From Bdellovibrio sp. SKB1291214 (GTDB lineage: Bacteria > Bdellovibrionota > Bdellovibrionia > Bdellovibrionales > Bdellovibrionaceae), in the NCBI RefSeq assembly GCF_002209355.2, contig NZ_CP106855.1, forward strand, positions 2,046,001 to 2,110,000: a stretch of 64,000 nt of DNA. The letters run 5' to 3'. The translations under genes and the position numbers were made by a program. Of this stretch, positions 1-64,000 are shown one piece after another (the stretch's first letter is position 1; every line of letters begins with the position of its first letter). Under the pieces are notes generated by a model. The model was not told the origin of the DNA, searched no databases, and worked only from the letters and a program-made list of their open reading frames with translations.

Positions 1-2
1 TT

Positions 3-128
3 GGAACCTGCCAAGCAGAGAACAAACGCATCGAGGCTATCACAAAAGCTAAATCAGACGTTCAGTCTTCGTGGTATGTCGTACCCAGCGACGGCGGTCT
101 TGTTGGTGGAATCGGAATCAGTTACTAA
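3..128 (+). CDS. C-terminal end of a hypothetical protein, truncated by window edge
   Basis: An open frame enters from the left edge and stops at TAA 126-128, giving about 41 residues that end in a Gly-rich tail (GGLVGGIGISY). One Cys and a Trp are visible. The small, Gly/Ser-rich tail would suit a short exported protein like others in this window, but no domain can be recognised from so little. The frame choice rests on lack of stops and on the sensible stop position; the other two frames either stop early or give a less natural composition. Function unknown. Confidence 0.45.
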   Translation, partial: GTCQAENKRIEAITKAKSDVQSSWYVVPSDGGLVGGIGISY

Positions 129-258
129 TACTGCTGATTAGCAATTCAAAAAATGTTTATATCTCTCTGATTACTCCTTGTATGAATACAACATGCACAA
201 AGTTGCCTGGGAACATTATTTGGCTTTTCCTATATGCAGGAAACTCAGGATGTAAGCG

Positions 259-990
259 ATGCCAATTAGTCCTCAACAACAATTTTGCGCTCTGATCTTA
301 GATGATCAGATTGATAGCACTATGGTTTTAAAGACCATGATGGAGCATCGGGGCTTCAAGTGCTATCACGCTTTAACAGCCGAGGAAGCGACCAAACGGA
401 TCGAAGAAGTCTTACCACACCTTTTGATCGTCGATGTGACCTTAGGCCCTGAATCAAGCGGCGTTGACTGGTTGATTGAGGTTCGCAAAGGGCCCTTTAA
501 ATTTATTCCGGCAGTGATGCTAACGGGATCTGGAGACCAAGAGACAGTTAAAAATTCTATGCAGCTTGGTATCTTGGATTATGTTATCAAACCCGCTAAT
601 GCTTCGATCATGGATAAAAAGATCACCTCATGGCTTTCACGCCTTAAAGACAGCATTTATAACCTGGAAGCGGAGGAAGCTCCATTAGATATCGAAGCCT
701 CTTTCGATATGCAAATTTTGGCGATCAGTGAAACTGGATTATGTGTATCGGGTGTGATCTCAAATTCCGAACCCCTGTCGTTCAATAAAGTCTCTAGTCC
801 CTTTTTTGAAGGGATCGATGTCGCGCAACCTCAAAGAATTACTTTTCTAAATTATGAAAAAAGCCCGTCGTCATCGGGCGGCAGTCAAAATCCGATTCGA
901 AACTTCTGCCAAGTCAGTGGTTGGACAGAACCCGATTTTAAGCGCATTCGACTTTGGATTCGCAGTAATCATCTCGGGAGGAACTTTTGA
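259..990 (+). CDS. Response regulator, receiver domain plus uncharacterised C-terminal domain
   Basis: Receiver domain at residues about 10-125. The acidic pair is D15/D16, the phospho-acceptor is D59 in LLIVDV, the switch Thr is T89 in MLTGSGD, and the invariant Lys is K111 in YVIKPA, so the domain should be phosphorylatable. Residues about 140-243 form a beta-rich C-terminal domain without a helix-turn-helix. Its length and position suggest a PilZ-like or novel output domain, but no diagnostic motif is seen. The stop overlaps the TTG start of the next response regulator by 4 nt, and an HPt gene follows, so three phosphorelay proteins share one operon. No kinase is adjacent. The gene is probably a signalling output acting at the protein level. 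Confidence 0.85.
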   Translation: MPISPQQQFCALILDDQIDSTMVLKTMMEHRGFKCYHALTAEEATKRIEEVLPHLLIVDVTLGPESSGVDWLIEVRKGPFKFIPAVMLTGSGDQETVKNSMQLGILDYVIKPANASIMDKKITSWLSRLKDSIYNLEAEEAPLDIEASFDMQILAISETGLCVSGVISNSEPLSFNKVSSPFFEGIDVAQPQRITFLNYEKSPSSSGGSQNPIRNFCQVSGWTEPDFKRIRLWIRSNHLGRNF

Positions 991-1664
991 GCTCCGGAAA
1001 ATCTTTGGTTATTATTGTTGAAGATGCTCCTGATCAAGTGCAATTGCTTTCGGGATATTTGCGAGCACAAAGCCAAGACACTGATATTTTAAGTGCGCCG
1101 ACGGTTAAGCAAGCCATTGAGCTGATTTCTAAAACCCAACCCAAAATGGTGATCCTGGATTTGGTATTGGAAGACGGCTCGGGTGAAGAAGTTTTAAAAT
1201 ATGTCAAAGAAACGCAGCCCCAAGTTCCAGTGCTGATCGTGACCGGTGACCGCAGCGAAGAAACTCTTGCAAGACTCTTTGATGCTGGAGCTCATGACTA
1301 CATCACAAAGCCTGTCGATGATCTGATCTTTCGTTCCAAGGCAAGATCGCTTTTAAGTTCCCGATACATCTCTCCCTTAAATTTTTTAGGACGACGTGAT
1401 GGATTAGGAATGCTTCAAGTGCGTGCAGACTTAAAAGTTATTAAGCTCAATGAAACAGAAGCCGTCTTTATTTCTTCCTTTCACCTAGCACCAGGCGGAT
1501 TGTTCTTTGTGACTTTCAAGCAAGCCACGTTTCAAGTGCGGGTTCGTAACTATTCCCCGGTGCCAGGTAAAGGAACGTTTCGTATTGAATGCCAAGTCGT
1601 TCCTAAAAGCATGACCAACCCCGTGGATCTGCGCAGAGCCATCTATACGAGTAAGCTCAAATGA
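987..1664 (+). CDS. Second response regulator with the same receiver plus C-terminal domain layout
   Basis: The start is TTG at 987, chosen because it sits in a 4-nt overlap with the upstream stop and follows a gggagg ribosome site at about 976-981. The receiver domain has E12/D13, phospho-acceptor D58 (VILDLV), T86 (IVTGD) and K108 (YITKP). The C-terminal part, residues about 130-225, is beta-rich (GGLFFVTF, FQVRVRNYSP) and resembles the one in the preceding gene, which suggests tandem duplication followed by divergence. It overlaps the HPt gene downstream by 4 nt. Both proteins together with the HPt look like two alternative receivers for one phosphotransfer protein. No DNA-binding domain is visible. 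Confidence 0.85.
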   Translation: MSSGKSLVIIVEDAPDQVQLLSGYLRAQSQDTDILSAPTVKQAIELISKTQPKMVILDLVLEDGSGEEVLKYVKETQPQVPVLIVTGDRSEETLARLFDAGAHDYITKPVDDLIFRSKARSLLSSRYISPLNFLGRRDGLGMLQVRADLKVIKLNETEAVFISSFHLAPGGLFFVTFKQATFQVRVRNYSPVPGKGTFRIECQVVPKSMTNPVDLRRAIYTSKLK

Positions 1665-2029
1665 AATCAGACATCATTGATAAAGTAGTGTGGGAGGGCC
1701 TTCGTGAGTTTGAAAAAAACGAAGAGATGCCTGGATTTTTCTTAAACCTACTTGGAGCCACGTTAACAGCTTCAAGAACTCAAATGGATGGTTTACTGAA
1801 GGCCATCGACGACAGTGAAGCAAAACGCGTTCATTATTATGCACATACATTGAAATCGAGTTGCGCCTCTTTAGGTGCCCTGAATCTTGCAAAAACGCTG
1901 GGAGAAATTGAAGCAGCAGCTTTACAAAAACCGGCTGTGATTCGCCAAGATCTTATTCCCTCGGTTCGCAGTGTGTTTGATCAATTCCTGCAAGAAATCC
2001 AAAACGAGTACAACAGGCTATCCCTTTAG
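1661..2029 (+). CDS. HPt domain phosphotransfer protein
   Basis: A 122-residue all-helical protein with the HPt signature AHTLKSSCASLGA, in which H62 would be the phosphorylated histidine. The length equals a single free-standing HPt domain. It overlaps the upstream response regulator by 4 nt (ATGA). Its role would be to pass phosphate between a hybrid kinase encoded elsewhere and one or both neighbouring receivers. The two hybrid kinases at 12.2-15.7 kb contain receiver domains but no HPt domain, so they are possible partners; this is inference only. Confidence 0.85.
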   Translation: MKSDIIDKVVWEGLREFEKNEEMPGFFLNLLGATLTASRTQMDGLLKAIDDSEAKRVHYYAHTLKSSCASLGALNLAKTLGEIEAAALQKPAVIRQDLIPSVRSVFDQFLQEIQNEYNRLSL

Positions 2030-2177
2030 CTCATGTTGTTCATCAGTCTGGTTTAGAATCACAATCGTCTTGATGACTTTTTAACCAAGCGTCTTAATCC
2101 GCTGGTTGTTGGGGAATTCCTTAATTAAGTTTTTTAATAAGGAGAACAAATAACCCCGAGCGATCAAGGAGGATTGT

Positions 2178-3134
2178 ATGGGAATTGCGTTCATACGCGC
2201 AATGATAGTTTCACTGATAATGACCTGGTGTATTTCATCGTGGGCTTTTTTTATGCCCGAAGCTCCTCACGGAGCGCCCCTCGAAGGCCCCCCTCAGACA
2301 GAAAGTGATGATCCACGTCCACCGGGCTGGTCTGCATGGGATTCTATCGGTGGAGTAGGAACATCTGATCCGGCCAGTTGCTCTCGCAACAATTTTCGCA
2401 CTGAAGTTTTCGTTCGCGGAACTGACAATGCTTTATGGCACCGTCGTTGGAATGGAAATAACTGGGAAGCATGGCAATCGCTGGGAGGAATTTTAACTTC
2501 AGCTCCGTCGGCTGCATGTTGGGGAGCAAATCGCATTGATGTCTTCGTGCGCGGGACTGATAACGCCTTGTGGGTACGCAGTTATCGTTCAGGCACGTGG
2601 TTACCATGGTACACGCTAGGTGGTTATTTAACTTCGGGGCCAGGCTCTGCCAGCAGATCCAGCAATCGCTTAGACGTGTTTGTTGCTGGCGGCGATAGTG
2701 CCTTGTGGAAAAGATCGTTCGCAGCAGGGAGTTGGGGAGCCTGGGAATCTCTAGGGGGAGTCCTGACTTCCGATCCATCGGCAGTTTCTTGGGGATCAAA
2801 TCGTCTTGATGTGTTTGCGCGTGGAACTGACAATGCCCTCTGGCATAAATGGTTATCGGGGGGAACGTGGTCTGCGTGGGAATCTTTGGGAGGAGCGCTG
2901 ACTTCTTCGCCAGGTTCGTCTTCCTGGGGTTCAGGCCAACTGGATGTTTTTGTTCGAGGCACTGACAACACTCTTTACTATCGTCGTTACTTCGGCGGCT
3001 CTTGGAACGCCTGGAGTTCACTAGGGGGAGTTTTGTCTTCCGGTCCATCCGCAACGTCATCAGGTAACAAAAGAACCTTGGTGTTCGTCAAGGGAACCGA
3101 CAACGCCATTTGGTATCGCACGTATAAGGAATAG
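2178..3134 (+). CDS. Secreted PLL-like (DUF346-type) beta-propeller protein
   Basis: A signal peptide covers residues about 1-23. The mature protein has six tandem repeats of about 45 residues with the pattern W-x2-W-x-SLGG-x-LTS-x-P, then (R/Q)LDVFVRGTDNALW. This is the repeat of the PLL lectin family (Photorhabdus fucose-binding lectin, Pfam DUF346), which folds as a beta-propeller and binds fucose or O-methylated sugars. PLL itself has seven blades; here six full repeats are visible, and a seventh could close from the N-terminal strand. A strong ribosome site (aaggagga) precedes ATG 2178, and a hairpin terminator follows. A role in binding host, prey or matrix glycans is inferred, not shown. 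Confidence 0.75.
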   Translation: MGIAFIRAMIVSLIMTWCISSWAFFMPEAPHGAPLEGPPQTESDDPRPPGWSAWDSIGGVGTSDPASCSRNNFRTEVFVRGTDNALWHRRWNGNNWEAWQSLGGILTSAPSAACWGANRIDVFVRGTDNALWVRSYRSGTWLPWYTLGGYLTSGPGSASRSSNRLDVFVAGGDSALWKRSFAAGSWGAWESLGGVLTSDPSAVSWGSNRLDVFARGTDNALWHKWLSGGTWSAWESLGGALTSSPGSSSWGSGQLDVFVRGTDNTLYYRRYFGGSWNAWSSLGGVLSSGPSATSSGNKRTLVFVKGTDNAIWYRTYKE

Positions 3135-3144
3135 TTTTTGATCC

Positions 3145-3181
3145 AAGCGAATGCGCGTTTAGCGCGTATTCGCTTTTTTTT
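3145..3181 (+). terminator. Rho-independent terminator after the propeller gene
   Basis: A 13-bp stem (3145-3157 with 3163-3175, one G-T type mismatch) and a short TTTA-type loop are followed by a run of T. It begins 11 nt after the stop at 3134. It overlaps the possible end of a minus-strand ORF. Confidence 0.85.
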
Positions 3182-3467
3182 CCTCAGCGGATCTGTCTTG
3201 CTTATTGAGCAAAAATTTGTGTCGGACTTGATAGGTGGACTTGAGCTGTGACGGCGCATAGGCTTCTAGTAAAATGCCGTTATGCTTGGTTTGTAGAATA
3301 CGTTTTTGCTCGCTGATGGCTGGGTAAATACCGGTTTTCTTTTTCTTCCAATCTAACCAAGCGTGAATCAACAAGATTTGAAAGGCAGGGCCAATAAAGA
3401 TATTACGGCGGATCCCATCCACAGCATGAACTTTCGCATAGGGGACTGATCGACATATTTCATACAT
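3159..3467 (-). CDS. Hypothetical protein, doubtful
   Basis: A 102-residue minus-strand frame with a plausible soluble composition (IRRNIFIGPAFQILLIHAWLDWKKKK in the middle, a charged tail). No domain is recognised. No convincing ribosome site precedes the ATG, and its 3' end lies inside the terminator hairpin of the convergent gene, so the call is weak. The absence of any better frame here is the main reason to keep it. Confidence 0.35.
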   Translation of the reverse strand: MYEICRSVPYAKVHAVDGIRRNIFIGPAFQILLIHAWLDWKKKKTGIYPAISEQKRILQTKHNGILLEAYAPSQLKSTYQVRHKFLLNKQDRSAEEKKANTR

Positions 3468-3651
3468 AAATGAACTTAAATTTATACTTTGCGTGAAATT
3501 GCAGGTTGATGTTTTGATGTGGGACGTTTAGGGACTCCATCGTCAACGGATTGGACAGCTAAGAACTCTTTGCAAATTACTGGGAACGTAAGGAATGTCC
3601 TTGGGAGATGGGATATATTTGCCGCTCTAAATACGTCTTATAAGGTGTTTT

Positions 3652-4107
3652 ATGAAACTTAACTTGCTATCCGCGATTCTTGTTTTGGGTATCAGTTCTT
3701 CAGCACTCGCTAAATCGGGTGCTGAGCAATTCGTTTCTAATTACGCAAAACTGCCAAAGTCTTACGATGCTGTTCAGTTCGAGGGGAAAGCTCTCAGCGG
3801 TTTTCAGGGCAGATGCGTGCTAGCGATTACTGCAGGTTATATGAATGACGGAATGAAGTATTTGTCTTTGATGAATGATGTTGGCGAAACAATGTTCGTA
3901 AGTATCGATTCAAAGAAAGCTTACCCAGGTAACGTCATTAAAATCTCACAACGTGACGAAGAAGTTGACGAGTTCAATCATCACTATCCAATCGTTTACT
4001 CTTTGAAATTGGAAGTAGACGATGGCGGTAAACCGTTGCGCGCCAAGGGTAAAATCGATCGTCGATTCCCTTACCGCGACACGAATATCTCGTGCTCATT
4101 CAACTAA
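3652..4107 (+). CDS. Exported hypothetical protein
   Basis: Residues 1-20 are a typical Sec signal peptide ending ALAKS. The mature part, about 130 residues, has two Cys (in GRCVLA and ISCSF) that could form a disulfide, and a beta-rich pattern. The Cys spacing near both ends suggests a small compact periplasmic or secreted fold, similar in size to the other small exported proteins in this window (15.7, 34.9 and 55.6 kb). It ends 6 nt before the convergent NHL gene. No known domain is recognised. Confidence 0.75.
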   Translation: MKLNLLSAILVLGISSSALAKSGAEQFVSNYAKLPKSYDAVQFEGKALSGFQGRCVLAITAGYMNDGMKYLSLMNDVGETMFVSIDSKKAYPGNVIKISQRDEEVDEFNHHYPIVYSLKLEVDDGGKPLRAKGKIDRRFPYRDTNISCSFN

Positions 4108-4113
4108 CCGCGA

Positions 4114-5913
4114 TTACTCGAATTGTTGCTGTCCCGATGAGTTGAATTTTTGAACGTTCTTACCGACGGCATCGGCAACATACACGTTACCCTCAATATC
4201 GCCAGTTATCCCAAACGGCAGCTTTAGAATTAATCCATAAGACATGCCTGATTGTCCATAGCGACCCACGGGTGTCCCGGCGTTATCGAATTTTACGAGC
4301 TCTTTCGTTGGAGCGTAATCTGTTACGTAAAGATGTCCATCGCCATCTTGCCACATGCCAAAAGACGAAGTGATGCTTCCCGGAGCTCCTGAGGTATCAT
4401 ACTGTTGCGCGTGCATGTTACCGGCATTGTTTAAACGGATAAGCCCCGAATCAAAAACGACGATGTTAGAGCCGTCCGGACTTACAGAAATCACCGTAGG
4501 CGCAGTTAAAAGGCCCGTTGCTAAGTCTCCTCCAATTTGGGAGCCATCAGTAGAAACCTTTTTAATAGTCACGTTACTACCATTTTTATCCACGATATAA
4601 AGAACATCATTTTCGTCGATAGCGATCGAAAGCGGGTTAGTAACTAGAGTCGATGCGAAGTTTGGTATTTCTACGCCATCATGGTTGTACTTTTTTAATG
4701 TGAAGACCTGGGTGTCTGTTGTCAGCAGTGTATATATAGACCCTTTTGAATCGACGACTATTGAAAGGGGAATCTTTCCACCCGTATTAATAGTCATGGT
4801 GATATTGGCATTAGCGTCTGATCTTACAATGTCACCGGTCATCTGACCGACCAACATTTTACCATTGCCCTCAAGTGCAATGCTTGTTGGAAATGCGAAC
4901 GTTGGCGAGCCCGCTTTCACAACGGAAACGAAGGTGCTATCGGGTTTAATTTCGATGATGGCCTGCTGATTGTTGATAAAAAGATTCCCGTTGCTTCCAA
5001 AATGTAAATCCAAGGGGGAGTTCAAAGGGTCTGATGTGCTTGCGCCATTGTACGTCCATACATGTGTATTGCTAGGGCTGATTTTATGTATCTTGCTCGA
5101 TATTCCGTCTACAACATAAAGGTTTGCACCGGAATCGACGGCGATTTTTCCGGCCAATTCAAAGTTGCTGCCCACACCCGAGGTCACGCCGTCAAAAGTG
5201 GATGTATAGGAACCTGCGGAAGTAAACTTCTGAACCCGTCCGTTACTTTCGCGAATATATATATTGCGAGAACCATCGACAGCGATTCCAAGAATCATAT
5301 TGTCAATTTCGCCATTGTTGGTACCTTGACTTCCGAAAGTCGAGATAAAGCTGCCAGTAGTCGTATCAAACCTTTGCACACGACAGTTGTAAACATCAGC
5401 AACAAGGAAAGTTCCATTTGAATCAATAATAATATCCCCGGGAGTATTGAATTCCCCATTGCCGGTACCTGTGGCGTTACCCACTGTAAATATAAGTTGC
5501 CCCAAGGAGTTGTATTTCACGACTTTTTGAATATCCGTTGGGCTTGTTGAAGACAATGAGACATAAAGATTGTTTTGGGAATCCAGGGCAATTTGCTTGA
5601 TATGAGTTGCTGCCGTGCTGGGAATAAGACATTTTTTAAAAGTACCGTCTGATTTAACATAGGCAATCGGGCAGTCATCATTAAAAGCTGTTGCGATGAC
5701 ATATGTGCCGTCAGAAGTAATGGCAAAAGAGCTTGACGCCAAGTTAAGCACGTCGAACTTTGCTACCCCTAATGGAAAGATCCCTTTAGCGACGTTCGTT
5801 CCCACAGAGAGTGATTGTGATTGTTTCTTACCTAAAACCGAAACGTCTAGGCTGCAGGCAGTTAGACATAGCAAAACAGATGATACTAATGTGAGTTTCA
5901 AAAACGATCCCAT
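4114..5913 (-). CDS. NHL-repeat beta-propeller lipoprotein
   Basis: The N-terminus is a lipoprotein signal with lipobox LTAC and acylated C20. Residues about 60-599 are built of repeated units such as FNTPGDIIIDSNGTFLVAD, LPFGITGDIEGNVYVAD and IAVDSGANLYVVD, which is the NHL pattern (hydrophobic-P-x-G-I-x-D-x-x-G-N-x-Y-V-x-D). At roughly 45-50 residues per unit, this suggests about ten blades, enough for one or two propellers. Such proteins are usually surface or periplasmic scaffolds that bind proteins or glycans. The gene stands alone, convergent with the small exported protein at 3652. No catalytic residues are recognised. Confidence 0.8.
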   Translation of the reverse strand: MGSFLKLTLVSSVLLCLTACSLDVSVLGKKQSQSLSVGTNVAKGIFPLGVAKFDVLNLASSSFAITSDGTYVIATAFNDDCPIAYVKSDGTFKKCLIPSTAATHIKQIALDSQNNLYVSLSSTSPTDIQKVVKYNSLGQLIFTVGNATGTGNGEFNTPGDIIIDSNGTFLVADVYNCRVQRFDTTTGSFISTFGSQGTNNGEIDNMILGIAVDGSRNIYIRESNGRVQKFTSAGSYTSTFDGVTSGVGSNFELAGKIAVDSGANLYVVDGISSKIHKISPSNTHVWTYNGASTSDPLNSPLDLHFGSNGNLFINNQQAIIEIKPDSTFVSVVKAGSPTFAFPTSIALEGNGKMLVGQMTGDIVRSDANANITMTINTGGKIPLSIVVDSKGSIYTLLTTDTQVFTLKKYNHDGVEIPNFASTLVTNPLSIAIDENDVLYIVDKNGSNVTIKKVSTDGSQIGGDLATGLLTAPTVISVSPDGSNIVVFDSGLIRLNNAGNMHAQQYDTSGAPGSITSSFGMWQDGDGHLYVTDYAPTKELVKFDNAGTPVGRYGQSGMSYGLILKLPFGITGDIEGNVYVADAVGKNVQKFNSSGQQQFE

Positions 5914-6182
5914 GATAAACCCTCAATGTTACCTATGGTGTACTCATCGGAATTCATGGGTCAGAGCTTTCGTGTTTTCATAAAGAACAGAACTACTTAG
6001 CGCCCCTTTCTCTTATTGAGAAGGCTACATTATGGACCCGCAATAAAGTTTGTCTTTTCTTGCGATAATGCGAGTTCCTATCGCGCGACCTAGACCTTTG
6101 GCTTGAAATTACTCTTCCAAATCGCTTGTGCTTCATTATACGCGAAAGCCGGCCTAAAGTACTGGCATCGAAGAGGTGTTTT

Positions 6183-6932
6183 ATGGGATCAATCGTAGCA
6201 TTCATTAATCAAAAAGGCGGCGTCGCTAAAACTACGACAGCAATCAATGTTGCTGCACAATGGGCTCACAACGGCAAAAAAGTTTTGCTGGTGGATTTGG
6301 ACCCGCAATCTTCTGCAACTCGTTCTATCTTTGGTGACATGGATTTTGAAAACACGATTTACGATGTTTTGACGGGCGAGTTGAATGCTCAAGACGCTGT
6401 TGTGAAATCAGAAACTTTCGGCTTCGACGTAATCCCATCCGAGATCATGCTTTCCGGAATCGAAATCATTTTAGCTTCAAAATTCGGTCGCGAGAGCATT
6501 TTGAAACGTGGCCTTGCAGAGATCAAAGATGACTATGACATCATCGTGATTGATTGTTCTCCATCATTGGGTCTTTTGACCGTGAATGCCCTGATCGCTT
6601 CTAAAGACATCGTGATTCCGATTTGCCCAGAGTATTTCTCGTTAAAAGGTATCGAGTTGATCCTTGAGACTTTGAAAAATATCCACCAAGGCTTGGGTCA
6701 TAAAATTGACGTGCGCGGAATTATCATTTCTAAATACCGCAATCGTAAGATCGTGGAAAAAGTTATCAACGACCTTCGCACGAACTACACAATTCCTGTG
6801 TTTAACAACTACATCCCAGATTCGATCGTAGTTGAAGAAGCGCATCACAATCATAAGCCGATGCTTCAATACTCCCCAAGAAATCCTGCCGGTCAGGCGC
6901 TTGCTAATCTTGCTGTGGAAATGTGGGCGTAG
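6183..6932 (+). CDS. ParA/Soj-family ATPase (orphan)
   Basis: A 249-residue P-loop ATPase with the deviant Walker A motif KGGVAKTT (residues 11-18), the Walker A' region LLVDLDPQ and the Walker B region VIDCSPS. The family positions DNA or protein cargo by ATP-dependent dimerisation. The ATG at 6183 is chosen over an upstream in-frame ATG because the protein then starts at the conserved first strand and follows a gaggtg ribosome site. No parB or parS-like gene is adjacent; the next gene, overlapping by 10 nt, encodes a small basic-tailed protein that may be its partner. It could equally position a cargo such as chemoreceptors, since a chemoreceptor gene follows, but that is inference. Confidence 0.9.
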   Translation: MGSIVAFINQKGGVAKTTTAINVAAQWAHNGKKVLLVDLDPQSSATRSIFGDMDFENTIYDVLTGELNAQDAVVKSETFGFDVIPSEIMLSGIEIILASKFGRESILKRGLAEIKDDYDIIVIDCSPSLGLLTVNALIASKDIVIPICPEYFSLKGIELILETLKNIHQGLGHKIDVRGIIISKYRNRKIVEKVINDLRTNYTIPVFNNYIPDSIVVEEAHHNHKPMLQYSPRNPAGQALANLAVEMWA

Positions 6933-7429
6933 GCAGTCTTAATCCCTTATTCGTAGACTCAACAAAACCCATTGGTGATAAAGTCGTCACCAATGTGGAA
7001 TTGTTGTCCGTTGTTTTACACGACGGTGATTCGGTATTTTTTGAAGTCAGCGACGAATACGGCTTTCAGCAACGCTTCGCTTTAAAAGCTGTTGAAACTA
7101 AAAAGTCAGTGAAATACACAGCCGAAGTTTGGTTGAAATACCAGCACGAGATCCAATACCGATTCGTGATGGTGAACGCCGGTGAGGAAGTCTATGCTTC
7201 AGCAACTCAAACGGCTCGCGCGGGTCATATCATCTCTGACAAGTGGGCTCCGACATTTAAGCCTGACACGGTTCGCGAGAAAAAAGCGAAGCGTCCTCAA
7301 CAACCACGGGGCGAGGCCGCTGCCGCAGCCGTTCGCGAAGCTAAAGCTCAGCGCGAAGCAAAGTTTAAGCCTTTGGGACAACCTAATATGTTGTCCCAGA
7401 TAAAGTCATTAATAGACGACTTGCTTTAA
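6923..7429 (+). CDS. Hypothetical partner of the orphan ParA
   Basis: The GTG start overlaps the ParA gene by 10 nt, so translation is probably coupled. Residues about 20-105 form a beta-sandwich-like region (DGDSVFFEVSDEYGFQQRFALK, EIQYRFVM) that faintly recalls the carbohydrate-binding CBM48/AMPK-beta fold. Residues 115-150 are Lys/Arg/Ala-rich, likely disordered and basic, and a short amphipathic helix ends the protein. This layout, folded head plus basic tail plus helix, would suit a ParA cargo adaptor or nucleoid-binding factor. The family was not recognised, so this remains a hypothesis based on operon position. Confidence 0.7.
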   Translation: MGVGSLNPLFVDSTKPIGDKVVTNVELLSVVLHDGDSVFFEVSDEYGFQQRFALKAVETKKSVKYTAEVWLKYQHEIQYRFVMVNAGEEVYASATQTARAGHIISDKWAPTFKPDTVREKKAKRPQQPRGEAAAAAVREAKAQREAKFKPLGQPNMLSQIKSLIDDLL

Positions 7430-7433
7430 TAGC

Positions 7434-7459
7434 TGAGGCTTTTTAAGCCTCATTGTTTT
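7434..7459 (+). terminator. Terminator of the parA-like operon
   Basis: Perfect 8-bp stem TGAGGCTT / AAGCCTCA (7434-7441, 7445-7452) with a TTT loop, then TTG and six T. The stop codon of the convergent chemoreceptor lies inside the hairpin. Confidence 0.8.
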
Positions 7460-8888
7460 TTGCACCATTGACGATGCTTTGAAGATTTAACACCATCGCT
7501 TGCAACATAGCTGCTTGGGCAGACATCTCTTCGGCGGAAGCAGCGATCTCTTCTGCTGAAGCGGCATTTTGTTGTGTTGATGCATCCAAGTTCTGCATGG
7601 CCTTACTGATTTGAGTAATGCCGGTAGCTTGTTCTTCACTGGCAAGTGCAATTTCATCATTGATTGTGGCTGACTTTTCGATGGATAGAACAAGATCCGA
7701 CAAAGCAACTGCCATATCGCTGGCAAGTTTGCTTCCTATCTGAGTTTTGTCTGCGCTGTCACGAATCAACTCCGAAATATCCTTGGCGGCAGTGGCACTT
7801 TTTTGTGCCAAGTTTCTGACGGCATCTGCCACGACGGCAAAACCTTTACCGTGATCTCCAGCTCTGGCGGCCTCTACGGCTGCATTCAGTGCCAGCAAAT
7901 TGATTTGGAAAGAAATGTCGTCAATTACGCCGATGATGTCCTCAACCTTTTTGGCGCTGTTAGAAATTTCATTCATGGATTCGATCAAGCGTTTCATTCC
8001 CTCATTGCCTGACGCTGCACTTGTAGAACCTGTTTTAGCTAGCTGAGCGGCATTTCGTGCATTCTTGGCATTGTTGTTGACGACGCTGGTTAGTTCCTCA
8101 AGTGCTGCCACGGTTTCTTCAAGTGAACTTGCTGATTCAGTCGTGCCTGATGAAACTTGCTGACTTGCTGACGATAGCTGTGTGCTCGCGGAAGCAGTTT
8201 GTGCGCTCGCTCCACTTAGTTCAGAAGCCACATTGATAAGCGAACTAGAAATTCTTTTAGCTAGGAAAAGGCCTATGCCGACACTTAAAACTAATGATAC
8301 CCCCATTCCAGTCCACGTAATATTTGAGAGCTTGGAAAACAAAGATGCTGCATCTTTGTTAGTATTGTCTGCAAGTTCTACGTTGAGGTTTACAAGGTCA
8401 GATAAAAGATCGTCGACTATTTTGAATGAGGCCGAAAGTTCGCTGTTAATAAGCTTTTCAGCATCTGCTTTGTTGCCATTCTGAATACTATGAATCACCG
8501 CTAAAGCTACTTTTTCATACACAGGCCATGCCGCATCGAATTTTTTTAGAAGGTCCACTTCTCGGTCGGTTAGGAATGTTTTGCGATACTTATCCAACAG
8601 GGCATTTATTTTTGTTTTGTATACTTCAATGGCTTTGACAGACTCATCGATTTCTTTTGAATCTCTACTTAAAACCAAATCGTAAAGCTCTCTGTTGTGA
8701 TAGATCGCATTCATGTTGGCATTGCTCAAATCCGTCATCGGTATCAAGTTATTGTCATTCATGTTTTGGATAGAGGTGAATAATTGTTTACCCGCGTACA
8801 GCCCTATTGCGCCCATTGCGACAACGAAAATAGAGATAAAGATAAAACTTAAAATTAATTTGGTAGATAAGCGCAGACCGTTTAGCAT
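7443..8888 (-). CDS. Methyl-accepting chemotaxis protein
   Basis: Residues 10-32 and about 190-210 are membrane helices enclosing a periplasmic four-helix-bundle type sensor (about 155 residues). A very short linker leads into the cytoplasmic coiled coil, which carries the highly conserved hairpin tip [21 protein letters not shown] at about 325-345. Ser/Ala/Gln-rich heptads at 222-270 and 420-470 are likely methylation helices. No NWETF-type pentapeptide for CheR tethering is present. The ribosome site is agaggga before ATG 8888. It senses an unknown ligand and controls CheA. It shares the overall design of the receptor at 36.2-37.7 kb. Confidence 0.95.
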
Positions 8889-9537
8889 GATTTCCCTCTT
8901 AAAATTCGAATGAAATCTTCGGGAGGAAAACCCAGTTTCTGAAGGTAAGTTTCAGGAAAATATGATGTGTTCAAGAATTCTTGGATTTTCGCAACTGATT
9001 GTGATTGAAACTATTCAATGCTCGGGTGAAGAATTCTTGCAAAGTTAGTATAATATTTTCTCAGCTTTTAATTGCTGAACTGGGTAAAGACGCCAGGAAG
9101 TTTGCTTCTTCTAAGGGCATTTGTTCCGTTAAAATTTATGAGTGGATCATCAGAATGTTCTATGATGTAGCGGCTTGAGCCTGTTCCAGTCGGTTACAAA
9201 TTGTTAATCCAGAAATAGATTCACCGCTCTATTTTTTGATGAAAAATGAAATCCGGAACTTCATGTATCGTATTTTTCACGGCATTTAATACCCAAAATT
9301 CCTGCCTAAATAATGAACTTTTACGAGTGAAAAAGGTCTCCAAAAAACACTTCACAAAATTTCAAAGATTCTCAAAAAACTGATGCTCGGAAATCTGGAG
9401 TCACAACGGAAAACGGCGGATGACGAAAATAATGCGTCCACAGTTTTGTCGCGTGTTGTCTTAGTTCCGCATCGACAACGAGAAATACAAACGAGTAGCT
9501 TGGCTATGTAAAGAAACAAAGAAGGTAGGAATATTTC
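8889..9537. other. Long intergenic region with a gene relic
   Basis: About 650 bp without a convincing gene. It must hold the promoters of the divergent chemoreceptor (minus) and of the stressosome operon (plus). The only recognisable element is the relic at 9061-9111. The stretch 9230-9400 is AT-rich. No clear promoter consensus, riboswitch or repeat array was identified. Confidence 0.6.
9061..9111 (-). pseudogene. Relic of the 3' end of a gene like the one at 15.7-16.1 kb
   Basis: These 51 nt match the last coding bases of the exported protein at 15696-16145 almost base for base (shared words include ATTGCTGAACTGGGTAAAGA and CCAGGAAGTTTGCTTC). A one-base insertion (GGCGTC for GGGTC) shifts the frame, so the relic would read EEANFLASLPSS in place of EEANFLGLYPVQ. 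Similarity ends abruptly after 9111. It is a decayed duplicate fragment. Confidence 0.75.
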
Positions 9538-10440
9538 ATGATGGAAACTAAGTCAGCACTTCCAATTTTTATTAAAAAGCATGAGCAACATGTTTTGAAC
9601 TCTTGGACAGAAGAGCAAGTTTCAAAAATCGGTAGCAAAATTTCAGTCAGTGAGCTGAAAAGACAATGTTCAGATTTTATGGGCCTGATGACTGAAGCTT
9701 TGCAAACTGGGACATACGAAAACCTTAAAGGTAACCAGTGGGAAAATGTGAAAAGAATGCTGTCGGAGATCTCTCGTTCAAGAAGTCTTCAAGGCTTCTC
9801 GCCCAGTGAAACAGCAATATTTATTTTCTCTTTGAAAAAGCCACTTTTCAATATGTTGAAAATGGAGCTTGAAGCACAGCCGTTAGAACTTGCCAATGAA
9901 ATGTGGAACATCACCACGTTGTTGGACCAGCTGGGACTATTTACCACTGAGGCATATCAAAAGACTCGAGAAGAAGTTATCGTTCGCCAGCAAGAGGAAA
10001 TGCTAGAGCTATCTACCCCGGTGGTAAAACTTTGGGATGGTATTCTTGCATTGCCGATGATTGGAACTTTGGATAGCAGTCGCACACAGGTTGTTATGGA
10101 AAGTCTTCTTCAGCGTATCATGGAAACTGAAAGCGAAATTGCGATCATTGATATCACAGGCGTTCCAACGGTTGATACATTAGTGGCCCAGCATCTGATG
10201 AAAACTGTCACTGCCGCTCGCTTGATGGGTGCTGAATGTATCATTAGCGGTATCCGACCACAGATTGCGGCAACGATTGTTCATTTGGGCGTCGATTTGG
10301 GCGCAATCACAACGAAAGCAACTTTGGCTGATGCATTTTTGGTAGCTTTGTCTCGTACGAACCGTTTTGTAACCAAAGGAACAAAAGCAAAAAATACTTC
10401 TGCGACTTCGTTCAATTCTGGTGTTGAGGCAAGGGCTTAA
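9538..10440 (+). CDS. rsbR: RsbR-type stressosome sensor protein
   Basis: Residues about 8-150 form an all-helical N-terminal domain (RsbRD-like sensor), followed by a STAS domain at about 160-275. The STAS part has IIDITGVPTVDT and IISGIRPQIAATIVHLG, so T211 and T246 lie where RsbRA paralogues carry the threonines phosphorylated by RsbT. The known role is to form, with RsbS, the large stressosome shell that holds RsbT until stress. Its stop is 2 nt before the rsbS start. ATG 9538 follows an agaaggtagg-type ribosome site. The first gene of the six-gene operon, it probably defines which signal the complex senses. Confidence 0.9.
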   Translation: MMETKSALPIFIKKHEQHVLNSWTEEQVSKIGSKISVSELKRQCSDFMGLMTEALQTGTYENLKGNQWENVKRMLSEISRSRSLQGFSPSETAIFIFSLKKPLFNMLKMELEAQPLELANEMWNITTLLDQLGLFTTEAYQKTREEVIVRQQEEMLELSTPVVKLWDGILALPMIGTLDSSRTQVVMESLLQRIMETESEIAIIDITGVPTVDTLVAQHLMKTVTAARLMGAECIISGIRPQIAATIVHLGVDLGAITTKATLADAFLVALSRTNRFVTKGTKAKNTSATSFNSGVEARA

Positions 10441-10442
10441 AC

Positions 10443-10874
10443 ATGGAGCGTATTCCAATCATTAAACTTGGTAGTTTTTTATTAGTGAGTATCCAAGTTG
10501 ATATGCACGATAAACTTGCGATGACTTTGCAAGATGATTTGACGAATAAAATCGTTAGCACGAATGCTAAAGCCGTACTGATCGATATTTCTTCTCTAGA
10601 CATTGTGGATTCATTCATCGGCAGAATGCTTGCGGGAATCGCCAATATGGCTCGTATCTTAGATGCCGAAACCGTTGTGGTGGGCATGCAGCCAGCCGTG
10701 GCTATTACTCTTGTAGAGTTGGGCATGGAGCTAAATGGAATTAAAACTGCACTAAATGTGGATAGAGGCATGGCATTGCTAAGAAAAACTCTAAAGCTTT
10801 CTGATGATGAAGATTTAGTAAATCAAGATCACGAAAGCGAATGGGCTGAAAAGCATGCAAATATTGAAGCATGA
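10443..10874 (+). CDS. rsbS: RsbS-type stressosome core protein
   Basis: A single STAS domain of 143 residues. S57 in VDSFIGRML corresponds to the serine (S59 in Bacillus subtilis RsbS) phosphorylated by RsbT, and the second motif is VVVGMQPAVAITLVELG. In B. subtilis, phosphorylated RsbS releases RsbT, which then activates the downstream phosphatase. The gene sits directly between rsbR and rsbT, the universal order of this module. It has a C-terminal acidic extension of about 20 residues (SDDEDLVNQDHESEW) not needed for the STAS fold. Confidence 0.92.
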   Translation: MERIPIIKLGSFLLVSIQVDMHDKLAMTLQDDLTNKIVSTNAKAVLIDISSLDIVDSFIGRMLAGIANMARILDAETVVVGMQPAVAITLVELGMELNGIKTALNVDRGMALLRKTLKLSDDEDLVNQDHESEWAEKHANIEA

Positions 10875-11262
10875 GGTTTATCCCATCAAGACTCCGAGTG
10901 ACATTGTAATTATTCGGAAAGAGGTCAGATCTTGGTCAGCCAGCATTGGTTTGAATCTTATTGATCAAACTAAAGTTGTCACTGCCGCCAGCGAGCTTGC
11001 CCGAAATACGTTGGATTATGGCGGTGGTGGCGAATTGCAACTATCCTCCGTGATGAATGTAGATCGGAAGTCAGGAATCCGTCTGGTATTTGCGGATCAG
11101 GGACCGGGAATCGCCGACTTAAAACTTGCCCTTACTGATGGATACACAACTGGTGGAGGTTTGGGATTAGGTCTCTCAGGCTCACGCAGATTAGTTAATG
11201 AATTTGATATTGAGTCAGAACCGGGAAAAGGCACTCGTGTTACAGCAGTTAAGTGGAAGTAA
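10855..11262 (+). CDS. rsbT: RsbT-type serine kinase/switch protein
   Basis: A 135-residue GHKL ATPase with the N-box ELARN, the G1-box DQGPGI and the glycine-rich lid GGGLGLGLSG, matching RsbT in length and order. It overlaps rsbS by 20 nt. In the known system, RsbT phosphorylates RsbR and RsbS, leaves the stressosome, and binds its target through the same surface. No rsbU phosphatase gene follows; the next genes carry two further RsbT-like domains fused to a phosphatase and to a kinase, which suggests that the target of this RsbT is one of them. Confidence 0.92.
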   Translation: MQILKHEVYPIKTPSDIVIIRKEVRSWSASIGLNLIDQTKVVTAASELARNTLDYGGGGELQLSSVMNVDRKSGIRLVFADQGPGIADLKLALTDGYTTGGGLGLGLSGSRRLVNEFDIESEPGKGTRVTAVKWK

Positions 11263-12250
11263 TTTAAAACGTCATAGCCATAATTTTTCAATGACAGATC
11301 CTTCTCAAGTGGGGGAGGTTCGTCGTTTCGTTCAGAAACTATCGAAAGACTTTGATTTCAACGAAGTTGAAGTAGGCCGTCTTTCTATAATCGTGAATGA
11401 GCTGGGCAATAATCTTGTCAAGTATGCTCCGGGCGGGCGGCTTTTAGTTCGCGCGTTTGACAATCAAGATCTTAAGCAAGTGGAAATATTATCAATTGAT
11501 ACGGGGCCAGGGATGGACGTAGACGTGGTAATGACTGATGGTTACACCACGGGACAAACTCCTGGTACGGGGCTTGGTTCAGTCAAACGACAAGCGGATT
11601 ATTTTGATTTGTACTCGACGACAAAGGGCACCGTCATTGTCGCCGGTATTTTTAAAGATAGTTCCAAGAGTTCTTTTAATTTTGGAGTCGTCAACCTACC
11701 GGTAGCTAGCGAGTCCGTCTGTGGAGATGATTATTATTTAAATATGGATAAGGATTCTGTAACAGCCCTTGTGGTCGATGGACTCGGTCATGGAATTCTT
11801 GCTAGCCAGGCTGCCAACGAGGCCACCGCTTTATTTTCGGAAATTCAGAATGAACCTCTCGATTTTATCTTAAACCGAATTCATGGAAAATTGAAGTCCA
11901 CCCGAGGGGGCGCTGTTTTTCTTCTTCGATGGAGTGAAGCTGGAGTGGTGACTTTTACCGGAGTGGGCAATATTCGCACCGTCATTCAAAAGCCTATCGA
12001 AAACAAGACTTTGATTTCGCAAAATGGCACGGCTGGAGTTCAGATCCGTACGCCAAAAGTTTTATCAGAAAAATGGGATGGAGAAGGTCTCTTGATTCTT
12101 CATACCGACGGAATTAATAACCGCTGGGACTTCTCGGCCCATCCGGGTTTGATTTATCGACACCCTGCTGTGATAGCAGGGATTATCTCTCGTGATTTCT
12201 GTCGTGGGACCGATGATGCAACTGTAGTTGTAATAGGAAGAAATAAATGA
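11237..12250 (+). CDS. Fusion of RsbT/RsbW-like ATPase and RsbX/SpoIIE-type PP2C phosphatase
   Basis: The GTG at 11237 is preferred over an ATG 39 nt upstream because gggaaaagg sits 5-6 nt before it; it overlaps rsbT by 26 nt. The N-terminal half (about 1-140) is a GHKL ATPase with N-box VNELGNN, G1 DTGPGM and lid GTGLG. The C-terminal half is a PP2C-type phosphatase with the metal ligands CGDDY, VVDGLGHG, HTDGI and GTDDATVVV. RsbX normally removes phosphates from RsbS/RsbR and resets the stressosome, and it is normally a free protein. This fused layout (kinase-like plus phosphatase) is known in stressosome clusters outside Bacillus. It is the probable reset enzyme here. Confidence 0.85.
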   Translation: MLQQLSGSNLKRHSHNFSMTDPSQVGEVRRFVQKLSKDFDFNEVEVGRLSIIVNELGNNLVKYAPGGRLLVRAFDNQDLKQVEILSIDTGPGMDVDVVMTDGYTTGQTPGTGLGSVKRQADYFDLYSTTKGTVIVAGIFKDSSKSSFNFGVVNLPVASESVCGDDYYLNMDKDSVTALVVDGLGHGILASQAANEATALFSEIQNEPLDFILNRIHGKLKSTRGGAVFLLRWSEAGVVTFTGVGNIRTVIQKPIENKTLISQNGTAGVQIRTPKVLSEKWDGEGLLILHTDGINNRWDFSAHPGLIYRHPAVIAGIISRDFCRGTDDATVVVIGRNK

Positions 12251-14055
12251 ATTTAAAAAAGCCAGGTCTTCCATTACTAACGATTCAAATCAAATATGAA
12301 CCCGACATTGTAACAGCACGTAGAAAAACCAGGGATTTGGCAGAAGCTTTAGGTTTTGATTCCCAGGATCAGGCGCGGATCGGTACTGCCGTATCTGAGT
12401 TAGCCCGCAATGTTTTTCAGTATGCGCAAAAAGGAACCGTAGAGTTTTTTTTCAATACCCAGATTCCTCAGGCTTTATTAATAAAAGTTTCTGATCGAGG
12501 ACCGGGCATTGCGAATCTCCATGATATTTTGGGGGGAGTTTATATTTCTCCAAGTGGAATGGGTGTTGGTCTCATTGGTTCAAAAAAATTAATGGATATT
12601 TTTGAACTTGAAACATCCAATGCGGGTACAGAAGTTTTAGTTGGTAAAACTCTAAGTGCAAAGTCAAAAAATATTTCAAATGACGTTTTAGTGAAAATCG
12701 TCGAATCCATGGCGACGAAGAAAGCTGATGATGCTTTTGAAGAGATTCAGCTTCAAAATCGTGAATTGTTGGCAGCGCTTGACGAATTGACCGCTAAAAA
12801 GAATGAGCTTTCTGAGTTAAACGCAGAACTTGAAGAGACTAATAAAGGTGTCTTAGCATTGTATGCAGAACTCGATGAAAAGGCCGAATCACTTCAGCAT
12901 GCGAACGAAGTGAAGACGAGCTTTTTGTCCAATATGACTCATGAGTTCCGTACACCTTTAAGTTCTATCATCAGCCTCACGCGTCTTCTTATTGATCGAG
13001 TCGATGGGGATTTGACTCCTGAACAAGAGCGACAAGTAAATTACATCAGAAAATCCGGCGAGTCTCTTTTAGAGCTCGTGAATGATCTGCTTGATCTTGC
13101 AAAAGTTGAAGCCGGCAAAGTCAGCGTGAATGCCGCAAGTTTTGATGTCGAAGAACTTATGGGAAGTCTACGCGGTATGTTTAGACCTATCATTGGAGAC
13201 CGTGAGAGTATCGAATTTACAGTTGACTGGGACGAGAACATTCCTGAGTTGAATACGGATCAACCCAAGGTCGCTCAAATTTTGCGTAATCTAATTTCTA
13301 ATGCCGTGAAGTTTACGGAAAAAGGTCGAATTCAGGTTAATGCGAAACAAGTGAATTCGGAAAATGTCCTTTTCACTGTGGCAGATAGTGGAATTGGAAT
13401 CAGCGATGAGCATCATCGTTTGATCTTTGAAGACTATAGTCAGATAGATTCTAAAGTACAAAAAAAGCACAAAGGAACGGGTCTTGGGCTTCCGCTTTCA
13501 AGAAAGCTTGCCCGAATGTTGGGTGGGGATTTATGGGTGGAAAGTAAAATTGGATCGGGATCCATCTTCCACGTTTTACTACCTATAAAATATGAAGGAA
13601 ATAAAGAAGCCATTCTTATTCCGAAAAATAATTCTCCTATGCCGACTGAAATAACAGAGAGCAATTCGAAATTTAAGGTTTTGTTGATCGATGATGACGA
13701 GCCTTCTCGATATATTCTTCGGGGTTTGATTAGTTCTCAGCTATCCGCTGATTTTATCGAAGTACAAACGGGCGAAGAAGGTTTGGTGAAAATTAAAACT
13801 TTAAAACCTGATGTGGTATTTCTGGATTTAAATATGCCGGGACTAAGTGGTTTTGATGTCCTTGATAAGGTACAAAGCGATCCCAATCTTAAGGATACCC
13901 CCATCATAATAAATACGGCTAAAAAGCTTTCTGAATACGAAATTGCTAGGCTTGAGCATGCCTCCGCAATTTTATCTAAAGAACGAACAGATCATCAGCG
14001 TGCGCTTCAGGAAATGAAATCGGCTTTGGTAAAAGTCGGATTTGATTATCAATAG
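12247..14055 (+). CDS. Hybrid histidine kinase with an N-terminal RsbT-like domain
   Basis: Order of domains: RsbT-like GHKL ATPase (residues about 10-135; N-box ELARN, G1 DRGPGI), coiled coil (160-222), HisKA with H232 in NMTHEFRTPLSS, HATPase (about 335-450; N-box LISNAVKFTEKG, G2 GTGLGLPL) and receiver (about 475-595; D in VFLDLNMPG). The receiver lacks a clear KP motif (SKERTD in its place), so it may signal atypically. No membrane segment is present, so the kinase is cytoplasmic. It overlaps the phosphatase gene by 4 nt. The RsbT-like head could dock on RsbR/RsbS and so place the kinase under stressosome control. Confidence 0.9.
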   Translation: MNLKKPGLPLLTIQIKYEPDIVTARRKTRDLAEALGFDSQDQARIGTAVSELARNVFQYAQKGTVEFFFNTQIPQALLIKVSDRGPGIANLHDILGGVYISPSGMGVGLIGSKKLMDIFELETSNAGTEVLVGKTLSAKSKNISNDVLVKIVESMATKKADDAFEEIQLQNRELLAALDELTAKKNELSELNAELEETNKGVLALYAELDEKAESLQHANEVKTSFLSNMTHEFRTPLSSIISLTRLLIDRVDGDLTPEQERQVNYIRKSGESLLELVNDLLDLAKVEAGKVSVNAASFDVEELMGSLRGMFRPIIGDRESIEFTVDWDENIPELNTDQPKVAQILRNLISNAVKFTEKGRIQVNAKQVNSENVLFTVADSGIGISDEHHRLIFEDYSQIDSKVQKKHKGTGLGLPLSRKLARMLGGDLWVESKIGSGSIFHVLLPIKYEGNKEAILIPKNNSPMPTEITESNSKFKVLLIDDDEPSRYILRGLISSQLSADFIEVQTGEEGLVKIKTLKPDVVFLDLNMPGLSGFDVLDKVQSDPNLKDTPIIINTAKKLSEYEIARLEHASAILSKERTDHQRALQEMKSALVKVGFDYQ

Positions 14056-14063
14056 GACGGTTT

Positions 14064-15653
14064 ATGGATAAATCTACGAAAAAAATTCTGGTTGTCGATG
14101 ATACGGACGGTAATCGCTATGCGCTTGCCAGGAACCTAAAGACGGAAGGTTACTCTGTCGTGGAAGCCGTCAGTGGGTACGAAGCCTTGCGGTTAATTGA
14201 ATCGGAAATGCCCGACTTAGTGACACTTGATATTCATCTACCCGACATTAACGGGTTTGAAGTCTGCCGACGTATTAAATTAAATCCGATGACTTCGCAT
14301 ATTCCGGTGCTGCAGGTTTCTGCAAGTTACGTAACTTCTAAAGCTCGTATTATGGGTCTTGAAGGTGGTGCAGATAATTACTTAACTCATCCTATCGAGC
14401 CTCCTGTATTGCATGCGACGGTGCTTGCGTTGCTTAGAACTCGACAGTTGATGGATGATCTTAGATCTGCACAGATTGCGCAGGCCGAGTCCTTGTCTGC
14501 GGCTAAACTTGCGAATCAAGCGAAAAGTCGTTTTCTGTCGAATATGAGTCATGAAATTCGCACACCATTGGGAGTCATTCAAGGTTTCGCCGATCTCGCT
14601 CTGGAGCCGGGTATTAGTGAAGAAGAACGTCAGTCGTATCTTCATACTATTAAGAAAAATGCCATCAGTCTTACAAGTCTTATTGGTGAGATTTTGGATT
14701 TGGCGAAGGTTGAAGCCGGTAAGATGGAAATCGAAACAATACGATTCTCATTAACTCAGACTTTGAATGAAGTTGTTGAGAGCTTCAATTTGAGAGCTAA
14801 TGAAAAAGGTCTTACGCTGAAACTTCATACCGCAGAACATACACCTGAATTTATTAACAGTGATCCGACGAAATTCAGACAGATCTTAGTAAATCTAGTC
14901 GGTAACGCCTTAAAGTTTACCGAAAAAGGCTTGGTTGAAATCAATGTAGGTTTGACTAAGAATCGAAATTACCTGGGACATCACGTTCTTGAAGTTAAAG
15001 TTAAAGACTCTGGAATTGGACTATCTAAAGAGCAGCAAGGGAAACTCTTTGAGGCCTTTGTTCAGGCGGACAGCTCTACGACCAGAAAATTCGGTGGGAC
15101 AGGGTTGGGCTTAAATTTATCAAAAAAATTGGCTCAATCATTGGGCGGTGATCTTTACCTTTACGAAAGCAGCGAAGGCTTGGGAAGCACGTTCGGTATG
15201 GTCATTGATATTGGTTTGATTAAGCCTGAGGACTACTTACGACCCAAGACATCAAGTGAAGGCGTTAAAATCGAAAACAGCATGTTTAGTGGGATGCGCG
15301 TTTTATTAGTAGAGGATATCGAAGATAATCAGCTTCTTTTTTCGAACTACTTAAGAAACCTAAAAGCCAGCGTTGACGTTGCGGGTGACGGCATGATTGC
15401 ACTGAGTTGCGCTGAAAAGAATCAATACGATGTCATTTTGATGGATATTCAAATGCCGAACCTTGATGGCTATCAGACTTTGAAAGCTCTTCGTGAAAGA
15501 GGCGATAACACTCCGGCAATTGCCTTGACAGCCAATGCTCTTAAGGAAGAACGGGAAATCGCCCTGAATTTGGGTTTTGTGAATTACCTGACGAAACCAT
15601 TAAGTGCGAAGACCTTGGTGGCTGCACTTAAAGAAATTCAACTTCAACTCTAG
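14064..15653 (+). CDS. Hybrid histidine kinase, receiver-HisKA-HATPase-receiver
   Basis: The N-terminal receiver (about 8-125) has D56 in VTLDIHLP, but the usual KP is HP (residues about 109-110, YLTHPIE). HisKA carries H163 in NMSHEIRTPLG, and the HATPase has VNLVGNALKFTEKG and GTGLGLNL. The C-terminal receiver (about 410-525) is complete, with D in VILMDIQMP and K in YLTKP. No membrane helix is seen. It is the last gene of the stressosome operon, 8 nt after the previous stop, with a terminator following. Likely acceptor of the preceding kinase or a parallel output; an HPt protein would be needed to pass phosphate on and is encoded at 1661. Confidence 0.92.
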   Translation: MDKSTKKILVVDDTDGNRYALARNLKTEGYSVVEAVSGYEALRLIESEMPDLVTLDIHLPDINGFEVCRRIKLNPMTSHIPVLQVSASYVTSKARIMGLEGGADNYLTHPIEPPVLHATVLALLRTRQLMDDLRSAQIAQAESLSAAKLANQAKSRFLSNMSHEIRTPLGVIQGFADLALEPGISEEERQSYLHTIKKNAISLTSLIGEILDLAKVEAGKMEIETIRFSLTQTLNEVVESFNLRANEKGLTLKLHTAEHTPEFINSDPTKFRQILVNLVGNALKFTEKGLVEINVGLTKNRNYLGHHVLEVKVKDSGIGLSKEQQGKLFEAFVQADSSTTRKFGGTGLGLNLSKKLAQSLGGDLYLYESSEGLGSTFGMVIDIGLIKPEDYLRPKTSSEGVKIENSMFSGMRVLLVEDIEDNQLLFSNYLRNLKASVDVAGDGMIALSCAEKNQYDVILMDIQMPNLDGYQTLKALRERGDNTPAIALTANALKEEREIALNLGFVNYLTKPLSAKTLVAALKEIQLQL

Positions 15654-15664
15654 TTGGATACAAA

Positions 15665-15691
15665 AAAAGCCTCTCTTCCGAGAGGCTTTTT
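15665..15691 (+). terminator. Terminator of the stressosome operon
   Basis: Stem AGCCTCTC / GAGAGGCT (15668-15675, 15680-15687), loop TTCC, then five T, 12 nt after the stop of the last kinase. The A-run on the left would let it act in both directions. Confidence 0.85.
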
Positions 15692-15695
15692 GCTT

Positions 15696-16145
15696 TTATT
15701 CAGCTTCGAATTGCTGAACTGGGTAAAGACCCAGGAAGTTTGCTTCCTCAGTCGACATATCGAATTCTGGGTACAAGCCTTTAGACATTGTACAAACTAC
15801 GTCTACGTTAGCGTTACCCTCAGAAGTGTTCGCGTACAAAGTTCCTTCGTAAGATCTTGAAGAACGATCAAACTTAGCCTCTAAGCGACCAGAAGCATCG
15901 GGGCTTGTTGCAGTTGCGCGGATGTATTGGCCCTCTTGAACATCACTTGAAGTAACCTGCATTGCGATTTGCTTAGTTGATCCACCACTTACTGTGATCA
16001 AGATGTCGCCAACGATTTGGTTGCCCGACGTTGTTGCATCAGCTTTGAAGTTATACCAGTAGTAAGAACCTTCGCAGTGAACTTGCGCAGCGTGCGCCAA
16101 ACCACCGGCTAATAGAATTGCACCTGTCAAAAATAGACTTTTCAT
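15696..16145 (-). CDS. Exported hypothetical protein
   Basis: The start is placed at 16145, where ggagggg lies just upstream, not at the in-frame start 21 nt earlier. Residues 1-20 form a signal peptide ending AHA-A. The mature protein is about 130 residues, beta-rich, with two Cys (VHCEGSYYW near the start, VVCTMSKG near the end) that could pair. The tail reads NFLGLYPVQQF. A decayed copy of this tail lies at 9061-9111, so the gene belongs to a family that was duplicated across the stressosome operon. No known domain is recognised. Confidence 0.8.
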   Translation of the reverse strand: MKSLFLTGAILLAGGLAHAAQVHCEGSYYWYNFKADATTSGNQIVGDILITVSGGSTKQIAMQVTSSDVQEGQYIRATATSPDASGRLEAKFDRSSRSYEGTLYANTSEGNANVDVVCTMSKGLYPEFDMSTEEANFLGLYPVQQFEAE

Positions 16146-16234
16146 ATGAACCCCTCCGTAAGTCATAAGTAAGGGTTACCCGACTAGAGTAAAAGGTCAA
16201 AGAAAGGTCATGACTCTGTGCAGAGGAGGAATCG

Positions 16235-16621
16235 TTACCCTTCGAGTCCTTTAATGATCGGGCAGTCGGGGCGGTTGTCGCCGTGGCAATTCTTAGCGAG
16301 CATTTGAAGGGTATTTAACATTTCCTGCATTTCTTTTATTTTTTTCTCGAGCGCTTCTATCTGATCAAAAGCCAAAGCTTTAACATCACGGCTTGCGCGG
16401 GATTTGTTTCGCCATAGGCTGACAAGCTTTTTGATTTCTTTCATTGAAAATCCGAGGCTTCGGGCACGCTTAATGAATCGTAAAAACTGCACATCGTTTT
16501 CAGTATAGGAACGGTATCCAGAATCTGTACGCGCGGCTTTTGGGATGATCCCAATGGATTCGTAATGACGAATAAGCTTAGCGTTGACGCCTGACAGTTT
16601 TGCTAAATCACCGATATTCAT
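16235..16621 (-). CDS. cueR: CueR-like Cu(I)-responsive MerR-family regulator
   Basis: A 128-residue MerR protein: winged helix-turn-helix at 1-70 (IGDLAKLSGVNAKLIRHYESIG), long dimerisation helix to about 108, and a C-terminal metal loop C-HGDNRPD-C. The Cys-x7-Cys spacing is that of CueR, where the two cysteines bind a single Cu(I), Ag(I) or Au(I). It is divergent from the HMA-MauE gene, and both promoters contain a MerR-type dyad. Its own minus-strand promoter has TTGACC, a 19-bp spacer holding the dyad and TAAGAT, which implies autoregulation. Confidence 0.88.
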   Translation of the reverse strand: MNIGDLAKLSGVNAKLIRHYESIGIIPKAARTDSGYRSYTENDVQFLRFIKRARSLGFSMKEIKKLVSLWRNKSRASRDVKALAFDQIEALEKKIKEMQEMLNTLQMLAKNCHGDNRPDCPIIKGLEG

Positions 16622-16644
16622 TTGCCACCTCTATAGTATCTTAA

Positions 16645-16668
16645 ACCTTCCCATCGTTGGAAGGTCAA
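16645..16668 (-). promoter_or_regulatory. MerR/CueR-type operator-promoter of cueR
   Basis: On the minus strand: TTGACC (-35), then the dyad ACCTTCC-N7-GGAAGGT overlapping it, then TAAGAT (-10) after a 19-bp spacer. A long spacer bridged by a dyad is the hallmark of MerR-family promoters. The 24 nt are the exact reverse complement of 16691-16714. Confidence 0.85.
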
Positions 16669-16690
16669 GGAAGTGTATCAAAATTACCTA

Positions 16691-16714
16691 TTGACCTTCC
16701 AACGATGGGAAGGT
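16691..16714 (+). promoter_or_regulatory. MerR/CueR-type operator-promoter of the HMA-MauE gene
   Basis: TTGACC (-35) with the dyad ACCTTCC-N7-GGAAGGT, then CAGACT at a 19-bp spacing as the probable -10. The dyad matches the known CueR target in enteric copA promoters. The gene start at 16751 lies 36 nt downstream. Confidence 0.88.
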
Positions 16715-16750
16715 GCAGACTGGTCTTAGTTCAAAGGAACTGGAGGATTT

Positions 16751-17461
16751 ATGAGCCATCAAGAATATAATGTACAAGGAATGACCTGCAATAAGTGCAC
16801 GGAGAAGATCTCTGCGGAACTTAGTAAGGATCCTCGTATTCACGATCTGAAAGTAACTTTGAATCCTCCGCGAATCCAATTTGATTCGTCTGAGGAGACA
16901 ACTGCTGCGCAGATCAATACTGCTCTCGCTCCGCTTAAAAAATATTCCGTGATCGATGGTGGAAAAGAAAATGCCGTGAAAGAAGAGCCCTTTGCTCTTT
17001 CTAAGTATCTGCCTTTGTTTTTGCTATTCGGATTAAGTGCCGGGGTCCCGGCATTGAACGCCGTCATCAATCAGGCCGGGTGGGGTCATTGGATGCCTCA
17101 ATTTATGGGGGTATCATTAATTGCTTTATCTTATTTTAAGTTATCAGATTTAAGTAAGTTCACTGAAGCATTTGCTACTTATGATCCCATTGCTATGAAA
17201 TTTAATGCGTATGGATTTATTTATCCTTTCTTTGAACTGGTAGCGGGGATTGGTTTTATTCTTGGGCTCTTCATCAACCCTTTGTCCGTGCTGGTGATCG
17301 CAATTTTATTGCCGACAACTTTTGGAGTCATTAAAGCTTTGCGAGAAAAACGCCAGTTCCAATGTGCGTGTTTGGGAACTGCGTTCAACTTGCCGCTCAC
17401 AAAGGTCACTATCGTTGAAAATATACTGATGATCGCGATGGCGTTGATGATGCTTTTTTAG
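16751..17461 (+). CDS. HMA domain fused to a MauE-type membrane protein
   Basis: Residues 1-70 are a heavy-metal-associated domain with GMTCNKC (C13 and C16 bind Cu(I)). Residues about 85-236 contain four membrane helices of the MauE/DoxX-like type, with the features YDPIA, YPFFELVAGIGF and a CxC pair in FQCACLG before the last helix. MauE helps form disulfides in methylamine dehydrogenase; stand-alone relatives are thought to act in thiol redox or metal handling. The CueR-type promoter and the HMA head indicate copper-induced expression and copper capture at the membrane. A stable fusion of both modules under CueR is the notable point. The ribosome site is ggagg before ATG 16751. Confidence 0.85.
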   Translation: MSHQEYNVQGMTCNKCTEKISAELSKDPRIHDLKVTLNPPRIQFDSSEETTAAQINTALAPLKKYSVIDGGKENAVKEEPFALSKYLPLFLLFGLSAGVPALNAVINQAGWGHWMPQFMGVSLIALSYFKLSDLSKFTEAFATYDPIAMKFNAYGFIYPFFELVAGIGFILGLFINPLSVLVIAILLPTTFGVIKALREKRQFQCACLGTAFNLPLTKVTIVENILMIAMALMMLF

Positions 17462-17529
17462 TTTCAGTTTGAGACGCATGAGATTTAAAATGGTCTATTG
17501 TTTAACGATGAAAATTCCGAATAATTGTC

Positions 17530-18177
17530 ATGCAGTACCATTTAGTAGGTTTTATAATTTTGGCTATCGTGCTGGTCGCGATCATTATCTTTCGAAGCTT
17601 CACTGATGATTCGAAAGCGCAAGACGAGTTAGATCGCTTTTTAAGTGAACCAAAATCTCCACGCCAAGTCGCCAGATTGTATGAACGTTACGTGGGGCAT
17701 CTTTTTGAAAAACAAGGTTATGATGTAGCCTATCTGGGGGCCCTTAAAGGGCATGCTGATATGGGCCGGGACATTATCGTTACTAAGCCCGATGAAATTT
17801 TGGTGATCCATACAAAATGTTGGGCCAAACGCCGAGTCGTTCACGACAACGACATCTATCATTTATTCGGAAAGATGTCGCATCTAAAGCTGACTTCAGA
17901 AGATCCCAACCGCAAAACAAGAGCGGTGATGTATTCAACTTCACAGTATTCAAGTTTGGCAAAACAAGCTGCAAGTGTTTTGGGTGTGGAAATCAGAACT
18001 GAGAAACTAAATCTTTCCTATCCGATGATCAAATGCAGTATCTCGCCAATTGGGGAGAAGGTTTACTACCTTCCCTTCGATGCCGTCTATGACCGAGTCA
18101 AGGTAAGCCGCCGCGACGAGTACTTCGTACGCACTGTTCATGAGGCGGTGAAAAAAGGTTTTAAGCGGGCCGGATAA
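17530..18177 (+). CDS. Membrane-anchored Mrr-like nuclease-fold protein
   Basis: One N-terminal membrane helix (residues about 4-22) is followed by a restriction-endonuclease-like (Mrr catalytic) domain: YERYVGHLFEKQGYDV with E52, GRDIIV with D81, then LVIHTKCW with K96. In Mrr enzymes the last motif is usually (E/Q)xK; here it is H94-T-K96, so activity may be altered or lost. The rest (IYHLFGKMSHLK and onward) fits the family's helical cap. The gene stands alone between cueR targets and a bidirectional terminator. Possible roles are cleavage of incoming or modified DNA at the membrane, or a non-catalytic scaffold. Confidence 0.75.
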   Translation: MQYHLVGFIILAIVLVAIIIFRSFTDDSKAQDELDRFLSEPKSPRQVARLYERYVGHLFEKQGYDVAYLGALKGHADMGRDIIVTKPDEILVIHTKCWAKRRVVHDNDIYHLFGKMSHLKLTSEDPNRKTRAVMYSTSQYSSLAKQAASVLGVEIRTEKLNLSYPMIKCSISPIGEKVYYLPFDAVYDRVKVSRRDEYFVRTVHEAVKKGFKRAG

Positions 18178-18202
18178 ACTAAGATTAAGCCGCAAAAATA
18201 AA

Positions 18203-18231
18203 AAAGCCCTGCCTGAAAAGGACAGGGCTTT
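18203..18231. terminator. Bidirectional terminator
   Basis: Stem AAAGCCCTG / CAGGGCTTT (18203-18211, 18223-18231) with an extra inner CCT/AGG pairing and a GAAA loop. A-run on the left and T-run on the right serve the convergent genes at 17530 and 18241. Confidence 0.85.
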
Positions 18232-18240
18232 TTACTTTAT

Positions 18241-18759
18241 CTATCTCGATTTAAGAGATCCGCCCAAATTTCCAAGAACTCCCAACTGTCCTAAAAGTTG
18301 TGTCGCAGCTGTGTAACAGTGGAATGAAACAACTTTGCCATCTTTGATTTTAAAAACGTCGAAACATGGCGTGCTCATTTTCTTATTCGTTGCTGGCAAA
18401 TCTCCCATCGGGAAACCCAGGGCACCTTTTTGGGTACCATTTAGTGATAGTTCAACAAAAACCGTGTCGCCCACTGTCCACATGCTGTAAAGCTCGCGGT
18501 GCATATCGGGGAAAGCCTTGGCATAGATGTCGACGACTTTGCCAGTCTCTTTGCCATAATAGTTAATCCCTGCAGAAACATCCCAGAAGTGACCGTCCTC
18601 AGCGAACAGGTCGGCGAAGGCTTTAGCGTCTTGTTTTTCAGCGATGGCATAAAGCTCACGGATGAATTCTTCATTTTTTGAATGACCACCGACAACTTCT
18701 TGACGGTTTGCAAGGCCAGGGGAAGCGAATGGATTTACGGATTCGATTTGGTTGTACAT
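18241..18759 (-). CDS. SnoaL/NTF2-like protein
   Basis: A 172-residue protein whose residues 28-155 have the cone-shaped NTF2/SnoaL-like pattern: FIRELYAIAEKQDAKAFADLFAEDGHFWD, a middle FPDMHRELYSMWTVGDTVFVEL and a C-terminal FDVFKIKDGKVVSFHCYTA. The family includes polyketide cyclases and many small enzymes of unknown substrate. An aaggag ribosome site precedes ATG 18759. It lies 30 nt downstream of a truncated SDR gene on the same strand, so the original operon probably encoded an SDR plus this protein, and the front of that operon is now lost. Confidence 0.8.
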   Translation of the reverse strand: MYNQIESVNPFASPGLANRQEVVGGHSKNEEFIRELYAIAEKQDAKAFADLFAEDGHFWDVSAGINYYGKETGKVVDIYAKAFPDMHRELYSMWTVGDTVFVELSLNGTQKGALGFPMGDLPATNKKMSTPCFDVFKIKDGKVVSFHCYTAATQLLGQLGVLGNLGGSLKSR

Positions 18760-18789
18760 ATAATTCTCCTTTTAAATTTACTTAAATTC

Positions 18790-19479
18790 TTAAACTTGAG
18801 TCATGCCGCCATCGACGACGAGTTCGATGCCTGTGACATAGCTGCTGTCATCGGACGCTAGGAATAAAACGGCTTTGGCGATTTCATCTGTGGAGCCTGG
18901 TCTGCCTAATGGGATTTGTGCAGAGGCTTGTGTTGCGAATTGATCGATTTGTTCTGGAGTAAGGCCAAGCTCTGTTTGATAACCTTCAGTTGGTACTAAT
19001 CCTGGCACAATTGTGTTCACGCGAATTTTACGATCTTTCAAATCGTTGGACCAACCACGAGCTAATGAGCGGATAGCAGCTTTCGTTGCAGCGTAAATCC
19101 CGTCTGTATTTTCAAAAAAGATCTCCTGACCAGCATGGTGAGTTCCTGGAGGATATAAATGTGCAATTAAATGTGCACTTTTAAGTTCATTTTTGAAGGT
19201 AAAGGATCTTTGGCCTGTCATTGTCGTTAAAAGGTTAATTTCTTCGATAACCTGAATTGAGGAGCGGTGATCACTTTTTGTGCCAGGATAGTAGAGAATT
19301 TGTTTTACGGATTTTGAAAGAGAATCATGACTCTTGTTGAGTATTGCAAAGTGAGGACCGATTCCAAACAGCGGTCTCTCTTGACAACTCTTGCTGAGAA
19401 GTTTGAGGAAATGTTCATCACGAAGAGCATATCCAACAAAGATTACGGTGGTGTATTCTTTCGGCTCGGCTCCTCCCAC
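18790..19479 (-). pseudogene. Chimeric ORF: SIR2-like fragment fused to the 3' half of an SDR dehydrogenase
   Basis: Residues about 127-229 are a clean C-terminal half of a short-chain dehydrogenase: catalytic YAATK (Y129, K133), IRVNTIVPG, IPLGRPGSTDEIA and SSYVTGIELVVDGG. The Rossmann TGxxxGIG half and the catalytic Ser are missing. Residues about 8-85 instead resemble the end of a SIR2-like domain (TTVIFVGYALRDEHFLKLL); residues 86-126 were not recognised. The frame starts at GTG 19479, just after an in-frame TGA in a hairpin. The fusion cannot be a working SDR; it marks the left scar of the island. Whether the fusion is expressed is unknown. Confidence 0.75.
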
Positions 19480-19578
19480 GAATGCGCATCACGCGCATTC
19501 GTCCCGAAGCCGGGGCCGTTCGCTCGTCAGGCCATCCGGGCCTGCCGCATTTGATCGAACGCTCCCCCGGAGCATTCG
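19478..19578. repeat. GC-rich cluster of hairpins
   Basis: Three strong inverted repeats lie within 100 bp: 19478-19487 with 19493-19502 (10 bp, perfect), 19528-19533 with 19539-19544 (6 bp, perfect) and 19556-19564 with 19570-19578 (9 bp, one mismatch). Each has a 5-nt loop. A weaker CCCG/CGGG pair lies at about 19503-19513. The base composition is clearly richer in G+C than both flanks. No T-run follows, so these are not simple terminators. Confidence 0.7.
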
Positions 19579-19599
19579 ACCAAACGACGCTCTCTCTTC

Positions 19600-19617
19600 T
19601 TCGAGTCCTGCTACCCC
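19600..19617 (+). repeat. 18-nt copy of the tRNA-Gln 3' end
   Basis: TTCGAGTCCTGCTACCCC equals the T-loop to acceptor end of the tRNA-Gln gene at 33855-33926 (there 33856-33873 on the opposite strand). The match is exact over 18 nt and then stops on both sides. It lies between the hairpin cluster and a recombinase-like gene. The orientation is inverted relative to the tRNA copy. Confidence 0.7.
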
Positions 19618-19629
19618 GCAGACGCACAA

Positions 19630-20250
19630 ATGCCTTGCGGAGATTTAGCTGGCTTAGATTGTTTTGTTTTTTTTAGGAAAAGTGGATGTCCAACCCCATC
19701 AATAAGCAGGAATTGGCCGCCCCTTGATATTATTAAGTTTTTTCGAAAAGGTAACCCCATAATTTCCGATGAAATTGCGGTTTTGTACTGCCAGGGCATG
19801 TCAATCACCGACATATCTGCTCGTACTGGGATTAAGAGACATACTGTTTGGAAGACGCTTAAACGGCTTAAGAAAGAATCCAGCTCTGAAGTTTCAGTTC
19901 CTTATGACAGATGGCGTAAAGGTAAGAAGCGCACAGGGGCTCGACCACCATTTGGGTTTTGTATTTTGGAAGGGGAGCTTGTCCGTGACCCAAAAGAGTA
20001 CCCAACACTTCTTTTGATTTTCAGTCTTTGGACCAAGGGGACATCAGTTACTTCCATCGTCAATCTGCTTGGGGAAAAGGGACTGCGATCGCGTACGGGT
20101 AAACAGTGGAGTTATCGAGTTGTTCAATCGATAACCGAAAGAATCGAATCAAAGGAATTGGTCATGATGCAAAGTAAGCTTTGGTTCTCAGATGAATATT
20201 TAAAGGGAATTAGTACAAATAGTAGAAATAAGCCATTCAAAAAAGAATGA
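19630..20250 (+). CDS. Recombinase-domain protein without a catalytic domain
   Basis: Residues about 45-80 form a resolvase-type helix-turn-helix (ISDEIAVLYCQGMSITDISARTGIKRHTVWKTLKRL). Residues about 100-180 match the Recombinase domain of large serine recombinases (PFGFCILEGELVRDPKEYPTLLLIFSLW, then LLGEKGLRSRTGKQWSYRVVQSI). The N-terminal resolvase domain with the nucleophilic Ser is absent, as are the zinc ribbon and coiled coil. The first 40 residues look unnatural and no ribosome site precedes ATG 19630, so the true start may be internal or the gene may be broken at the scar. It could be a DNA-binding relic or a repurposed regulator of the two genes after it. Confidence 0.65.
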   Translation: MPCGDLAGLDCFVFFRKSGCPTPSISRNWPPLDIIKFFRKGNPIISDEIAVLYCQGMSITDISARTGIKRHTVWKTLKRLKKESSSEVSVPYDRWRKGKKRTGARPPFGFCILEGELVRDPKEYPTLLLIFSLWTKGTSVTSIVNLLGEKGLRSRTGKQWSYRVVQSITERIESKELVMMQSKLWFSDEYLKGISTNSRNKPFKKE

Positions 20251-20264
20251 TAAGGAAGGTTAAC

Positions 20265-20468
20265 ATGAATCTAACAAATCTCGTTTCTTGGTGTATTGGA
20301 ATCATTTTGGGCTGGTCAGCAGTAAGCAACATTGATTTAATTCAACAGTCCATATTGCGTGCTCAGGCAAAGTTAATTTATGAATCGCGCACGGCCACAT
20401 GGGGTTCTCCTAAATTTCTAGTTCAACATAAGGAACAACGGGAAACTGGAAACGTCGGAGCAAAATAG
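20265..20468 (+). CDS. Small protein with one membrane helix
   Basis: The start is ATG 20265, after aaggaagg with 5-nt spacing. Of 67 residues, about 6-25 form one hydrophobic helix (LVSWCIGIILGWSAV), followed by a polar tail. It begins 14 nt after the recombinase-like gene and ends 20 nt before the DUF4238-like gene on the same strand, so the three are probably co-transcribed. No family was recognised. A single-pass protein next to a DUF4238-like protein could be an effector, an anchor or an inhibitor; the sequence does not decide. Confidence 0.65.
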   Translation: MNLTNLVSWCIGIILGWSAVSNIDLIQQSILRAQAKLIYESRTATWGSPKFLVQHKEQRETGNVGAK

Positions 20469-20488
20469 TAAATGCAGGCATCTAGCGC

Positions 20489-21256
20489 ATGAAAAATAAT
20501 CATTACATTTCGAAATTTCTGACACAACGCTGGCGCAGCCCAGGGTTGCCTTTGTGGCATTATGATTTTAAGAAAAAACATTTCTCCGATAAACATTCTG
20601 TCGACAGACTCTTCGCAAGAAGAAATCTGTGGTCAGATCAAATTGAAGATTTTTTGCGAGACAATACCGAAAATTTCTCACCGACGTTTCTCGCTGGTCT
20701 CGAAGCGGGTGCCCAACCCGCGTGGGATGAGTACAAAGCGCTTTTTTTATTGATTCTTTTTCAGGCTGCTAGAGTAAGTCATGCACAGACTGGGCATTCA
20801 AATCTCTCTGCCCTAAGTATTTTTTCTTCTAAAAAGCTGGAGGCGCTCGCTCTGGCTGCTAAGCAGACAAGAGAGTTAATTGGATTCAGACTGCCAAATG
20901 ATTTGAGATTCTTTTTTCCGGAAACAGGAATCTTTCCGTTTCCGGTTGATTGTGGCGGCTATTTTGAATGGATATTTGCACTCCCTATAAGTGGAACATT
21001 TTGTCTTGGATTGGTACCCCAGTCTGTAGATCTAAATCTTTTGCGGGCCAAAATTAGCTATTCTCATCTTGCGGCTTGGTCGGTGGGCACCTCCAAGTTT
21101 TGCAGTAAAATTGTTATCCATCCAGATCTCTATTCATATAAAAATAGCCTACAAGAATTGGAATCTAAAATTGTTGAATGTCGGAGCTTTACTGACGCTC
21201 AAAGTGAGTTAATAAACCAAGTTCATTCTTTAATCGGCCTTGGTCTGTCTATTTGA
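20489..21256 (+). CDS. DUF4238-like protein
   Basis: A 255-residue soluble protein that begins NNHYISKFLTQRW, then LPLWHYDFKKKHF. DUF4238 proteins start with NHY(V/I)P-x-F and a short beta-hairpin of this type, followed by a helical body like the one at 80-130 here (AWDEYKALFLLILFQAAR). The function of the family is not established. It is the last gene of the three-gene cassette beside the island scar. The weak ribosome site and ATG 20489 start are acceptable because the conserved NHY motif follows at once. An independent hypothetical protein is the alternative call. Confidence 0.65.
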   Translation: MKNNHYISKFLTQRWRSPGLPLWHYDFKKKHFSDKHSVDRLFARRNLWSDQIEDFLRDNTENFSPTFLAGLEAGAQPAWDEYKALFLLILFQAARVSHAQTGHSNLSALSIFSSKKLEALALAAKQTRELIGFRLPNDLRFFFPETGIFPFPVDCGGYFEWIFALPISGTFCLGLVPQSVDLNLLRAKISYSHLAAWSVGTSKFCSKIVIHPDLYSYKNSLQELESKIVECRSFTDAQSELINQVHSLIGLGLSI

Positions 21257-21420
21257 TTTTATATAAATCATTAATAAAGAGATACCATGACCGCAAAGTT
21301 TGTTGATATCTACACATTAAGTCACCGGACAGCTTGTATCAGTTTGTATTTCTCCTGTTTTATCCTCTTTTTTAAGACGGAGTAGCTTGTTTGAGCTATT
21401 AATTCTGAATGGAGGTTAAA

Positions 21421-21954
21421 ATGACTCAAAGAATTCTATTAGCGGGAATATTTATATTATTCGCTTTCCATTCACGTGCAGAAACTGGTTCGCGCAGTAT
21501 TGAGCCATATCACGCCCGACCTTATAGTGTGCAATTTATAGATGAAATGAGCGCACACCATGAGGGTGGGGTAGAAATGGCAGAGATGGCAATATCAAAG
21601 GCTTATCACTCTAAGTTAAAAGAAATGGCAAAGATGATGAAGCAAGCCCAGCAAGAAGAATTAGCGAAGATGGCTGATTGGCGAGTGCGCTGGTATTCAT
21701 CAAGTCCTAGTTATACCTATATGGGTGCCGAAATGGATATGTCCAAACTTGAGAAGCTTAGTGGACCAGAATTTGATATAGCTTTTTTAGATACAATGAT
21801 TATGCATCACCCTGGAGCTATTTTTCTAGGAAGAGAAGCTGCAGGAAGATCTGAAAAGTCTGAGATTCGTGCATTTGGGAAGAAAATATCAAATGCCCAA
21901 CAAAAAGAATTAAATGAGATGCGCAAAATGAGAGACAATTGGACAAAGCAATAG
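21421..21954 (+). CDS. DUF305 family exported His/Met-rich protein
   Basis: The start is ATG 21421, with ggagg 6 nt upstream (an earlier in-frame ATG at 21409 overlaps that ribosome site). The signal peptide ends SRAE. Two repeats of the DUF305 signature are present: FIDEMSAHHEGGVEMAEMA and FLDTMIMHHPGAIFLGREA. These helical units supply paired His and Met ligands, and the family is strongly linked to copper resistance islands. It is expected to bind copper in the periplasm. It is the first gene of the resistance block, convergent with the RND operon. Confidence 0.85.
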   Translation: MTQRILLAGIFILFAFHSRAETGSRSIEPYHARPYSVQFIDEMSAHHEGGVEMAEMAISKAYHSKLKEMAKMMKQAQQEELAKMADWRVRWYSSSPSYTYMGAEMDMSKLEKLSGPEFDIAFLDTMIMHHPGAIFLGREAAGRSEKSEIRAFGKKISNAQQKELNEMRKMRDNWTKQ

Positions 21955-21993
21955 GCATCATTAGGCCATATTCAATGGCCTAATGACTTCAAT

Positions 21994-22419
21994 TTAGTGG
22001 TGAGAGTGTTCGCTTTTATTTTCTGTTTGGTTCTCGAACTTCAGAGGAAGTTTATAAACAGCATCGTTACCCACCGCTTTTTCGCGAACTGCTTTGATCA
22101 CAATCTCACTGTCTTGCGAATATTTTTTAGTCGGAACACAATGAAAGTGATCTTGCATTACGGTGCAATTAAAAGGAATTTGTACCTTTTTAGCGCGCGC
22201 AAAAACTTTGGCACTAGAATCTTTTGTTGTAGAATTCTGAAAATTCATATCTAAAAGATAAACATGTGCACTCTGATCTTTGTCTAAAACTAGTTCTGTA
22301 TGAAAAGCTCCTGGCATTTCAATCTTGCCGCCGTGAGGACCAGGCTTGTCTCCACCATGTGCGCTTGCTAACGTAGGAGCCAGGGTGAGCGTCAGAATTA
22401 AGTGTCGAATAAAGTTCAT
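21994..22419 (-). CDS. Exported His-rich metal-associated protein
   Basis: A signal peptide of about 20 residues (ASA-HGGDKPGPHGGK) leads into a 120-residue mature protein with His clusters at both ends: HGGDKPGPHGG at the start and SEHSHH at the stop. Two Cys (FNCTVMQ, FHCVP) lie about 15 residues apart. It is the last gene of the minus-strand RND operon, 13 nt after the TolC-type gene. The terminal His clusters and location suggest a periplasmic metal chaperone or buffer. No known domain is named with confidence. Confidence 0.75.
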   Translation of the reverse strand: MNFIRHLILTLTLAPTLASAHGGDKPGPHGGKIEMPGAFHTELVLDKDQSAHVYLLDMNFQNSTTKDSSAKVFARAKKVQIPFNCTVMQDHFHCVPTKKYSQDSEIVIKAVREKAVGNDAVYKLPLKFENQTENKSEHSHH

Positions 22420-22432
22420 TGATTTCTCCTTT

Positions 22433-23665
22433 TTAGATAAGTTCAGTTATTTTCGCATTTACTATTGTGATATCTCGTTCCAGCTCGATCATCCTGCGCT
22501 TTGCTTCGAATAAAGATACCGTGGCAGTTTGAAGATCCGGCGAGTTTTTGATTCCGCGCTTATATTCTGACAGTGTCATTTCGTAATACTTTTGGGCAAA
22601 CATGAGTCTTTGTTGCTGATGTATTTTAAGCTTTGCTAGACTTTCTCTAGTAGTTAACAGGTTTCGTAAATCTTTTTCTATTTCGAGACGGGTGTTCTTT
22701 TTGTCAAACTGTTGAGTTGAAACTCCATAGTTTGTTGCTTGATGACGATAATAGCTTGAAAAGCCAGAAAAAAGATTCCAACTCAAAAGCAATGCGAACC
22801 TGGATTCTGTACCATTCAATGGATCTGAATACTCTGGAGTTATTCTGCCATAGCTAGCTTCGAGATCTAAGAACGGTAAAAACTCAGATCGTTGCTGAGT
22901 TACCTTCGCATGAGATATCTCTTCAAGTTGATCTTGTTTTTTAAGAGATGGATTGTTTTGAAGCGCCGTTTCAATATTTATTTCAATACTATTTATATCA
23001 AATGATTCTCGATCTGAAACTGAACTTTCAGAGATATTTAATCCTGTAAGTGTACTAAGCTCTTTGTTAAGTCGTTCTATTTCAGCTTTGATGGATTCGC
23101 GTTCATTCAAAATATTATTTTCTTCTAGATCAATCTCAATACTGTCGACGTTTGAAGTAAGTCCTGCATTGATTTTCTTCTGTGCCATCTGTCGTTGTTT
23201 ATTTAAAAAATCAGATTTTTCATCAAGAATAGACAGGTTTTTTTTATTGGCAAGAAGACTATAGTAAGTTTCGCGTAACTGACGACGAAGGGCGCGGGTT
23301 TTTACATCTAGGTCTAATTGTGCAATTTGGAACTCGCTATTAGAGATTGTCCTCAATGAGGAGTCTTCTCCTCCACGGTATAGATTCCATCGACCGCTCA
23401 CGTAGCCTAGATATCCTTCGCTAGGTTCTTGAATGGTTTTATTTTCAGCGTATCCACCATTTAAGGAAATTTGCGGAAGAAAATTTCCAAATTGAGATTG
23501 TGCCGTCGCTTTTTGCGCCTTCACCGTTGCTTCAAGCGAACGAATTTGCGGATTGGAAGATAGCATTTGGGCTTCAAGGGAAGCCAAAGTTGATCCTTCA
23601 TTAGCAAATGCAGAAATAAAGACCAAAATGAATTGTGTAAAGATTAAAAGCGACGTCACCCTCAT
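22433..23665 (-). CDS. TolC-family outer membrane efflux channel
   Basis: A 410-residue protein with a signal peptide (cleaved near SAFA-N) and the long-helix pattern of outer membrane factors in two similar halves: LRRQLRETYYSLLANKKNLSILDEKSDF in the first and LEIEKDLRNLLTTRESLAKLKIHQQQ in the second. Conserved pieces such as FLPFLDLEASYG and LLLSWNLFSG mark the beta-strand region. It lies 3 nt after the small metal-associated gene and downstream of the RND pump, and should provide the outer membrane exit for it. The length is close to that of CusC/CzcC proteins. The organisation predicts a metal efflux complex. Confidence 0.88.
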   Translation of the reverse strand: MRVTSLLIFTQFILVFISAFANEGSTLASLEAQMLSSNPQIRSLEATVKAQKATAQSQFGNFLPQISLNGGYAENKTIQEPSEGYLGYVSGRWNLYRGGEDSSLRTISNSEFQIAQLDLDVKTRALRRQLRETYYSLLANKKNLSILDEKSDFLNKQRQMAQKKINAGLTSNVDSIEIDLEENNILNERESIKAEIERLNKELSTLTGLNISESSVSDRESFDINSIEINIETALQNNPSLKKQDQLEEISHAKVTQQRSEFLPFLDLEASYGRITPEYSDPLNGTESRFALLLSWNLFSGFSSYYRHQATNYGVSTQQFDKKNTRLEIEKDLRNLLTTRESLAKLKIHQQQRLMFAQKYYEMTLSEYKRGIKNSPDLQTATVSLFEAKRRMIELERDITIVNAKITELI

Positions 23666-23668
23666 AGA

Positions 23669-24070
23669 TTACTTCTCCAAAAGAAATTTAAAACTGTCGG
23701 TTTTGCCCGAGTGCTGTGCCTTGATATCAAGGTCAGCGCGATAGGCACCCTTAAGATCTACTTTGGTTGCAAATGCTTTACCGTCATTGGTGAACGTCAA
23801 AGCCTGAGGTTTTCCTTTTGGCGTTTTTGCAGTTCCAGTTAACTTTACATCTGCAATTTTCAAATCTTCTCCAGAATGCGCTAACGGAAAGAATTGAATC
23901 GAGTCTCCGGAAACCAGCATTTCCATATTAATTTCTTTGCCAGCTTTGACGATTCCACCATGTTGGGCTTTAATTTGGCCCGGGATTTCGTCATGGCCTT
24001 CGTGCGCGATTGAATTAACACCGAAAAATAAAATGCTAGATAGCGCGATCGTTAAAAACTGTTTGTTCAT
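23669..24070 (-). CDS. Exported His-containing protein, CzcB N-domain-like
   Basis: The start is ATG 24070, with ggaga upstream, rather than the in-frame start 21 nt earlier. After the signal peptide (SIAHEGHDE) the mature protein is about 110 residues: HEGHDEIPGQIKAQHGGIV at the front, then a beta-sandwich with LTGTAKTPKGKPQALTF. The front half resembles the extra domain seen at the N-terminus of some CzcB/CusB adaptor proteins, but the helical hairpin and lipoyl parts of an adaptor are absent. It lies between the pump and channel genes, the slot where an adaptor is expected. It could be a metal-loading subunit. Confidence 0.72.
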   Translation of the reverse strand: MNKQFLTIALSSILFFGVNSIAHEGHDEIPGQIKAQHGGIVKAGKEINMEMLVSGDSIQFFPLAHSGEDLKIADVKLTGTAKTPKGKPQALTFTNDGKAFATKVDLKGAYRADLDIKAQHSGKTDSFKFLLEK

Positions 24071-24071
24071 T

Positions 24072-27000
24072 TTAAGTCTCCTTTGATTCAAATATACTTA
24101 CTTCATCCGTTGTCTTTAGGTATTTAAAAGCTGATTTCTTTCCAAAGTGATAAAAAACGGTCGGTGTGACAAACATATCTAGCAATGTGCTGCTAATCAA
24201 ACCACCGACTATAACGACAGCGACGGGATGAAGAATTTCTTTTCCCGGTTCGCCTTTCGAAAGTACTAATGGAAGTAGGCCAAGAATGGCAGTGAGAGCG
24301 GTCATCAATACAGGAACCAGTCTTTCAAGTGAACCACGAATTACCATTTCCTTGGTAAAACCTTCTCCTTCATGCTTCATAAGGTGAAGGTAGTGAGAGA
24401 TCATCATTATGCCATTTCTAGAGGCGATTCCGCAAAGAGTTACAAATGCGACCAAGCTGGCAATGCTGATCGTTCCATCGGTTATTAAAATAGCTACCAC
24501 GCCACCAATAAATGCCATTGGAATGTTCAACATAACTTGAAAAGAGATAAAACTACTCTTGAAGTGAGCGTACAGAATGACGAAAACTGAAATGACGGAC
24601 AGGAAGCCTAAGAGAATCATTAATCGGGATGCTTGTTGTTGGCTTTCAAATTGTCCACCGTAATTAATGAAGTAGCCAGATGGGACTTCAACTTTATCTT
24701 TAATTTTAGATTGAATGTCAGCCATAACGCTTTCCAGATCCCGACCTGACGAATTAGCTTGGACGACGATACGCCGTTGAGCATTTTCTCTGTTAATAAT
24801 ATTTGGACCTGAAGTTTCATAGACGTCCGCTATCATTTCGACGCGAACTTTTGTTCCATCTGGAAGTGTTTTAAGAGGGGTTCGTTTAATAAGATCCAAG
24901 TTAGATCGAGATTTTTCATCAAATCTCATAAACGCATCTACAGTCTTTTGCCCCTCGAGAATTTGACCAACCACTTCTCCCTGAAGAGCTTTTTCTAAAA
25001 GCTGTGCTAAATCTCCTACAGAAACACCAAACTTAGAGGCTTCATCTCTCAAAAGTTGAACCTTGACCTGAGGAATTAAAACCTGCTGTTCGATTTGTAA
25101 ATCGACTAACCCTGGCACGTCTTTTAAAGACTGTTGAACTTCGCTGGCCTTTGCGCGAAGTGTGGAAAGATCTGGTCCAAAGATTTTTATAGCGATTTGC
25201 GCCCGGACGCCCGATAAAAGGTGATCTAGTCGATGAGATATAGGCTGCCCAACATTAACCGCAACGCCTTGAAGTTCAGATAAATTTCTACGAATTTCGG
25301 TAAGCACTTGATTTCTGGGGCGTCCCTCTTCCTTAAAGTCGACATCAATTTCAGAGTAGTGAACGCCCTCTGCGTGCTCATCTTGCTCGGCGCGCCCAGT
25401 TCTACGTGACACAGAAGTTACTTCCGGACTTTTCATGATTAATTCTTCTGCTTTTTTGCCAAGACGATCTGATTCCTCAAGAGAAATTCCCGGAGTAGCA
25501 ACTACTGTTATAGTCGCCGTGCCTTCATTGAAATGAGGTAGGAAGTCTCTGCCAATGAATGTGGTTAGAAAAACTGCGCAAATAAACAAGGCAGTTGTTA
25601 CGCCTAAAATAATTTTTGGGTGTGCTAAGGATCTGTTAAGAATCTGAGTGTCCCATTGCTTAAGCTTTCGAACTAAAGCGCCGTCCTTGTGTTCTAAGAG
25701 TTCGCCTTTTGATAATAGGTATGAACACAGAACTGGCGTCACAGTGAGAGAAATGATCATCGAAGCCAGAAGTGAAATAATATATGAAATCCCGAGAGGC
25801 GCGAAAAGCCGACCTTCGATTCCTCCCATGCTGAAAAGTGGAACGAAAACTAAACAGACAATAAGAGTTGCAATTACAATTGAATTTCTGACTTCACTAG
25901 ATGCTTCGAAAATAACTTTGAGCGTATTCTTTGGTTTTGCGAGCAACTTATTTTCGCGAAGTCTGCGGTATACATTTTCGACGTCAACGATAGCGTCATC
26001 AACGAGCTCGCCAATTGCGACGGCGAGTCCCCCAAGTGTCATGGTGTTGACGGAAAGTCCGAATATTTTAAAAACGATAGCTGTTAAAACAAATGAAAGA
26101 GGAATCGCCGTCATAGTTATAGCCGTCGTTCGCAAATTCATCAGAAATAATAAAAGCACAATCAGAACGAGAATGACGCCGTCACGAAGAGCCTCTTTAA
26201 CGTTATGGATCGAGTTTTCGATAAAGCGAGATTGTTTAAAGAGGTCGGGCTCAATTTTGACTCCTTTGGGTAGGCCTATCGAGAGTTCCTTTAATGCTTT
26301 ATCTATATCTTTCGTTAAATCAATTGTGCTTGCGCCAGGTTGTTTTTGAATGGTCATGATAACTGAAGCCTTGCCATTTACACTGGCATCTCCTCGTTTG
26401 ACCTGCGGCCCTTCTTGAACTTCCGCAATATCTTTTACTCGGACGGGTCTGCCTAGGTGCATGCCCACAAAAGAATTTTGAATGTCATCTAGACTGCGAA
26501 CTGCCCCAAGGTTTCTAATCAAATACTCCTGAGGGCCAATATTTATGAAGCCGCCGGTGGAATTAATACTAAGATCTGAAAGATTGTGTTCGATATCATC
26601 TAGGGCTAACTGAAATTTTTGAATTTTTTCGGCTGAGATAAGAATTTGAAATTGTCTCACGCCTCCGCCAATTGCGATTACCTGCGTAACTCCTGGGATA
26701 CTCATGAGGCGAGGGCGCAATGTCCAATCTGCGATCGTTCTCAACTCAAGTGGACTGACGGTGCCATCTGGAGAACTAAGACCAATAAGCTGTATTTCTC
26801 CCATGATCGAGGCGATCGGTCCCATAATAGGTGTCGCATTTTTTGGAAGCTTTTCTTTAGCTAGAGCTATTTTCTCTTGGACCATTTGTCTATTGCGGTA
26901 GATATCTGTTCCCCAGTCAAACTCGATATAAATAACACTTAATCCGACTGCAGAACTGGAGCGAACTCGCTGTACCCCGGGAAGACCATTCAGTGCGGTT

Positions 27001-27209
27001 TCAAGGGGAAACGTCACCAAAGTTTCAACCTCTTCGGGGGCAAGGCCAGGGGCCTCGGTCATGATATTTACTGTGGGTCTATTTAAATCTGGGAAAACAT
27101 CCACCGGAAGAGTTATTAGAGCCCATACTCCGTACACCAAAACTAATGCCGTGAAAGCAATAACAAGCAGTCTATGAGTCAGGGCATATTTTATGACTTT
27201 ATCGAGCAT
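24072..27209 (-). CDS. Heavy-metal RND efflux pump (CzcA/CusA family)
   Basis: A 1045-residue HME-RND transporter with 12 membrane helices and two large periplasmic loops. N-terminal LPVDVFPDLNRPTVNI and the TM4 acidic motif GELVDDAIVDVENVYRRL are typical of the heavy-metal group. The periplasmic porter region includes GVRAQIAIKIFGPDL, and the TM11-12 segment has ASRNGIMMISHYLHL. Proton-driven export of Cu(I)/Ag(I) or divalent ions is expected. The neighbours (CsoR, Cu ATPases) point to copper or silver. The promoter region carries a CsoR-type palindrome at 27226-27245. No periplasmic adaptor gene is adjacent. Confidence 0.92.
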   Translation of the reverse strand: MLDKVIKYALTHRLLVIAFTALVLVYGVWALITLPVDVFPDLNRPTVNIMTEAPGLAPEEVETLVTFPLETALNGLPGVQRVRSSSAVGLSVIYIEFDWGTDIYRNRQMVQEKIALAKEKLPKNATPIMGPIASIMGEIQLIGLSSPDGTVSPLELRTIADWTLRPRLMSIPGVTQVIAIGGGVRQFQILISAEKIQKFQLALDDIEHNLSDLSINSTGGFINIGPQEYLIRNLGAVRSLDDIQNSFVGMHLGRPVRVKDIAEVQEGPQVKRGDASVNGKASVIMTIQKQPGASTIDLTKDIDKALKELSIGLPKGVKIEPDLFKQSRFIENSIHNVKEALRDGVILVLIVLLLFLMNLRTTAITMTAIPLSFVLTAIVFKIFGLSVNTMTLGGLAVAIGELVDDAIVDVENVYRRLRENKLLAKPKNTLKVIFEASSEVRNSIVIATLIVCLVFVPLFSMGGIEGRLFAPLGISYIISLLASMIISLTVTPVLCSYLLSKGELLEHKDGALVRKLKQWDTQILNRSLAHPKIILGVTTALFICAVFLTTFIGRDFLPHFNEGTATITVVATPGISLEESDRLGKKAEELIMKSPEVTSVSRRTGRAEQDEHAEGVHYSEIDVDFKEEGRPRNQVLTEIRRNLSELQGVAVNVGQPISHRLDHLLSGVRAQIAIKIFGPDLSTLRAKASEVQQSLKDVPGLVDLQIEQQVLIPQVKVQLLRDEASKFGVSVGDLAQLLEKALQGEVVGQILEGQKTVDAFMRFDEKSRSNLDLIKRTPLKTLPDGTKVRVEMIADVYETSGPNIINRENAQRRIVVQANSSGRDLESVMADIQSKIKDKVEVPSGYFINYGGQFESQQQASRLMILLGFLSVISVFVILYAHFKSSFISFQVMLNIPMAFIGGVVAILITDGTISIASLVAFVTLCGIASRNGIMMISHYLHLMKHEGEGFTKEMVIRGSLERLVPVLMTALTAILGLLPLVLSKGEPGKEILHPVAVVIVGGLISSTLLDMFVTPTVFYHFGKKSAFKYLKTTDEVSIFESKET

Positions 27210-27225
27210 AAGTCCTCTTTTCGAA

Positions 27226-27245
27226 TATACTAGGAGGGGGTATAG
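27226..27245 (-). promoter_or_regulatory. CsoR-type operator before the RND operon
   Basis: On the minus strand this reads CTATACCCCCTCCTAGTATA, an imperfect palindrome with a C5 half and a TAGTATA half, as in CsoR-family sites. It lies 16 nt before the ATG of the pump, so bound repressor would block initiation or early elongation. Confidence 0.65.
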
Positions 27246-27310
27246 TCAATTGTGACAAGGAAAAAAAATATTGTTCTTCATATTTTCTCCTTGCAAGACC
27301 CCTTGCTAAT

Positions 27311-27328
27311 TATACCCCCATGGGGTAA
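27311..27328 (+). promoter_or_regulatory. CsoR-type operator before csoR and the ATPase genes
   Basis: TATACCCCCATGGGGTAA is a G/C-tract palindrome centred on CATG, matching the general CsoR/RcnR operator form (A/T-rich flank, run of C, run of G). It lies 27 nt before the TTG start of csoR and implies negative autoregulation released by copper. Confidence 0.7.
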
Positions 27329-27355
27329 GTATGATATGAAATTTAGAGGTATAAA

Positions 27356-27643
27356 TTGAAAAAAGCAAACAACAAATCTCTTCATCCTGATCATGGTGTT
27401 CACAAGAAACGTTTAAATCGAGTCCGTGGACAAATAGATGGTATCGAAAAGATGATTGATGAAAGACGCTATTGTCCTGATATTTTAATCCAACTGCGGG
27501 CTGCCGCTAAGGCTCTGGAATCCATCGAGGCGGAAATTATGCAAAAGCATATTCATGGTTGTGTGAAGACCGCAATTAAATCTCGTGATGAAAATGCCGT
27601 AACAGAAAAAATTGATGAAATAATGATGCTCGTTAAGAGATAG
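27356..27643 (+). CDS. csoR: CsoR-family copper-sensing repressor
   Basis: A 95-residue all-helical protein of the CsoR/RcnR family (HGVHKKRLNRVRGQIDGIEKMI). The metal set is Cys in RRYCPDI, then H-I-H-G-C in the second helix, i.e. C...HxxxC, the Cu(I) fingerprint of CsoR and not the His-rich RcnR set. TTG 27356 is taken as start because agaggt lies 5 nt upstream and the only nearby ATG runs into a stop. Copper binding should release the two palindromes in the preceding intergenic region. It lies 7 nt before the first ATPase gene. Confidence 0.9.
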   Translation: MKKANNKSLHPDHGVHKKRLNRVRGQIDGIEKMIDERRYCPDILIQLRAAAKALESIEAEIMQKHIHGCVKTAIKSRDENAVTEKIDEIMMLVKR

Positions 27644-27650
27644 GTTTTTT

Positions 27651-29846
27651 ATGTCGTTAAAATCCGAGAAAGAAATAGAGCTTCAACTTATTGGGATGTC
27701 CTGCGTTAACTGCGCCGCAAAGATTGAAAAAACGTTAAATGGTTTTGAACAAGTTAATGCATCAGTGAATTTTGCGACTTCCAAGGCCGTGGTTTCATTT
27801 CCTTCAGATCAGTGGAGCGCTCATTTACTTGTTGAGAAGATTCAAGAGCTGGGATTTCAGGCTTTTGAAATCGATGAAGACGCACAGACCGGGGATATCA
27901 AAAATATAGTACAGAAAGAAAAGGAACGCGAACAAAGACTTTTCTTTGCAGCGCTAATTCTTACGAGCCCTTTTATTCTCGAGATGTTCTATATGTTAGG
28001 TGGGAATGGTCATCAGGAGCTAATACCAAGATGGGTACAACTGATTTTGGCGACTCCCGTGCAATTTTGGATCGGGTGGCGATTTTATCGTGGATCCTAC
28101 TATGCTCTTCGTTCCAAAAGTTCAAACATGGATGTCTTAATTGCTTTGGGTACAACCATGGCTTATGTCCTTAGTGTTCTGGTAACGGTAATGAACTGGC
28201 ATCACCAGCATGTATATTTCGAAGCAAGTACCATGGTTATTACACTTGTTCTTGCTGGAAAATACCTGGAGTCAAAGGCAAAGAAAAAAACATCAGATGC
28301 CCTTGAGGGCCTTGTTCGTCTTCAGCCAAAAACCGCTATCGTCGAAAGAAGCGGTAAGTTTGAAGAGATTGAAGTTAAGGATGTTATTGTTGGGGATACT
28401 GTCATTGTTAAAAACGCCGAAGCAATTCCTATTGACGGTGTTGTTGTTGGTGGAAGTTCATCAGTTGATGAGTCTATGCTAACAGGCGAAAGTATTCCCG
28501 TTGCTAAACATGTCGGTGACAAAGTTTTTGCAGCGACGCTCAATCACAGCGGTTCTTTGCGAGTGAAGGCCACTGGTGTTGGCACGCGAACCCAGCTAGC
28601 CCAAATTATTAAAATTGTATCGATTGCGCAGGGTTCTAAAGCGCCTATTCAGCGGCTCGCTGATAAAATATCAGCCATCTTCGTTCCAACAGTAGTGACT
28701 GTCAGTTTATTTACTTTCTTTTTAACGTGGATGATTTCTGGTGATCTGGCGTCGGCATTCATAGCAGCCGTATCAGTCCTCGTAATCGCCTGTCCGTGTG
28801 CATTGGGTTTAGCTACTCCAACTGCAGTCGTTGTGGGAGTGGGAAAGGCAGCCCATGCTGGGGTACTATTTCGTGACGCTAAAGCACTTGAGGTAGCTGA
28901 AAAGATAGATGTCTTGGTCCTTGATAAAACCGGAACTATTACAGAAGGCAAGCCGACAGTAAGCGACGTCAAGATAGGTAATATGGTGACATTGGAGAAT
29001 GCATTGCAGATCGCGATGAGTCTTGAGGAAGGTTCCTCTCACCCATTAGCTCGAGCTATTGTAGACGAAGGAAATAAGAATCATATTTATCCTGTGCCAG
29101 TTGATTTTTTTGAATCTGTAGTTGGACAAGGAGTGCAGGGTAAGATTGGGACTGAGGTTTACAAGCTTGGAAAACCGGAATGGATTGCCGATAGTGTCCA
29201 TCTTGACAAAAGTATTTTGCATTCAATGGAAGCAAGCGGACAAACGGTTGTGGTCCTGGCATCATCTCAAGAAGTTATCGCCTACTTTGCTATTGCAGAT
29301 AAGGTTCGTGAAAGCTCAAAAGTTGCTATTCAGCAAATTCTTTCACAAGGCATTCGTGTTGTAATGCTGACGGGCGATAATGAAGGTACGGCAAAAGCAA
29401 TTGCGAAGGAAGTCGGTATAGCTGAGTTTAAACATAGCGTGAAGCCATCGGATAAAGCTAACTTCGTAGTCGCATTGAAAAGGAAGAAGCTGACTGTGGC
29501 CATGGTCGGGGATGGAGTGAACGATGCGCCCGCTCTTGCAATGGCAGACGTCAGTTTCTCTATGTCGTCGGGGACAGACATAGCAATCGAAGCGGCAGAT
29601 GTGACTTTGATGAAGAACGATTTAACATCAGTGTTTGCCGCAATCTCATTGTCAAAATTTACCTTAAGAAAGATTAGGCAAAATCTTTTCTTTGCTTTTG
29701 TTTACAATGTTTTTGGAATTCCTTTAGCTGCACTGGGAATGTTGAACCCCATTATTGCCGGAGGAGCTATGGCATTGAGTTCCGTATCTGTTTTAACAAA
29801 TTCTTTAATGTTAAAGCGCGTTCGATTAACGGCGAATGCAGAGTAG
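27651..29846 (+). CDS. copA: Cu(I)-exporting P1B-type ATPase, single HMA domain
   Basis: A 731-residue CopA-type pump. N-terminal HMA with GMSCVNCA; TM6 [11 protein letters not shown]; phosphorylation motif DKTGTITEG; HP motif SSHPLARAI; hinge [11 protein letters not shown]; last helices with YN and MALSSVSV, the Cu(I) P1B-1 pattern. It exports cytoplasmic Cu(I), possibly Ag(I). The start ATG 27651 follows csoR by 7 nt. A second pump of the same type follows after a small gene. The sequence is complete and should be active. Confidence 0.95.
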   Translation: MSLKSEKEIELQLIGMSCVNCAAKIEKTLNGFEQVNASVNFATSKAVVSFPSDQWSAHLLVEKIQELGFQAFEIDEDAQTGDIKNIVQKEKEREQRLFFAALILTSPFILEMFYMLGGNGHQELIPRWVQLILATPVQFWIGWRFYRGSYYALRSKSSNMDVLIALGTTMAYVLSVLVTVMNWHHQHVYFEASTMVITLVLAGKYLESKAKKKTSDALEGLVRLQPKTAIVERSGKFEEIEVKDVIVGDTVIVKNAEAIPIDGVVVGGSSSVDESMLTGESIPVAKHVGDKVFAATLNHSGSLRVKATGVGTRTQLAQIIKIVSIAQGSKAPIQRLADKISAIFVPTVVTVSLFTFFLTWMISGDLASAFIAAVSVLVIACPCALGLATPTAVVVGVGKAAHAGVLFRDAKALEVAEKIDVLVLDKTGTITEGKPTVSDVKIGNMVTLENALQIAMSLEEGSSHPLARAIVDEGNKNHIYPVPVDFFESVVGQGVQGKIGTEVYKLGKPEWIADSVHLDKSILHSMEASGQTVVVLASSQEVIAYFAIADKVRESSKVAIQQILSQGIRVVMLTGDNEGTAKAIAKEVGIAEFKHSVKPSDKANFVVALKRKKLTVAMVGDGVNDAPALAMADVSFSMSSGTDIAIEAADVTLMKNDLTSVFAAISLSKFTLRKIRQNLFFAFVYNVFGIPLAALGMLNPIIAGGAMALSSVSVLTNSLMLKRVRLTANAE

Positions 29847-30114
29847 TGTTGTGGATGTTGAAAAGATAATTTTAGTATGTAGTTCCTGCGGCAAAGAAGC
29901 AGATGCTGGGAACACTTCAAAAAAATTGCAGGGTAGAATCAAAAACTTTGCAAAGGAAAATAACGAGCAATGTTTGGTGCTTTTGACAAGTTGTCTCGGA
30001 GTTTGTCCTGATCAGGGTATTACCATTGCGTATACCTCGAAAAGTGGCCGAGGAGTAACTCTAGAAGTTATTCCAGATGAGTCGAGCGGGGAATCGGTTA
30101 TTAGAAAAATATGA
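29836..30114 (+). CDS. Small ferredoxin-like (thioredoxin-fold 2Fe-2S) protein
   Basis: A 92-residue protein that overlaps the upstream ATPase by 11 nt (ATG 29836). It has [10 protein letters not shown] near the start and [16 protein letters not shown] later. Four cysteines in this spacing (CxxC ... CxxxC) resemble the thioredoxin-like [2Fe-2S] ferredoxin family (DUF1636-like). The function inside a copper block is not known; it could repair or sense Fe-S damage, since Cu(I) attacks such clusters, or it could bind copper itself. The next gene starts 13 nt downstream. Confidence 0.65.
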
Positions 30115-30127
30115 AATGAGGTTGAAA

Positions 30128-32350
30128 ATGAAGAACGGCGACTCTCACAATCATCACCAACACCATCATCACCAAGGGCCGATACTTAATGATATGCCTT
30201 CCATTGCAGATGTCACTTCATCGAAGGCTAACATCACTTATACATGCCCAATGCATCCCCAAATCAGGCAGAATAAGCCTGGTAATTGTCCAATCTGCGG
30301 GATGAGTCTTGAACCTTTAGAACCTGCACTTGAAGAAGGCGAAGATCATGAACTTTCAGACATGAATCGCCGATTCAAGGTTTCTCTAATCTTTACGATA
30401 CCTCTGGTTTTACTTGCTATGGCTGAAATGATTCTGCCATTCAAGATACATGATCTATCCGGTGCTATTTCATTAAATTACTTTCAATTAATTTTGGCCA
30501 CTCCAGTAGTTCTATGGTCTGGATATCCGTTATTTCAGCGAGGCTGGATTTCTCTCAAAACGTTGCAACTCAATATGTTTACTCTCATTGCATTAGGGAC
30601 AGCGGTTGCCTATGTATACAGTTTAGTTGCGACACTATTGCCAGCGCTATTCCCTGAAGTTATGAAGAATCAGCATACTGGAGAAGTTGGCGTTTATTTC
30701 GAGGCAGCTGCTGCTATCATCACGCTGGTACTATTAGGACAGGTTCTTGAACTGAGAGCTAGGAAGCAAACATCAGGAGCGATTAAAGCTCTATTAGGGC
30801 TTGCTCCGAAAATGGCTTTGCGAATTCGTGATGATAAAGAAGAATTCGTCGAATTGTCTCGAATCGTAATCGAGGATTTACTCAAGGTTAAGCCTGGAGA
30901 AAAAGTTCCAGTCGATGGCGTGGTTGTGCAAGGGCAAAGTTCCATTGATGAATCCATGATTACTGGTGAACCGATTCCTGTGGAAAAAGAAATGGGTTCT
31001 AAAGTAACAGGGGGAACACTCAATGGCACTGGTACTTTTGTTATGAAGGCTGAAAAGGTTGGATCAGAAACACTACTTTCGCAAATTGTGAAGATGGTTT
31101 CAGAGGCTCAGCGAAGTCGAGCACCGATCCAGAAAGTTGCTGACATAGCTTCGAGCTATTTTGTTCCCGCTGTGGTTGTAATAGCAATCATCGCATATCT
31201 TGTTTGGTATTTTGTTGGACCGGAACCAAGAATGACTTATGCCCTGGTCAATGCCATTGCTGTCTTAATTATAGCTTGTCCCTGCGCTCTTGGATTGGCT
31301 ACGCCAATGTCTATCATGGTGGGAGTCGGCCGGGGTGCGCAGAATGGTATTCTTATTAAAGATGCAGAAGCGCTAGAGATTTTCTCGAAGATTAATACTT
31401 TAGTTGTGGATAAGACCGGAACACTCACGGAAGGAAAGCCAACGTTATCGAAAGTTATTTCTACCGCGAACCTTTCTGAAAATGAAGTTTTGAAAATCGC
31501 AGCTGCTCTCGAGCGCTCCAGTGAGCACCCCCTTGCACAAGCCATTACAAAGGGTGCTCAAGAGAGACAAATCAATCTTAATATCGAAGTTAAAGAGTTC
31601 ATCTCCACAACCGGCAAGGGAATCTCGGGAAATTTAGAGGGGAAAAAGTATTCAGTCGGTAACATTAAATGGGCTTCAGAATTAGGTTTCGATTTGAGTA
31701 AGTACAATGATGATGTTGAGAAGCTTAGAAAAGATGGTCACACAGTCATGGTACTTATGTCGGCAACGGAAGTTTTGGGCTTTATTGCTGTTGTGGATCA
31801 AATCAAAGTGACAACTTCAGAAGCAGTTCGAACACTTCAAGATAATGGTATCGAAGTGATTATGCTTACCGGCGACAATAAAGTGACTGCTATGGCTGTA
31901 GCCGAAAAAGTTGGAATAAAAAATGTTATTTCTGACGTACTGCCAGATCAAAAAAGAAGTATTGTTCAAGATCTACAGAAACAGGGTCGCATTGTTGGCA
32001 TGGCTGGAGACGGCGTAAACGATGCTCCAGGATTAGCTCAAGCCCATGTTGGTATAGCAATGGGGCATGGTACTGACGTGGCCATTGAAAGTGCCGGCGT
32101 TACTTTAATTAAAGGAGATTTGATGGGCATCGTAAAGGCCCGAAATCTTAGCTCCGCTACGATGAAAAATATTCGCGAGAATTTATTTTTTGCCTTTATT
32201 TATAACTTTGCGGGTGTTCCGATTGCAGCCGGAGTTTTGTATCCATCTCTAGGAATTCTATTAAGTCCTATGTTCGCGAGCGCTGCAATGGCATTAAGTT
32301 CTGTATCTGTCATTGGAAACGCTCTTAGATTAAAGCGAACTTCGATCTGA
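30128..32350 (+). CDS. copA: Cu(I)-exporting P1B-type ATPase with His-rich and CPxCG-type N-terminus
   Basis: ATG 30128 is preferred to upstream in-frame starts because gagg lies 6 nt before it. Residues 5-16 form a His-rich tract ([10 protein letters not shown]); residues about 38-65 form a YHS-like heavy-metal binding domain ([21 protein letters not shown]). Then come the P1B core: [41 protein letters not shown] and MALSSVSV. There is no HMA domain. Such ATPases are usual in plasmid or island copper/silver resistance. It differs from the first pump in its N-terminal metal domain, so the two may handle different copper donors. Confidence 0.94.
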
Positions 32351-32356
32351 CAAAAA

Positions 32357-32385
32357 AAAGAGGGTGGAACTTCACCCTCTTTTTT
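32357..32385. terminator. Terminator after the second copper ATPase
   Basis: Stem AGAGGGTG / CACCCTCT (32359-32366, 32373-32380), 6-nt loop, then T-run; the left A-run allows it to serve the minus-strand gene as well. Confidence 0.85.
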
Positions 32386-32386
32386 C

Positions 32387-32743
32387 CTACTTCAATACCG
32401 AAATTGAAAGTGGAATGGTTTTTAACTCACCTTTATCAATGAGCTGAATCCATACTCTGTAATCACCGTCTGTTGGAAATGTTGCATGTAGCATTCCAGT
32501 ATTTGGAGCGCTTCCTTCCATAGGGTGAACATGCGTTAGCTCATCGCCGTCAGGGGATACAGCGATAACGTGAGCAAAAGCACCTAAGTAAGGCGTAATT
32601 TCAGGAGCTTGACCATCTTCTCTAGTAATTTGGAAGTTAAGCATAGCCTGCCACGGTATCTTTATTCGAAGCAAAGCGTAAGTAAGAAAGATTTTTGATG
32701 TATTCCTTAAAGAAGGGACTATAGGGAAAACGCTTCCGATCAT
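32387..32743 (-). pseudogene. 3' part of a metal-island periplasmic protein, front half lost
   Basis: Residues about 35-118 are a well-formed beta domain: PYLGAFAHVIAVSPDGDELTHVHP, then FPTDGDYRVWIQL, the form seen in uncharacterised copper-island proteins with a HxHP motif. The first 30 residues (MIGSVFPIVPSLRN) read through sequence that, on the plus strand, belongs to the recombinase fragment, so the ATG at 32743 is not original. No signal peptide remains, although the domain type is expected outside the cytoplasm. It is a truncated gene at a rearrangement junction near 32640-32740. Confidence 0.65.
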
Positions 32744-33884
32744 TGATGCTCTGGGAATACTTCCGCGCTCTAATAACCCTGAGGAAACTGGGATAAGATC
32801 CGGTCGATGGAATTACACAGCTGTTCGCGATATTCTTGTAAACCCAGCGTATGTTGGTCTGAAGGAAGTAAATAAAAAGAACAAGGGCAAAGATCCTGAG
32901 ATGTTAAAGCCTTGGCAGCAATATCAAGTGGTAAAAGCTTCTTGGCCTGAAATTATCGAAAAGAAAGTTTTTGATCAAGTTCAAGAGATTCTAGAGGAGA
33001 ATGCAAAGTTTGAACGTAGAAAGTTGGAAGAGGCCGAAAGACGTGTCTTCCTGTTATCTGGAATTCTCCGCTGTGGAAAGTGCGGACGGCCTCTTAATGG
33101 ACAGTCGGCACATGGAGAAAAGGAAGTTCATAGATATTATGCTCATTCTTATAAAAGAGGGAGTTCAAATGCGTGTTCATTTAAAAGAGTAAGGGCTGAT
33201 GAAATCGAGGATGTTGTGATTAGCTATCTTACAAATGTCATTTCCCGAGCTGGATATATGAACGGTATAGAAGCGAACCTAAGATCAATCGCGAATGAAA
33301 CTCCCGAAAATGTTGCGGATCAGATTGCAAAGGTCAAAAGTGCACTCGCTGAGGTGCAGGCTGAAATCAAGGCGACATTTAAATTACAACTTAAAGCTTC
33401 CCCAGGTACCGAGGCGGCTCAGTTGGCGGTTGAACATCTAGAAGTTCTCGGTAAGAAAAAGAAACAGTTGAACTCTGTATTAGGTAGCCTCAGTGAGCAA
33501 GAAGAGACCGTGATTGATACTAAAGGAATATTAAGAGCGATCCAAAACCGCGTTGCCGAGTTCAAAAAGGGCTTTCCTAAAGCAAACGCGTTTCTGAAGA
33601 GACGTCTACTACGAAAAGTTCTCAAAGAACTTGTTCTAACAGATCAAGGCCTCGAAACGGCCTTTAATGTCGATCTCACTAATCCGAATCAGGTTATGGA
33701 TGATTCAATGTCTTACGAACATGGAAAGCTTCTTCAATTTAAAAATAAAAGAGTAATGGCTGATATCGAAAACAGACCACCAGAAATGCCCCTTCGGGCT
33801 ACTGGGTCTGATTTTACTCCGTCGTTTGAATTATTGCTTAATGATGGAAATGGATGGGGTAGCAGGACTCGAACCTGCGAATGA
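32712..33884 (+). pseudogene. Large serine recombinase, catalytic domain missing
   Basis: The open frame begins after a TAA at 32709 without a proper start. From about 32745 it shows the second half of a Recombinase domain (WNYTAVRDILVNPAYVGLKEV), a zinc ribbon (LRCGKCGRPL ... ACSFKRVRADEIE) and a long C-terminal coiled coil. The N-terminal resolvase domain with catalytic Ser is gone. An internal ATG at 32901 could give 327 residues. The last residues (GNGWGSRTRTCE) are the tRNA-Gln 3' end read in frame, so the gene abuts the attachment site. It was probably the island's integrase before breakage. Confidence 0.8.
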
Positions 33885-33926
33885 CAGAATCAAAATCTGT
33901 TGACTTACCAACTTGTCGATACCCCA
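33855..33926 (-). tRNA. tRNA-Gln (anticodon TTG)
   Basis: Minus strand. The acceptor stem is TGGGGTA/TACCCCA; the D arm GAC...GTC contains GG in its loop; the anticodon stem ACAGA/TCTGT encloses TTTTGAT with anticodon TTG; the T arm is GCAGG-TTCGAGT-CCTGC. All stems are fully paired. CCA is encoded just outside (33851-33853). The discriminator base at 33854 reads T, whereas Escherichia coli tRNA-Gln has G. Its 3' end overlaps the recombinase frame on the other strand. Confidence 0.92.
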
Positions 33927-34040
33927 ACAAGATGAACGGTTGAACCGCTAAACTACGGATTTTGCGTGAGGATTGCAATCGGTGACGCGCTGCGAATCTG
34001 GCAATAGCTTAAGAATTCCGTCATTGAAACTCAAATCAAC

Positions 34041-34084
34041 CAATAAAAAAGCCCGCTAGTGCAGGATTTGCTGCAAGAGCGGGC
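34041..34084 (-). terminator. Terminator of spoVG
   Basis: Stem GCCCGCT / AGCGGGC (34051-34057, 34078-34084) with an inner GCAG/CTGC pairing; on the minus strand it is followed by TTTTTTATT. It lies about 130 nt after the spoVG stop. Confidence 0.75.
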
Positions 34085-34212
34085 AAAACTGTCCTTGGGG
34101 TTTTGAAGCCGCCTCCTATATCAAGCCTCCACAAATGGCTCGATACTTGGCGTGAGCAGGGAACTCTACTCTAGCAGGGCCGGAGTGAAACAAAACCAAA
34201 CCTTCGTGGCTG

Positions 34213-34542
34213 CTAGTAATCGTCGCTGCCGCCGTAATCGCTACCTGGCGCCTTCTGGCGTTTCAGGTTCACTAGGGTTTCGCCCATGGACTTTAATTCG
34301 TTTTCGTATGCTTCAAAGACCTTGTCCTCGATCATTGCGCGCGTCTCTTGATTCAAGGGATGCGCGATATCGCGGAACTGGCCGTCTTTTCTTTTTTTGG
34401 AGGGCATCGCGACGAACAGGCCGCTGGTGCCTTGGATGACTTTCAGATCGCGAACTACGAAACAACCATCAAGCGTGATGGAGACGTAGGCCTTCAAGCG
34501 ATCCTCATTGACCGGGAAAACTTTCACTTCGGTGACTTTCAT
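34213..34542 (-). CDS. spoVG: SpoVG-family RNA-binding regulator
   Basis: A 109-residue protein that begins [26 protein letters not shown] and continues [23 protein letters not shown] and FRDIAHPLN, the full SpoVG signature. The family binds RNA (and DNA) and regulates development, virulence or stress genes in diverse bacteria, not only spore formers. The C-terminal tail ([10 protein letters not shown]) is species-specific. An aaaggga site precedes ATG 34542. It is the first chromosomal gene beyond the tRNA-Gln/island boundary. Confidence 0.95.
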
Positions 34543-34854
34543 AGAGTCCCTTTCTAGGTGCTGATCTTGTTGCTACCAATGGAGCCATACTATGGTCCGA
34601 TCTCTATTTCGGACGATGCTTTATTTTTCTAAAGACCTAGGTCGAGGAAAGTTCAGAAATCATAGGTTCAACTAAATTTTGTCCCAAACCGAGACAGATC
34701 ACCACTTACAAGTTTTTGAGTGTTGAGGACAAACGTGGAGTCGGGAGAGGCAACCGGCAAGAAATTCAGATGACTTGCGGTAACGTGACAAGTGTTTGGG
34801 CCTATGGGAAACCCTTCGATCTTATTTAACTCATTCTTTGGTTTAGAGGACTTT
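34543..34854. other. Intergenic region between divergent spoVG and a small exported gene
   Basis: About 310 bp without a gene. A small hairpin (GTCCGA at 34595-34600 with TCGGAC at 34609-34614) is the only clear structure. It must carry both divergent promoters, but no convincing -10/-35 pair was recognised. Confidence 0.5.
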
Positions 34855-35268
34855 ATGAAAATGCTTTTGGCTTTTATGTTCGTTTCGGTTTCAGCCTTAT
34901 CTTCTGTGTCACTTGCTTCCGATTCTGGCGAGTGGAATTACACAGGCTCTTGCATGCAAACAACGACTAACGATGGTTCTTTGCCGAACACCATCTCCAT
35001 TTATGAGCATCAAAACGGATCAGAAAAAATCTTGTTAAAGTTTTACATCGGAAATGATCTGCGCACTGTGTTTGCGACACTAACAAGTCGTGATGCTGTG
35101 AATACACTTCAGTACGATGACGTTCGCTTGTTTGAGGACGGCGCCGTTAAAGGTGGTCGCATCGGTATTAAATTCCGTGTGAACCAAACAGTGTTCATTT
35201 CAGGCGGGGGCTTGTGGTGGTCTTACTTTGACGGGTCCAAAGCTTCTTACATCTGTTCTCGAAATTAA
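34855..35268 (+). CDS. Exported hypothetical protein
   Basis: ATG 34855 follows agagga; an in-frame ATG upstream lacks a ribosome site. Residues 1-20 form a signal peptide (SLA-SDSG). The mature protein of about 117 residues has Cys in TGSCMQTT and in SYICSRN at the extreme ends, probably one disulfide, and beta-strand-like alternation in between. This Cys placement and length recall the exported proteins at 3652 and 15696. No family was recognised. Confidence 0.75.
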   Translation: MKMLLAFMFVSVSALSSVSLASDSGEWNYTGSCMQTTTNDGSLPNTISIYEHQNGSEKILLKFYIGNDLRTVFATLTSRDAVNTLQYDDVRLFEDGAVKGGRIGIKFRVNQTVFISGGGLWWSYFDGSKASYICSRN

Positions 35269-35353
35269 CAATCTCGTGCAGAAATGCATGAGTTAGATTC
35301 TTAAGATATCCCTCCCGAAGTTGTACTCTGATACAAAAAATAAGGGAGGGCAT

Positions 35354-36208
35354 ATGCCCGCTAAAACCGTTCTTCTGTGTGACGACGTCTTTGCAGAGAA
35401 GAAAGAGGCCAAGCAACGTTCTCATCTTTTGCAAAAAGTGGCGCAAGACTTTGCCCGACTTTTGAAATGTAATTTACGCACAATCACTGTGCTGGATATC
35501 CCCAAAAAAATCGTTAGCTCCAAAAATAAGAAAGAAGACAGTGTCGAAACGATCTATGGTCGTCCTGTTGACGTGATTTTGAAAGAATCTAAAGATCCAG
35601 GGGTTGAGATGCTGATCTTAGGTACACGCCCTCGCTCAGGTCTTAAGAGAACGTTTTTAGGCAGTGTCGCAGAAGAAGTCGTACGAAATGCCCAGGTGCC
35701 AGTGATGGTGTTGGGCTCTCATGCCGTGGATTCTGACTATAGTTTGAAATCTAAAAAGCAAAGAATTTTAGTCGTCACCGATTTGTCAGATTTTTCTGGA
35801 GGAGCAGAGCGATTGGCGGCCAAACTTGCTAAGCGAATCAATGCTGAAGTTCTGCTTTACCATTCCGTCGGTGATCAAATAAAGCACATGAAAGACATGC
35901 TATATTCTCAACGGGTGAATAGTCCCGGGCTTGAGCAAATATTCGACGAGATGAAAAGCTTTGCCGAAGAGTCATTGGCAAAAAAAATAAAAGCCTATGA
36001 GGGGCAGGGAATTTCCGCCACTGGTCATATTGGATACGAAGAAGCAGAGGTGTCGAAGATTCTAAGAAAGAACAATTGGCACAAGGCTGATCTTATAGTC
36101 ATGGGAACACATTCACGCGGAAAATTTTTAAAAGCTTTTTTGGGAAGCACCACTCGACGAGTGATGCTGTCGGCCCCAGTTCCAGTTATTATAGTGCGGT
36201 CCAGATAG
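35354..36208 (+). CDS. Tandem universal stress protein
   Basis: ATG 35354 follows gggaggg. Two UspA domains in one chain: first about 3-125, second about 130-284. Each ends with an ATP-binding loop: LGTRPRSGLKRTFLGSVAEE in the first and MGTHSRGKFLKAFLGSTTRR in the second, close to the G-2x-G-9x-G-(S/T) motif, so ATP binding is likely in both. Such proteins protect against oxidative, metal or starvation stress by unclear means. It stands alone, convergent with the second chemoreceptor. Confidence 0.88.
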   Translation: MPAKTVLLCDDVFAEKKEAKQRSHLLQKVAQDFARLLKCNLRTITVLDIPKKIVSSKNKKEDSVETIYGRPVDVILKESKDPGVEMLILGTRPRSGLKRTFLGSVAEEVVRNAQVPVMVLGSHAVDSDYSLKSKKQRILVVTDLSDFSGGAERLAAKLAKRINAEVLLYHSVGDQIKHMKDMLYSQRVNSPGLEQIFDEMKSFAEESLAKKIKAYEGQGISATGHIGYEEAEVSKILRKNNWHKADLIVMGTHSRGKFLKAFLGSTTRRVMLSAPVPVIIVRSR

Positions 36209-36243
36209 AGCAAGGCAATAGTCAGGTTTTAAGTGAACCAAAG

Positions 36244-37746
36244 TTATGCTGCCGCTAGTACAGGTTGCTCTCGTACCACTTCTTGAGGAGCGATGGTGTT
36301 CGTGTTTTTCTTGCCATGAATTAACACTTGCAGTTCTCCAACAAGATTATTTAAAGCTTGCGCTTGTGCCGACATTTCTTCAGAGGAAGCCGCAACTTCT
36401 TCTGATGAGGCGGCATTACTTTGGGTTGCTTGATCAAGTTGATTCATCGCTTTTGAAATTTGCTCGATCCCATTAGCTTGTTCCGAGCTGCTTGTGGAAA
36501 TTTCTTTATTTAAATCAGCTACTTTCTTAACCGAGTTTAAAATCTCCACTAAGACCGTTCCACTGTTGCTGGCGATGACAGAACCTTTCTCTGTTTTTTC
36601 GACATTTTCTTTAATCAAAGAGGTAATGCCTTTGGCAGATTCTGCACTTTTCTGCGCCAAAGTTCTGACAGCATCAGCGACGACCGCGAAGCCCTTACCT
36701 TGTTCACCCGCGCGAGCAGCTTCCACAGCTGCATTCAATGCCAAAAGGTTCGTTTGAAACGCAATATCATCAATGACAGAAATAATTTCCTCGATCTGTT
36801 TTGATCCAGAAGAGATTTCGTTCATAGCATAAATCAATTGTTCGATTTCACGAGCGCCTTTTTCTGCAGCATCTTTGGAGTTCTGCGACAGCCCATTTGC
36901 TTCCTGTGCATGAGATGTATTTAGTTTGACCATGCTCGAGAGTTCCTCAAGAGATGCAACTGTTTCTTCCAAAGAAGCGGCTCCCTCCGTAGAGCCCGCT
37001 GAAAGTTGTACACTTGCCGAAGCCAGATGAGCGCCACCTGCCGCAGTCTGAGAAGCAGCTCCATAAATATCGTCACTGATACGGTTTAATGTTTTTGCTA
37101 AATTCGTTGAAAACAAGAATCCGAAAACACTACCAAATACAACGCCACCGAAGGCGATCATCACTACCATAAGGGTCGCGCGATCGCGAATCGACTCAGC
37201 GGACTGAACTTTTTTACTTCCCACCTCTTTGTGGTATGCCGCTAGAGCGCCCGCAGCTTCCGCATATACTTTTGCTTTCGCAGGAATGTCATTATAAAGA
37301 AGCTGTACCATTTTCGCTTTGTCGGCTTCAGATCCTGTCTTTTGCAATGCCAAAATATCATCAGTCAACTTTTTGTAAGTCACCCACGTTGTGTGGAGCT
37401 TTTCATAAAGTTCCTTTTGACGATCATCCATTCCCAGTTGCGTATAGGTCTCGTTTTCTTTCTCGTAATCAGTGAGGGCTTGATTAACGTCATTAATGCC
37501 ATCTTTGAGTTGGATTTCAGGTAGATCTGGCAATCCAGTCAGCGTCAAATTCGCGCGAATTTTTCTAAAATTTAGAAACATTTGATCTAAGTGTTCCATC
37601 TTAGGCATTGTCTTAGTAGCAATCCAACCATACTCGTTGCTAACAGATCCCAGCGATACATAGCCGGTTGCACCGATCACCAATGCAACAGCGCACAGAG
37701 TGAAGGTTAATAAAAGTAATTTTGCTTTTAAGCTGAAGTTCTGCAT
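36244..37746 (-). CDS. Methyl-accepting chemotaxis protein
   Basis: ATG 37746 follows gggaga and puts the first membrane helix at residues 9-30; a longer frame upstream has no signal. A periplasmic helical-bundle sensor of about 150 residues (with Pro/Leu-rich [12 protein letters not shown]) leads to the second membrane helix at about 192-212. The signalling hairpin tip is [21 protein letters not shown] Glu/Ser-rich coiled coil carries likely methylation sites. The C-terminus ends [11 protein letters not shown], with no CheR-binding pentapeptide. It is similar in design to the receptor at 7.4-8.9 kb but has a different sensor. Confidence 0.94.
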
Positions 37747-37946
37747 GTTTCTCCCGTGCACCAAACGATTTTTTAATTTGAATTTTCGATTAACAATATC
37801 GGCGCGGGATTTTTTTTGATTATGGTGATCCAAAGAAAAGTTATAGATTAATTTTTGTACCGCTCTGAGTGAGTGAAAAATTATAGCGGGAATGGTGGAT
37901 TTCATGAGGTGTCGCGAGAATTCTCTTATCTCTGACAAGAAGTAAT

Positions 37947-37977
37947 CAATAAAAAAGCCCGCTGTTAAAGCGGGCTT
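37947..37977 (-). terminator. Terminator of the HtrA-type protease gene
   Basis: Stem AAGCCCGCT / AGCGGGCTT (37955-37963, 37969-37977) with loop GTTAA; on the minus strand it runs into TTTTTTATTG. It lies 25 nt after the stop at 38002. Confidence 0.85.
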
Positions 37978-38001
37978 GTTGGTTTTTTCCAGATTTCTTG
38001 A

Positions 38002-39438
38002 TTAGGGAGTATCAACATTAATGATCTGAATGCGGGCATTGCGAGCGATTCGTAAACTGTTGCTGCCTTTTTTCAAAAACTTCAAGACGTCTTTGGCATT
38101 TGTGACCGCTTGTTTATTGACGTCTAAGATCACATCACCAACAGCCAAGCCACCTTTGCTGGCCGCGGAGTTTCGTTCTGTTTCGATCACGATCGGTTGC
38201 TTCATATCCTCTGGCAAACCCCATTCGCTGCGAATAGAAGGAGTCGGGTCGATGATCGTAAAGCCCAGCTTGAAAGGAGCTCTTTGGCCGTCGTATTTTT
38301 TGATCTCTAACTTTTTGCCTTTGGCGTCCTCGGGGCGGTCAGCAACGACGACAGCTAAAGAAATTGTTTTTCTGTCGCGGATAATTTTAGCCGTTGACGA
38401 TTTCCCAATCGGAGCATCACTGACGGCATCTACAAGGCTGAGCGAGCTATCAATTTTTTTACCGTTAAATTCTGTCACGATATCGTAAATCTTAAGTCCC
38501 GCCCGAGCAGCGGGGCCCCGTGGATCCAGTTGCGTGATCACCGCACCACTTTGATCACCCATTCCCAGATAGTCCGCAGCCTCAGGATCTAGATCGCCCA
38601 AGGCGGCACCAATATAACCACGAGCAATGCGACCTTTGGATTCAAGTTGCGGGATCAATGCTTTAACTTCGTCGATAGGGATCGCAAAACCGATACCCTG
38701 AGCGCGAGCATCAATCGCGGAGTTCACACCCACAACCAAGCCCTTCGTGTTCACAAGGGGACCACCCGAGTTACCTGGGTTGATAGAAGCATCTGTTTGG
38801 ATCAATGGAATTTTATTGATCTCGGCAATACCACGACCCTTAGAAGACACAATACCCTTAGACATCGAGTGCCCGTGACCAAACGGATTTCCGAAAGCGG
38901 CAACCCATTCACCAACTTCTAGGTCTTTAGAGGAACCAAGAACAGCGACAGTCAATTTTGTCTTAGGTTTGATTTTGATCAGTGCGATATCTGTACGCTC
39001 GTCGCTACCAACTAACGTCGCTTCGTACAGGTCTTTCGAGTCTTCAGACAGTTGAACTTTGATCTGGTCTGCGCCCGCGATCACGTGATTGTTGGTCACG
39101 ATCAAACCATCTTCACGAATAATAAAACCAGTTCCCAATCCCATCATCTGAGGGCGTTGTTGCTGTTGCGGAGGTTGCTGCATTTTAAAGCCGTAAAGCT
39201 GTTCCAACATATCAAGCATCGGATCGCGACCGCGTGGCATGTTTTTTGGAATCGCCGTTGTCGAAATGTTTACGACGGCTGGGTTGATAGCTTTACCCAA
39301 CTCCACAAAAAGATTTGCTGGAAGCGAAGGTCCCAGGTTCATTTTTGGAGGATCTTTGGGAAGAGTCGATTGCTGAGCTTGAGATTGGTAGCTGACCGTG
39401 AGGGAGGCCGCTAGTAGAAGGAATAAATACTTCTTCAT
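38002..39438 (-). CDS. DegP/HtrA-type periplasmic serine protease
   Basis: The signal peptide ends SQAQ-Q. The trypsin-like protease domain holds the full triad: H118 in TNNHVIAG, D150 in RTDIALI and S224 in NPGNSGGPL. Two PDZ domains follow (GRIARGYIGAALGDLDPEAA onward, and a second near EWGLPEDMKQPIVIE). A Gln/Pro-rich loop at 87-98 (MQQPPQQQQRPQ) lies in the position of the LA loop. The family degrades or refolds misfolded envelope proteins and forms cages. Whether it is DegP, DegQ or DegS-like cannot be set from sequence alone; two PDZ domains and no membrane anchor favour DegP/DegQ. Confidence 0.93.
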   Translation of the reverse strand: MKKYLFLLLAASLTVSYQSQAQQSTLPKDPPKMNLGPSLPANLFVELGKAINPAVVNISTTAIPKNMPRGRDPMLDMLEQLYGFKMQQPPQQQQRPQMMGLGTGFIIREDGLIVTNNHVIAGADQIKVQLSEDSKDLYEATLVGSDERTDIALIKIKPKTKLTVAVLGSSKDLEVGEWVAAFGNPFGHGHSMSKGIVSSKGRGIAEINKIPLIQTDASINPGNSGGPLVNTKGLVVGVNSAIDARAQGIGFAIPIDEVKALIPQLESKGRIARGYIGAALGDLDPEAADYLGMGDQSGAVITQLDPRGPAARAGLKIYDIVTEFNGKKIDSSLSLVDAVSDAPIGKSSTAKIIRDRKTISLAVVVADRPEDAKGKKLEIKKYDGQRAPFKLGFTIIDPTPSIRSEWGLPEDMKQPIVIETERNSAASKGGLAVGDVILDVNKQAVTNAKDVLKFLKKGSNSLRIARNARIQIINVDTP

Positions 39439-39504
39439 AAAAACACTTCTCCTTTAACCTTCGAACGAAGCCGTTCGATGCAAATACACAGTATCAAAAA
39501 TAAT

Positions 39505-39536
39505 AAACGCGCGACAGTCTAAGACTGCGCGCGTTT
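39505..39536 (-). terminator. Terminator of the DUF1844 gene
   Basis: Long stem AAACGCGCG / CGCGCGTTT (39505-39513, 39528-39536) continued by CAGTC/GACTG and a short loop; the minus strand continues with a T-rich stretch (TTATTATTTTTG). It lies 14 nt after the stop at 39551. Confidence 0.75.
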
Positions 39537-39550
39537 AGATTTAAAAACGA

Positions 39551-39799
39551 TTAAACCGAAACAAACTTCATTTGCAGGTCGTTAATTAGATTATCTAAAA
39601 ATTGGGACTCATCAGCAGAAAGATTGCCCTTGGTTTTTTGCTGCAAAACCACCAATAGGTCGATGTTAAATCGAGCCATATTTTTATCTTTAGAAGTTTT
39701 TCCAGTTTGTGGATCTGGTGCCAAACCCATGGCCATTACCGACGCAGAGGCTAGGGACATGATTAATACTGATAATGAAGCTTCCATTTTTTCTTGCAT
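39551..39799 (-). CDS. DUF1844 family protein
   Basis: An 82-residue protein with the DUF1844 signature: SVLIMSLASASVMAMGLAPDPQTGKTSKD, then FNIDLLVVLQQKTKGNLSADE and LINDLQMKF. The family occurs in delta-proteobacteria-like groups and others; its function is not known. The first third is hydrophobic and could insert into or lie on a membrane. It is alone on its strand between the HtrA-type protease and the HtpX-like gene. Confidence 0.88.
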   Translation of the reverse strand: MQEKMEASLSVLIMSLASASVMAMGLAPDPQTGKTSKDKNMARFNIDLLVVLQQKTKGNLSADESQFLDNLINDLQMKFVSV

Positions 39800-39844
39800 A
39801 AAACACCCTTAAGCAAACATGAGTTCGCTAAATTCAATGTCAAG

Positions 39845-40657
39845 TTAGATAGGATAATAACCCATAAGCTTCTGCAAACGCGTCTCGATGGGCGGATGCG
39901 ACTTTAAGAATAAATTCTTTTGTTTAAAGCCTTCAGGATTCACAATAAATAAGTGACTTGTGCAAGCGGGGATTTCCAAAGGCTGAGTCTGTGACAGGCC
40001 TTCCAGTCTCCATAAAACTTCACCCAATGGATGGCGGTTGTTTAAAAGCTCAGAAGCCATCAAATCATTTTCAAAAAACGATTTGTCGCCCACGACCGCT
40101 TTGATGATCAGCCAGCCCACGGGGGACAAAAGCGGCATAAAAAAGTGCAAACGATAAGGCAAGAAAGAATCTAAAAATTGACCTAACCCCACGATTGAAT
40201 TTGCCAGGGTTGAACTGACGCTGAATGCAAAAGTATCAAGGCGGCGGATGTGACAAAGTTGATGAGCCACCACAGCTTCCAACTCTTTAGAATTTAACTT
40301 TTGCAAAAGCCCTAAGGTGAATCCCAAAGAACCATGTTTCCAAGAGTGACCAACGCAAAATGCATTCGCCGACGAATGTGGTGTCACAAAGACAGCGGGC
40401 GCCGGCATCCCAAGCTGATTCGACATGCGATCCACCATATCTAAAACACCCCAAGCATCTTGGCCTTTTAAACGTTGCGCGCGAAGTTTTGATAGAACGC
40501 TATTTTCGCCGTAAAAGAACACGATGAAATTTAAAAGGAGTGCTAACAAAAAGCCAATGATCAATCCCAGGCGCTCACCGAATTGGTAACCCAATACCAG
40601 AAGTGCCAGTGAGGTCGATAGGATGAAAATCCAAACTTTCGTGCTCGTATTTGCCAT
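39845..40657 (-). CDS. HtpX-like M48 family protein with altered catalytic site (pseudoprotease)
   Basis: ATG 40657 is chosen because HtpX proteins typically begin with the first membrane helix (here about 7-24). A second helix follows at 30-49. The domain matches M48/HtpX across its length (PAVFVTPHSSANAFCVGHSWKHGSLGFTLGLLQKLNSKELEAVVAHQ). The zinc motif HExxH reads H132-Q-L-C-H136: the catalytic Glu is Gln (CAA, 40259-40261). The third zinc ligand region, normally REFxAD, reads SFFEND (about 40110-40060). It should not cleave peptides. A longer start (TTG 40729) is possible but lacks support. Neighbour: moxR-bat operon, divergent. Confidence 0.85.
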   Translation of the reverse strand: MANTSTKVWIFILSTSLALLVLGYQFGERLGLIIGFLLALLLNFIVFFYGENSVLSKLRAQRLKGQDAWGVLDMVDRMSNQLGMPAPAVFVTPHSSANAFCVGHSWKHGSLGFTLGLLQKLNSKELEAVVAHQLCHIRRLDTFAFSVSSTLANSIVGLGQFLDSFLPYRLHFFMPLLSPVGWLIIKAVVGDKSFFENDLMASELLNNRHPLGEVLWRLEGLSQTQPLEIPACTSHLFIVNPEGFKQKNLFLKSHPPIETRLQKLMGYYPI

Positions 40658-40876
40658 AGTGAATTTGTCCCATCGAATAAGCGGTTTATCAACTGTCGCC
40701 GGAGCTGCCGCAATGCGAAGCCCCTCCAAACTTAAGGCTAGGACTGTGACATAACAATTGCAAGTTTTTGCTCTGCCGACGCTCTGAGAAATTAAGGTCC
40801 TGTAGGGCTGTTGGAATTGCTTGCCGCAAGTTGCGTAAGAGAGTGAAATGGAAGGGATATTCTCGAGGGAGGACAG

Positions 40877-41869
40877 GTGAGCGAAGTTGATATCATGGCA
40901 TTAAACGCCGCGATCAAACAAGAAAGTCAATTCATCGACAAGATGATGACCGAGATCAACAAAGTTGTGGTCGGACAAAAAGAAATGGTCGAAGGGATCA
41001 TGATGGGATTGTTGACGGGTGGTCACATCCTGCTTGAAGGTGTTCCCGGTCTTGCAAAGACATTGACGATTTCAACAGTGTGTAAATCTATTTCCTTAGA
41101 TTTCCAACGTATTCAGTTCACTCCCGATCTGTTGCCAACAGACTTGATCGGTACGATGATCTTTAATCCAAAATCTGGCGAATTCGCTCCTCGTAAAGGT
41201 CCTATCTTTACGAACATCGTTTTGGCCGACGAGATCAATCGTGCCCCTGCGAAAGTTCAATCGGCATTGCTTGAGGCAATGGCAGAAAAGCAAGTAACCA
41301 TTGGTGAAGAGTCCTATAAACTTGCCAATCCATTCCTGGTTCTTGCAACTCAGAATCCATTAGAGCAAGAGGGAACATATCCACTTCCTGAAGCACAGAT
41401 GGACCGTTTCATGTTTAAGATCAATGTGGTTTACCCACATAAAGGTGAAGAGCTCGAGATCTTAAATCGTATGGGTACGAACGAAAAGCCGGTTGTAAAC
41501 CCGGTGATCTCTCGCGAAGATTTGTTGCGTGCGTCCGAACGTGCAGATCAAATCTATGTCGATAATAAAATCAAAAATTATATCGTAGAAATCGTTATGG
41601 CTTCCAGAAAGCCTGCAGAGTACGGCTTGTCACGTATCGCAAACTTGATCAACGTGGGCGGCTCACCGCGTGCGACGATCTGTCTGTTCCGTGCAGCGAA
41701 AGCTCACGCTTTCTTACGTGGCCGCGGTTACGTGACAGCTGAAGACGTAAAAGCAATTGCCTACCACGTGATGAGACATCGTTTGATTCTGACTTACGAA
41801 GCTGAGGCAGAAAATATTAAGTCTGATGATGTGATCAAAGAAATCTTGAGCCAAGTCGAGGTTCCATAG
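40877..41869 (+). CDS. moxR: MoxR-type AAA+ ATPase
   Basis: GTG 40877 follows gggagg. A 330-residue AAA+ protein with Walker A GVPGLAKT (about 57-64), Walker B VLADEINRAP, sensor 1 LATQNPLEQEGTYPLPEAQMDRF and sensor 2/arginine regions SPRATICLFRAAKAHAFLRGR. MoxR ATPases act as chaperones for proteins with von Willebrand factor A domains. It leads the seven-gene cluster with DUF58, two VWA proteins, a TPR lipoprotein and BatD. Expected cytoplasmic, acting on the membrane-bound BatA/BatB. Confidence 0.95.
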   Translation: MSEVDIMALNAAIKQESQFIDKMMTEINKVVVGQKEMVEGIMMGLLTGGHILLEGVPGLAKTLTISTVCKSISLDFQRIQFTPDLLPTDLIGTMIFNPKSGEFAPRKGPIFTNIVLADEINRAPAKVQSALLEAMAEKQVTIGEESYKLANPFLVLATQNPLEQEGTYPLPEAQMDRFMFKINVVYPHKGEELEILNRMGTNEKPVVNPVISREDLLRASERADQIYVDNKIKNYIVEIVMASRKPAEYGLSRIANLINVGGSPRATICLFRAAKAHAFLRGRGYVTAEDVKAIAYHVMRHRLILTYEAEAENIKSDDVIKEILSQVEVP

Positions 41870-41870
41870 G

Positions 41871-42740
41871 ATGGGATTGCCTCCAGAGGTCCTAAAAAAG
41901 GTCAAACTTTTAGAGTTGAACACAAGAAAACTTGTGAACAACCTTTTTGCAGGCGAATACCATACCGCCTTCAAAGGGCAAGGTATGACCTTTGCGGACT
42001 TCCGTGAGTATGTTCCGGGCGACGACGTGCGCTCGATTTCCTGGCCGCTGACGGCGCGCACAGGAAAAACTTTTATTAAAACATTTGAAGAAGAGCGTGA
42101 GCTGACCCTGATTATCGCAGTCGATATCAGTGGCTCCAGTGATTTCGGAACGGGACCTTACTTTAAAGGTGAAGTGATGACTCATATGGCAGCCTTGCTG
42201 GCGTTTTCTGCAGTGAAAAACAACGACCAAATTGGATTGTTGTTATTTAGTGATCAGGTCGAACACTTTGTTCCGCCGAAAAAAGGCCGTGGGCACGTGC
42301 AACGTTTGCTGCGGGATCTGTATTATTTCAAACCTAAAAGTCACAAAACGAAACTTTCTAACGGCTTTAGTTTTCTGCAAGGGGCGTTGAAAAAGCGTGC
42401 GACCATTTTCGTGTTCAGCGATTTTATGGACGAGGGCTTTGATCAAAGCTTACGCCTGCTGGGCAGAAAGCATGACGTTGTGGCTTGTGTGGTGAACGAT
42501 GCTGCCGAATATTCATTGCCAAGTATGGGAGTGATTGAAGTGCAGGATGCAGAAAGTGGCGAAGTATTAACTGTCGACACGTCCTCTGCAGGTTTTAGAA
42601 AAGAATATGAGCAAGCAGTTCTAAAGCGTAAAGAGTCTCGCGATAAGCTGCTTCGCAAATCGCAAGTGGATCGTGTGGATGTAAAATCCAGCAATGATTT
42701 CGTAGATCCTCTTGTGGCGTTTTTTAAGAAGAGAAAATAA
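41871..42740 (+). CDS. DUF58 family protein
   Basis: A 289-residue protein that starts 1 nt after moxR. The front has LLELNTRKLVNNLFAGEYHTAFKGQGMTFADFREYVPGDDVRSISWPLTARTG, the defining DUF58 segment. A degenerate VWA-like fold follows with VDISGSSDFG near 77, which keeps a DxSxS-like metal site. DUF58 proteins always pair with MoxR ATPases in Bat-type operons, and their biochemical role is unknown. The stop overlaps the next gene by one base. Confidence 0.92.
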   Translation: MGLPPEVLKKVKLLELNTRKLVNNLFAGEYHTAFKGQGMTFADFREYVPGDDVRSISWPLTARTGKTFIKTFEEERELTLIIAVDISGSSDFGTGPYFKGEVMTHMAALLAFSAVKNNDQIGLLLFSDQVEHFVPPKKGRGHVQRLLRDLYYFKPKSHKTKLSNGFSFLQGALKKRATIFVFSDFMDEGFDQSLRLLGRKHDVVACVVNDAAEYSLPSMGVIEVQDAESGEVLTVDTSSAGFRKEYEQAVLKRKESRDKLLRKSQVDRVDVKSSNDFVDPLVAFFKKRK

Positions 42741-43648
42741 TGGCATCTTATCAGTGTAAAGTTGAAATTCCACACGTCGCAGGACTGAACGATAATGAAC
42801 TCACGGTAGGCCGTGAGTTTATGCTTGTCTGCGATGGAGAGTTTCCAAAAACTTTGCAACAAGATAAACTTCAATTCGTTCTGCCACCTGAAGCGAAATA
42901 CTCGATCCATTTATTGGGGTTTGAGTTCCGCTCGCCAACTCAAGCTGATATCAAAGTCACTTCCTATACCGCCGGGCCCCAGGTTAAATTCGACAACCTG
43001 CAACTGACTGATGGAACTGAAACTTTAGATTTGGGACAGGTCCAGTACCAGTTAGTCAGTGTTTTGCCTCCACCTCCGCCGCCGTCTGGAAAACCAGGGG
43101 AGCAAGCTCCTAAACAAGAGCCCTTTGGTCCCATTGGTCCCATGAATATTCCAGTGCCAATGATGTACTGGGCGATTTTAGCAGGCGTCGTTGGTTTGTT
43201 TATTTTAGTTGTTATGACTAAGATCTTCCGCTCGATTCAACGTAAGAAAATTATCGAACGCTTGAAAGAACATGATTCCGCTTTGTCACCACTGGCGGAG
43301 TTTCATCAAAGATTCCGTCGGATGCAGCGTACGAACACAGTGTTCTTTGGAGGCAATCCGAAACAAGAGGACATTCCTTTAGCATTGGATGAAACCCGAC
43401 ATATGTTGAAACTTTACATCACTCGTCGTTATAAAATTCCGGCGCTTGAGTGGAGTCCGCGTTTGATCCTAAAGGATCTTAAAAAGTATCATCCAAAAGT
43501 GTACCAAGAAACCGGCATCGAGCTTGAAAAGCTGGTGAAAGAGTTTTTGCATGCTTCTGAGGATCGAGCCAAGATCACGGGTTCTGACGTTTTGAACCTA
43601 TCTAAACGTGCGCGTCTTTTGGTTGAAGAAATGGAGAGATTGTCATGA
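42740..43648 (+). CDS. Membrane protein of the Bat operon, family not recognised
   Basis: A 302-residue protein starting in a 1-nt overlap with the DUF58 gene. Residues 1-110 form a beta-rich domain, then a Pro-rich linker (PPPPPPSGKPG), one membrane helix at about 142-165 and a cytoplasmic helical part (RTNTVFFGGNPKQEDIPLALDETRHMLKLYITRRYKIPALEW). The position corresponds to the DUF4381-type protein of other Bat clusters, though no clear motif was matched. The orientation suggests an extracytoplasmic N-domain, although no cleavable signal peptide is present. Confidence 0.7.
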   Translation: MASYQCKVEIPHVAGLNDNELTVGREFMLVCDGEFPKTLQQDKLQFVLPPEAKYSIHLLGFEFRSPTQADIKVTSYTAGPQVKFDNLQLTDGTETLDLGQVQYQLVSVLPPPPPPSGKPGEQAPKQEPFGPIGPMNIPVPMMYWAILAGVVGLFILVVMTKIFRSIQRKKIIERLKEHDSALSPLAEFHQRFRRMQRTNTVFFGGNPKQEDIPLALDETRHMLKLYITRRYKIPALEWSPRLILKDLKKYHPKVYQETGIELEKLVKEFLHASEDRAKITGSDVLNLSKRARLLVEEMERLS

Positions 43649-44655
43649 CAATTCATTCTCCATTAGCATTTTGGTTGATTCTGCCCTTGATAGCTGTGGT
43701 GATCTGGGTTTTATGGAGAAAAAAATCTAAAACTCCGACCTTGCAGTTCGGTACTATTCAAATTCTAAAAACAGTGACGCCGAGCTTGCGCACGCGTTTA
43801 CTTAATGTTCCTTTAATTCTTAAAGCTTTAGGAATCGCGCTGGCTATTTTTGCTTTAGCTCGTCCTCAGGAAATGAATACGAAAATTAAGAAAAATGTCG
43901 AGGGGATTGATATAGTTATCGCTCTTGATATTTCAGATTCTATGTTGATCGAAGACATGAGGCCCTTGAATCGTCTGGAAGCGGCTAAAGAAACGATTAA
44001 GCAATTTATCGGTGGCCGCAGTTCTGACCGTATCGGTTTGGTGATCTTTGCTGGAGAATCCTTCACCTTGGTTCCTCCAACATTGGATTATCAATTGATT
44101 CTGTCCCGCGTGGATGAAATTACAACGGCGGCCAGCGCGCGTATCAAAGATGGTACCGCGTTGGGTGTGGCGCTTGCAAATGCTGCCGGTCGCCTGAAAG
44201 ATTCACAAGCAAAAAGCCGTGTGGTTATCTTTATGACGGACGGGGAGAATAACTCGGGAACCATCGATCCCGAAACCGGTCTTGAAATTGCCAAGGGTTA
44301 TGGAATAAAAATTTACTCCATTGGTATCGGTAAAGATGGCCCAACCCGTATTCCGATTTACACGCGCGATATCTTTGGTCAGAAAGTTAAAACTTATCAG
44401 CCTTTTGATTCCACAGTCAATGAGGACCTTTTAGGTCGTATGGCAAGTCAAACCGGTGGTAAGTACTATCGTGCTTCTAAGGAAGACTCGTTAAAAGGTG
44501 TCTTTAAGGATATTGACTCGTTAGAAAAAACAAAAATCGACGTGAACAAATTTACGAACTATACCGAAAAATATCCGCCATATCTTGTGGCCGGTCTGAT
44601 TCTGTATTTAATCGGTTTGTTATTAGGTCGTACATGGTTAAGGAGGGTGCCATAA
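43645..44655 (+). CDS. batA: BatA, VWA-domain membrane protein
   Basis: Membrane helices at about 8-24 and 52-70 precede a von Willebrand factor A domain with a complete MIDAS: DISDSM (about 94-99), Thr in FAGESF/LVPPTLDY region and MTDGENN. A C-terminal helix closes at about 313-332. It overlaps the upstream gene by 4 nt and batB by 1 nt. In Bacteroides, Bat genes support oxygen tolerance, and in other groups envelope integrity or virulence. Here it likely forms a complex with BatB. Confidence 0.93.
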   Translation: MTIHSPLAFWLILPLIAVVIWVLWRKKSKTPTLQFGTIQILKTVTPSLRTRLLNVPLILKALGIALAIFALARPQEMNTKIKKNVEGIDIVIALDISDSMLIEDMRPLNRLEAAKETIKQFIGGRSSDRIGLVIFAGESFTLVPPTLDYQLILSRVDEITTAASARIKDGTALGVALANAAGRLKDSQAKSRVVIFMTDGENNSGTIDPETGLEIAKGYGIKIYSIGIGKDGPTRIPIYTRDIFGQKVKTYQPFDSTVNEDLLGRMASQTGGKYYRASKEDSLKGVFKDIDSLEKTKIDVNKFTNYTEKYPPYLVAGLILYLIGLLLGRTWLRRVP

Positions 44656-45719
44656 TGTTTAGATTTGAAAACATGGCAGCCTTTAACTATCTGTGGGTGA
44701 TTCCAGCGATCATCATCGTTGGCTATTTCTTTGATCGCAGGTCAAAAAAATCCATGGAAGCAGCTATAGGTTCAAGGCTGTATCCGTTCCTTTCCAGTTC
44801 CGTTAGCCACAAAAAACGTGCGATAAAAACGATCCTGCAAGTGATTGCGGTCTTTTTTTTCGTGTTGGCGTTGGCTCGTCCTCAGTTTGGTCAAAGCAAA
44901 CAAGAAGTAAAAAGCGAAGGTGTTGAAATCATTTTCGCCGTCGACGTCTCTGAAAGTATGATGTCAGAGGACGTAAAACCAAATCGATTGACGCAAGCTA
45001 AAACAGAATTAAGCCGGCTGGTCGATCAAATGCCTGGAAATAAAATCGGTGTTATGGCATTTGCTGGGACCTCGGCATTGTTATCTCCTCTGACAAATGA
45101 TCCTGGCGCTGTAAAAATGTATATTGATGCCTTGGATACAAACTCCGTATCAACTCAAGGTACAAATTTTCAAGATTTGTTAGCCAATGCTAAAGAAGCT
45201 TTCGAACGGGGTGGTGTTTCAACTGATGACACCGTCAAGGTCACTCGCGTGATCTTGATCGCCTCGGATGGTGAAGATCAAGAGCAAGGTGCTTTAGAAG
45301 CTGCTAAGAAATTGGCTGATGATGGTACACGCATTTTTACTGTGGCTTATGGCACAGAAAAAGGTGGAGCGATTCCGGTGCGTGATGGCATGGGTTTCCT
45401 AAAGGGCTATAAAAAAGATCGCAGCGGGCAGACAGTTATTACGACCGTCAAAGGTGACGTGCTTCGTGCCTTGGCCGAGGCCGGTAAAGGCAGTTTTTAT
45501 ACAGCCACTGTCGGCGGTGATCAGATTAAACATTTAGTTGAAGATATCAATAATCTGGAAAAAACACAGTTCGATACAACGATGGCGACTCAATACGAAG
45601 AGCGTTTTCAGATTTTACTTATGATCGGAATCATCATAGCGATGTTCGAGATGTTCATAGGTGAAAGACGTCGCGGCTTCCGTTTTTGGAAGGGCCGCTT
45701 TGAGGTACCAGCGGAATGA
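44655..45719 (+). CDS. batB: BatB, VWA-domain membrane protein
   Basis: ATG 44655 follows aaggagg and sits in a TAATG overlap; an upstream in-frame ATG would hide that ribosome site. It has the same plan as BatA: helices at about 10-27 and 56-72, VWA domain with MIDAS DVSESM, ASDGEDQ, and a C-terminal helix at about 325-343. The pair arose by duplication. The ribosome site within the end of batA points to coupled translation and equal amounts. Confidence 0.93.
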   Translation: MFRFENMAAFNYLWVIPAIIIVGYFFDRRSKKSMEAAIGSRLYPFLSSSVSHKKRAIKTILQVIAVFFFVLALARPQFGQSKQEVKSEGVEIIFAVDVSESMMSEDVKPNRLTQAKTELSRLVDQMPGNKIGVMAFAGTSALLSPLTNDPGAVKMYIDALDTNSVSTQGTNFQDLLANAKEAFERGGVSTDDTVKVTRVILIASDGEDQEQGALEAAKKLADDGTRIFTVAYGTEKGGAIPVRDGMGFLKGYKKDRSGQTVITTVKGDVLRALAEAGKGSFYTATVGGDQIKHLVEDINNLEKTQFDTTMATQYEERFQILLMIGIIIAMFEMFIGERRRGFRFWKGRFEVPAE

Positions 45720-46477
45720 AGAAATTAATTATATCTTCTGTTTTGTTGATGCTGACGGGATGCGGGGATCAACCTCATCTAAAAACCCTGGCGGTTAACC
45801 GTGAGGGAAATGCCCTTTTGCAGAAACAAAGCTTTCAAGCGGCCAACGAAAAATACATCGAAGCTTTACGCTACAATCCTTTTTTAGCACGTGTGCATTC
45901 TAACTTAGGACTTTCATTTGAAGGTTTGCAGCAAGCCGAGAAAGCTCAGCAGGCCTATGCGGAATCGGGAAGACTTGCCGAAGCGACTCAAGATCGCGAG
46001 ATGATGTTTGTGGCCCGATTTAACGAAGCCCAACTTTTAGGAAAAGCTAAAAAGGTTGATGAGGCCATTGCTAAATACCAACAAGCCTTGGAGATCGTTC
46101 CTGCCAGTAAGGAAGCTAAAACCAATATTGAACTTTTGATTCAGTCGCAACAGGGCGGAGGCCAGGGCGAAAACAAGGATCAAAAAGATCAACAAGGTAA
46201 TCAGGGCAATCAGCAACAGCAGAACAAAGATCAAAAGGGCGACAAAGACCAAAAACAAGATCAAAAAGACCAGGACGGAAAAGACGGCAAAGACCAAAAG
46301 CAGGACAAACAGTACTCCAATTCTCCTAAGTACAAGCCTCGTCCATTTGCCGGTAAAGAACTTTCCGAAGGGGACGTGAAGAAAATCCTGGGAGAGATTA
46401 AGCAGCAGGAAAGTAAAATTCGTGCTGACTATAATCGTAAAGAAACGAAGGAGCAGCCTCGTGACAAAGATTGGTAG
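45716..46477 (+). CDS. batC: BatC-like TPR lipoprotein
   Basis: The N-terminus is a lipoprotein signal with LTGC (C16). Two to three TPR units cover residues about 30-140 (NALLQKQSFQAANEKYIEALRYNPFLARVHSNLG). Then comes a low-complexity Gln/Lys/Asp linker at about 145-205 built from DQK, QGN and KDQ words, and a short conserved tail (PFAGKELSEGDVKKILGEIKQQE). It overlaps batB by 4 nt. TPR repeats suggest a scaffold for BatA/BatB/BatD. The linker is probably disordered and reaches across the periplasm. Confidence 0.9.
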   Translation: MKKLIISSVLLMLTGCGDQPHLKTLAVNREGNALLQKQSFQAANEKYIEALRYNPFLARVHSNLGLSFEGLQQAEKAQQAYAESGRLAEATQDREMMFVARFNEAQLLGKAKKVDEAIAKYQQALEIVPASKEAKTNIELLIQSQQGGGQGENKDQKDQQGNQGNQQQQNKDQKGDKDQKQDQKDQDGKDGKDQKQDKQYSNSPKYKPRPFAGKELSEGDVKKILGEIKQQESKIRADYNRKETKEQPRDKDW

Positions 46478-48476
46478 TTTTCTAATCTTTCTAAGTTTTA
46501 TTTTAAATGCAGCCATTGCCAACGCTGCGGGGACGACAGTGAATGCTGTGGTTGATCGCAATGAAATGGGGCTGGGTGACACTTTCACTGTGACAGTTTC
46601 TGCTGTTTCTTCCGAGGATGTGGACATTCAAGAGCCGCGTATTCCTGAACTTGATGGTTTTGAACTTTTAAACACTTCCAGTTCTACTGCTGTGGCGCAA
46701 AAGCTTGTTCCTGGTCCTGGTGGCATGCAGTTCGAAACGCAACGTCGTAAAGAGTACAATTATACATTGGCTCCGAAACGCCAAGGTACCTTAAGTGTGT
46801 CCTCATTCGAAGTCGTGGTAAGCGGCAAAGTATTTAGGACTCAACCGATCATTATTAAAGTTGGTGCAACCGGCAGTGGTAATGGTGGGGGCCGCAGACA
46901 AATGCAGCAGCCTCGTCGACCTTCGATGCCACAGATGCCGGGCATGCCTGGTATGGGCGAAGATCCGTTTGAGTCCATGGACCGTGCCGAAGAGGAAATG
47001 TTTAATCAGCTCTTACAGCAACGCCAGCGTTTGCTGCAGCAGATGCAACAGCAAGGTGCTGGTATGCCGGATGAACAATTTGGTCCGAACTCTTCCAGTG
47101 CCATTGATAACCCTGCATTCCGCAGTCTGCCAACAAATCCCAACGATGCTTTTTTTATCGGTGTGGAGGTAGATAAAACGGAAGTTTACGAAGGCGAACA
47201 AGTGACTGTGAACTGGTACATTTATACCCGCGGTCAGATGGAAACGTTAGATCGTTTAAAGTTTCCAGATCTTCGTGGTTTCTGGAAAGAAATTATCGAG
47301 GAAGTTCCAAGCATTCAATTCTATGAAGCAAATGTTGGTGGCATTCCTTGGAAAAAAGCCCTTCTTGCTTCTCATGCGCTGTTCCCGATCAAAGCAGGGA
47401 CTGCGACGATTGACTCTTACAAAATAAAATCCCGCGTTCGTACTTTGAATCAGTTGGGTATGATGGCTAAACCCTACGAATACACAAAAAGCTCTGCGGC
47501 TGTGCCCATCAAAGTAAAGCCTTTGCCGGTCGAGGGGCGTCCCACGGATTTTTCAGGTGCCGTGGGGCAGTTCGATGTTCACTCTTCTGTTGAGGGAACC
47601 AGCTTTCCTGTCAATCAACCCTTAAGTTTGAAAGTACGTTTTGAAGGTGCCGGCAATGCAAAACTCATCGATTTGCCAGCGATGACCTTGCCAACGGGAC
47701 TTGAACAGTATGATACAAAATCAGATTCTAAATTTTTTAAAAATGGTCGCAGTTATAAGGAATTCGAAATTCTGTTGATCCCACGTCAAGAGGGCGATGT
47801 GGTTTTCCCAGGCCTAAGCGTTAGCATGTTTGATCCAAAGTCTGGTAAATACTATACGAAAAAAACAGAGCCTATTAATTTAAAAATCATAAATAATCCG
47901 AATGCGCCTGTGGGTTCTTCACAAAGAATGTCTGGCAACCAAACTCCGGCTGCACCTAAGATTATTGAAAATAAACTGCCTGACGTAATTATGGCTTGGC
48001 AGCCCTCACATCAAGCAAGCGTGATGGCTCGTCCATGGTTATGGATGATCATTTATGCGGGCGTGATTATTTCTTTGCTGGTTAAGGCGCAACGTGAATT
48101 CGGCTGGGGCCGCAGACGCAGAACTTTGAAAGAGCAAGTCAGCAAACGTTATAAGTTGGTTGATCAGGCGTTAAGTAAAGACGACTACCGTAAAGTCGGT
48201 GCCGAAATGACCAACATCTTTTATATGGTGATGGGTCAGGTGGCGGGAGAAGCGGGTGCTTCTCAAAAAATCGAGGATTTGATGACGCAAATTCCACCAA
48301 GCCTTCGCCGAGATCATGGGGATGAAATCACCAAGACATTTGAGATTTTCCAAACCATGACTTTCGCGCCAGAGGAAATGCTCGGAAGCATCAAAGAAAA
48401 AGCCACGATGAAACAAAACATCGACCGAGCGAAGAAAGTAATCAGCGAGTTGATCTCCTCGAAAGAGGAAAAATAA
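46461..48476 (+). CDS. batD: BatD, oxygen-tolerance protein
   Basis: GTG 46461 follows aaggag at a 7-nt distance, overlapping batC by 17 nt. Signal peptide (residues 1-23, NAAIANAAG), then beta domains (VNAVVDRNEMGLGDTFTVTV and FFIGVEVDKTEVYEGEQVTVNWYIYTRG, typical BatD strands), a Met/Gln/Pro-rich insert (RRQMQQPRRPSMPQMPGMPG), a membrane helix at about 522-538 and a cytoplasmic helical tail. The insert is unusually Gln/Met-rich. Last gene of the operon, followed by a double hairpin. Confidence 0.92.
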   Translation: MTKIGSFLIFLSFILNAAIANAAGTTVNAVVDRNEMGLGDTFTVTVSAVSSEDVDIQEPRIPELDGFELLNTSSSTAVAQKLVPGPGGMQFETQRRKEYNYTLAPKRQGTLSVSSFEVVVSGKVFRTQPIIIKVGATGSGNGGGRRQMQQPRRPSMPQMPGMPGMGEDPFESMDRAEEEMFNQLLQQRQRLLQQMQQQGAGMPDEQFGPNSSSAIDNPAFRSLPTNPNDAFFIGVEVDKTEVYEGEQVTVNWYIYTRGQMETLDRLKFPDLRGFWKEIIEEVPSIQFYEANVGGIPWKKALLASHALFPIKAGTATIDSYKIKSRVRTLNQLGMMAKPYEYTKSSAAVPIKVKPLPVEGRPTDFSGAVGQFDVHSSVEGTSFPVNQPLSLKVRFEGAGNAKLIDLPAMTLPTGLEQYDTKSDSKFFKNGRSYKEFEILLIPRQEGDVVFPGLSVSMFDPKSGKYYTKKTEPINLKIINNPNAPVGSSQRMSGNQTPAAPKIIENKLPDVIMAWQPSHQASVMARPWLWMIIYAGVIISLLVKAQREFGWGRRRRTLKEQVSKRYKLVDQALSKDDYRKVGAEMTNIFYMVMGQVAGEAGASQKIEDLMTQIPPSLRRDHGDEITKTFEIFQTMTFAPEEMLGSIKEKATMKQNIDRAKKVISELISSKEEK

Positions 48477-48479
48477 AAA

Positions 48480-48533
48480 GGGACCATCACTGGTCCCTCT
48501 GAACGAGGCGCCAACCATGGCGCCTTTTTTATT
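48480..48533 (+). terminator. Double hairpin ending the Bat operon
   Basis: The first hairpin is GGGACCA/TGGTCCC (48480-48486, 48491-48497). The second is GGCGCC/GGCGCC (48507-48512, 48519-48524), followed by six T. The second is the terminator; the first may stabilise the 3' end. The complement serves the large minus-strand gene that stops at 48534. Confidence 0.85.
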
Positions 48534-51500
48534 TTAGTAGTTTAACCATTTTTGCAGATACACCGGTGCATTCGTCGGTGAAGCGGAAGTAACCGCCGCA
48601 GCACTCGGGCCTGCATCCACTATCGCTAGGTTTTTGCCGACCGATCTACCAGAGCATTTAAAGATGCCACCCGTTGTTGTACCGCAGATCAAATACGAAC
48701 CCACTTGGACGCTTGAATATGTGACTCCTGTGTCGGCTGTAAATGGGGAGCCATAAAGCGTTGAGCCACTGGTTTCTGTTGGAGAAGTTGTCCCCCAAAT
48801 TGCAGGATCTCCCCAGCATCGAAGTGTGCCATCCATTTTAACGCCACAAGTGTTGATGAACCCTATATTGATGTCCTTATAGGTTGCTCCGCCATCAATC
48901 ACCAGCGGAGATAAGACGTTAGTTCCGCTATTGTTACCTACAAGGCGGTTCAAATTATTACCCCAACACTTTAAGACGTCAGCCGATGTAATTCCGCAAG
49001 TAGTACCGTTAAGAGTGATCTTTTTATAAGTGGTGCCTGCATCCACTAAAACGGGAGTCGATGAGCTTGTCGTTGTGCCATCACCGATAGAGCCACTTAA
49101 GTTATGACCCCAGCATTTAAGTGCGTCAGTAGAGGTAATACCGCACGTAGTATAAGCGGATTTTTCAACATACTTATAGCTCGTTCCAGTATCAATGTCC
49201 GTGAAGCTTGCAATTTCAGTCGTAGTTCCATCTCCCAGGTTTCCCCAGCCATTATAGCCCACACATCGTAGGACGCCTGCAGTCGTCACTCCACAAGTCG
49301 AGTTACCGCTTGTACTTACTTCGGAATATTGAACGCCGGGATCAACACTTGTCGGCACATATACATACGCACCATTGGCAACCGCCGAACCAAAGACATG
49401 GTTATTATTTTGCCCCCAGCATTTCAAATCGCCCGTCGTAGTAATTGCACAGTTCGACATTGAATCGTGGCGGTTGGCAAGCTTACTGTAGTTTGTGTCT
49501 GGATCGATCAACACCGGGCCAGGGCGACGAACAGCCGTCGTTGTCTTGTCGCCGAATACCGATTGAGAACCCCAGCAATAAAGCTTGTTGGATTGAATTC
49601 CACAAGTTTGATTTGTGCCGTCAGAAGAGGATGTTCCCCATGCTATCGAACTGAAAGTCCAACCTTTAAGTTGCTCAGTAAAGCTTGCGTAAGTCGCATA
49701 GACATTCCCTAAACCCGCACCGAACAATACCAAGTTCCGTGTTGAGTCGTAGTTCAAGTTACCCCAACATTTCAATGCACCTGCTGTCGTGACACCACAT
49801 GCGCGCACACCAGCAGTGTAAGCTTTTGAATAACTCGTACCGCTGTCCGCAGTCACCGGTGCATTTCGGTTTGTCGTCGTTCCATCCGCCAATTGGTAAA
49901 CCGAATTGTTACCCCAGCATTGAAGAACATTTGCAGAAGTCACAGCACAAGTGACACCGCGGCCGGATGTGCCCGTTGTTTCATCGTTCACAGCAACAGA
50001 AAGATATGTTGTGCCCGAATTGACATCCACCGGAATGGTGCGAGCCGTGTTAGAACTGTCACCAATTTGACCGAAGGTGTTGTCACCCCAACAGCGCAAG
50101 CCTCCAGAAGTCAAAAGACCGCAAGTGTGATGTGAACCAACAGAAACAAAAGAGTAGTCAGCAGCAGCATCGATTGCAATTGGAGTTGACGCATTCGTCG
50201 TCGTACCGTCGCCTAAGTTGTTGTATGTGTTGCGGCCCCAGCAACGAAGTTTGTTAGCCGTGGTAATTGCACAAGTTGTTTTAGAACCCGCTGCTACGAA
50301 TTGATAGCTGTTGGTTCCATCAATCTCTAACGGAACAGCTTGATTTGCCGTTGTTCCTTGACCGATTTGGCCCATATCTCCCAGACCCCAGCAACGAAGT
50401 TTATTGGTGCTGGTGATACCGCACGAGTGAGATTCGCCTGCGCTGACCATTGAATACGCAACACCTGAGTCAACGAGGACCGGGGACGTTCTTTGGGTCG
50501 TTGTATTGTCACCAAGTTGGTTGTTGGCATTACGACCCCAGCAGTATAGATCTCCGCCTGTGGTGACCGCGCAACTGTGATCCAGACCGACTGCGACGCT
50601 TTTAAAGGAAGTGCCGCTTGCAACGGTAACCGCTGTGTCTTTGAACTTGGTCGTACCATCACCGATACCGCCATAGGTGTTATGACCCCAACAGCGAACT
50701 GAATTATCGCTCATTAAGGCACAGCTATGTGTGCGTCCCAAGGCAACATGATTCGTGGTAAGATTTTTCTCATCGTCTGCAATATAGAACTGCGCCTGAT
50801 AAGCGGTGCCCAAGTAAACGAGATCACGATCGGTCTTGGTTAGATGCACGTTGAGTACACGTTCACCATCTGCAGTGGCGTTGCTCAGGAAATTAACTGC
50901 CACATCAACCGAAGTAGTGCCTGTTGGGATCGTGACTGAACCGTTGGCTAGATCATGATTCACTCCCTGAACGGCGTCCCCGGTCACCATATAATTAACC
51001 ACAACATCGTAAGGTTTGGCCGATGGCATGCCTATTGTAAATTTCTGACTTAAAGTGCCTTCGTTGACTCGGTTCATGTTGCTAGACGTAATATTCACGG
51101 CCAGCAAGCCGTCCTGGAACCAAGTGTAACTTGTCGCTGCTGTGGCGCTTTGGAAACTGCCGCTTGCATCACCACCCAGCACACAAAGTGTGACGAAGGA
51201 GTTAGCGTAGGAAGTAACAGAAGCAGTGATAGTCGTTGCAATCGCAGTGGCAGCCGAGTAGGTGGCAGTATCGCAAGTCCCAGAAGTGATGATGGCTCTT
51301 TTATACTGAGTCACACCTGTTCCGCTGACCGTCACACTGAGGTTAGATGCCGAGGATGGATTCGCAGGCACGCCCGCTAAAACCGCCACCGGCAACGGCG
51401 CATTGATCACGATATTTTTTTGTCCAGATAAGGAGTTCGCTGAACCAGCCGCCGGCAAACTTAAAGTCGCTGCATTTGTTAACGAGTCCCGCATTGTACC

Positions 51501-54500
51501 GCCACTAAGTACGATAGTAGCAGCGGATGTGTAATCTAAGTCAGATGATGAATCACCCGAGACGACGGTATAACTGAAATTAATATTCGTCGTGCCAGTT
51601 CCGCTAGAATAAGTGGCATTGCGGGTCGTAGAACCCGTTGCCAGAGTGATGTAAGGCGTGCCCGTAACCGTGACGTTTTCATTGAAAGTTACTCTGACGT
51701 TCACAACCGTTCCAGCCGCATATGTTCCATCCGCAGTTGTCGATGTCACAAGTTGTGGAATTGGGCCGGTTGCATCACGAGTCCAAGTCGCTTGAGTTGT
51801 CGTTGTTGAATAGTTACCTGATGTTTCGCGACCGATTACGCAGACTTTATAAGCTCCATCGCCTGTTCCAGTCAGTGAATCCGTGATTTTTGTGGCGACC
51901 GCAATATCAGAACCCGCGTACGCCGCCGTGTTCGTACAAACTTCCGTTCCTCCTGGAGGAACAATGAAGTATCGGTATTGGGCGATTCCCGTTCCTGCAA
52001 CTGTGATATTCAATGTGGAAGTCGCGTTGGTGCCAGTGGGTGCTCCTGATATCGTGGCAGCGCCTGGAGCAACAGTATCTTTAATGAACGAGCGATTTTG
52101 AGTGACGGTACTGCCACCTAAAGAAGTATGTGTTGCGCGCAGGGTGTATGTCGCATCGGCTTTGGCAGAAAGATCAAACGTCGTCGTCCATGCGCCAGAT
52201 GTACATGTCGGCGTGTTGGTAATATTTTGGTAGGTCGCGCCGTTGTAAACAGCGACAGAAACGGGGCGGCCATCAATCGAGCACGTCCCTGAAACTTCAA
52301 AAGCTGCGTTGTTGGCAATATTAATATAAGACATCGACGCTGGTGAAACCCAAGCAACGTTAGCTACGGAACCATCATGAGTGATTGAATCAGAAACGCA
52401 GTTTGATTCATTGCCAGCGATATCACGAGTTTTAAAATAAACCGTGTTATAGGCATCAGCTGTTGCAAGCCACCAAACTTGGGAAGTCGCGTATGTTTCC
52501 CAAGTACCGCCAGTCAAACAAAGTGCATTGTTAGTGATGTACATCTCCGTCGATGTGGCAGAGGCAATCGTCAGAGTGTTACCAAGTTGATTTGTATAAG
52601 CATCGTCATTTTTAATTACGAAAGTTGTCACTGTCGGAGCCACAGTATCTTTCGTATAGCTTTGCGAAGCTGCCGTGGCCGCGATTCCACCAGAGCTGCT
52701 ATGATTCACCGTAAATGTAATCGAGGCATCCGCTAAAGTTGACACGTCAATCGATTTGCTCCAAGCACCCGCAGTACAAGTAGGAGAAGTTACTGTTAAT
52801 CCTGTAACGGTAATATCCACCGGCTGTCCATTTTCAGAGCAAGCTCCTGAAATTGTAAATGATGTGGAATTCGCAATATTAATATAAGAGCCCGAAGCAG
52901 GAGAGGCGATAGTGACAGTCGGAGTCGTCGAAGTGTGAACAATCGTGTCTGAATAACAGCTCGATTCATTTCCCGCAGCGTCTTTAAATTTAGAATAGAC
53001 CGTGTTCGTCGCGTCGGCAGTCGCCAAACTCCACGATTTAGATGCGGCAAAAGTTTCCCAGGCGCCACCACTTGTACAACCTGACGTGTTTGTTACATAC
53101 ATCTGACCACCCGTATCTGAGGAAGTGAGTGTCAGCGTAGTTGTCAGATTCGTAGTGCTTGCAGCCCCACCGTTGATAGAGACAGTTCCCGTAGGAACGA
53201 CCGTATCTTTGGTATAAGAAGGAGAGGTTGCAGAGCCCGTATTTCCAGCAGCATCATTAATAGAAGCACCAAGTTGAAAGCTGCCCTGAGCTAATGAAGT
53301 TAAATCAAGAATGGCATTGAATGAAGTGCCGGAGCAAGTCGTAGTCGAAGTAAAGCTGCTTGGACCTGTGATCGTGATGGATCGACCGTTTTCAGAGCAA
53401 GTACCGCTGATCGTAAATGCCGCTACATTGGCGCCATTGACATAAGAACTCGCCAGTGGAGAAGTGATTGAAATCGTCGGATTCGAGTTGTCGTGTAAGA
53501 TATCATCACTTACACAGGCCGTTTCGTTATCATGGCTTTCTTTAAATTTTACATAGACCGTGTTTGTCGCGTTAGCAGAAGGCAACGTCCATGATTTTGT
53601 CGCCGCATATGTTTCCCAAGCACCACCGGATGCACAGCCGGCAGTGTTGGTAATGTACATTTGAGTTGCACCAGATACACTCATGTTCAAAGTTGCTGTC
53701 AGGGAACTTGTAGTTGCCGCTCCTGCATTAAGTGCCACAGAGGTAATTGTGGGAACTGTGACATAGCGAGAAACAATAACGAATTTTGAGCGAGTGTTGT
53801 CGTAGGTGTCTTTGTGAGTTGCCGAGAGCGAAATTGTATTCCCGGTTAAACTAGTCACGTCCACCGTGCGAGAAAATGCACCCGCTGAACAAGTAGCTGT
53901 CGTATTAATAGTACCAATTGTAATCGCAACGGATTCACCATTTTCGGAGCATGTCCCAGTAACAGTATAAGCAGCTTGATTGGACGCGGTGATATTAGAA
54001 GCTGAGGGAATATCAATCTTTGGTGGCACGGAGTCTTTATCAATTGTTACTGTGTATGATTTTGCTGTTCCACCACCTGAAGGTGTCACGGTAAAAGTTA
54101 AGTCGCCCGCATAAACACCCGCAACTGAACTTAAATCAATTGCACGGGACCAATTGCCGCTTGAAGCACAAGTGAATGTTGCCACATTTGCTGAGGATGG
54201 AGCTGAAACTTGAACAGTCGAACCTTGAGCACAACGACCAAAAAACGGTGCTGTCGCTACGTTGGCTTCGTTGATTTTTCCTCCACCAGCCGAGGTCGCA
54301 ACCGCGAAAGAATCCTGATAGACCACGGGAGCGGAGCAATCAGAAGGAACAACTTTACCTGTCATATCCATCGAAAAAACTCGGTAGGTATAAGTTTCGC
54401 CTTCGTCTTTGGTAAAAGATGCCGTGTTATTGCTAGCGTCTGCACCTAATTGAATTGTTGGCAAAATGGGATCGTCACAAGTCGCACCTTTATAATAGAG

Positions 54501-54725
54501 CAGTTCTTGTTGAACGATTTTTTCATTCGTCGGGGCCGCCCATTGAGCTTGCAGATCTCCAGTGGATTGAAGGGCATTTTGATCCCAAGCCAATGAGGAA
54601 GCAGCTCTTGTCGTTAATTCTTCAAGAGACAACTCAATCGAACATCCTGCTATAAAAACAGGCAATGTCGTGACGACGAATAATCGTGAGAACAATGACT
54701 TCAAATACGTTCGGGGTTGTTCCAT
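48534..54725 (-). CDS. Giant lipoprotein with Ig-like, Calx-beta and RCC1-like repeats
   Basis: 2063 residues. Lipobox FIAGC (C28). The first half is built of alternating Ig-like modules marked by SFTISGACSENGQ-type and MYVTNTSGCTSGGAWE-type motifs. A Calx-beta domain follows (NEGTLSQKFTIGMPSAKPYDV ... VTGDAVQGVNHD), then 14 RCC1-like units around CWGxN..GxLGDGTT (for example RCWGHNTYGGIGDGTT, YCWGRNANNQLGDNTT, KCWGHNLSGSIGDGTT). Fourteen units fit two seven-bladed propellers. Outer-surface adhesion or protein binding is the usual role for such mosaics. A single long gene with no clear partner; convergent with the Bat operon. Confidence 0.85.
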   Translation of the reverse strand: MEQPRTYLKSLFSRLFVVTTLPVFIAGCSIELSLEELTTRAASSLAWDQNALQSTGDLQAQWAAPTNEKIVQQELLYYKGATCDDPILPTIQLGADASNNTASFTKDEGETYTYRVFSMDMTGKVVPSDCSAPVVYQDSFAVATSAGGGKINEANVATAPFFGRCAQGSTVQVSAPSSANVATFTCASSGNWSRAIDLSSVAGVYAGDLTFTVTPSGGGTAKSYTVTIDKDSVPPKIDIPSASNITASNQAAYTVTGTCSENGESVAITIGTINTTATCSAGAFSRTVDVTSLTGNTISLSATHKDTYDNTRSKFVIVSRYVTVPTITSVALNAGAATTSSLTATLNMSVSGATQMYITNTAGCASGGAWETYAATKSWTLPSANATNTVYVKFKESHDNETACVSDDILHDNSNPTISITSPLASSYVNGANVAAFTISGTCSENGRSITITGPSSFTSTTTCSGTSFNAILDLTSLAQGSFQLGASINDAAGNTGSATSPSYTKDTVVPTGTVSINGGAASTTNLTTTLTLTSSDTGGQMYVTNTSGCTSGGAWETFAASKSWSLATADATNTVYSKFKDAAGNESSCYSDTIVHTSTTPTVTIASPASGSYINIANSTSFTISGACSENGQPVDITVTGLTVTSPTCTAGAWSKSIDVSTLADASITFTVNHSSSGGIAATAASQSYTKDTVAPTVTTFVIKNDDAYTNQLGNTLTIASATSTEMYITNNALCLTGGTWETYATSQVWWLATADAYNTVYFKTRDIAGNESNCVSDSITHDGSVANVAWVSPASMSYINIANNAAFEVSGTCSIDGRPVSVAVYNGATYQNITNTPTCTSGAWTTTFDLSAKADATYTLRATHTSLGGSTVTQNRSFIKDTVAPGAATISGAPTGTNATSTLNITVAGTGIAQYRYFIVPPGGTEVCTNTAAYAGSDIAVATKITDSLTGTGDGAYKVCVIGRETSGNYSTTTTQATWTRDATGPIPQLVTSTTADGTYAAGTVVNVRVTFNENVTVTGTPYITLATGSTTRNATYSSGTGTTNINFSYTVVSGDSSSDLDYTSAATIVLSGGTMRDSLTNAATLSLPAAGSANSLSGQKNIVINAPLPVAVLAGVPANPSSASNLSVTVSGTGVTQYKRAIITSGTCDTATYSAATAIATTITASVTSYANSFVTLCVLGGDASGSFQSATAATSYTWFQDGLLAVNITSSNMNRVNEGTLSQKFTIGMPSAKPYDVVVNYMVTGDAVQGVNHDLANGSVTIPTGTTSVDVAVNFLSNATADGERVLNVHLTKTDRDLVYLGTAYQAQFYIADDEKNLTTNHVALGRTHSCALMSDNSVRCWGHNTYGGIGDGTTKFKDTAVTVASGTSFKSVAVGLDHSCAVTTGGDLYCWGRNANNQLGDNTTTQRTSPVLVDSGVAYSMVSAGESHSCGITSTNKLRCWGLGDMGQIGQGTTANQAVPLEIDGTNSYQFVAAGSKTTCAITTANKLRCWGRNTYNNLGDGTTTNASTPIAIDAAADYSFVSVGSHHTCGLLTSGGLRCWGDNTFGQIGDSSNTARTIPVDVNSGTTYLSVAVNDETTGTSGRGVTCAVTSANVLQCWGNNSVYQLADGTTTNRNAPVTADSGTSYSKAYTAGVRACGVTTAGALKCWGNLNYDSTRNLVLFGAGLGNVYATYASFTEQLKGWTFSSIAWGTSSSDGTNQTCGIQSNKLYCWGSQSVFGDKTTTAVRRPGPVLIDPDTNYSKLANRHDSMSNCAITTTGDLKCWGQNNNHVFGSAVANGAYVYVPTSVDPGVQYSEVSTSGNSTCGVTTAGVLRCVGYNGWGNLGDGTTTEIASFTDIDTGTSYKYVEKSAYTTCGITSTDALKCWGHNLSGSIGDGTTTSSSTPVLVDAGTTYKKITLNGTTCGITSADVLKCWGNNLNRLVGNNSGTNVLSPLVIDGGATYKDINIGFINTCGVKMDGTLRCWGDPAIWGTTSPTETSGSTLYGSPFTADTGVTYSSVQVGSYLICGTTTGGIFKCSGRSVGKNLAIVDAGPSAAAVTSASPTNAPVYLQKWLNY

Positions 54726-54869
54726 GAAGTACTTATCGGCGTTTCGTAAGTATCTTTAATCACAATACGAGGTAACCTATTGATATCACGTCAGTGTTAC
54801 CCGTTTTTAATATATGAGGTCAGTGATCCGTATCAATATGATACGTACAGATGTCAGCCTTGAAATTGA

Positions 54870-55409
54870 CTACTTTTGAAGAAAAGGAAGTCTTTCAGTG
54901 AGCTGGTATCGCGTTTTTGGAGTCGTTCCATCAAGGCCGCTGCTGGCTGTTCCCATAAAAATATTCAGGGGAGTTTGCGCCTTCACTTGATAGCTCGTGT
55001 ATAAGATCTCACCCTCTGCAGGGGCTTTATACTCATCACAAACTTGACCACTTACTGTTTTGGGTTGATTGGTTTTCCAATCAGAAAATCCACACCAGTT
55101 AATCATGTTGAGGGACTCGGTCACGGTGTCAGTCAAGCTTGTGTAAGCTGCTTGCACCATCGTCATATCAAGCTCACGATCAGCAGACTTTACTTTGTAC
55201 TGAAGTTCATAAACTAAGTAAGCCTTTGTGCAGGCATCGTCTTCGTAAGCCACATGTGAAAATTTCCAGGCAGAATCTTTGATTGAAAGCTTCGTAATCA
55301 ATGAATCATCATCCATCAAGTGACAGGCCTTAACATACTCACCATTAACGTTGTGAGCATTCGAAGTCGCAAACAAAAACTGAGTCAAAAGCAGCGCAAT
55401 TTTAATCAT
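54870..55409 (-). CDS. Exported hypothetical protein
   Basis: ATG 55409 is chosen because a signal peptide (IKIALLLTQFLFATSNA-H) begins there; a 38-residue upstream extension is unlikely. The ribosome site is weak. The mature protein is about 160 residues with four Cys (KACHLMDD, DDACTKAY, INWCGFSD, QVCDEYK), likely two disulfides. A beta-rich pattern and the motifs WKFSHVAYEDDACTKAY and QYKVKSADRELDM suggest a compact extracellular domain. No family is recognised. Confidence 0.75.
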   Translation of the reverse strand: MIKIALLLTQFLFATSNAHNVNGEYVKACHLMDDDSLITKLSIKDSAWKFSHVAYEDDACTKAYLVYELQYKVKSADRELDMTMVQAAYTSLTDTVTESLNMINWCGFSDWKTNQPKTVSGQVCDEYKAPAEGEILYTSYQVKAQTPLNIFMGTASSGLDGTTPKTRYQLTERLPFLQK

Positions 55410-55615
55410 GCCAGAAAGCCTATCGCGCACCCCGCCCCAGTCAACCATCAAAAAGGTCCTTGCGAACTCGCGTTTTTTAGATGGCACTGCGTTGTATGTG
55501 ATGGCGAAGGGTTTGGTTCTCACTGAGCTTTCGTTTTCGTCGAAATTCCCACTTCACGTTGTGTCCGAATGGAGCCGCGGGTAGTTTGCGCCGCATATAA
55601 ATAAAGGAGTCTCTC

Positions 55616-55939
55616 ATGCGTATCTTTGCTTTTGCTTTGACGATGGTTCTTTCAACGGCGGCTTTCGCTGGTACTAATATGTGCGCGACATACAAAAAAG
55701 ACCGTATGTTGAATGCGATTAACACAGTGGCTGCTCGTGAAGAAATGAGCTTTGATGAGTTGTGCAATCTTCCAAAACTTTTGGCAGTTGAAGCCATGCC
55801 GTCACAAATCGTGAATATCAATGGCGATGTAATCCCATACACTCGCGTGCAACTGCACATGTCTGAAACGAGCTGCTTGTATATGGTTCGCGATAGTGAT
55901 CAAGTGATCACAGAGGCCCGCTGCTATTCAGCTTGGTAA
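55616..55939 (+). CDS. Small exported hypothetical protein
   Basis: ATG 55616 follows aaggag at 7 nt. The signal peptide ends AFAG-T. The mature protein has about 85 residues with Cys in NMCATYKK, ELCNLPK, TSCLYM and ARCYSAW, so two disulfides are likely. The small size, even Cys count and short secretion signal suit an extracellular or periplasmic factor. No family was recognised. A structured intergenic element begins 10 nt after its stop. Confidence 0.75.
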   Translation: MRIFAFALTMVLSTAAFAGTNMCATYKKDRMLNAINTVAAREEMSFDELCNLPKLLAVEAMPSQIVNINGDVIPYTRVQLHMSETSCLYMVRDSDQVITEARCYSAW

Positions 55940-55948
55940 ACCAATTAG

Positions 55949-56021
55949 GCAGGAAAGGCTCTCGGGGATGTCACCCGGAAAAATTCGCTCAAGGTGTCGA
56001 ACCTTTCCTGCTGTCATCCCC
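55949..56021 (+). other. Pseudoknot-capable intergenic element
   Basis: Two interleaved inverted repeats: GCAGGAAAGG (55949-55958) pairs with CCTTTCCTGC (56002-56011), and GGGGATG (55964-55970) pairs with CATCCCC (56015-56021). The order A-B-A'-B' is pseudoknot topology. No T-run follows, and the element lies between the small exported gene and the gene at 56229. It could be a 3' UTR structure, an mRNA stabiliser or a regulatory RNA. Confidence 0.5.
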
Positions 56022-56228
56022 ATCTAGCCCAAAAGTCTTAAAAGCTTAGTTCTGCTACCAAATGCTAAATCAAACCTAAGTCCTCGATAAGTCATCAAAT
56101 CAAGAAAACACTCTTTCGATTTTTGAAATAATCTTTTTTAGTCTCTCCACATTCATTCAATGTTGCGCAGGTATTCTCGGTCTATGAACTCACAACTGAC
56201 TGTGAGTAAAGCCTGTGAGGATAGAACT

Positions 56229-56786
56229 ATGGAAAGAATATTGAACGCCGTATTGTTTTCGCTCGTATCCATGGCCGCTGTTGCTGCTATCGGTGCCCAG
56301 GAACAACAATCTCTTAGACAGCCTGCAGGGGAGGCGAACGAAGTGTTAAAATGCATTTATACTCCCGCCGCAGATACGCAGAGTTCCTCGTTGCCAACAG
56401 TGAAGGTGGGTTTTAAATTTTTGCTACAGAGAAACAACAGCAATCACTTGGCTGCAGATACCTATACGCTGAACGATTCCAACCAGCCTATTAAACAAAT
56501 TGGTCATGCGGAGCTGGCAACTTCTGTCACCGAAATTTCCGCAACCACAAAAGCATCTGATCTTATTTCTGGATTGACCTTGGCAGAGGATTCGCCATTT
56601 GAGTTTGGCATCACATTCAGCTCAACGGCTGCTGATAGCAACGGCCGTTTAAGCGCCACCGTGAACACAGTGACAACATTCGCGGGCCAAACTTATACAG
56701 AAATCCCTGTGAGCTGTAAGCTCGCCCCAGCTCCGCAGCGACGTGATCAACAAACACAAAGTTCATCGACAACACGTCTTAATTAA
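56229..56786 (+). CDS. Exported hypothetical protein
   Basis: ATG 56229 follows gaggat; the frame is open further upstream without a better start. Signal peptide about 1-23 (VAAIGA-QEQ). The mature protein of about 160 residues has Cys in LKCIYTP and VSCKLAP, one likely disulfide, a beta-rich core (TVKVGFKFLLQRNN, FEFGITFSSTAADSNGRLS) and a Gln/Ser/Arg-rich disordered tail. It is convergent with the sirtuin gene. No family was recognised. Confidence 0.75.
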   Translation: MERILNAVLFSLVSMAAVAAIGAQEQQSLRQPAGEANEVLKCIYTPAADTQSSSLPTVKVGFKFLLQRNNSNHLAADTYTLNDSNQPIKQIGHAELATSVTEISATTKASDLISGLTLAEDSPFEFGITFSSTAADSNGRLSATVNTVTTFAGQTYTEIPVSCKLAPAPQRRDQQTQSSSTTRLN

Positions 56787-56812
56787 GTCGTACATTTCGA
56801 CTGTCAGAGGCT

Positions 56813-57523
56813 TTATTCTCCCAGAATTTTTCGAACGAGCTTGGGAACCTCGACAGAGGCCGGTCCGATCAGATGTTCCTGGAAGGCTCGCGAGATCTCC
56901 GTGTCTTTAACATTGATTTCGATCTTGCGAGCCTTCCAAGCAAGCTGCACAAAACCCGCAGCAGGATAGACATTCCCACTGGTGCCGATCGAAATAAAAT
57001 AATCAGCATTTTCTAAAGCGTGATAAATTTCGTCCATATGGTGAGGCATTTCACCAAACCACACGATATCCGGTCTTAAGGCGCCTTTGATTCCGCATTG
57101 AGGGCAACTCTCATTTACTTCTAAATCCTCAGTCCATACGATCGTTTCTTCGCAGGATAGGCAGCGTATTTGATCAAGCTTGCCATGCATGTGCAGAAGA
57201 TTTTGCGAACCCGCTTTTCGATGCAGATTGTCGACATTTTGCGTGACCAGCAGGAATTGCCCTTCCCAAGCGTGTTCTAACTCTGCCAGAGCTAAATGAG
57301 CGGCATTAGGTTGAACAGTAGGATCTTTCAGTTGAGCACGTCTCGCGTTGTAAAAGCGCTGCACCAGTTCAGGATTGCGATGAAAGGCTTCGGGAGTAGC
57401 GACATCTTCGATGCGATGATTTTCCCAAAGGCCGTCTTGATCGCGAAATGTGCGAATGCCTGACTCGGCGGAAATGCCGGCGCCAGTAAGGATGACGATG
57501 TTTTTGAAGACATGCGGATTCAA
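56813..57523 (-). CDS. cobB: CobB-type NAD-dependent protein deacylase (sirtuin)
   Basis: TTG 57523 is taken as start because the protein then begins just before the Rossmann strand (MNPHVFKNIVILTGAGISAESGI) and cgagg lies upstream; a TTG at 57550 is the alternative. NAD-binding motifs GAGISAESGI, TQNVDNLHRKAG and HMHGKLDQIRC (catalytic His) are intact, as is the zinc module (C-x2-C in IRCLSCEE, C-x2-C in ESCPQCG). The absent YxxR pair, with FYNARRAQ instead, should be checked for desuccinylase versus deacetylase type. It removes acyl groups from lysine. Confidence 0.9.
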   Translation of the reverse strand: MNPHVFKNIVILTGAGISAESGIRTFRDQDGLWENHRIEDVATPEAFHRNPELVQRFYNARRAQLKDPTVQPNAAHLALAELEHAWEGQFLLVTQNVDNLHRKAGSQNLLHMHGKLDQIRCLSCEETIVWTEDLEVNESCPQCGIKGALRPDIVWFGEMPHHMDEIYHALENADYFISIGTSGNVYPAAGFVQLAWKARKIEINVKDTEISRAFQEHLIGPASVEVPKLVRKILGE

Positions 57524-57612
57524 AATTATGCCTCGTGACAACTTGCTCAACTCGTTGAGTTTTCAACTGATTTTCATTAGGATGTGGCGTTCTTTACAGA
57601 AAGGCAATTACA

Positions 57613-59874
57613 ATGGCTTCTAAAATCGAAACTACACCGGAAATGGTGCAGAACGTTTACAAGAAGACAGCTGAACGTATCGCAGTTGTTGGTAAACGCT
57701 TGAACCGTCCTTTGACTCTTGGAGAGAAAATTCTTTTTGGTCACTTGGACGACCCACAAAATCAAGAGCTAGTGCGTGGCGAAAGCTTCCTACTTTTGAG
57801 ACCAGACCGTGTAGCAATGCAAGATGCGACAGCTCAAATGGCTTTGTTGCAATTCATGCTTGCAGGTAAAGATGAAGCAGCAGTTCCTTCAACTGTACAC
57901 TGCGATCACTTGATCCAAGCTTACAAAGGCGCTGGCGCCGACATGACTGTTGCAAACGCAACGAACAAGGAAGTTTACGACTTCTTGGCAACAGCTTCTT
58001 CTCGTTACAATATCGGCTTCTGGAAACCAGGCGCTGGGATCATCCATCAAGTCATCCTTGAAAACTATGCTTTCCCAGGCGGCTTGATGATCGGTACAGA
58101 CTCTCACACTCCGAACGCGGGTGGTTTGGGTATGTGTGCTGTGGGTGTTGGTGGTTCTGACGCTTCTGACGTGATGGTGGGCCTTCCATGGGAAGTTAAA
58201 AATCCAAAATTGATCGGTGTTCACCTTAAAGGTAAATTGGGCGGTTGGGCTTCAGCTAAAGACGTGATCTTGAAACTTTGCGGAATGCTAACTGTTAAAG
58301 GTGGTACGGATAAAGTTGTTGAGTACTTCGGTGAAGGGACTTCTTCAATTTCTTGTACTGGTAAAGCTACGATCACAAACATGGGTGCTGAACTTGGTGC
58401 AACGTGCTCTGTATTCCCATACGACGAGCGCATGGCTGCTTACTTGAAATCAACAGGCCGTCACGAGTTGGCTGCAGTTGCTGATGCTCACAAAGATCTT
58501 TTGTCTGCTGATGCTGACGTTGTTGCAAATCCAGGTAAATACTTCGACGAAGTTTACGAAATCGACTTGTCTGCTTTAGAGCCACACCTAGTGGGTCCTC
58601 ATACTCCAGACTTGGCTCGTCCTATCTCTGCACTTAAAAAAGAAGTGGCTGAGAAAGGTTACACAGTTAAGATTTCTTCAGCCTTGATCGGTTCTTGCAC
58701 AAATTCTTCTTACGAAGATATCGGCAGAGCTGCTTTCGTAGCAAAACAAGCTATGGAAGTTGGCGTGAAAATGGAATCTCCGTTCTTGGTTTCCCCTGGT
58801 TCAACACAAATCCAAAACACGATTGAACGTGACGGCCAAATGGCAACATTTAACGAAGTTGGCGCGACGGTCCTAGCAAATGCTTGCGGTCCTTGTATCG
58901 GTCAATGGAGACGTGACGACATGAAGTCTGGCGAGAAAAATACAATCGTCACTTCTTTCAACCGTAACTTCCGCGCACGTAACGACGCGAACCCAGAAAC
59001 TTTGGCCTTCATCGCTTCTCCGGAAATCGTAATGGCTTTGGGCCTTGCAGGCCGTTTGGATTTCAATCCTGCGACAGACGAATTGGTTGGTCCAAAAGGA
59101 ACCATCAAATTGCAAGCTCCAGTGGCTCCAGAGTTGCCTGCTAAAGGTTTCATCGCGGATACGGAAGGTTACCAAAAACCAGCTGGTGCTACGGCACAAG
59201 TTGCGGTGAATCCTTCTTCAGATCGTTTGCAACTTCTTTCTCCATTCACTAAGTGGGACGGCAATGACTTCGTTGATAATTTGGTTCTTGCGAAAGCAAA
59301 AGGCAAATGTACAACGGATCATATCTCTCCGGGTGGTAAATGGTTGAACTACCGTGGTCACTTGGACAACATCTCTAACAACATGTTGTTGGGTGCAGAC
59401 AATGCATTCACAGGTGAAATCGGTAAAGGTAAGAACCAATTGACTGGCGAAACTGGTATCGAGTTCGCGCAAATCGCACGTAACTACCAAAAAGCGGGCA
59501 AGGGTTGGATCATCGTTGGTGATGAAAACTATGGTGAAGGTTCTTCTCGTGAGCACGCAGCGATGTGCCCAAGACATCTTGGCGCAACAGCAGTTATCAC
59601 GAAGTCATTCGCACGTATCCATGAAACGAACTTGAAAAAACAAGGTGTGTTGGCTCTGACTTTCGTAAATCCAAAAGACTACGACAAAGTTCAAGAAGCG
59701 GACAAAGTTTCCCTGGTAGATCTTAAAGATCTTGCTCCAGGCAAAAACGTGAAAATGATCTTGAAGCACGCTGACGGTTCGACTGAAACAATCGAAGCGA
59801 AGCACACATACAACGCAGAACAACTTAAATGGTTCCGCGCTGGTTCAGCATTGAACCTCATCCGCGGTCTTTAG
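57613..59874 (+). CDS. Aconitate hydratase, mitochondrial type
   Basis: 753 residues. The [4Fe-4S] ligands lie in [12 protein letters not shown] and [10 protein letters not shown]. The motifs [19 protein letters not shown] and the N-terminal HCDHLIQ are those of aconitase. The length and architecture (compact, no AcnB-specific N-terminal HEAT domain) match the mitochondrial/AcnA-like group used by several bacteria. It converts citrate to isocitrate in the TCA cycle. A single gene with its own terminator. No RNA-binding regulator function is implied by the sequence. Confidence 0.95.
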
Positions 59875-59901
59875 TCGCTGAATAGTAAAAAGCTAAAACT
59901 A

Positions 59902-59933
59902 AAACCCACAGTTTAAAGCTGTGGGTTTTTTTT
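59902..59933. terminator. Terminator of the aconitase gene
   Basis: Stem AAACCCACAG / CTGTGGGTTT (59902-59911, 59919-59928), loop TTTAAAG, followed by T's to 59933. It also serves the minus-strand cyclase, whose stop is at 59942. Confidence 0.88.
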
Positions 59934-59941
59934 GACTGAAA

Positions 59942-61375
59942 CTATTCAGAAGTGGCAAGTTCTGTCTTTTCGTAATTGCACAGACTGCAAGACAGCAAAT
60001 AGTGACCGTGTTCATTGGTGCTGATTTGTAAGTAGGACTTCTGGCAAGAAGGGCAGTGTTCTGAATCAAACATCATGCATTCCGGAGCATTGACCAACTC
60101 AAACAAATCTTGCTCTGCGTGCTCAAAGCCTTTTAAGAAAAGCTTTCCAAGTTTTTCGATTTCAAAGCCATCTGTCTCCAAAATTTTTGCCACGGTGGAA
60201 TCAAGAATGATTTGTTCTGGCCGCGCCAGAGACGCCAAGCGAGTCGATAAGCGCAGTGGAATTCCGATCGCCGTATAGGATCGAAAGTATTTTTGATCAC
60301 CGTAAAATCCCACGTTCGCTTCACCAGCCGAGATACCAATGCGTACTTGCATTTTTTTACGCCAGTTGAATTGATAGAATTCAGAATCCAGCAACAAGGC
60401 CTGGCGAACATCTAAAGCTGCCAGGCAAGTTTTTTGGATGAAATCATCAGCATGATCGGAATCGTTTGAAAACGCCAAAATTCCATCACCCTGAAACTTA
60501 TCGATGGTCAGATCGTATTTTAAAAATATCGAAAGAACCGTATCCATGAAGCGCGCAAGCACGTTGTCAACTTTGCGATAGTCTAAGCGTAATACGTGTT
60601 GATCCGAATCGACGATGTCGATCATGACGGCACAAATCTTTAACTGACGAATGCTTTTTTCATGGTCCATATGACCGTCATAAATTGCCTGGGCTGTTCG
60701 TGGGCTAAATTGGGTTTTCAGAGAGTTTAAACGTACAGCCTCTGCAGTTTTTCTTTTGATGATATTATCGCGATTTACTATTTCGGTTTTTAAGGCCATA
60801 CGGCTGTGTATTTCACGCAGTCGCATTCTTTCATGGAAAAAGCGTATCAAATAGCAAATCAGAATAGTTCCAGTGATAAAAAAGGTATTAATCAAAATAC
60901 CCAGCCAGTCCTTCGTGGAATGCGCTCCGTAAATGACGATGGCATAATAAGGAATAAATATGAGGCCCGCAGTCAGCAGAAAAAAAGGAAGGGTGAAGGG
61001 CAGAAACGACAGGCCCCCCAATGCGACCAGATTTAAACCTGCGTAATAAGTTGTCGTGACTTCAGGCAACAGACCAATCATCACATTGATTGGTAAAGCC
61101 ACCAGGCCACCAAAAATGGCAGCAACCCATTGTGCAGATTCAGCCGATCGTTCGTGATCTAGAATTTTTTTAGCAATTATACAGACAGGGATGATGGTTA
61201 ATCGCAGTGCTAAAAACTCCCACTTTAATGCAGGAGCATAGATGCAGTCGGCAAGCCAGAAAACCAAATAGAGCGGTATGGCCATCCAGTTAGAGATGAC
61301 CTTGAATACCGCACTAATTTCCGCATTCACCTCAAACTCGCGCATCTGCGAGGAGGTGATCACTGTATCAAACAC
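59942..61375 (-). CDS. Membrane-bound class III adenylate/guanylate cyclase with zinc-ribbon tail
   Basis: GTG 61375 follows aagga, 8 nt after the upstream gene. About six membrane helices (28-190) precede a class III cyclase catalytic domain: CAVMIDIVDSDQH (metal Asp), DKFQGDGILAFSND, RIGISAGEANVGFYG. The tail has two CxxC pairs (EHCPSCQ, LSCSLCNYE), a zinc ribbon. Substrate choice (ATP or GTP) is not decided from the residues seen. It is co-transcribed with the PilZ-type methyltransferase upstream. The N-terminal membrane domain may sense a ligand or anchor the enzyme. Confidence 0.85.
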   Translation of the reverse strand: MFDTVITSSQMREFEVNAEISAVFKVISNWMAIPLYLVFWLADCIYAPALKWEFLALRLTIIPVCIIAKKILDHERSAESAQWVAAIFGGLVALPINVMIGLLPEVTTTYYAGLNLVALGGLSFLPFTLPFFLLTAGLIFIPYYAIVIYGAHSTKDWLGILINTFFITGTILICYLIRFFHERMRLREIHSRMALKTEIVNRDNIIKRKTAEAVRLNSLKTQFSPRTAQAIYDGHMDHEKSIRQLKICAVMIDIVDSDQHVLRLDYRKVDNVLARFMDTVLSIFLKYDLTIDKFQGDGILAFSNDSDHADDFIQKTCLAALDVRQALLLDSEFYQFNWRKKMQVRIGISAGEANVGFYGDQKYFRSYTAIGIPLRLSTRLASLARPEQIILDSTVAKILETDGFEIEKLGKLFLKGFEHAEQDLFELVNAPECMMFDSEHCPSCQKSYLQISTNEHGHYLLSCSLCNYEKTELATSE

Positions 61376-61383
61376 TCAAGTCC

Positions 61384-62850
61384 TTATTTTTTAATAACGA
61401 CGAACAGATTTACGCCCAGCGGTTCTTTCTCGATCCAGATTTGTGATCCAATACCGTCAAAGATACGCAGAAGGTCTTCTTCTGATCTATAAATTAAATG
61501 CCAGTCTAGTACCAGTTCCATAAAAGGCACACAAGGGTTTGTTTTGCTGAAATTTCCAATGATGACATGTCCCCCAGGTTTAACTGCGGCCACCATTTGT
61601 TTTGCAGCCAATTGGGCAATTTGCTCTGTAAAATAGTCAAATAACCCAGCCGAGTATATGAGGTCATAGCCTTGATCTGGGCAGCCACCCGCAATCAAAT
61701 TCTTAATAGCCATGTTATTGAAATGGAAGTTGTAACCGGAATTCGTGGAACGCTCGATGGAGAGCAACTGGCGTTGAGCATGCTTTAAAGACTCTTCGTC
61801 TTGATCCAAACAAGTGAATTCCAAAGGGCGACCGTGGAATTCAGTTTTGCTTTGTAAGAAAATCTGCTGTTCCATCGCGGGACCGCTAGCGATGGACAAG
61901 ATTTTCATTGTTTGAGTAGCGGGGGCTTCACGGACGATATCGCTGATTTTTTCAACCAGATATGTACCGCGATTTTTTACGGCCGCCCCCGCAGGTTCGT
62001 CGATGAAATATTTGTGCATGCATTGATCAAACAATGTTTTTCCGACCAATTCATTGCGATAGAGGTGATTCATCATTTCATAATCACCAGCGTAACCACG
62101 AGGTTTGTAGTAGGCTCTTGCGGCAAACGGGGCCCCATATACGTAGTCACCGATTTGCTCTCGCATAAACTTTGTAACCCACTTGAGTTGGCTGTCAGAA
62201 AGACCCGCCAGCAAAGCAGGAATTTTTGAATAAGCATAGGGCAGGGCCTGCCCCAGGTATTTCGCTAGGTTTTCCGCGATTGTTTGACGATACTCTTGAG
62301 CTTCTTTAAGACTGTCTTTAGGAGTGTTAGCCTCTAACGCATCCACTTGGGCCTTCATTTTTCCCAGCCAGTCTCTCATTTCATAAACAATACTTTTAAG
62401 CTCTGCAGGAAGCTCGGCTAACGCCATGGCATATTCAGTTTGGTTTTGAATAATGGTGGTCGTCGCTTGTAGCGTCTGAATTTTTTGAATCTGGATGGGT
62501 TCACCGACCACTTCGAAAACCGTCAGGAGTTTTTGCTGGCCGCTATCGCTATCGAACGTTTCATCATCAATCCAACGAAGCTTGATATCTTGAGATTTAA
62601 ATCCGTTAAAAGATAATGTGGCGACAGGAGTATTGTGCACACCAAAAGCAGAACGAAATGCAAAACCGTTAGCTTCTGGCATAAGAACAGAACAGCCAAA
62701 TGGATTGACGTTTAAAACATCGCACTCAAAATCATTGAATACCATTTTACAGGTGTTTGATTCAAAAGATGTTCTGTCTTGGCGAATTGCGGACTTGCGT
62801 TTTTCTGGAGCGACAGTGAAAAGCTCTTGCTTCAAAGCATCGGTGCTCAT
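61384..62850 (-). CDS. SAM-dependent methyltransferase with N-terminal PilZ-like domain
   Basis: 488 residues. The first about 110 resemble a PilZ domain: an Arg-rich lead (KRKSAIRQDR) then CDVLNVNPFGCSVLM, in the position of the (D/N)xSxxG motif. The middle part is helical (YEMRDWLGKMKAQVDALE). The C-terminal class I methyltransferase has ILSIASGPAMEQQIF, FTCLDQDEESLKHAQ and YDLIYSAGLFDYFTE. The segment KPRGYAGDYEMMNHLYRNELVGKTLFDQCMHKYF is typical of the group annotated as 3-hydroxypalmitate methyl ester (PhcB-like) synthesis enzymes. The domain mix suggests control by c-di-GMP. Eight nt separate it from the cyclase. Confidence 0.78.
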   Translation of the reverse strand: MSTDALKQELFTVAPEKRKSAIRQDRTSFESNTCKMVFNDFECDVLNVNPFGCSVLMPEANGFAFRSAFGVHNTPVATLSFNGFKSQDIKLRWIDDETFDSDSGQQKLLTVFEVVGEPIQIQKIQTLQATTTIIQNQTEYAMALAELPAELKSIVYEMRDWLGKMKAQVDALEANTPKDSLKEAQEYRQTIAENLAKYLGQALPYAYSKIPALLAGLSDSQLKWVTKFMREQIGDYVYGAPFAARAYYKPRGYAGDYEMMNHLYRNELVGKTLFDQCMHKYFIDEPAGAAVKNRGTYLVEKISDIVREAPATQTMKILSIASGPAMEQQIFLQSKTEFHGRPLEFTCLDQDEESLKHAQRQLLSIERSTNSGYNFHFNNMAIKNLIAGGCPDQGYDLIYSAGLFDYFTEQIAQLAAKQMVAAVKPGGHVIIGNFSKTNPCVPFMELVLDWHLIYRSEEDLLRIFDGIGSQIWIEKEPLGVNLFVVIKK

Positions 62851-63006
62851 TAATCCCTCTTTTGTTTAGTTAAGTGGGGTTATTGGACCAAAATCCAGGT
62901 GTGGAATGAAACAAAAATGAGTTTTCTCGTATAAACCTAGACCTGTGTATAGTTTATTACAGAATTTTCCTTACGAAAGTTCGAAGAAAGTCGCTACTCC
63001 ATGGAG

Positions 63007-63696
63007 TCAATGTCGCGGAAACCAACACTGCGGACGAGGAGCTGCAATGGCACTTGCGACGAAAGTGTCCAACCGACATTGAGGACTGCCATATTCTAGT
63101 AAGACTGATTTTACTTTTTCAGGATCCTTATTGCTTAGGTGAGGTTCGGCAGTTTCATAGGGAAGAACTTGCCACTGAAGTTTGGCGACAATGATCCCTG
63201 CGATAAGCGCACGACGACATATTGCAAATTCAGTCTGCGAGGAACATATTTTCCGGATATCTGATTCATAATTTTGAGGAAGCGTAACTTTTTGTTCCGC
63301 AATCGTAGGAGCCAATTTATTAAAACAAGATTGAACGGAGTAATAATCAGCTGCACCTTCACCAGTGACCCAGGGAGCGGCACCCACAGCTGGGAAGTAG
63401 GGCTTTTCACCTAGATGATGTCCGATTTCATGGCACACCATCAATGTGAAGCTATCGACGGTCGTTGTTCGTTCGTGCGCAAGTCCACCGTAAATCACAA
63501 CAAGCTTGCTTTCATCAAAGCGCATCGCCTGAGCGTTCACGGTTTCGTTATCCCAACTACCTTGGATCTCGATATCGGGATAATTTTTTTGAATGATGTT
63601 AAGCAATGTCGAAAAGGCAGACTCGCTCATCGAGGCCTCAGCCGTTTGCATGAAGAAAGACGATGTCATAAATAACAGACTTAAAAGTATCTTCAT
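63007..63696 (-). CDS. Secreted metalloprotease-like protein
   Basis: Signal peptide about 1-21 (QTAEA-S). The zinc motif is VCHEIGHHLGEKP (HExxH, about residues 88-92) with a downstream EGAADYYSVQSCF that could provide the third ligand Glu or Asp, as in gluzincin-like folds. Cys in QSCFN, RKICSS, AICRRA and SPQCRLD plus RPQCW suggest disulfides and a rigid secreted domain. All catalytic residues are present, so activity is likely, unlike the HtpX-like protein in this window. An in-house family, no subfamily named. Confidence 0.8.
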   Translation of the reverse strand: MKILLSLLFMTSSFFMQTAEASMSESAFSTLLNIIQKNYPDIEIQGSWDNETVNAQAMRFDESKLVVIYGGLAHERTTTVDSFTLMVCHEIGHHLGEKPYFPAVGAAPWVTGEGAADYYSVQSCFNKLAPTIAEQKVTLPQNYESDIRKICSSQTEFAICRRALIAGIIVAKLQWQVLPYETAEPHLSNKDPEKVKSVLLEYGSPQCRLDTFVASAIAAPRPQCWFPRH

Positions 63697-63905
63697 GGGA
63701 CCTCCTGAAACAAAAGACCACTATAGGGTGAACCATGCTGCTGTGAAACCCCAGGAAGATTTTTTGAAATTTTTCCGAGTCCCTGTCTATGGAATGACCA
63801 ACAATTTTCGGCACCTTTGACAATCCTAACAAATGAAAATCAGCGGATTTCGAGGGGTTAAAGCGGATTTTAACCGGTCCACCCTTTGCACTAAACCGCC
63901 GAGTT

Positions 63906-64000
63906 ATGAAAAATACAGTTCAATTCCTATTGTACGTGATGCTGATTTTGATGGTCCCCGGCCGCATGGCTTTCGCCGTGGAAGGGGATCAACCTGATTC
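63906..64000 (+). CDS. Exported protein, N-terminal fragment, cut by window edge
   Basis: ATG 63906 opens a frame that runs off the right edge. The first residues (MKNTVQFLLYVMLILMVPG) are a clear Sec signal peptide, cleaved after FAV or nearby, followed by EGDQPD. Nothing beyond the signal peptide is visible, so the function cannot be assigned. Confidence 0.65.
   Translation, partial: MKNTVQFLLYVMLILMVPGRMAFAVEGDQPD

Follow-up and report, generated by a model that had tools for sequence, protein, structure and literature searches.

The locus and its neighbours

The window, by which we mean the whole stretch of 64,000 nucleotides analysed, corresponds to positions 2046001-2110000 of a 3.68-Mb Bdellovibrio genome whose nearest named relatives are also Bdellovibrio. 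The open reading frame of interest, here called pHtpX, and the features around and within it are as follows (window positions):

38002..39438, minus strand: HtrA/DegP-type serine protease whose PDZ domains were matched in two stretches (Pfam, synteny)
39504..39537, minus strand: hairpin resembling a terminator (-22.6 kcal/mol, z -4.6), with a U-rich tract after it, in the interval from DUF1844 to htrA
39551..39799, minus strand: DUF1844 protein of 82 aa, directly downstream of pHtpX, a conserved neighbour (Pfam, synteny)
39845..40657, minus strand: pHtpX, an HtpX-derived pseudoprotease of 270 aa (reading frame, Pfam and NCBIfam profiles, orthologues)
39848..39862, minus strand: C-terminal GYYPI of pHtpX, the order-specific ending [YF]P[ILVMA]-COOH (order-wide comparison of C-termini)
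40064..40081, minus strand: SFFEND, residues 193-198, in place of REFxAD (translation, alignment A1)
40250..40264, minus strand: HQLCH, residues 132-136, in place of the zinc-binding HExxH (translation, orthologues)
40514..40636, minus strand: predicted membrane anchor, an N-terminal hydrophobic hairpin, residues 8-48 (hydropathy)
40877..41869, plus strand: presumed MoxR-type ATPase, divergent from pHtpX, first gene of a MoxR-DUF58-vWA-like operon
41871..42740, plus strand: presumed DUF58-type protein, second gene of the divergent operon

The last two products are named after the usual content of such MoxR operons. The first-pass annotation gave no strand for pHtpX; its reading frame is on the minus strand, with the ATG at 40657 and the stop at 39845. 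The genes of pHtpX and DUF1844 are separated by 45 bases and run in the same direction, and they look like a two-gene transcription unit here because the hairpin and its U-rich tract separate DUF1844 from htrA; a consensus terminator scan did not list the hairpin at 39504-39537. The catalytic His, Asp and Ser are all present in the HtrA of the window.

The arrangement, with DUF58 and MoxR divergent from pHtpX, DUF1844 and HtrA (DUF58<-MoxR, pHtpX->DUF1844->HtrA), is a block found nearly throughout the order. MoxR and/or DUF1844 lies alongside in 94 of the 95 distinct order-level proteins, as judged from the fetched stretches, usually together with HtrA, and MoxR and DUF58 are adjacent in almost every member of the class. 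DUF1844 is conserved as a neighbour of HtpX or pHtpX across classes, and a literature search for this domain returned one incidental mention.

An M48 protein without its catalytic residues

pHtpX matches PF01435 with 58.7 bits (E 8.8e-16, Pfam cut-off 20.3), and its top NCBIfam model is HtpX PRK03001 (E 3e-39, residues 7-265), with the best score of 134.9 bits lying far below the HtpX equivalog cut-off of 369. Profile-profile comparison (hhalign) with canonical HtpX gave an E of 4.8e-20, and there was a PDB match to the HtpX fragment 3cqb. This significant match over the domain places pHtpX in the homologous M48 family, in agreement with what had been proposed from the first reading, at the level of profiles: the fold assignment is made from sequence profiles alone, and an AlphaFold model from an alignment of only five close sequences had a pLDDT of 42.9. 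A weak profile match was also obtained to Ste24/ZMPSTE24, likewise M48 (PDB 4il3, E 6.9e-7), which differs from pHtpX in being an active, larger, seven-TM protease of the CAAX type.

The two changes reported in the first-pass annotation, Gln encoded by CAA at the catalytic Glu codon and SFFEND in place of REFxAD, were both borne out by translation. Codon 133 (40261-40259, in minus-strand reading) is CAA, within A-HQLCH-I, and Phe194 occupies the position of the third zinc-ligand Glu. The protein has neither the HExxH motif, which supplies the general base and zinc ligands of an active M48 peptidase, nor the third-ligand Glu of [RK]E[FY]xAD. Across the 39 sequences of alignment A1, Asp198, Arg260 and Gly65 do not vary, which suggests that the core fold has been kept.

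Two further M48 proteins are encoded in the same genome. One (L067) is lipoprotein-like and carries HEIAH, and the other (L066) is the second, complete htpX that had been sought, a canonical PRK05457-type HtpX with intact HEVAH and REFRAD that scores above its equivalog cut-off, so an absence of any other HtpX from the genome is ruled out. This E. coli-like type belongs to the same superfamily as pHtpX but lies at a separate locus and in a separate deep clade; the two types share about 25% identity, and both clades are starred in the gene tree. Canonical HtpX was detected in 57 of the 60 relatives searched, and both its HExxH and third-ligand motifs are intact in all 49 canonical-type sequences collected, repeats of one gene included. 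The three genomes with pHtpX and no canonical match at E 1e-30 (G003, G050 and G054) are draft assemblies, in which absence is uncertain. A trade-off in which the syntenic copy stays intact only where canonical HtpX is missing was ruled out, as both are intact in the f11, f27 and G040 genomes; the canonical gene of G040 has an open frame of 306 codons with HEVAH and REFRAD, and its "1 TGA" flag is no break.

Conservation of the loss in Bdellovibrio and the order

pHtpX was found in every Bdellovibrio genome searched, with 69-93% identity. The catalytic Glu is missing in all 23 Bdellovibrio sequences compared, each with Gln in its place, and the two motifs follow the patterns [HY]Q[LIM]C[HQ] and [ST]F[FY]END. 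The alignment of orthologues thus confirmed the Glu loss, and a sequencing error or lone mutation at the CAA codon is ruled out. One orthologue (L032, G004) reads YQLCQ and has lost both His, from which we conclude that the two His are not required in pHtpX.

Beyond the genus the motif is lost in several ways. Other members of the same family carry HQ[LIV]CH and relatives, family f4 has YQ[LIV]A[ST], families f2, f7 and f10 have xE[ILMV]A[KR], and in others no trace of the motif is left. Only one of the 95 distinct order-level proteins, L042 of genome G040 (1991-2818), retains HExxH (HEMAH, with SEYEAD). No premature stop was present in any matched orthologue. Identity to the Bdellovibrio sequence across the order is 20-36% for pHtpX, against about 46-61% for canonical HtpX; this much faster evolution indicates that constraint on the pHtpX sequence is weaker outside Bdellovibrio.

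The gene is cleanly missing, with its neighbours kept, in at least three genomes, G048, G077 and G130 (L203, L206 and L210), where gaps of ~100-130 bases separate MoxR from DUF1844. Six other genomes (G033, G039, G041, G057, G068 and G125) have at this site a reading frame of similar size that is barely or not recognisable; these frames of 219-319 codons (L204, L205, L207, L208, L211 and L212) are probably extreme divergents of the pHtpX gene. Given the three losses and the six unrecognisable frames, pHtpX is not indispensable everywhere.

Some observations stand beside this picture. Genome G003, a draft of 550 contigs with 4% contamination, holds two different pHtpX copies (L024 and L007/L214), probably from mixed strains. 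Four non-syntenic HtpX-like proteins of the same phylum (L108, L112, L113 and L114, from f13 and f24) have the motifs ARGLCR, GRQMTY, GRELTA and ARELCL; a Pfam scan of two of them gave no match, and they are possibly an independent pseudo-M48 family. A search of viral contigs gave no relatives.

Ancestry at the locus

Within the class, a sister order (f11, L109-L111) has the identical block with intact HE[IL]SH and RE[FY]xAD, and in the phylum's other classes (L096-L106) an intact HtpX adjoins DUF1844, usually followed by HtrA and with no MoxR. HExxH and [RK][ED][FY]xAD are intact in all 14 of these homologues, three from the sister order and eleven from other classes, and DUF1844 is adjacent in each except L100, whose contig ends first. 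In a gene tree built without the motif columns, the inactive clade is nested with starred support among the intact PRK03001-type sequences and is separate from canonical HtpX. NCBIfam likewise ranks PRK03001 first for pHtpX, for the intact L111 and L098 and for L042, and PRK05457 first for L066. The intact syntenic homologues, the nesting of the inactive clade and this ranking show that the locus once carried an active PRK03001-type HtpX, which was inactivated within Bdellovibrionales. The PRK03001-type HtpX (NCBIfam NF002826), the direct ancestor at the same locus on this evidence, shares with pHtpX its length, N-terminal hairpin, M48 domain and C-terminal HP..E.RI..L, whereas pHtpX has lost the HExxH Glu and the third-ligand Glu, has less hydrophobic TM3 and TM4, and has a new C-terminal [YF]P[IL] end.

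The number of inactivations was approached with two trees. In the short gene tree a single inactivation was not rejected (AU p=0.58). In a tree of MoxR and HtrA a single inactive clade was rejected (AU p=0.003, for a group defined after inspection of a first tree), and the intact L042 grouped with inactive members of f3, f8 and f9 with support 99*. If the neighbours share the history of pHtpX and catalysis was never regained, this is suggestive of at least two independent losses. The first lesions point in the same direction, because they differ: in the Bdellovibrio family E changed to Q with both His kept, while in f2, f6, f7 and f10 the Glu was kept and the second His lost.

Remodelling was found in addition to loss. 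The ending [YF]P[ILVMA]-COOH is present in 72 of the 95 order members, the intact L042 included, and in none of the 15 HExxH-bearing homologues outside the order. HtpX has four TM segments, with TM3 and TM4 placed between HExxH and the third ligand. The N-terminal hairpin is plain in pHtpX, and median hydropathy in the Bdellovibrio family (f1) is 1.21 for TM3 and 1.53 for TM4, against 2.00 and 2.29 in intact homologues. L042 combines intact motifs with a YPL tail and no TM3 peak, and thus looks like an intermediate; as it already has the tail and lacks the peak, remodelling of the tail and TM3 seems to have preceded catalytic loss. The history of pHtpX, as far as these comparisons trace it, is one of remodelling and not of simple loss.

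Selection

Within Bdellovibrio the median dN/dS of pHtpX is 0.035, from the 10 pairs with usable dS, the pairs being few since dS saturates. The other genes compared gave medians of 0.034 (MoxR), 0.067 (canonical HtpX), 0.103 (DUF1844) and 0.108 (HtrA). The most conserved stretch of 15 residues opens with the final His of the former HExxH site (HIRRLDTFAF...). The replacement residues Q133, C135 and F194 are themselves conserved, since they are fixed through synonymous codon changes: in Bdellovibrio Q133 is encoded by CAA and CAG, C135 by TGT and TGC (12:11) and F194 by TTT and TTC (12:11).

A decaying pseudogene is ruled out for Bdellovibrio by the omega of ~0.035. The order-wide loss, the fixed locus, this dN/dS and the intact L066 in the same genome give strong support to the initial proposal of a selected, non-catalytic HtpX. 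pHtpX belongs to a conserved lineage with an active ancestor, has lost its catalytic residues and is under purifying selection, as is expected of a pseudoenzyme, and it is almost certainly a selected, non-proteolytic derivative of HtpX.

Proposed role and alternatives

The retention across the order of a protein that has lost its catalytic residues suggests that pHtpX has a useful job other than proteolysis. HtpX itself is a protease of the membrane whose catalytic domain lies in the cytoplasm, and it acts on misfolded envelope proteins (PMC9263693). In pHtpX the catalytic residues are gone but the hairpin and the old substrate region are kept under strong selection, and we therefore favour, at somewhat under even chances, a role for pHtpX in quality control at the inner membrane, as a client-binding adaptor or holdase anchored in the membrane. 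It would still bind HtpX-like clients, that is misfolded or unassembled inner-membrane proteins, contacting them by way of its membrane hairpin and of what was once the substrate groove but without cutting them, and would hold them or pass them to a partner. Such a hand-over would most likely involve DUF1844 together with the C-terminal tail, remodelled to [YF]P[IL], and any degradation would be done by FtsH or intact HtpX. DUF1844 is the prime candidate partner because it is the most constant neighbour, although that it partners pHtpX directly is still a fairly long guess. A broader history is a fair possibility, though less likely than not, in which HtpX at this locus had from the beginning a job that needed no catalysis, remodelling came first, proteolysis was then lost at least twice, in separate lineages of the order that retained the protein, and a family of membrane proteases turned in parallel into one of client-binding adaptors.

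A likeness can be drawn to the rhomboid pseudoproteases iRhom and Derlin, which are also relatives of membrane proteases that lost catalytic residues while the protein was kept. iRhoms gained new regulatory regions, comparable to the remodelling of pHtpX, and are thought to bind clients via the old protease-substrate interface (PMC6451368). They differ in that their fold and mechanism are unrelated (serine intramembrane protease superfamily) and that the well-studied examples are eukaryotic, not bacterial.

It is less probable, though worth considering, that pHtpX is a dominant-negative or decoy regulator that pairs with intact HtpX or with FtsH-associated membrane complexes and, in competing for substrates, dampens proteolysis. 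The coexistence of canonical HtpX in nearly all relatives searched and the retained substrate-edge region SANAFCVGHSWK are in accordance with this, but the deep divergence of the two HtpX types argues against it, as do the three draft genomes that have pHtpX and no canonical match.

Regulation of the neighbouring HtrA, in which [YF]P[IL]-COOH would bind a PDZ domain of HtrA and activate or localise it, is improbable in spite of the conserved adjacency to a PDZ-bearing HtrA and the conserved, order-specific C-terminus. HtrA-type proteases are periplasmic and HtrA is kept in the three genomes that lost pHtpX, which makes direct action on it less likely. The C-terminal domains of HtpX face the cytoplasm (PMC9263693), and even if the weaker TM3 and TM4 could permit an odd number of crossings, Asp198 and Arg260 are conserved throughout A1, which argues that the C-terminal part remains packed against the cytoplasmic domain. 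Moreover, a terminator-like hairpin precedes htrA, and the intact, tail-less HtpX ancestor already adjoined DUF1844 and HtrA. Among the chaperone, decoy, HtpX-regulator and HtrA-regulator jobs, the weakest candidate is the last, acting directly on HtrA.

There is a similarly small chance that pHtpX has a structural or assembly role with no relation to proteolysis, such as scaffolding the divergent MoxR-vWA (Bat) system. The MoxR-DUF58 block adjoins it in almost every class member, but other classes have HtpX-DUF1844-HtrA with no MoxR beside it, and the older link is thus to DUF1844. A redundant HtpX duplicate slowly decaying after a second HtpX took over is very improbable: the clear losses, the unrecognisable frames and the fast evolution outside Bdellovibrio would fit such a relic, but not the low omega in Bdellovibrio, the matched orthologues free of premature stops, the nearly order-wide retention or the gain of a conserved C-terminus. 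That pHtpX is still a protease with an unusual His/Cys/Gln-based active site is hardly credible, for although both His are usually kept and the Cys is invariant in Bdellovibrio, there is neither general base nor third ligand, and the orthologue without either His is otherwise 69% identical overall.

Pseudoproteases are a known kind of protein, and protease families in general often include degenerate homologues. In a literature search with most subscription journals outside its scope, no order-wide HtpX pseudoprotease with intact same-locus ancestors was found; HtpX together with pseudoprotease or "catalytically inactive homolog" gave no match, HtpX with Bdellovibrio gave one incidental match, and the main text of a Bdellovibrio Tn-seq paper does not mention HtpX. 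Pfam scoring calls the pHtpX proteins peptidases, a label that would be misleading for protease work in predatory bacteria and that is corrected here. If our reading is true, pHtpX would be a membrane pseudoprotease that arose from HtpX and extends across a bacterial order, with active ancestors still present at the same locus in sister lineages, and roles of HtpX other than cutting would become open to comparative study. If inactivation happened repeatedly, it would follow that the role without proteolysis is the older or more important one.
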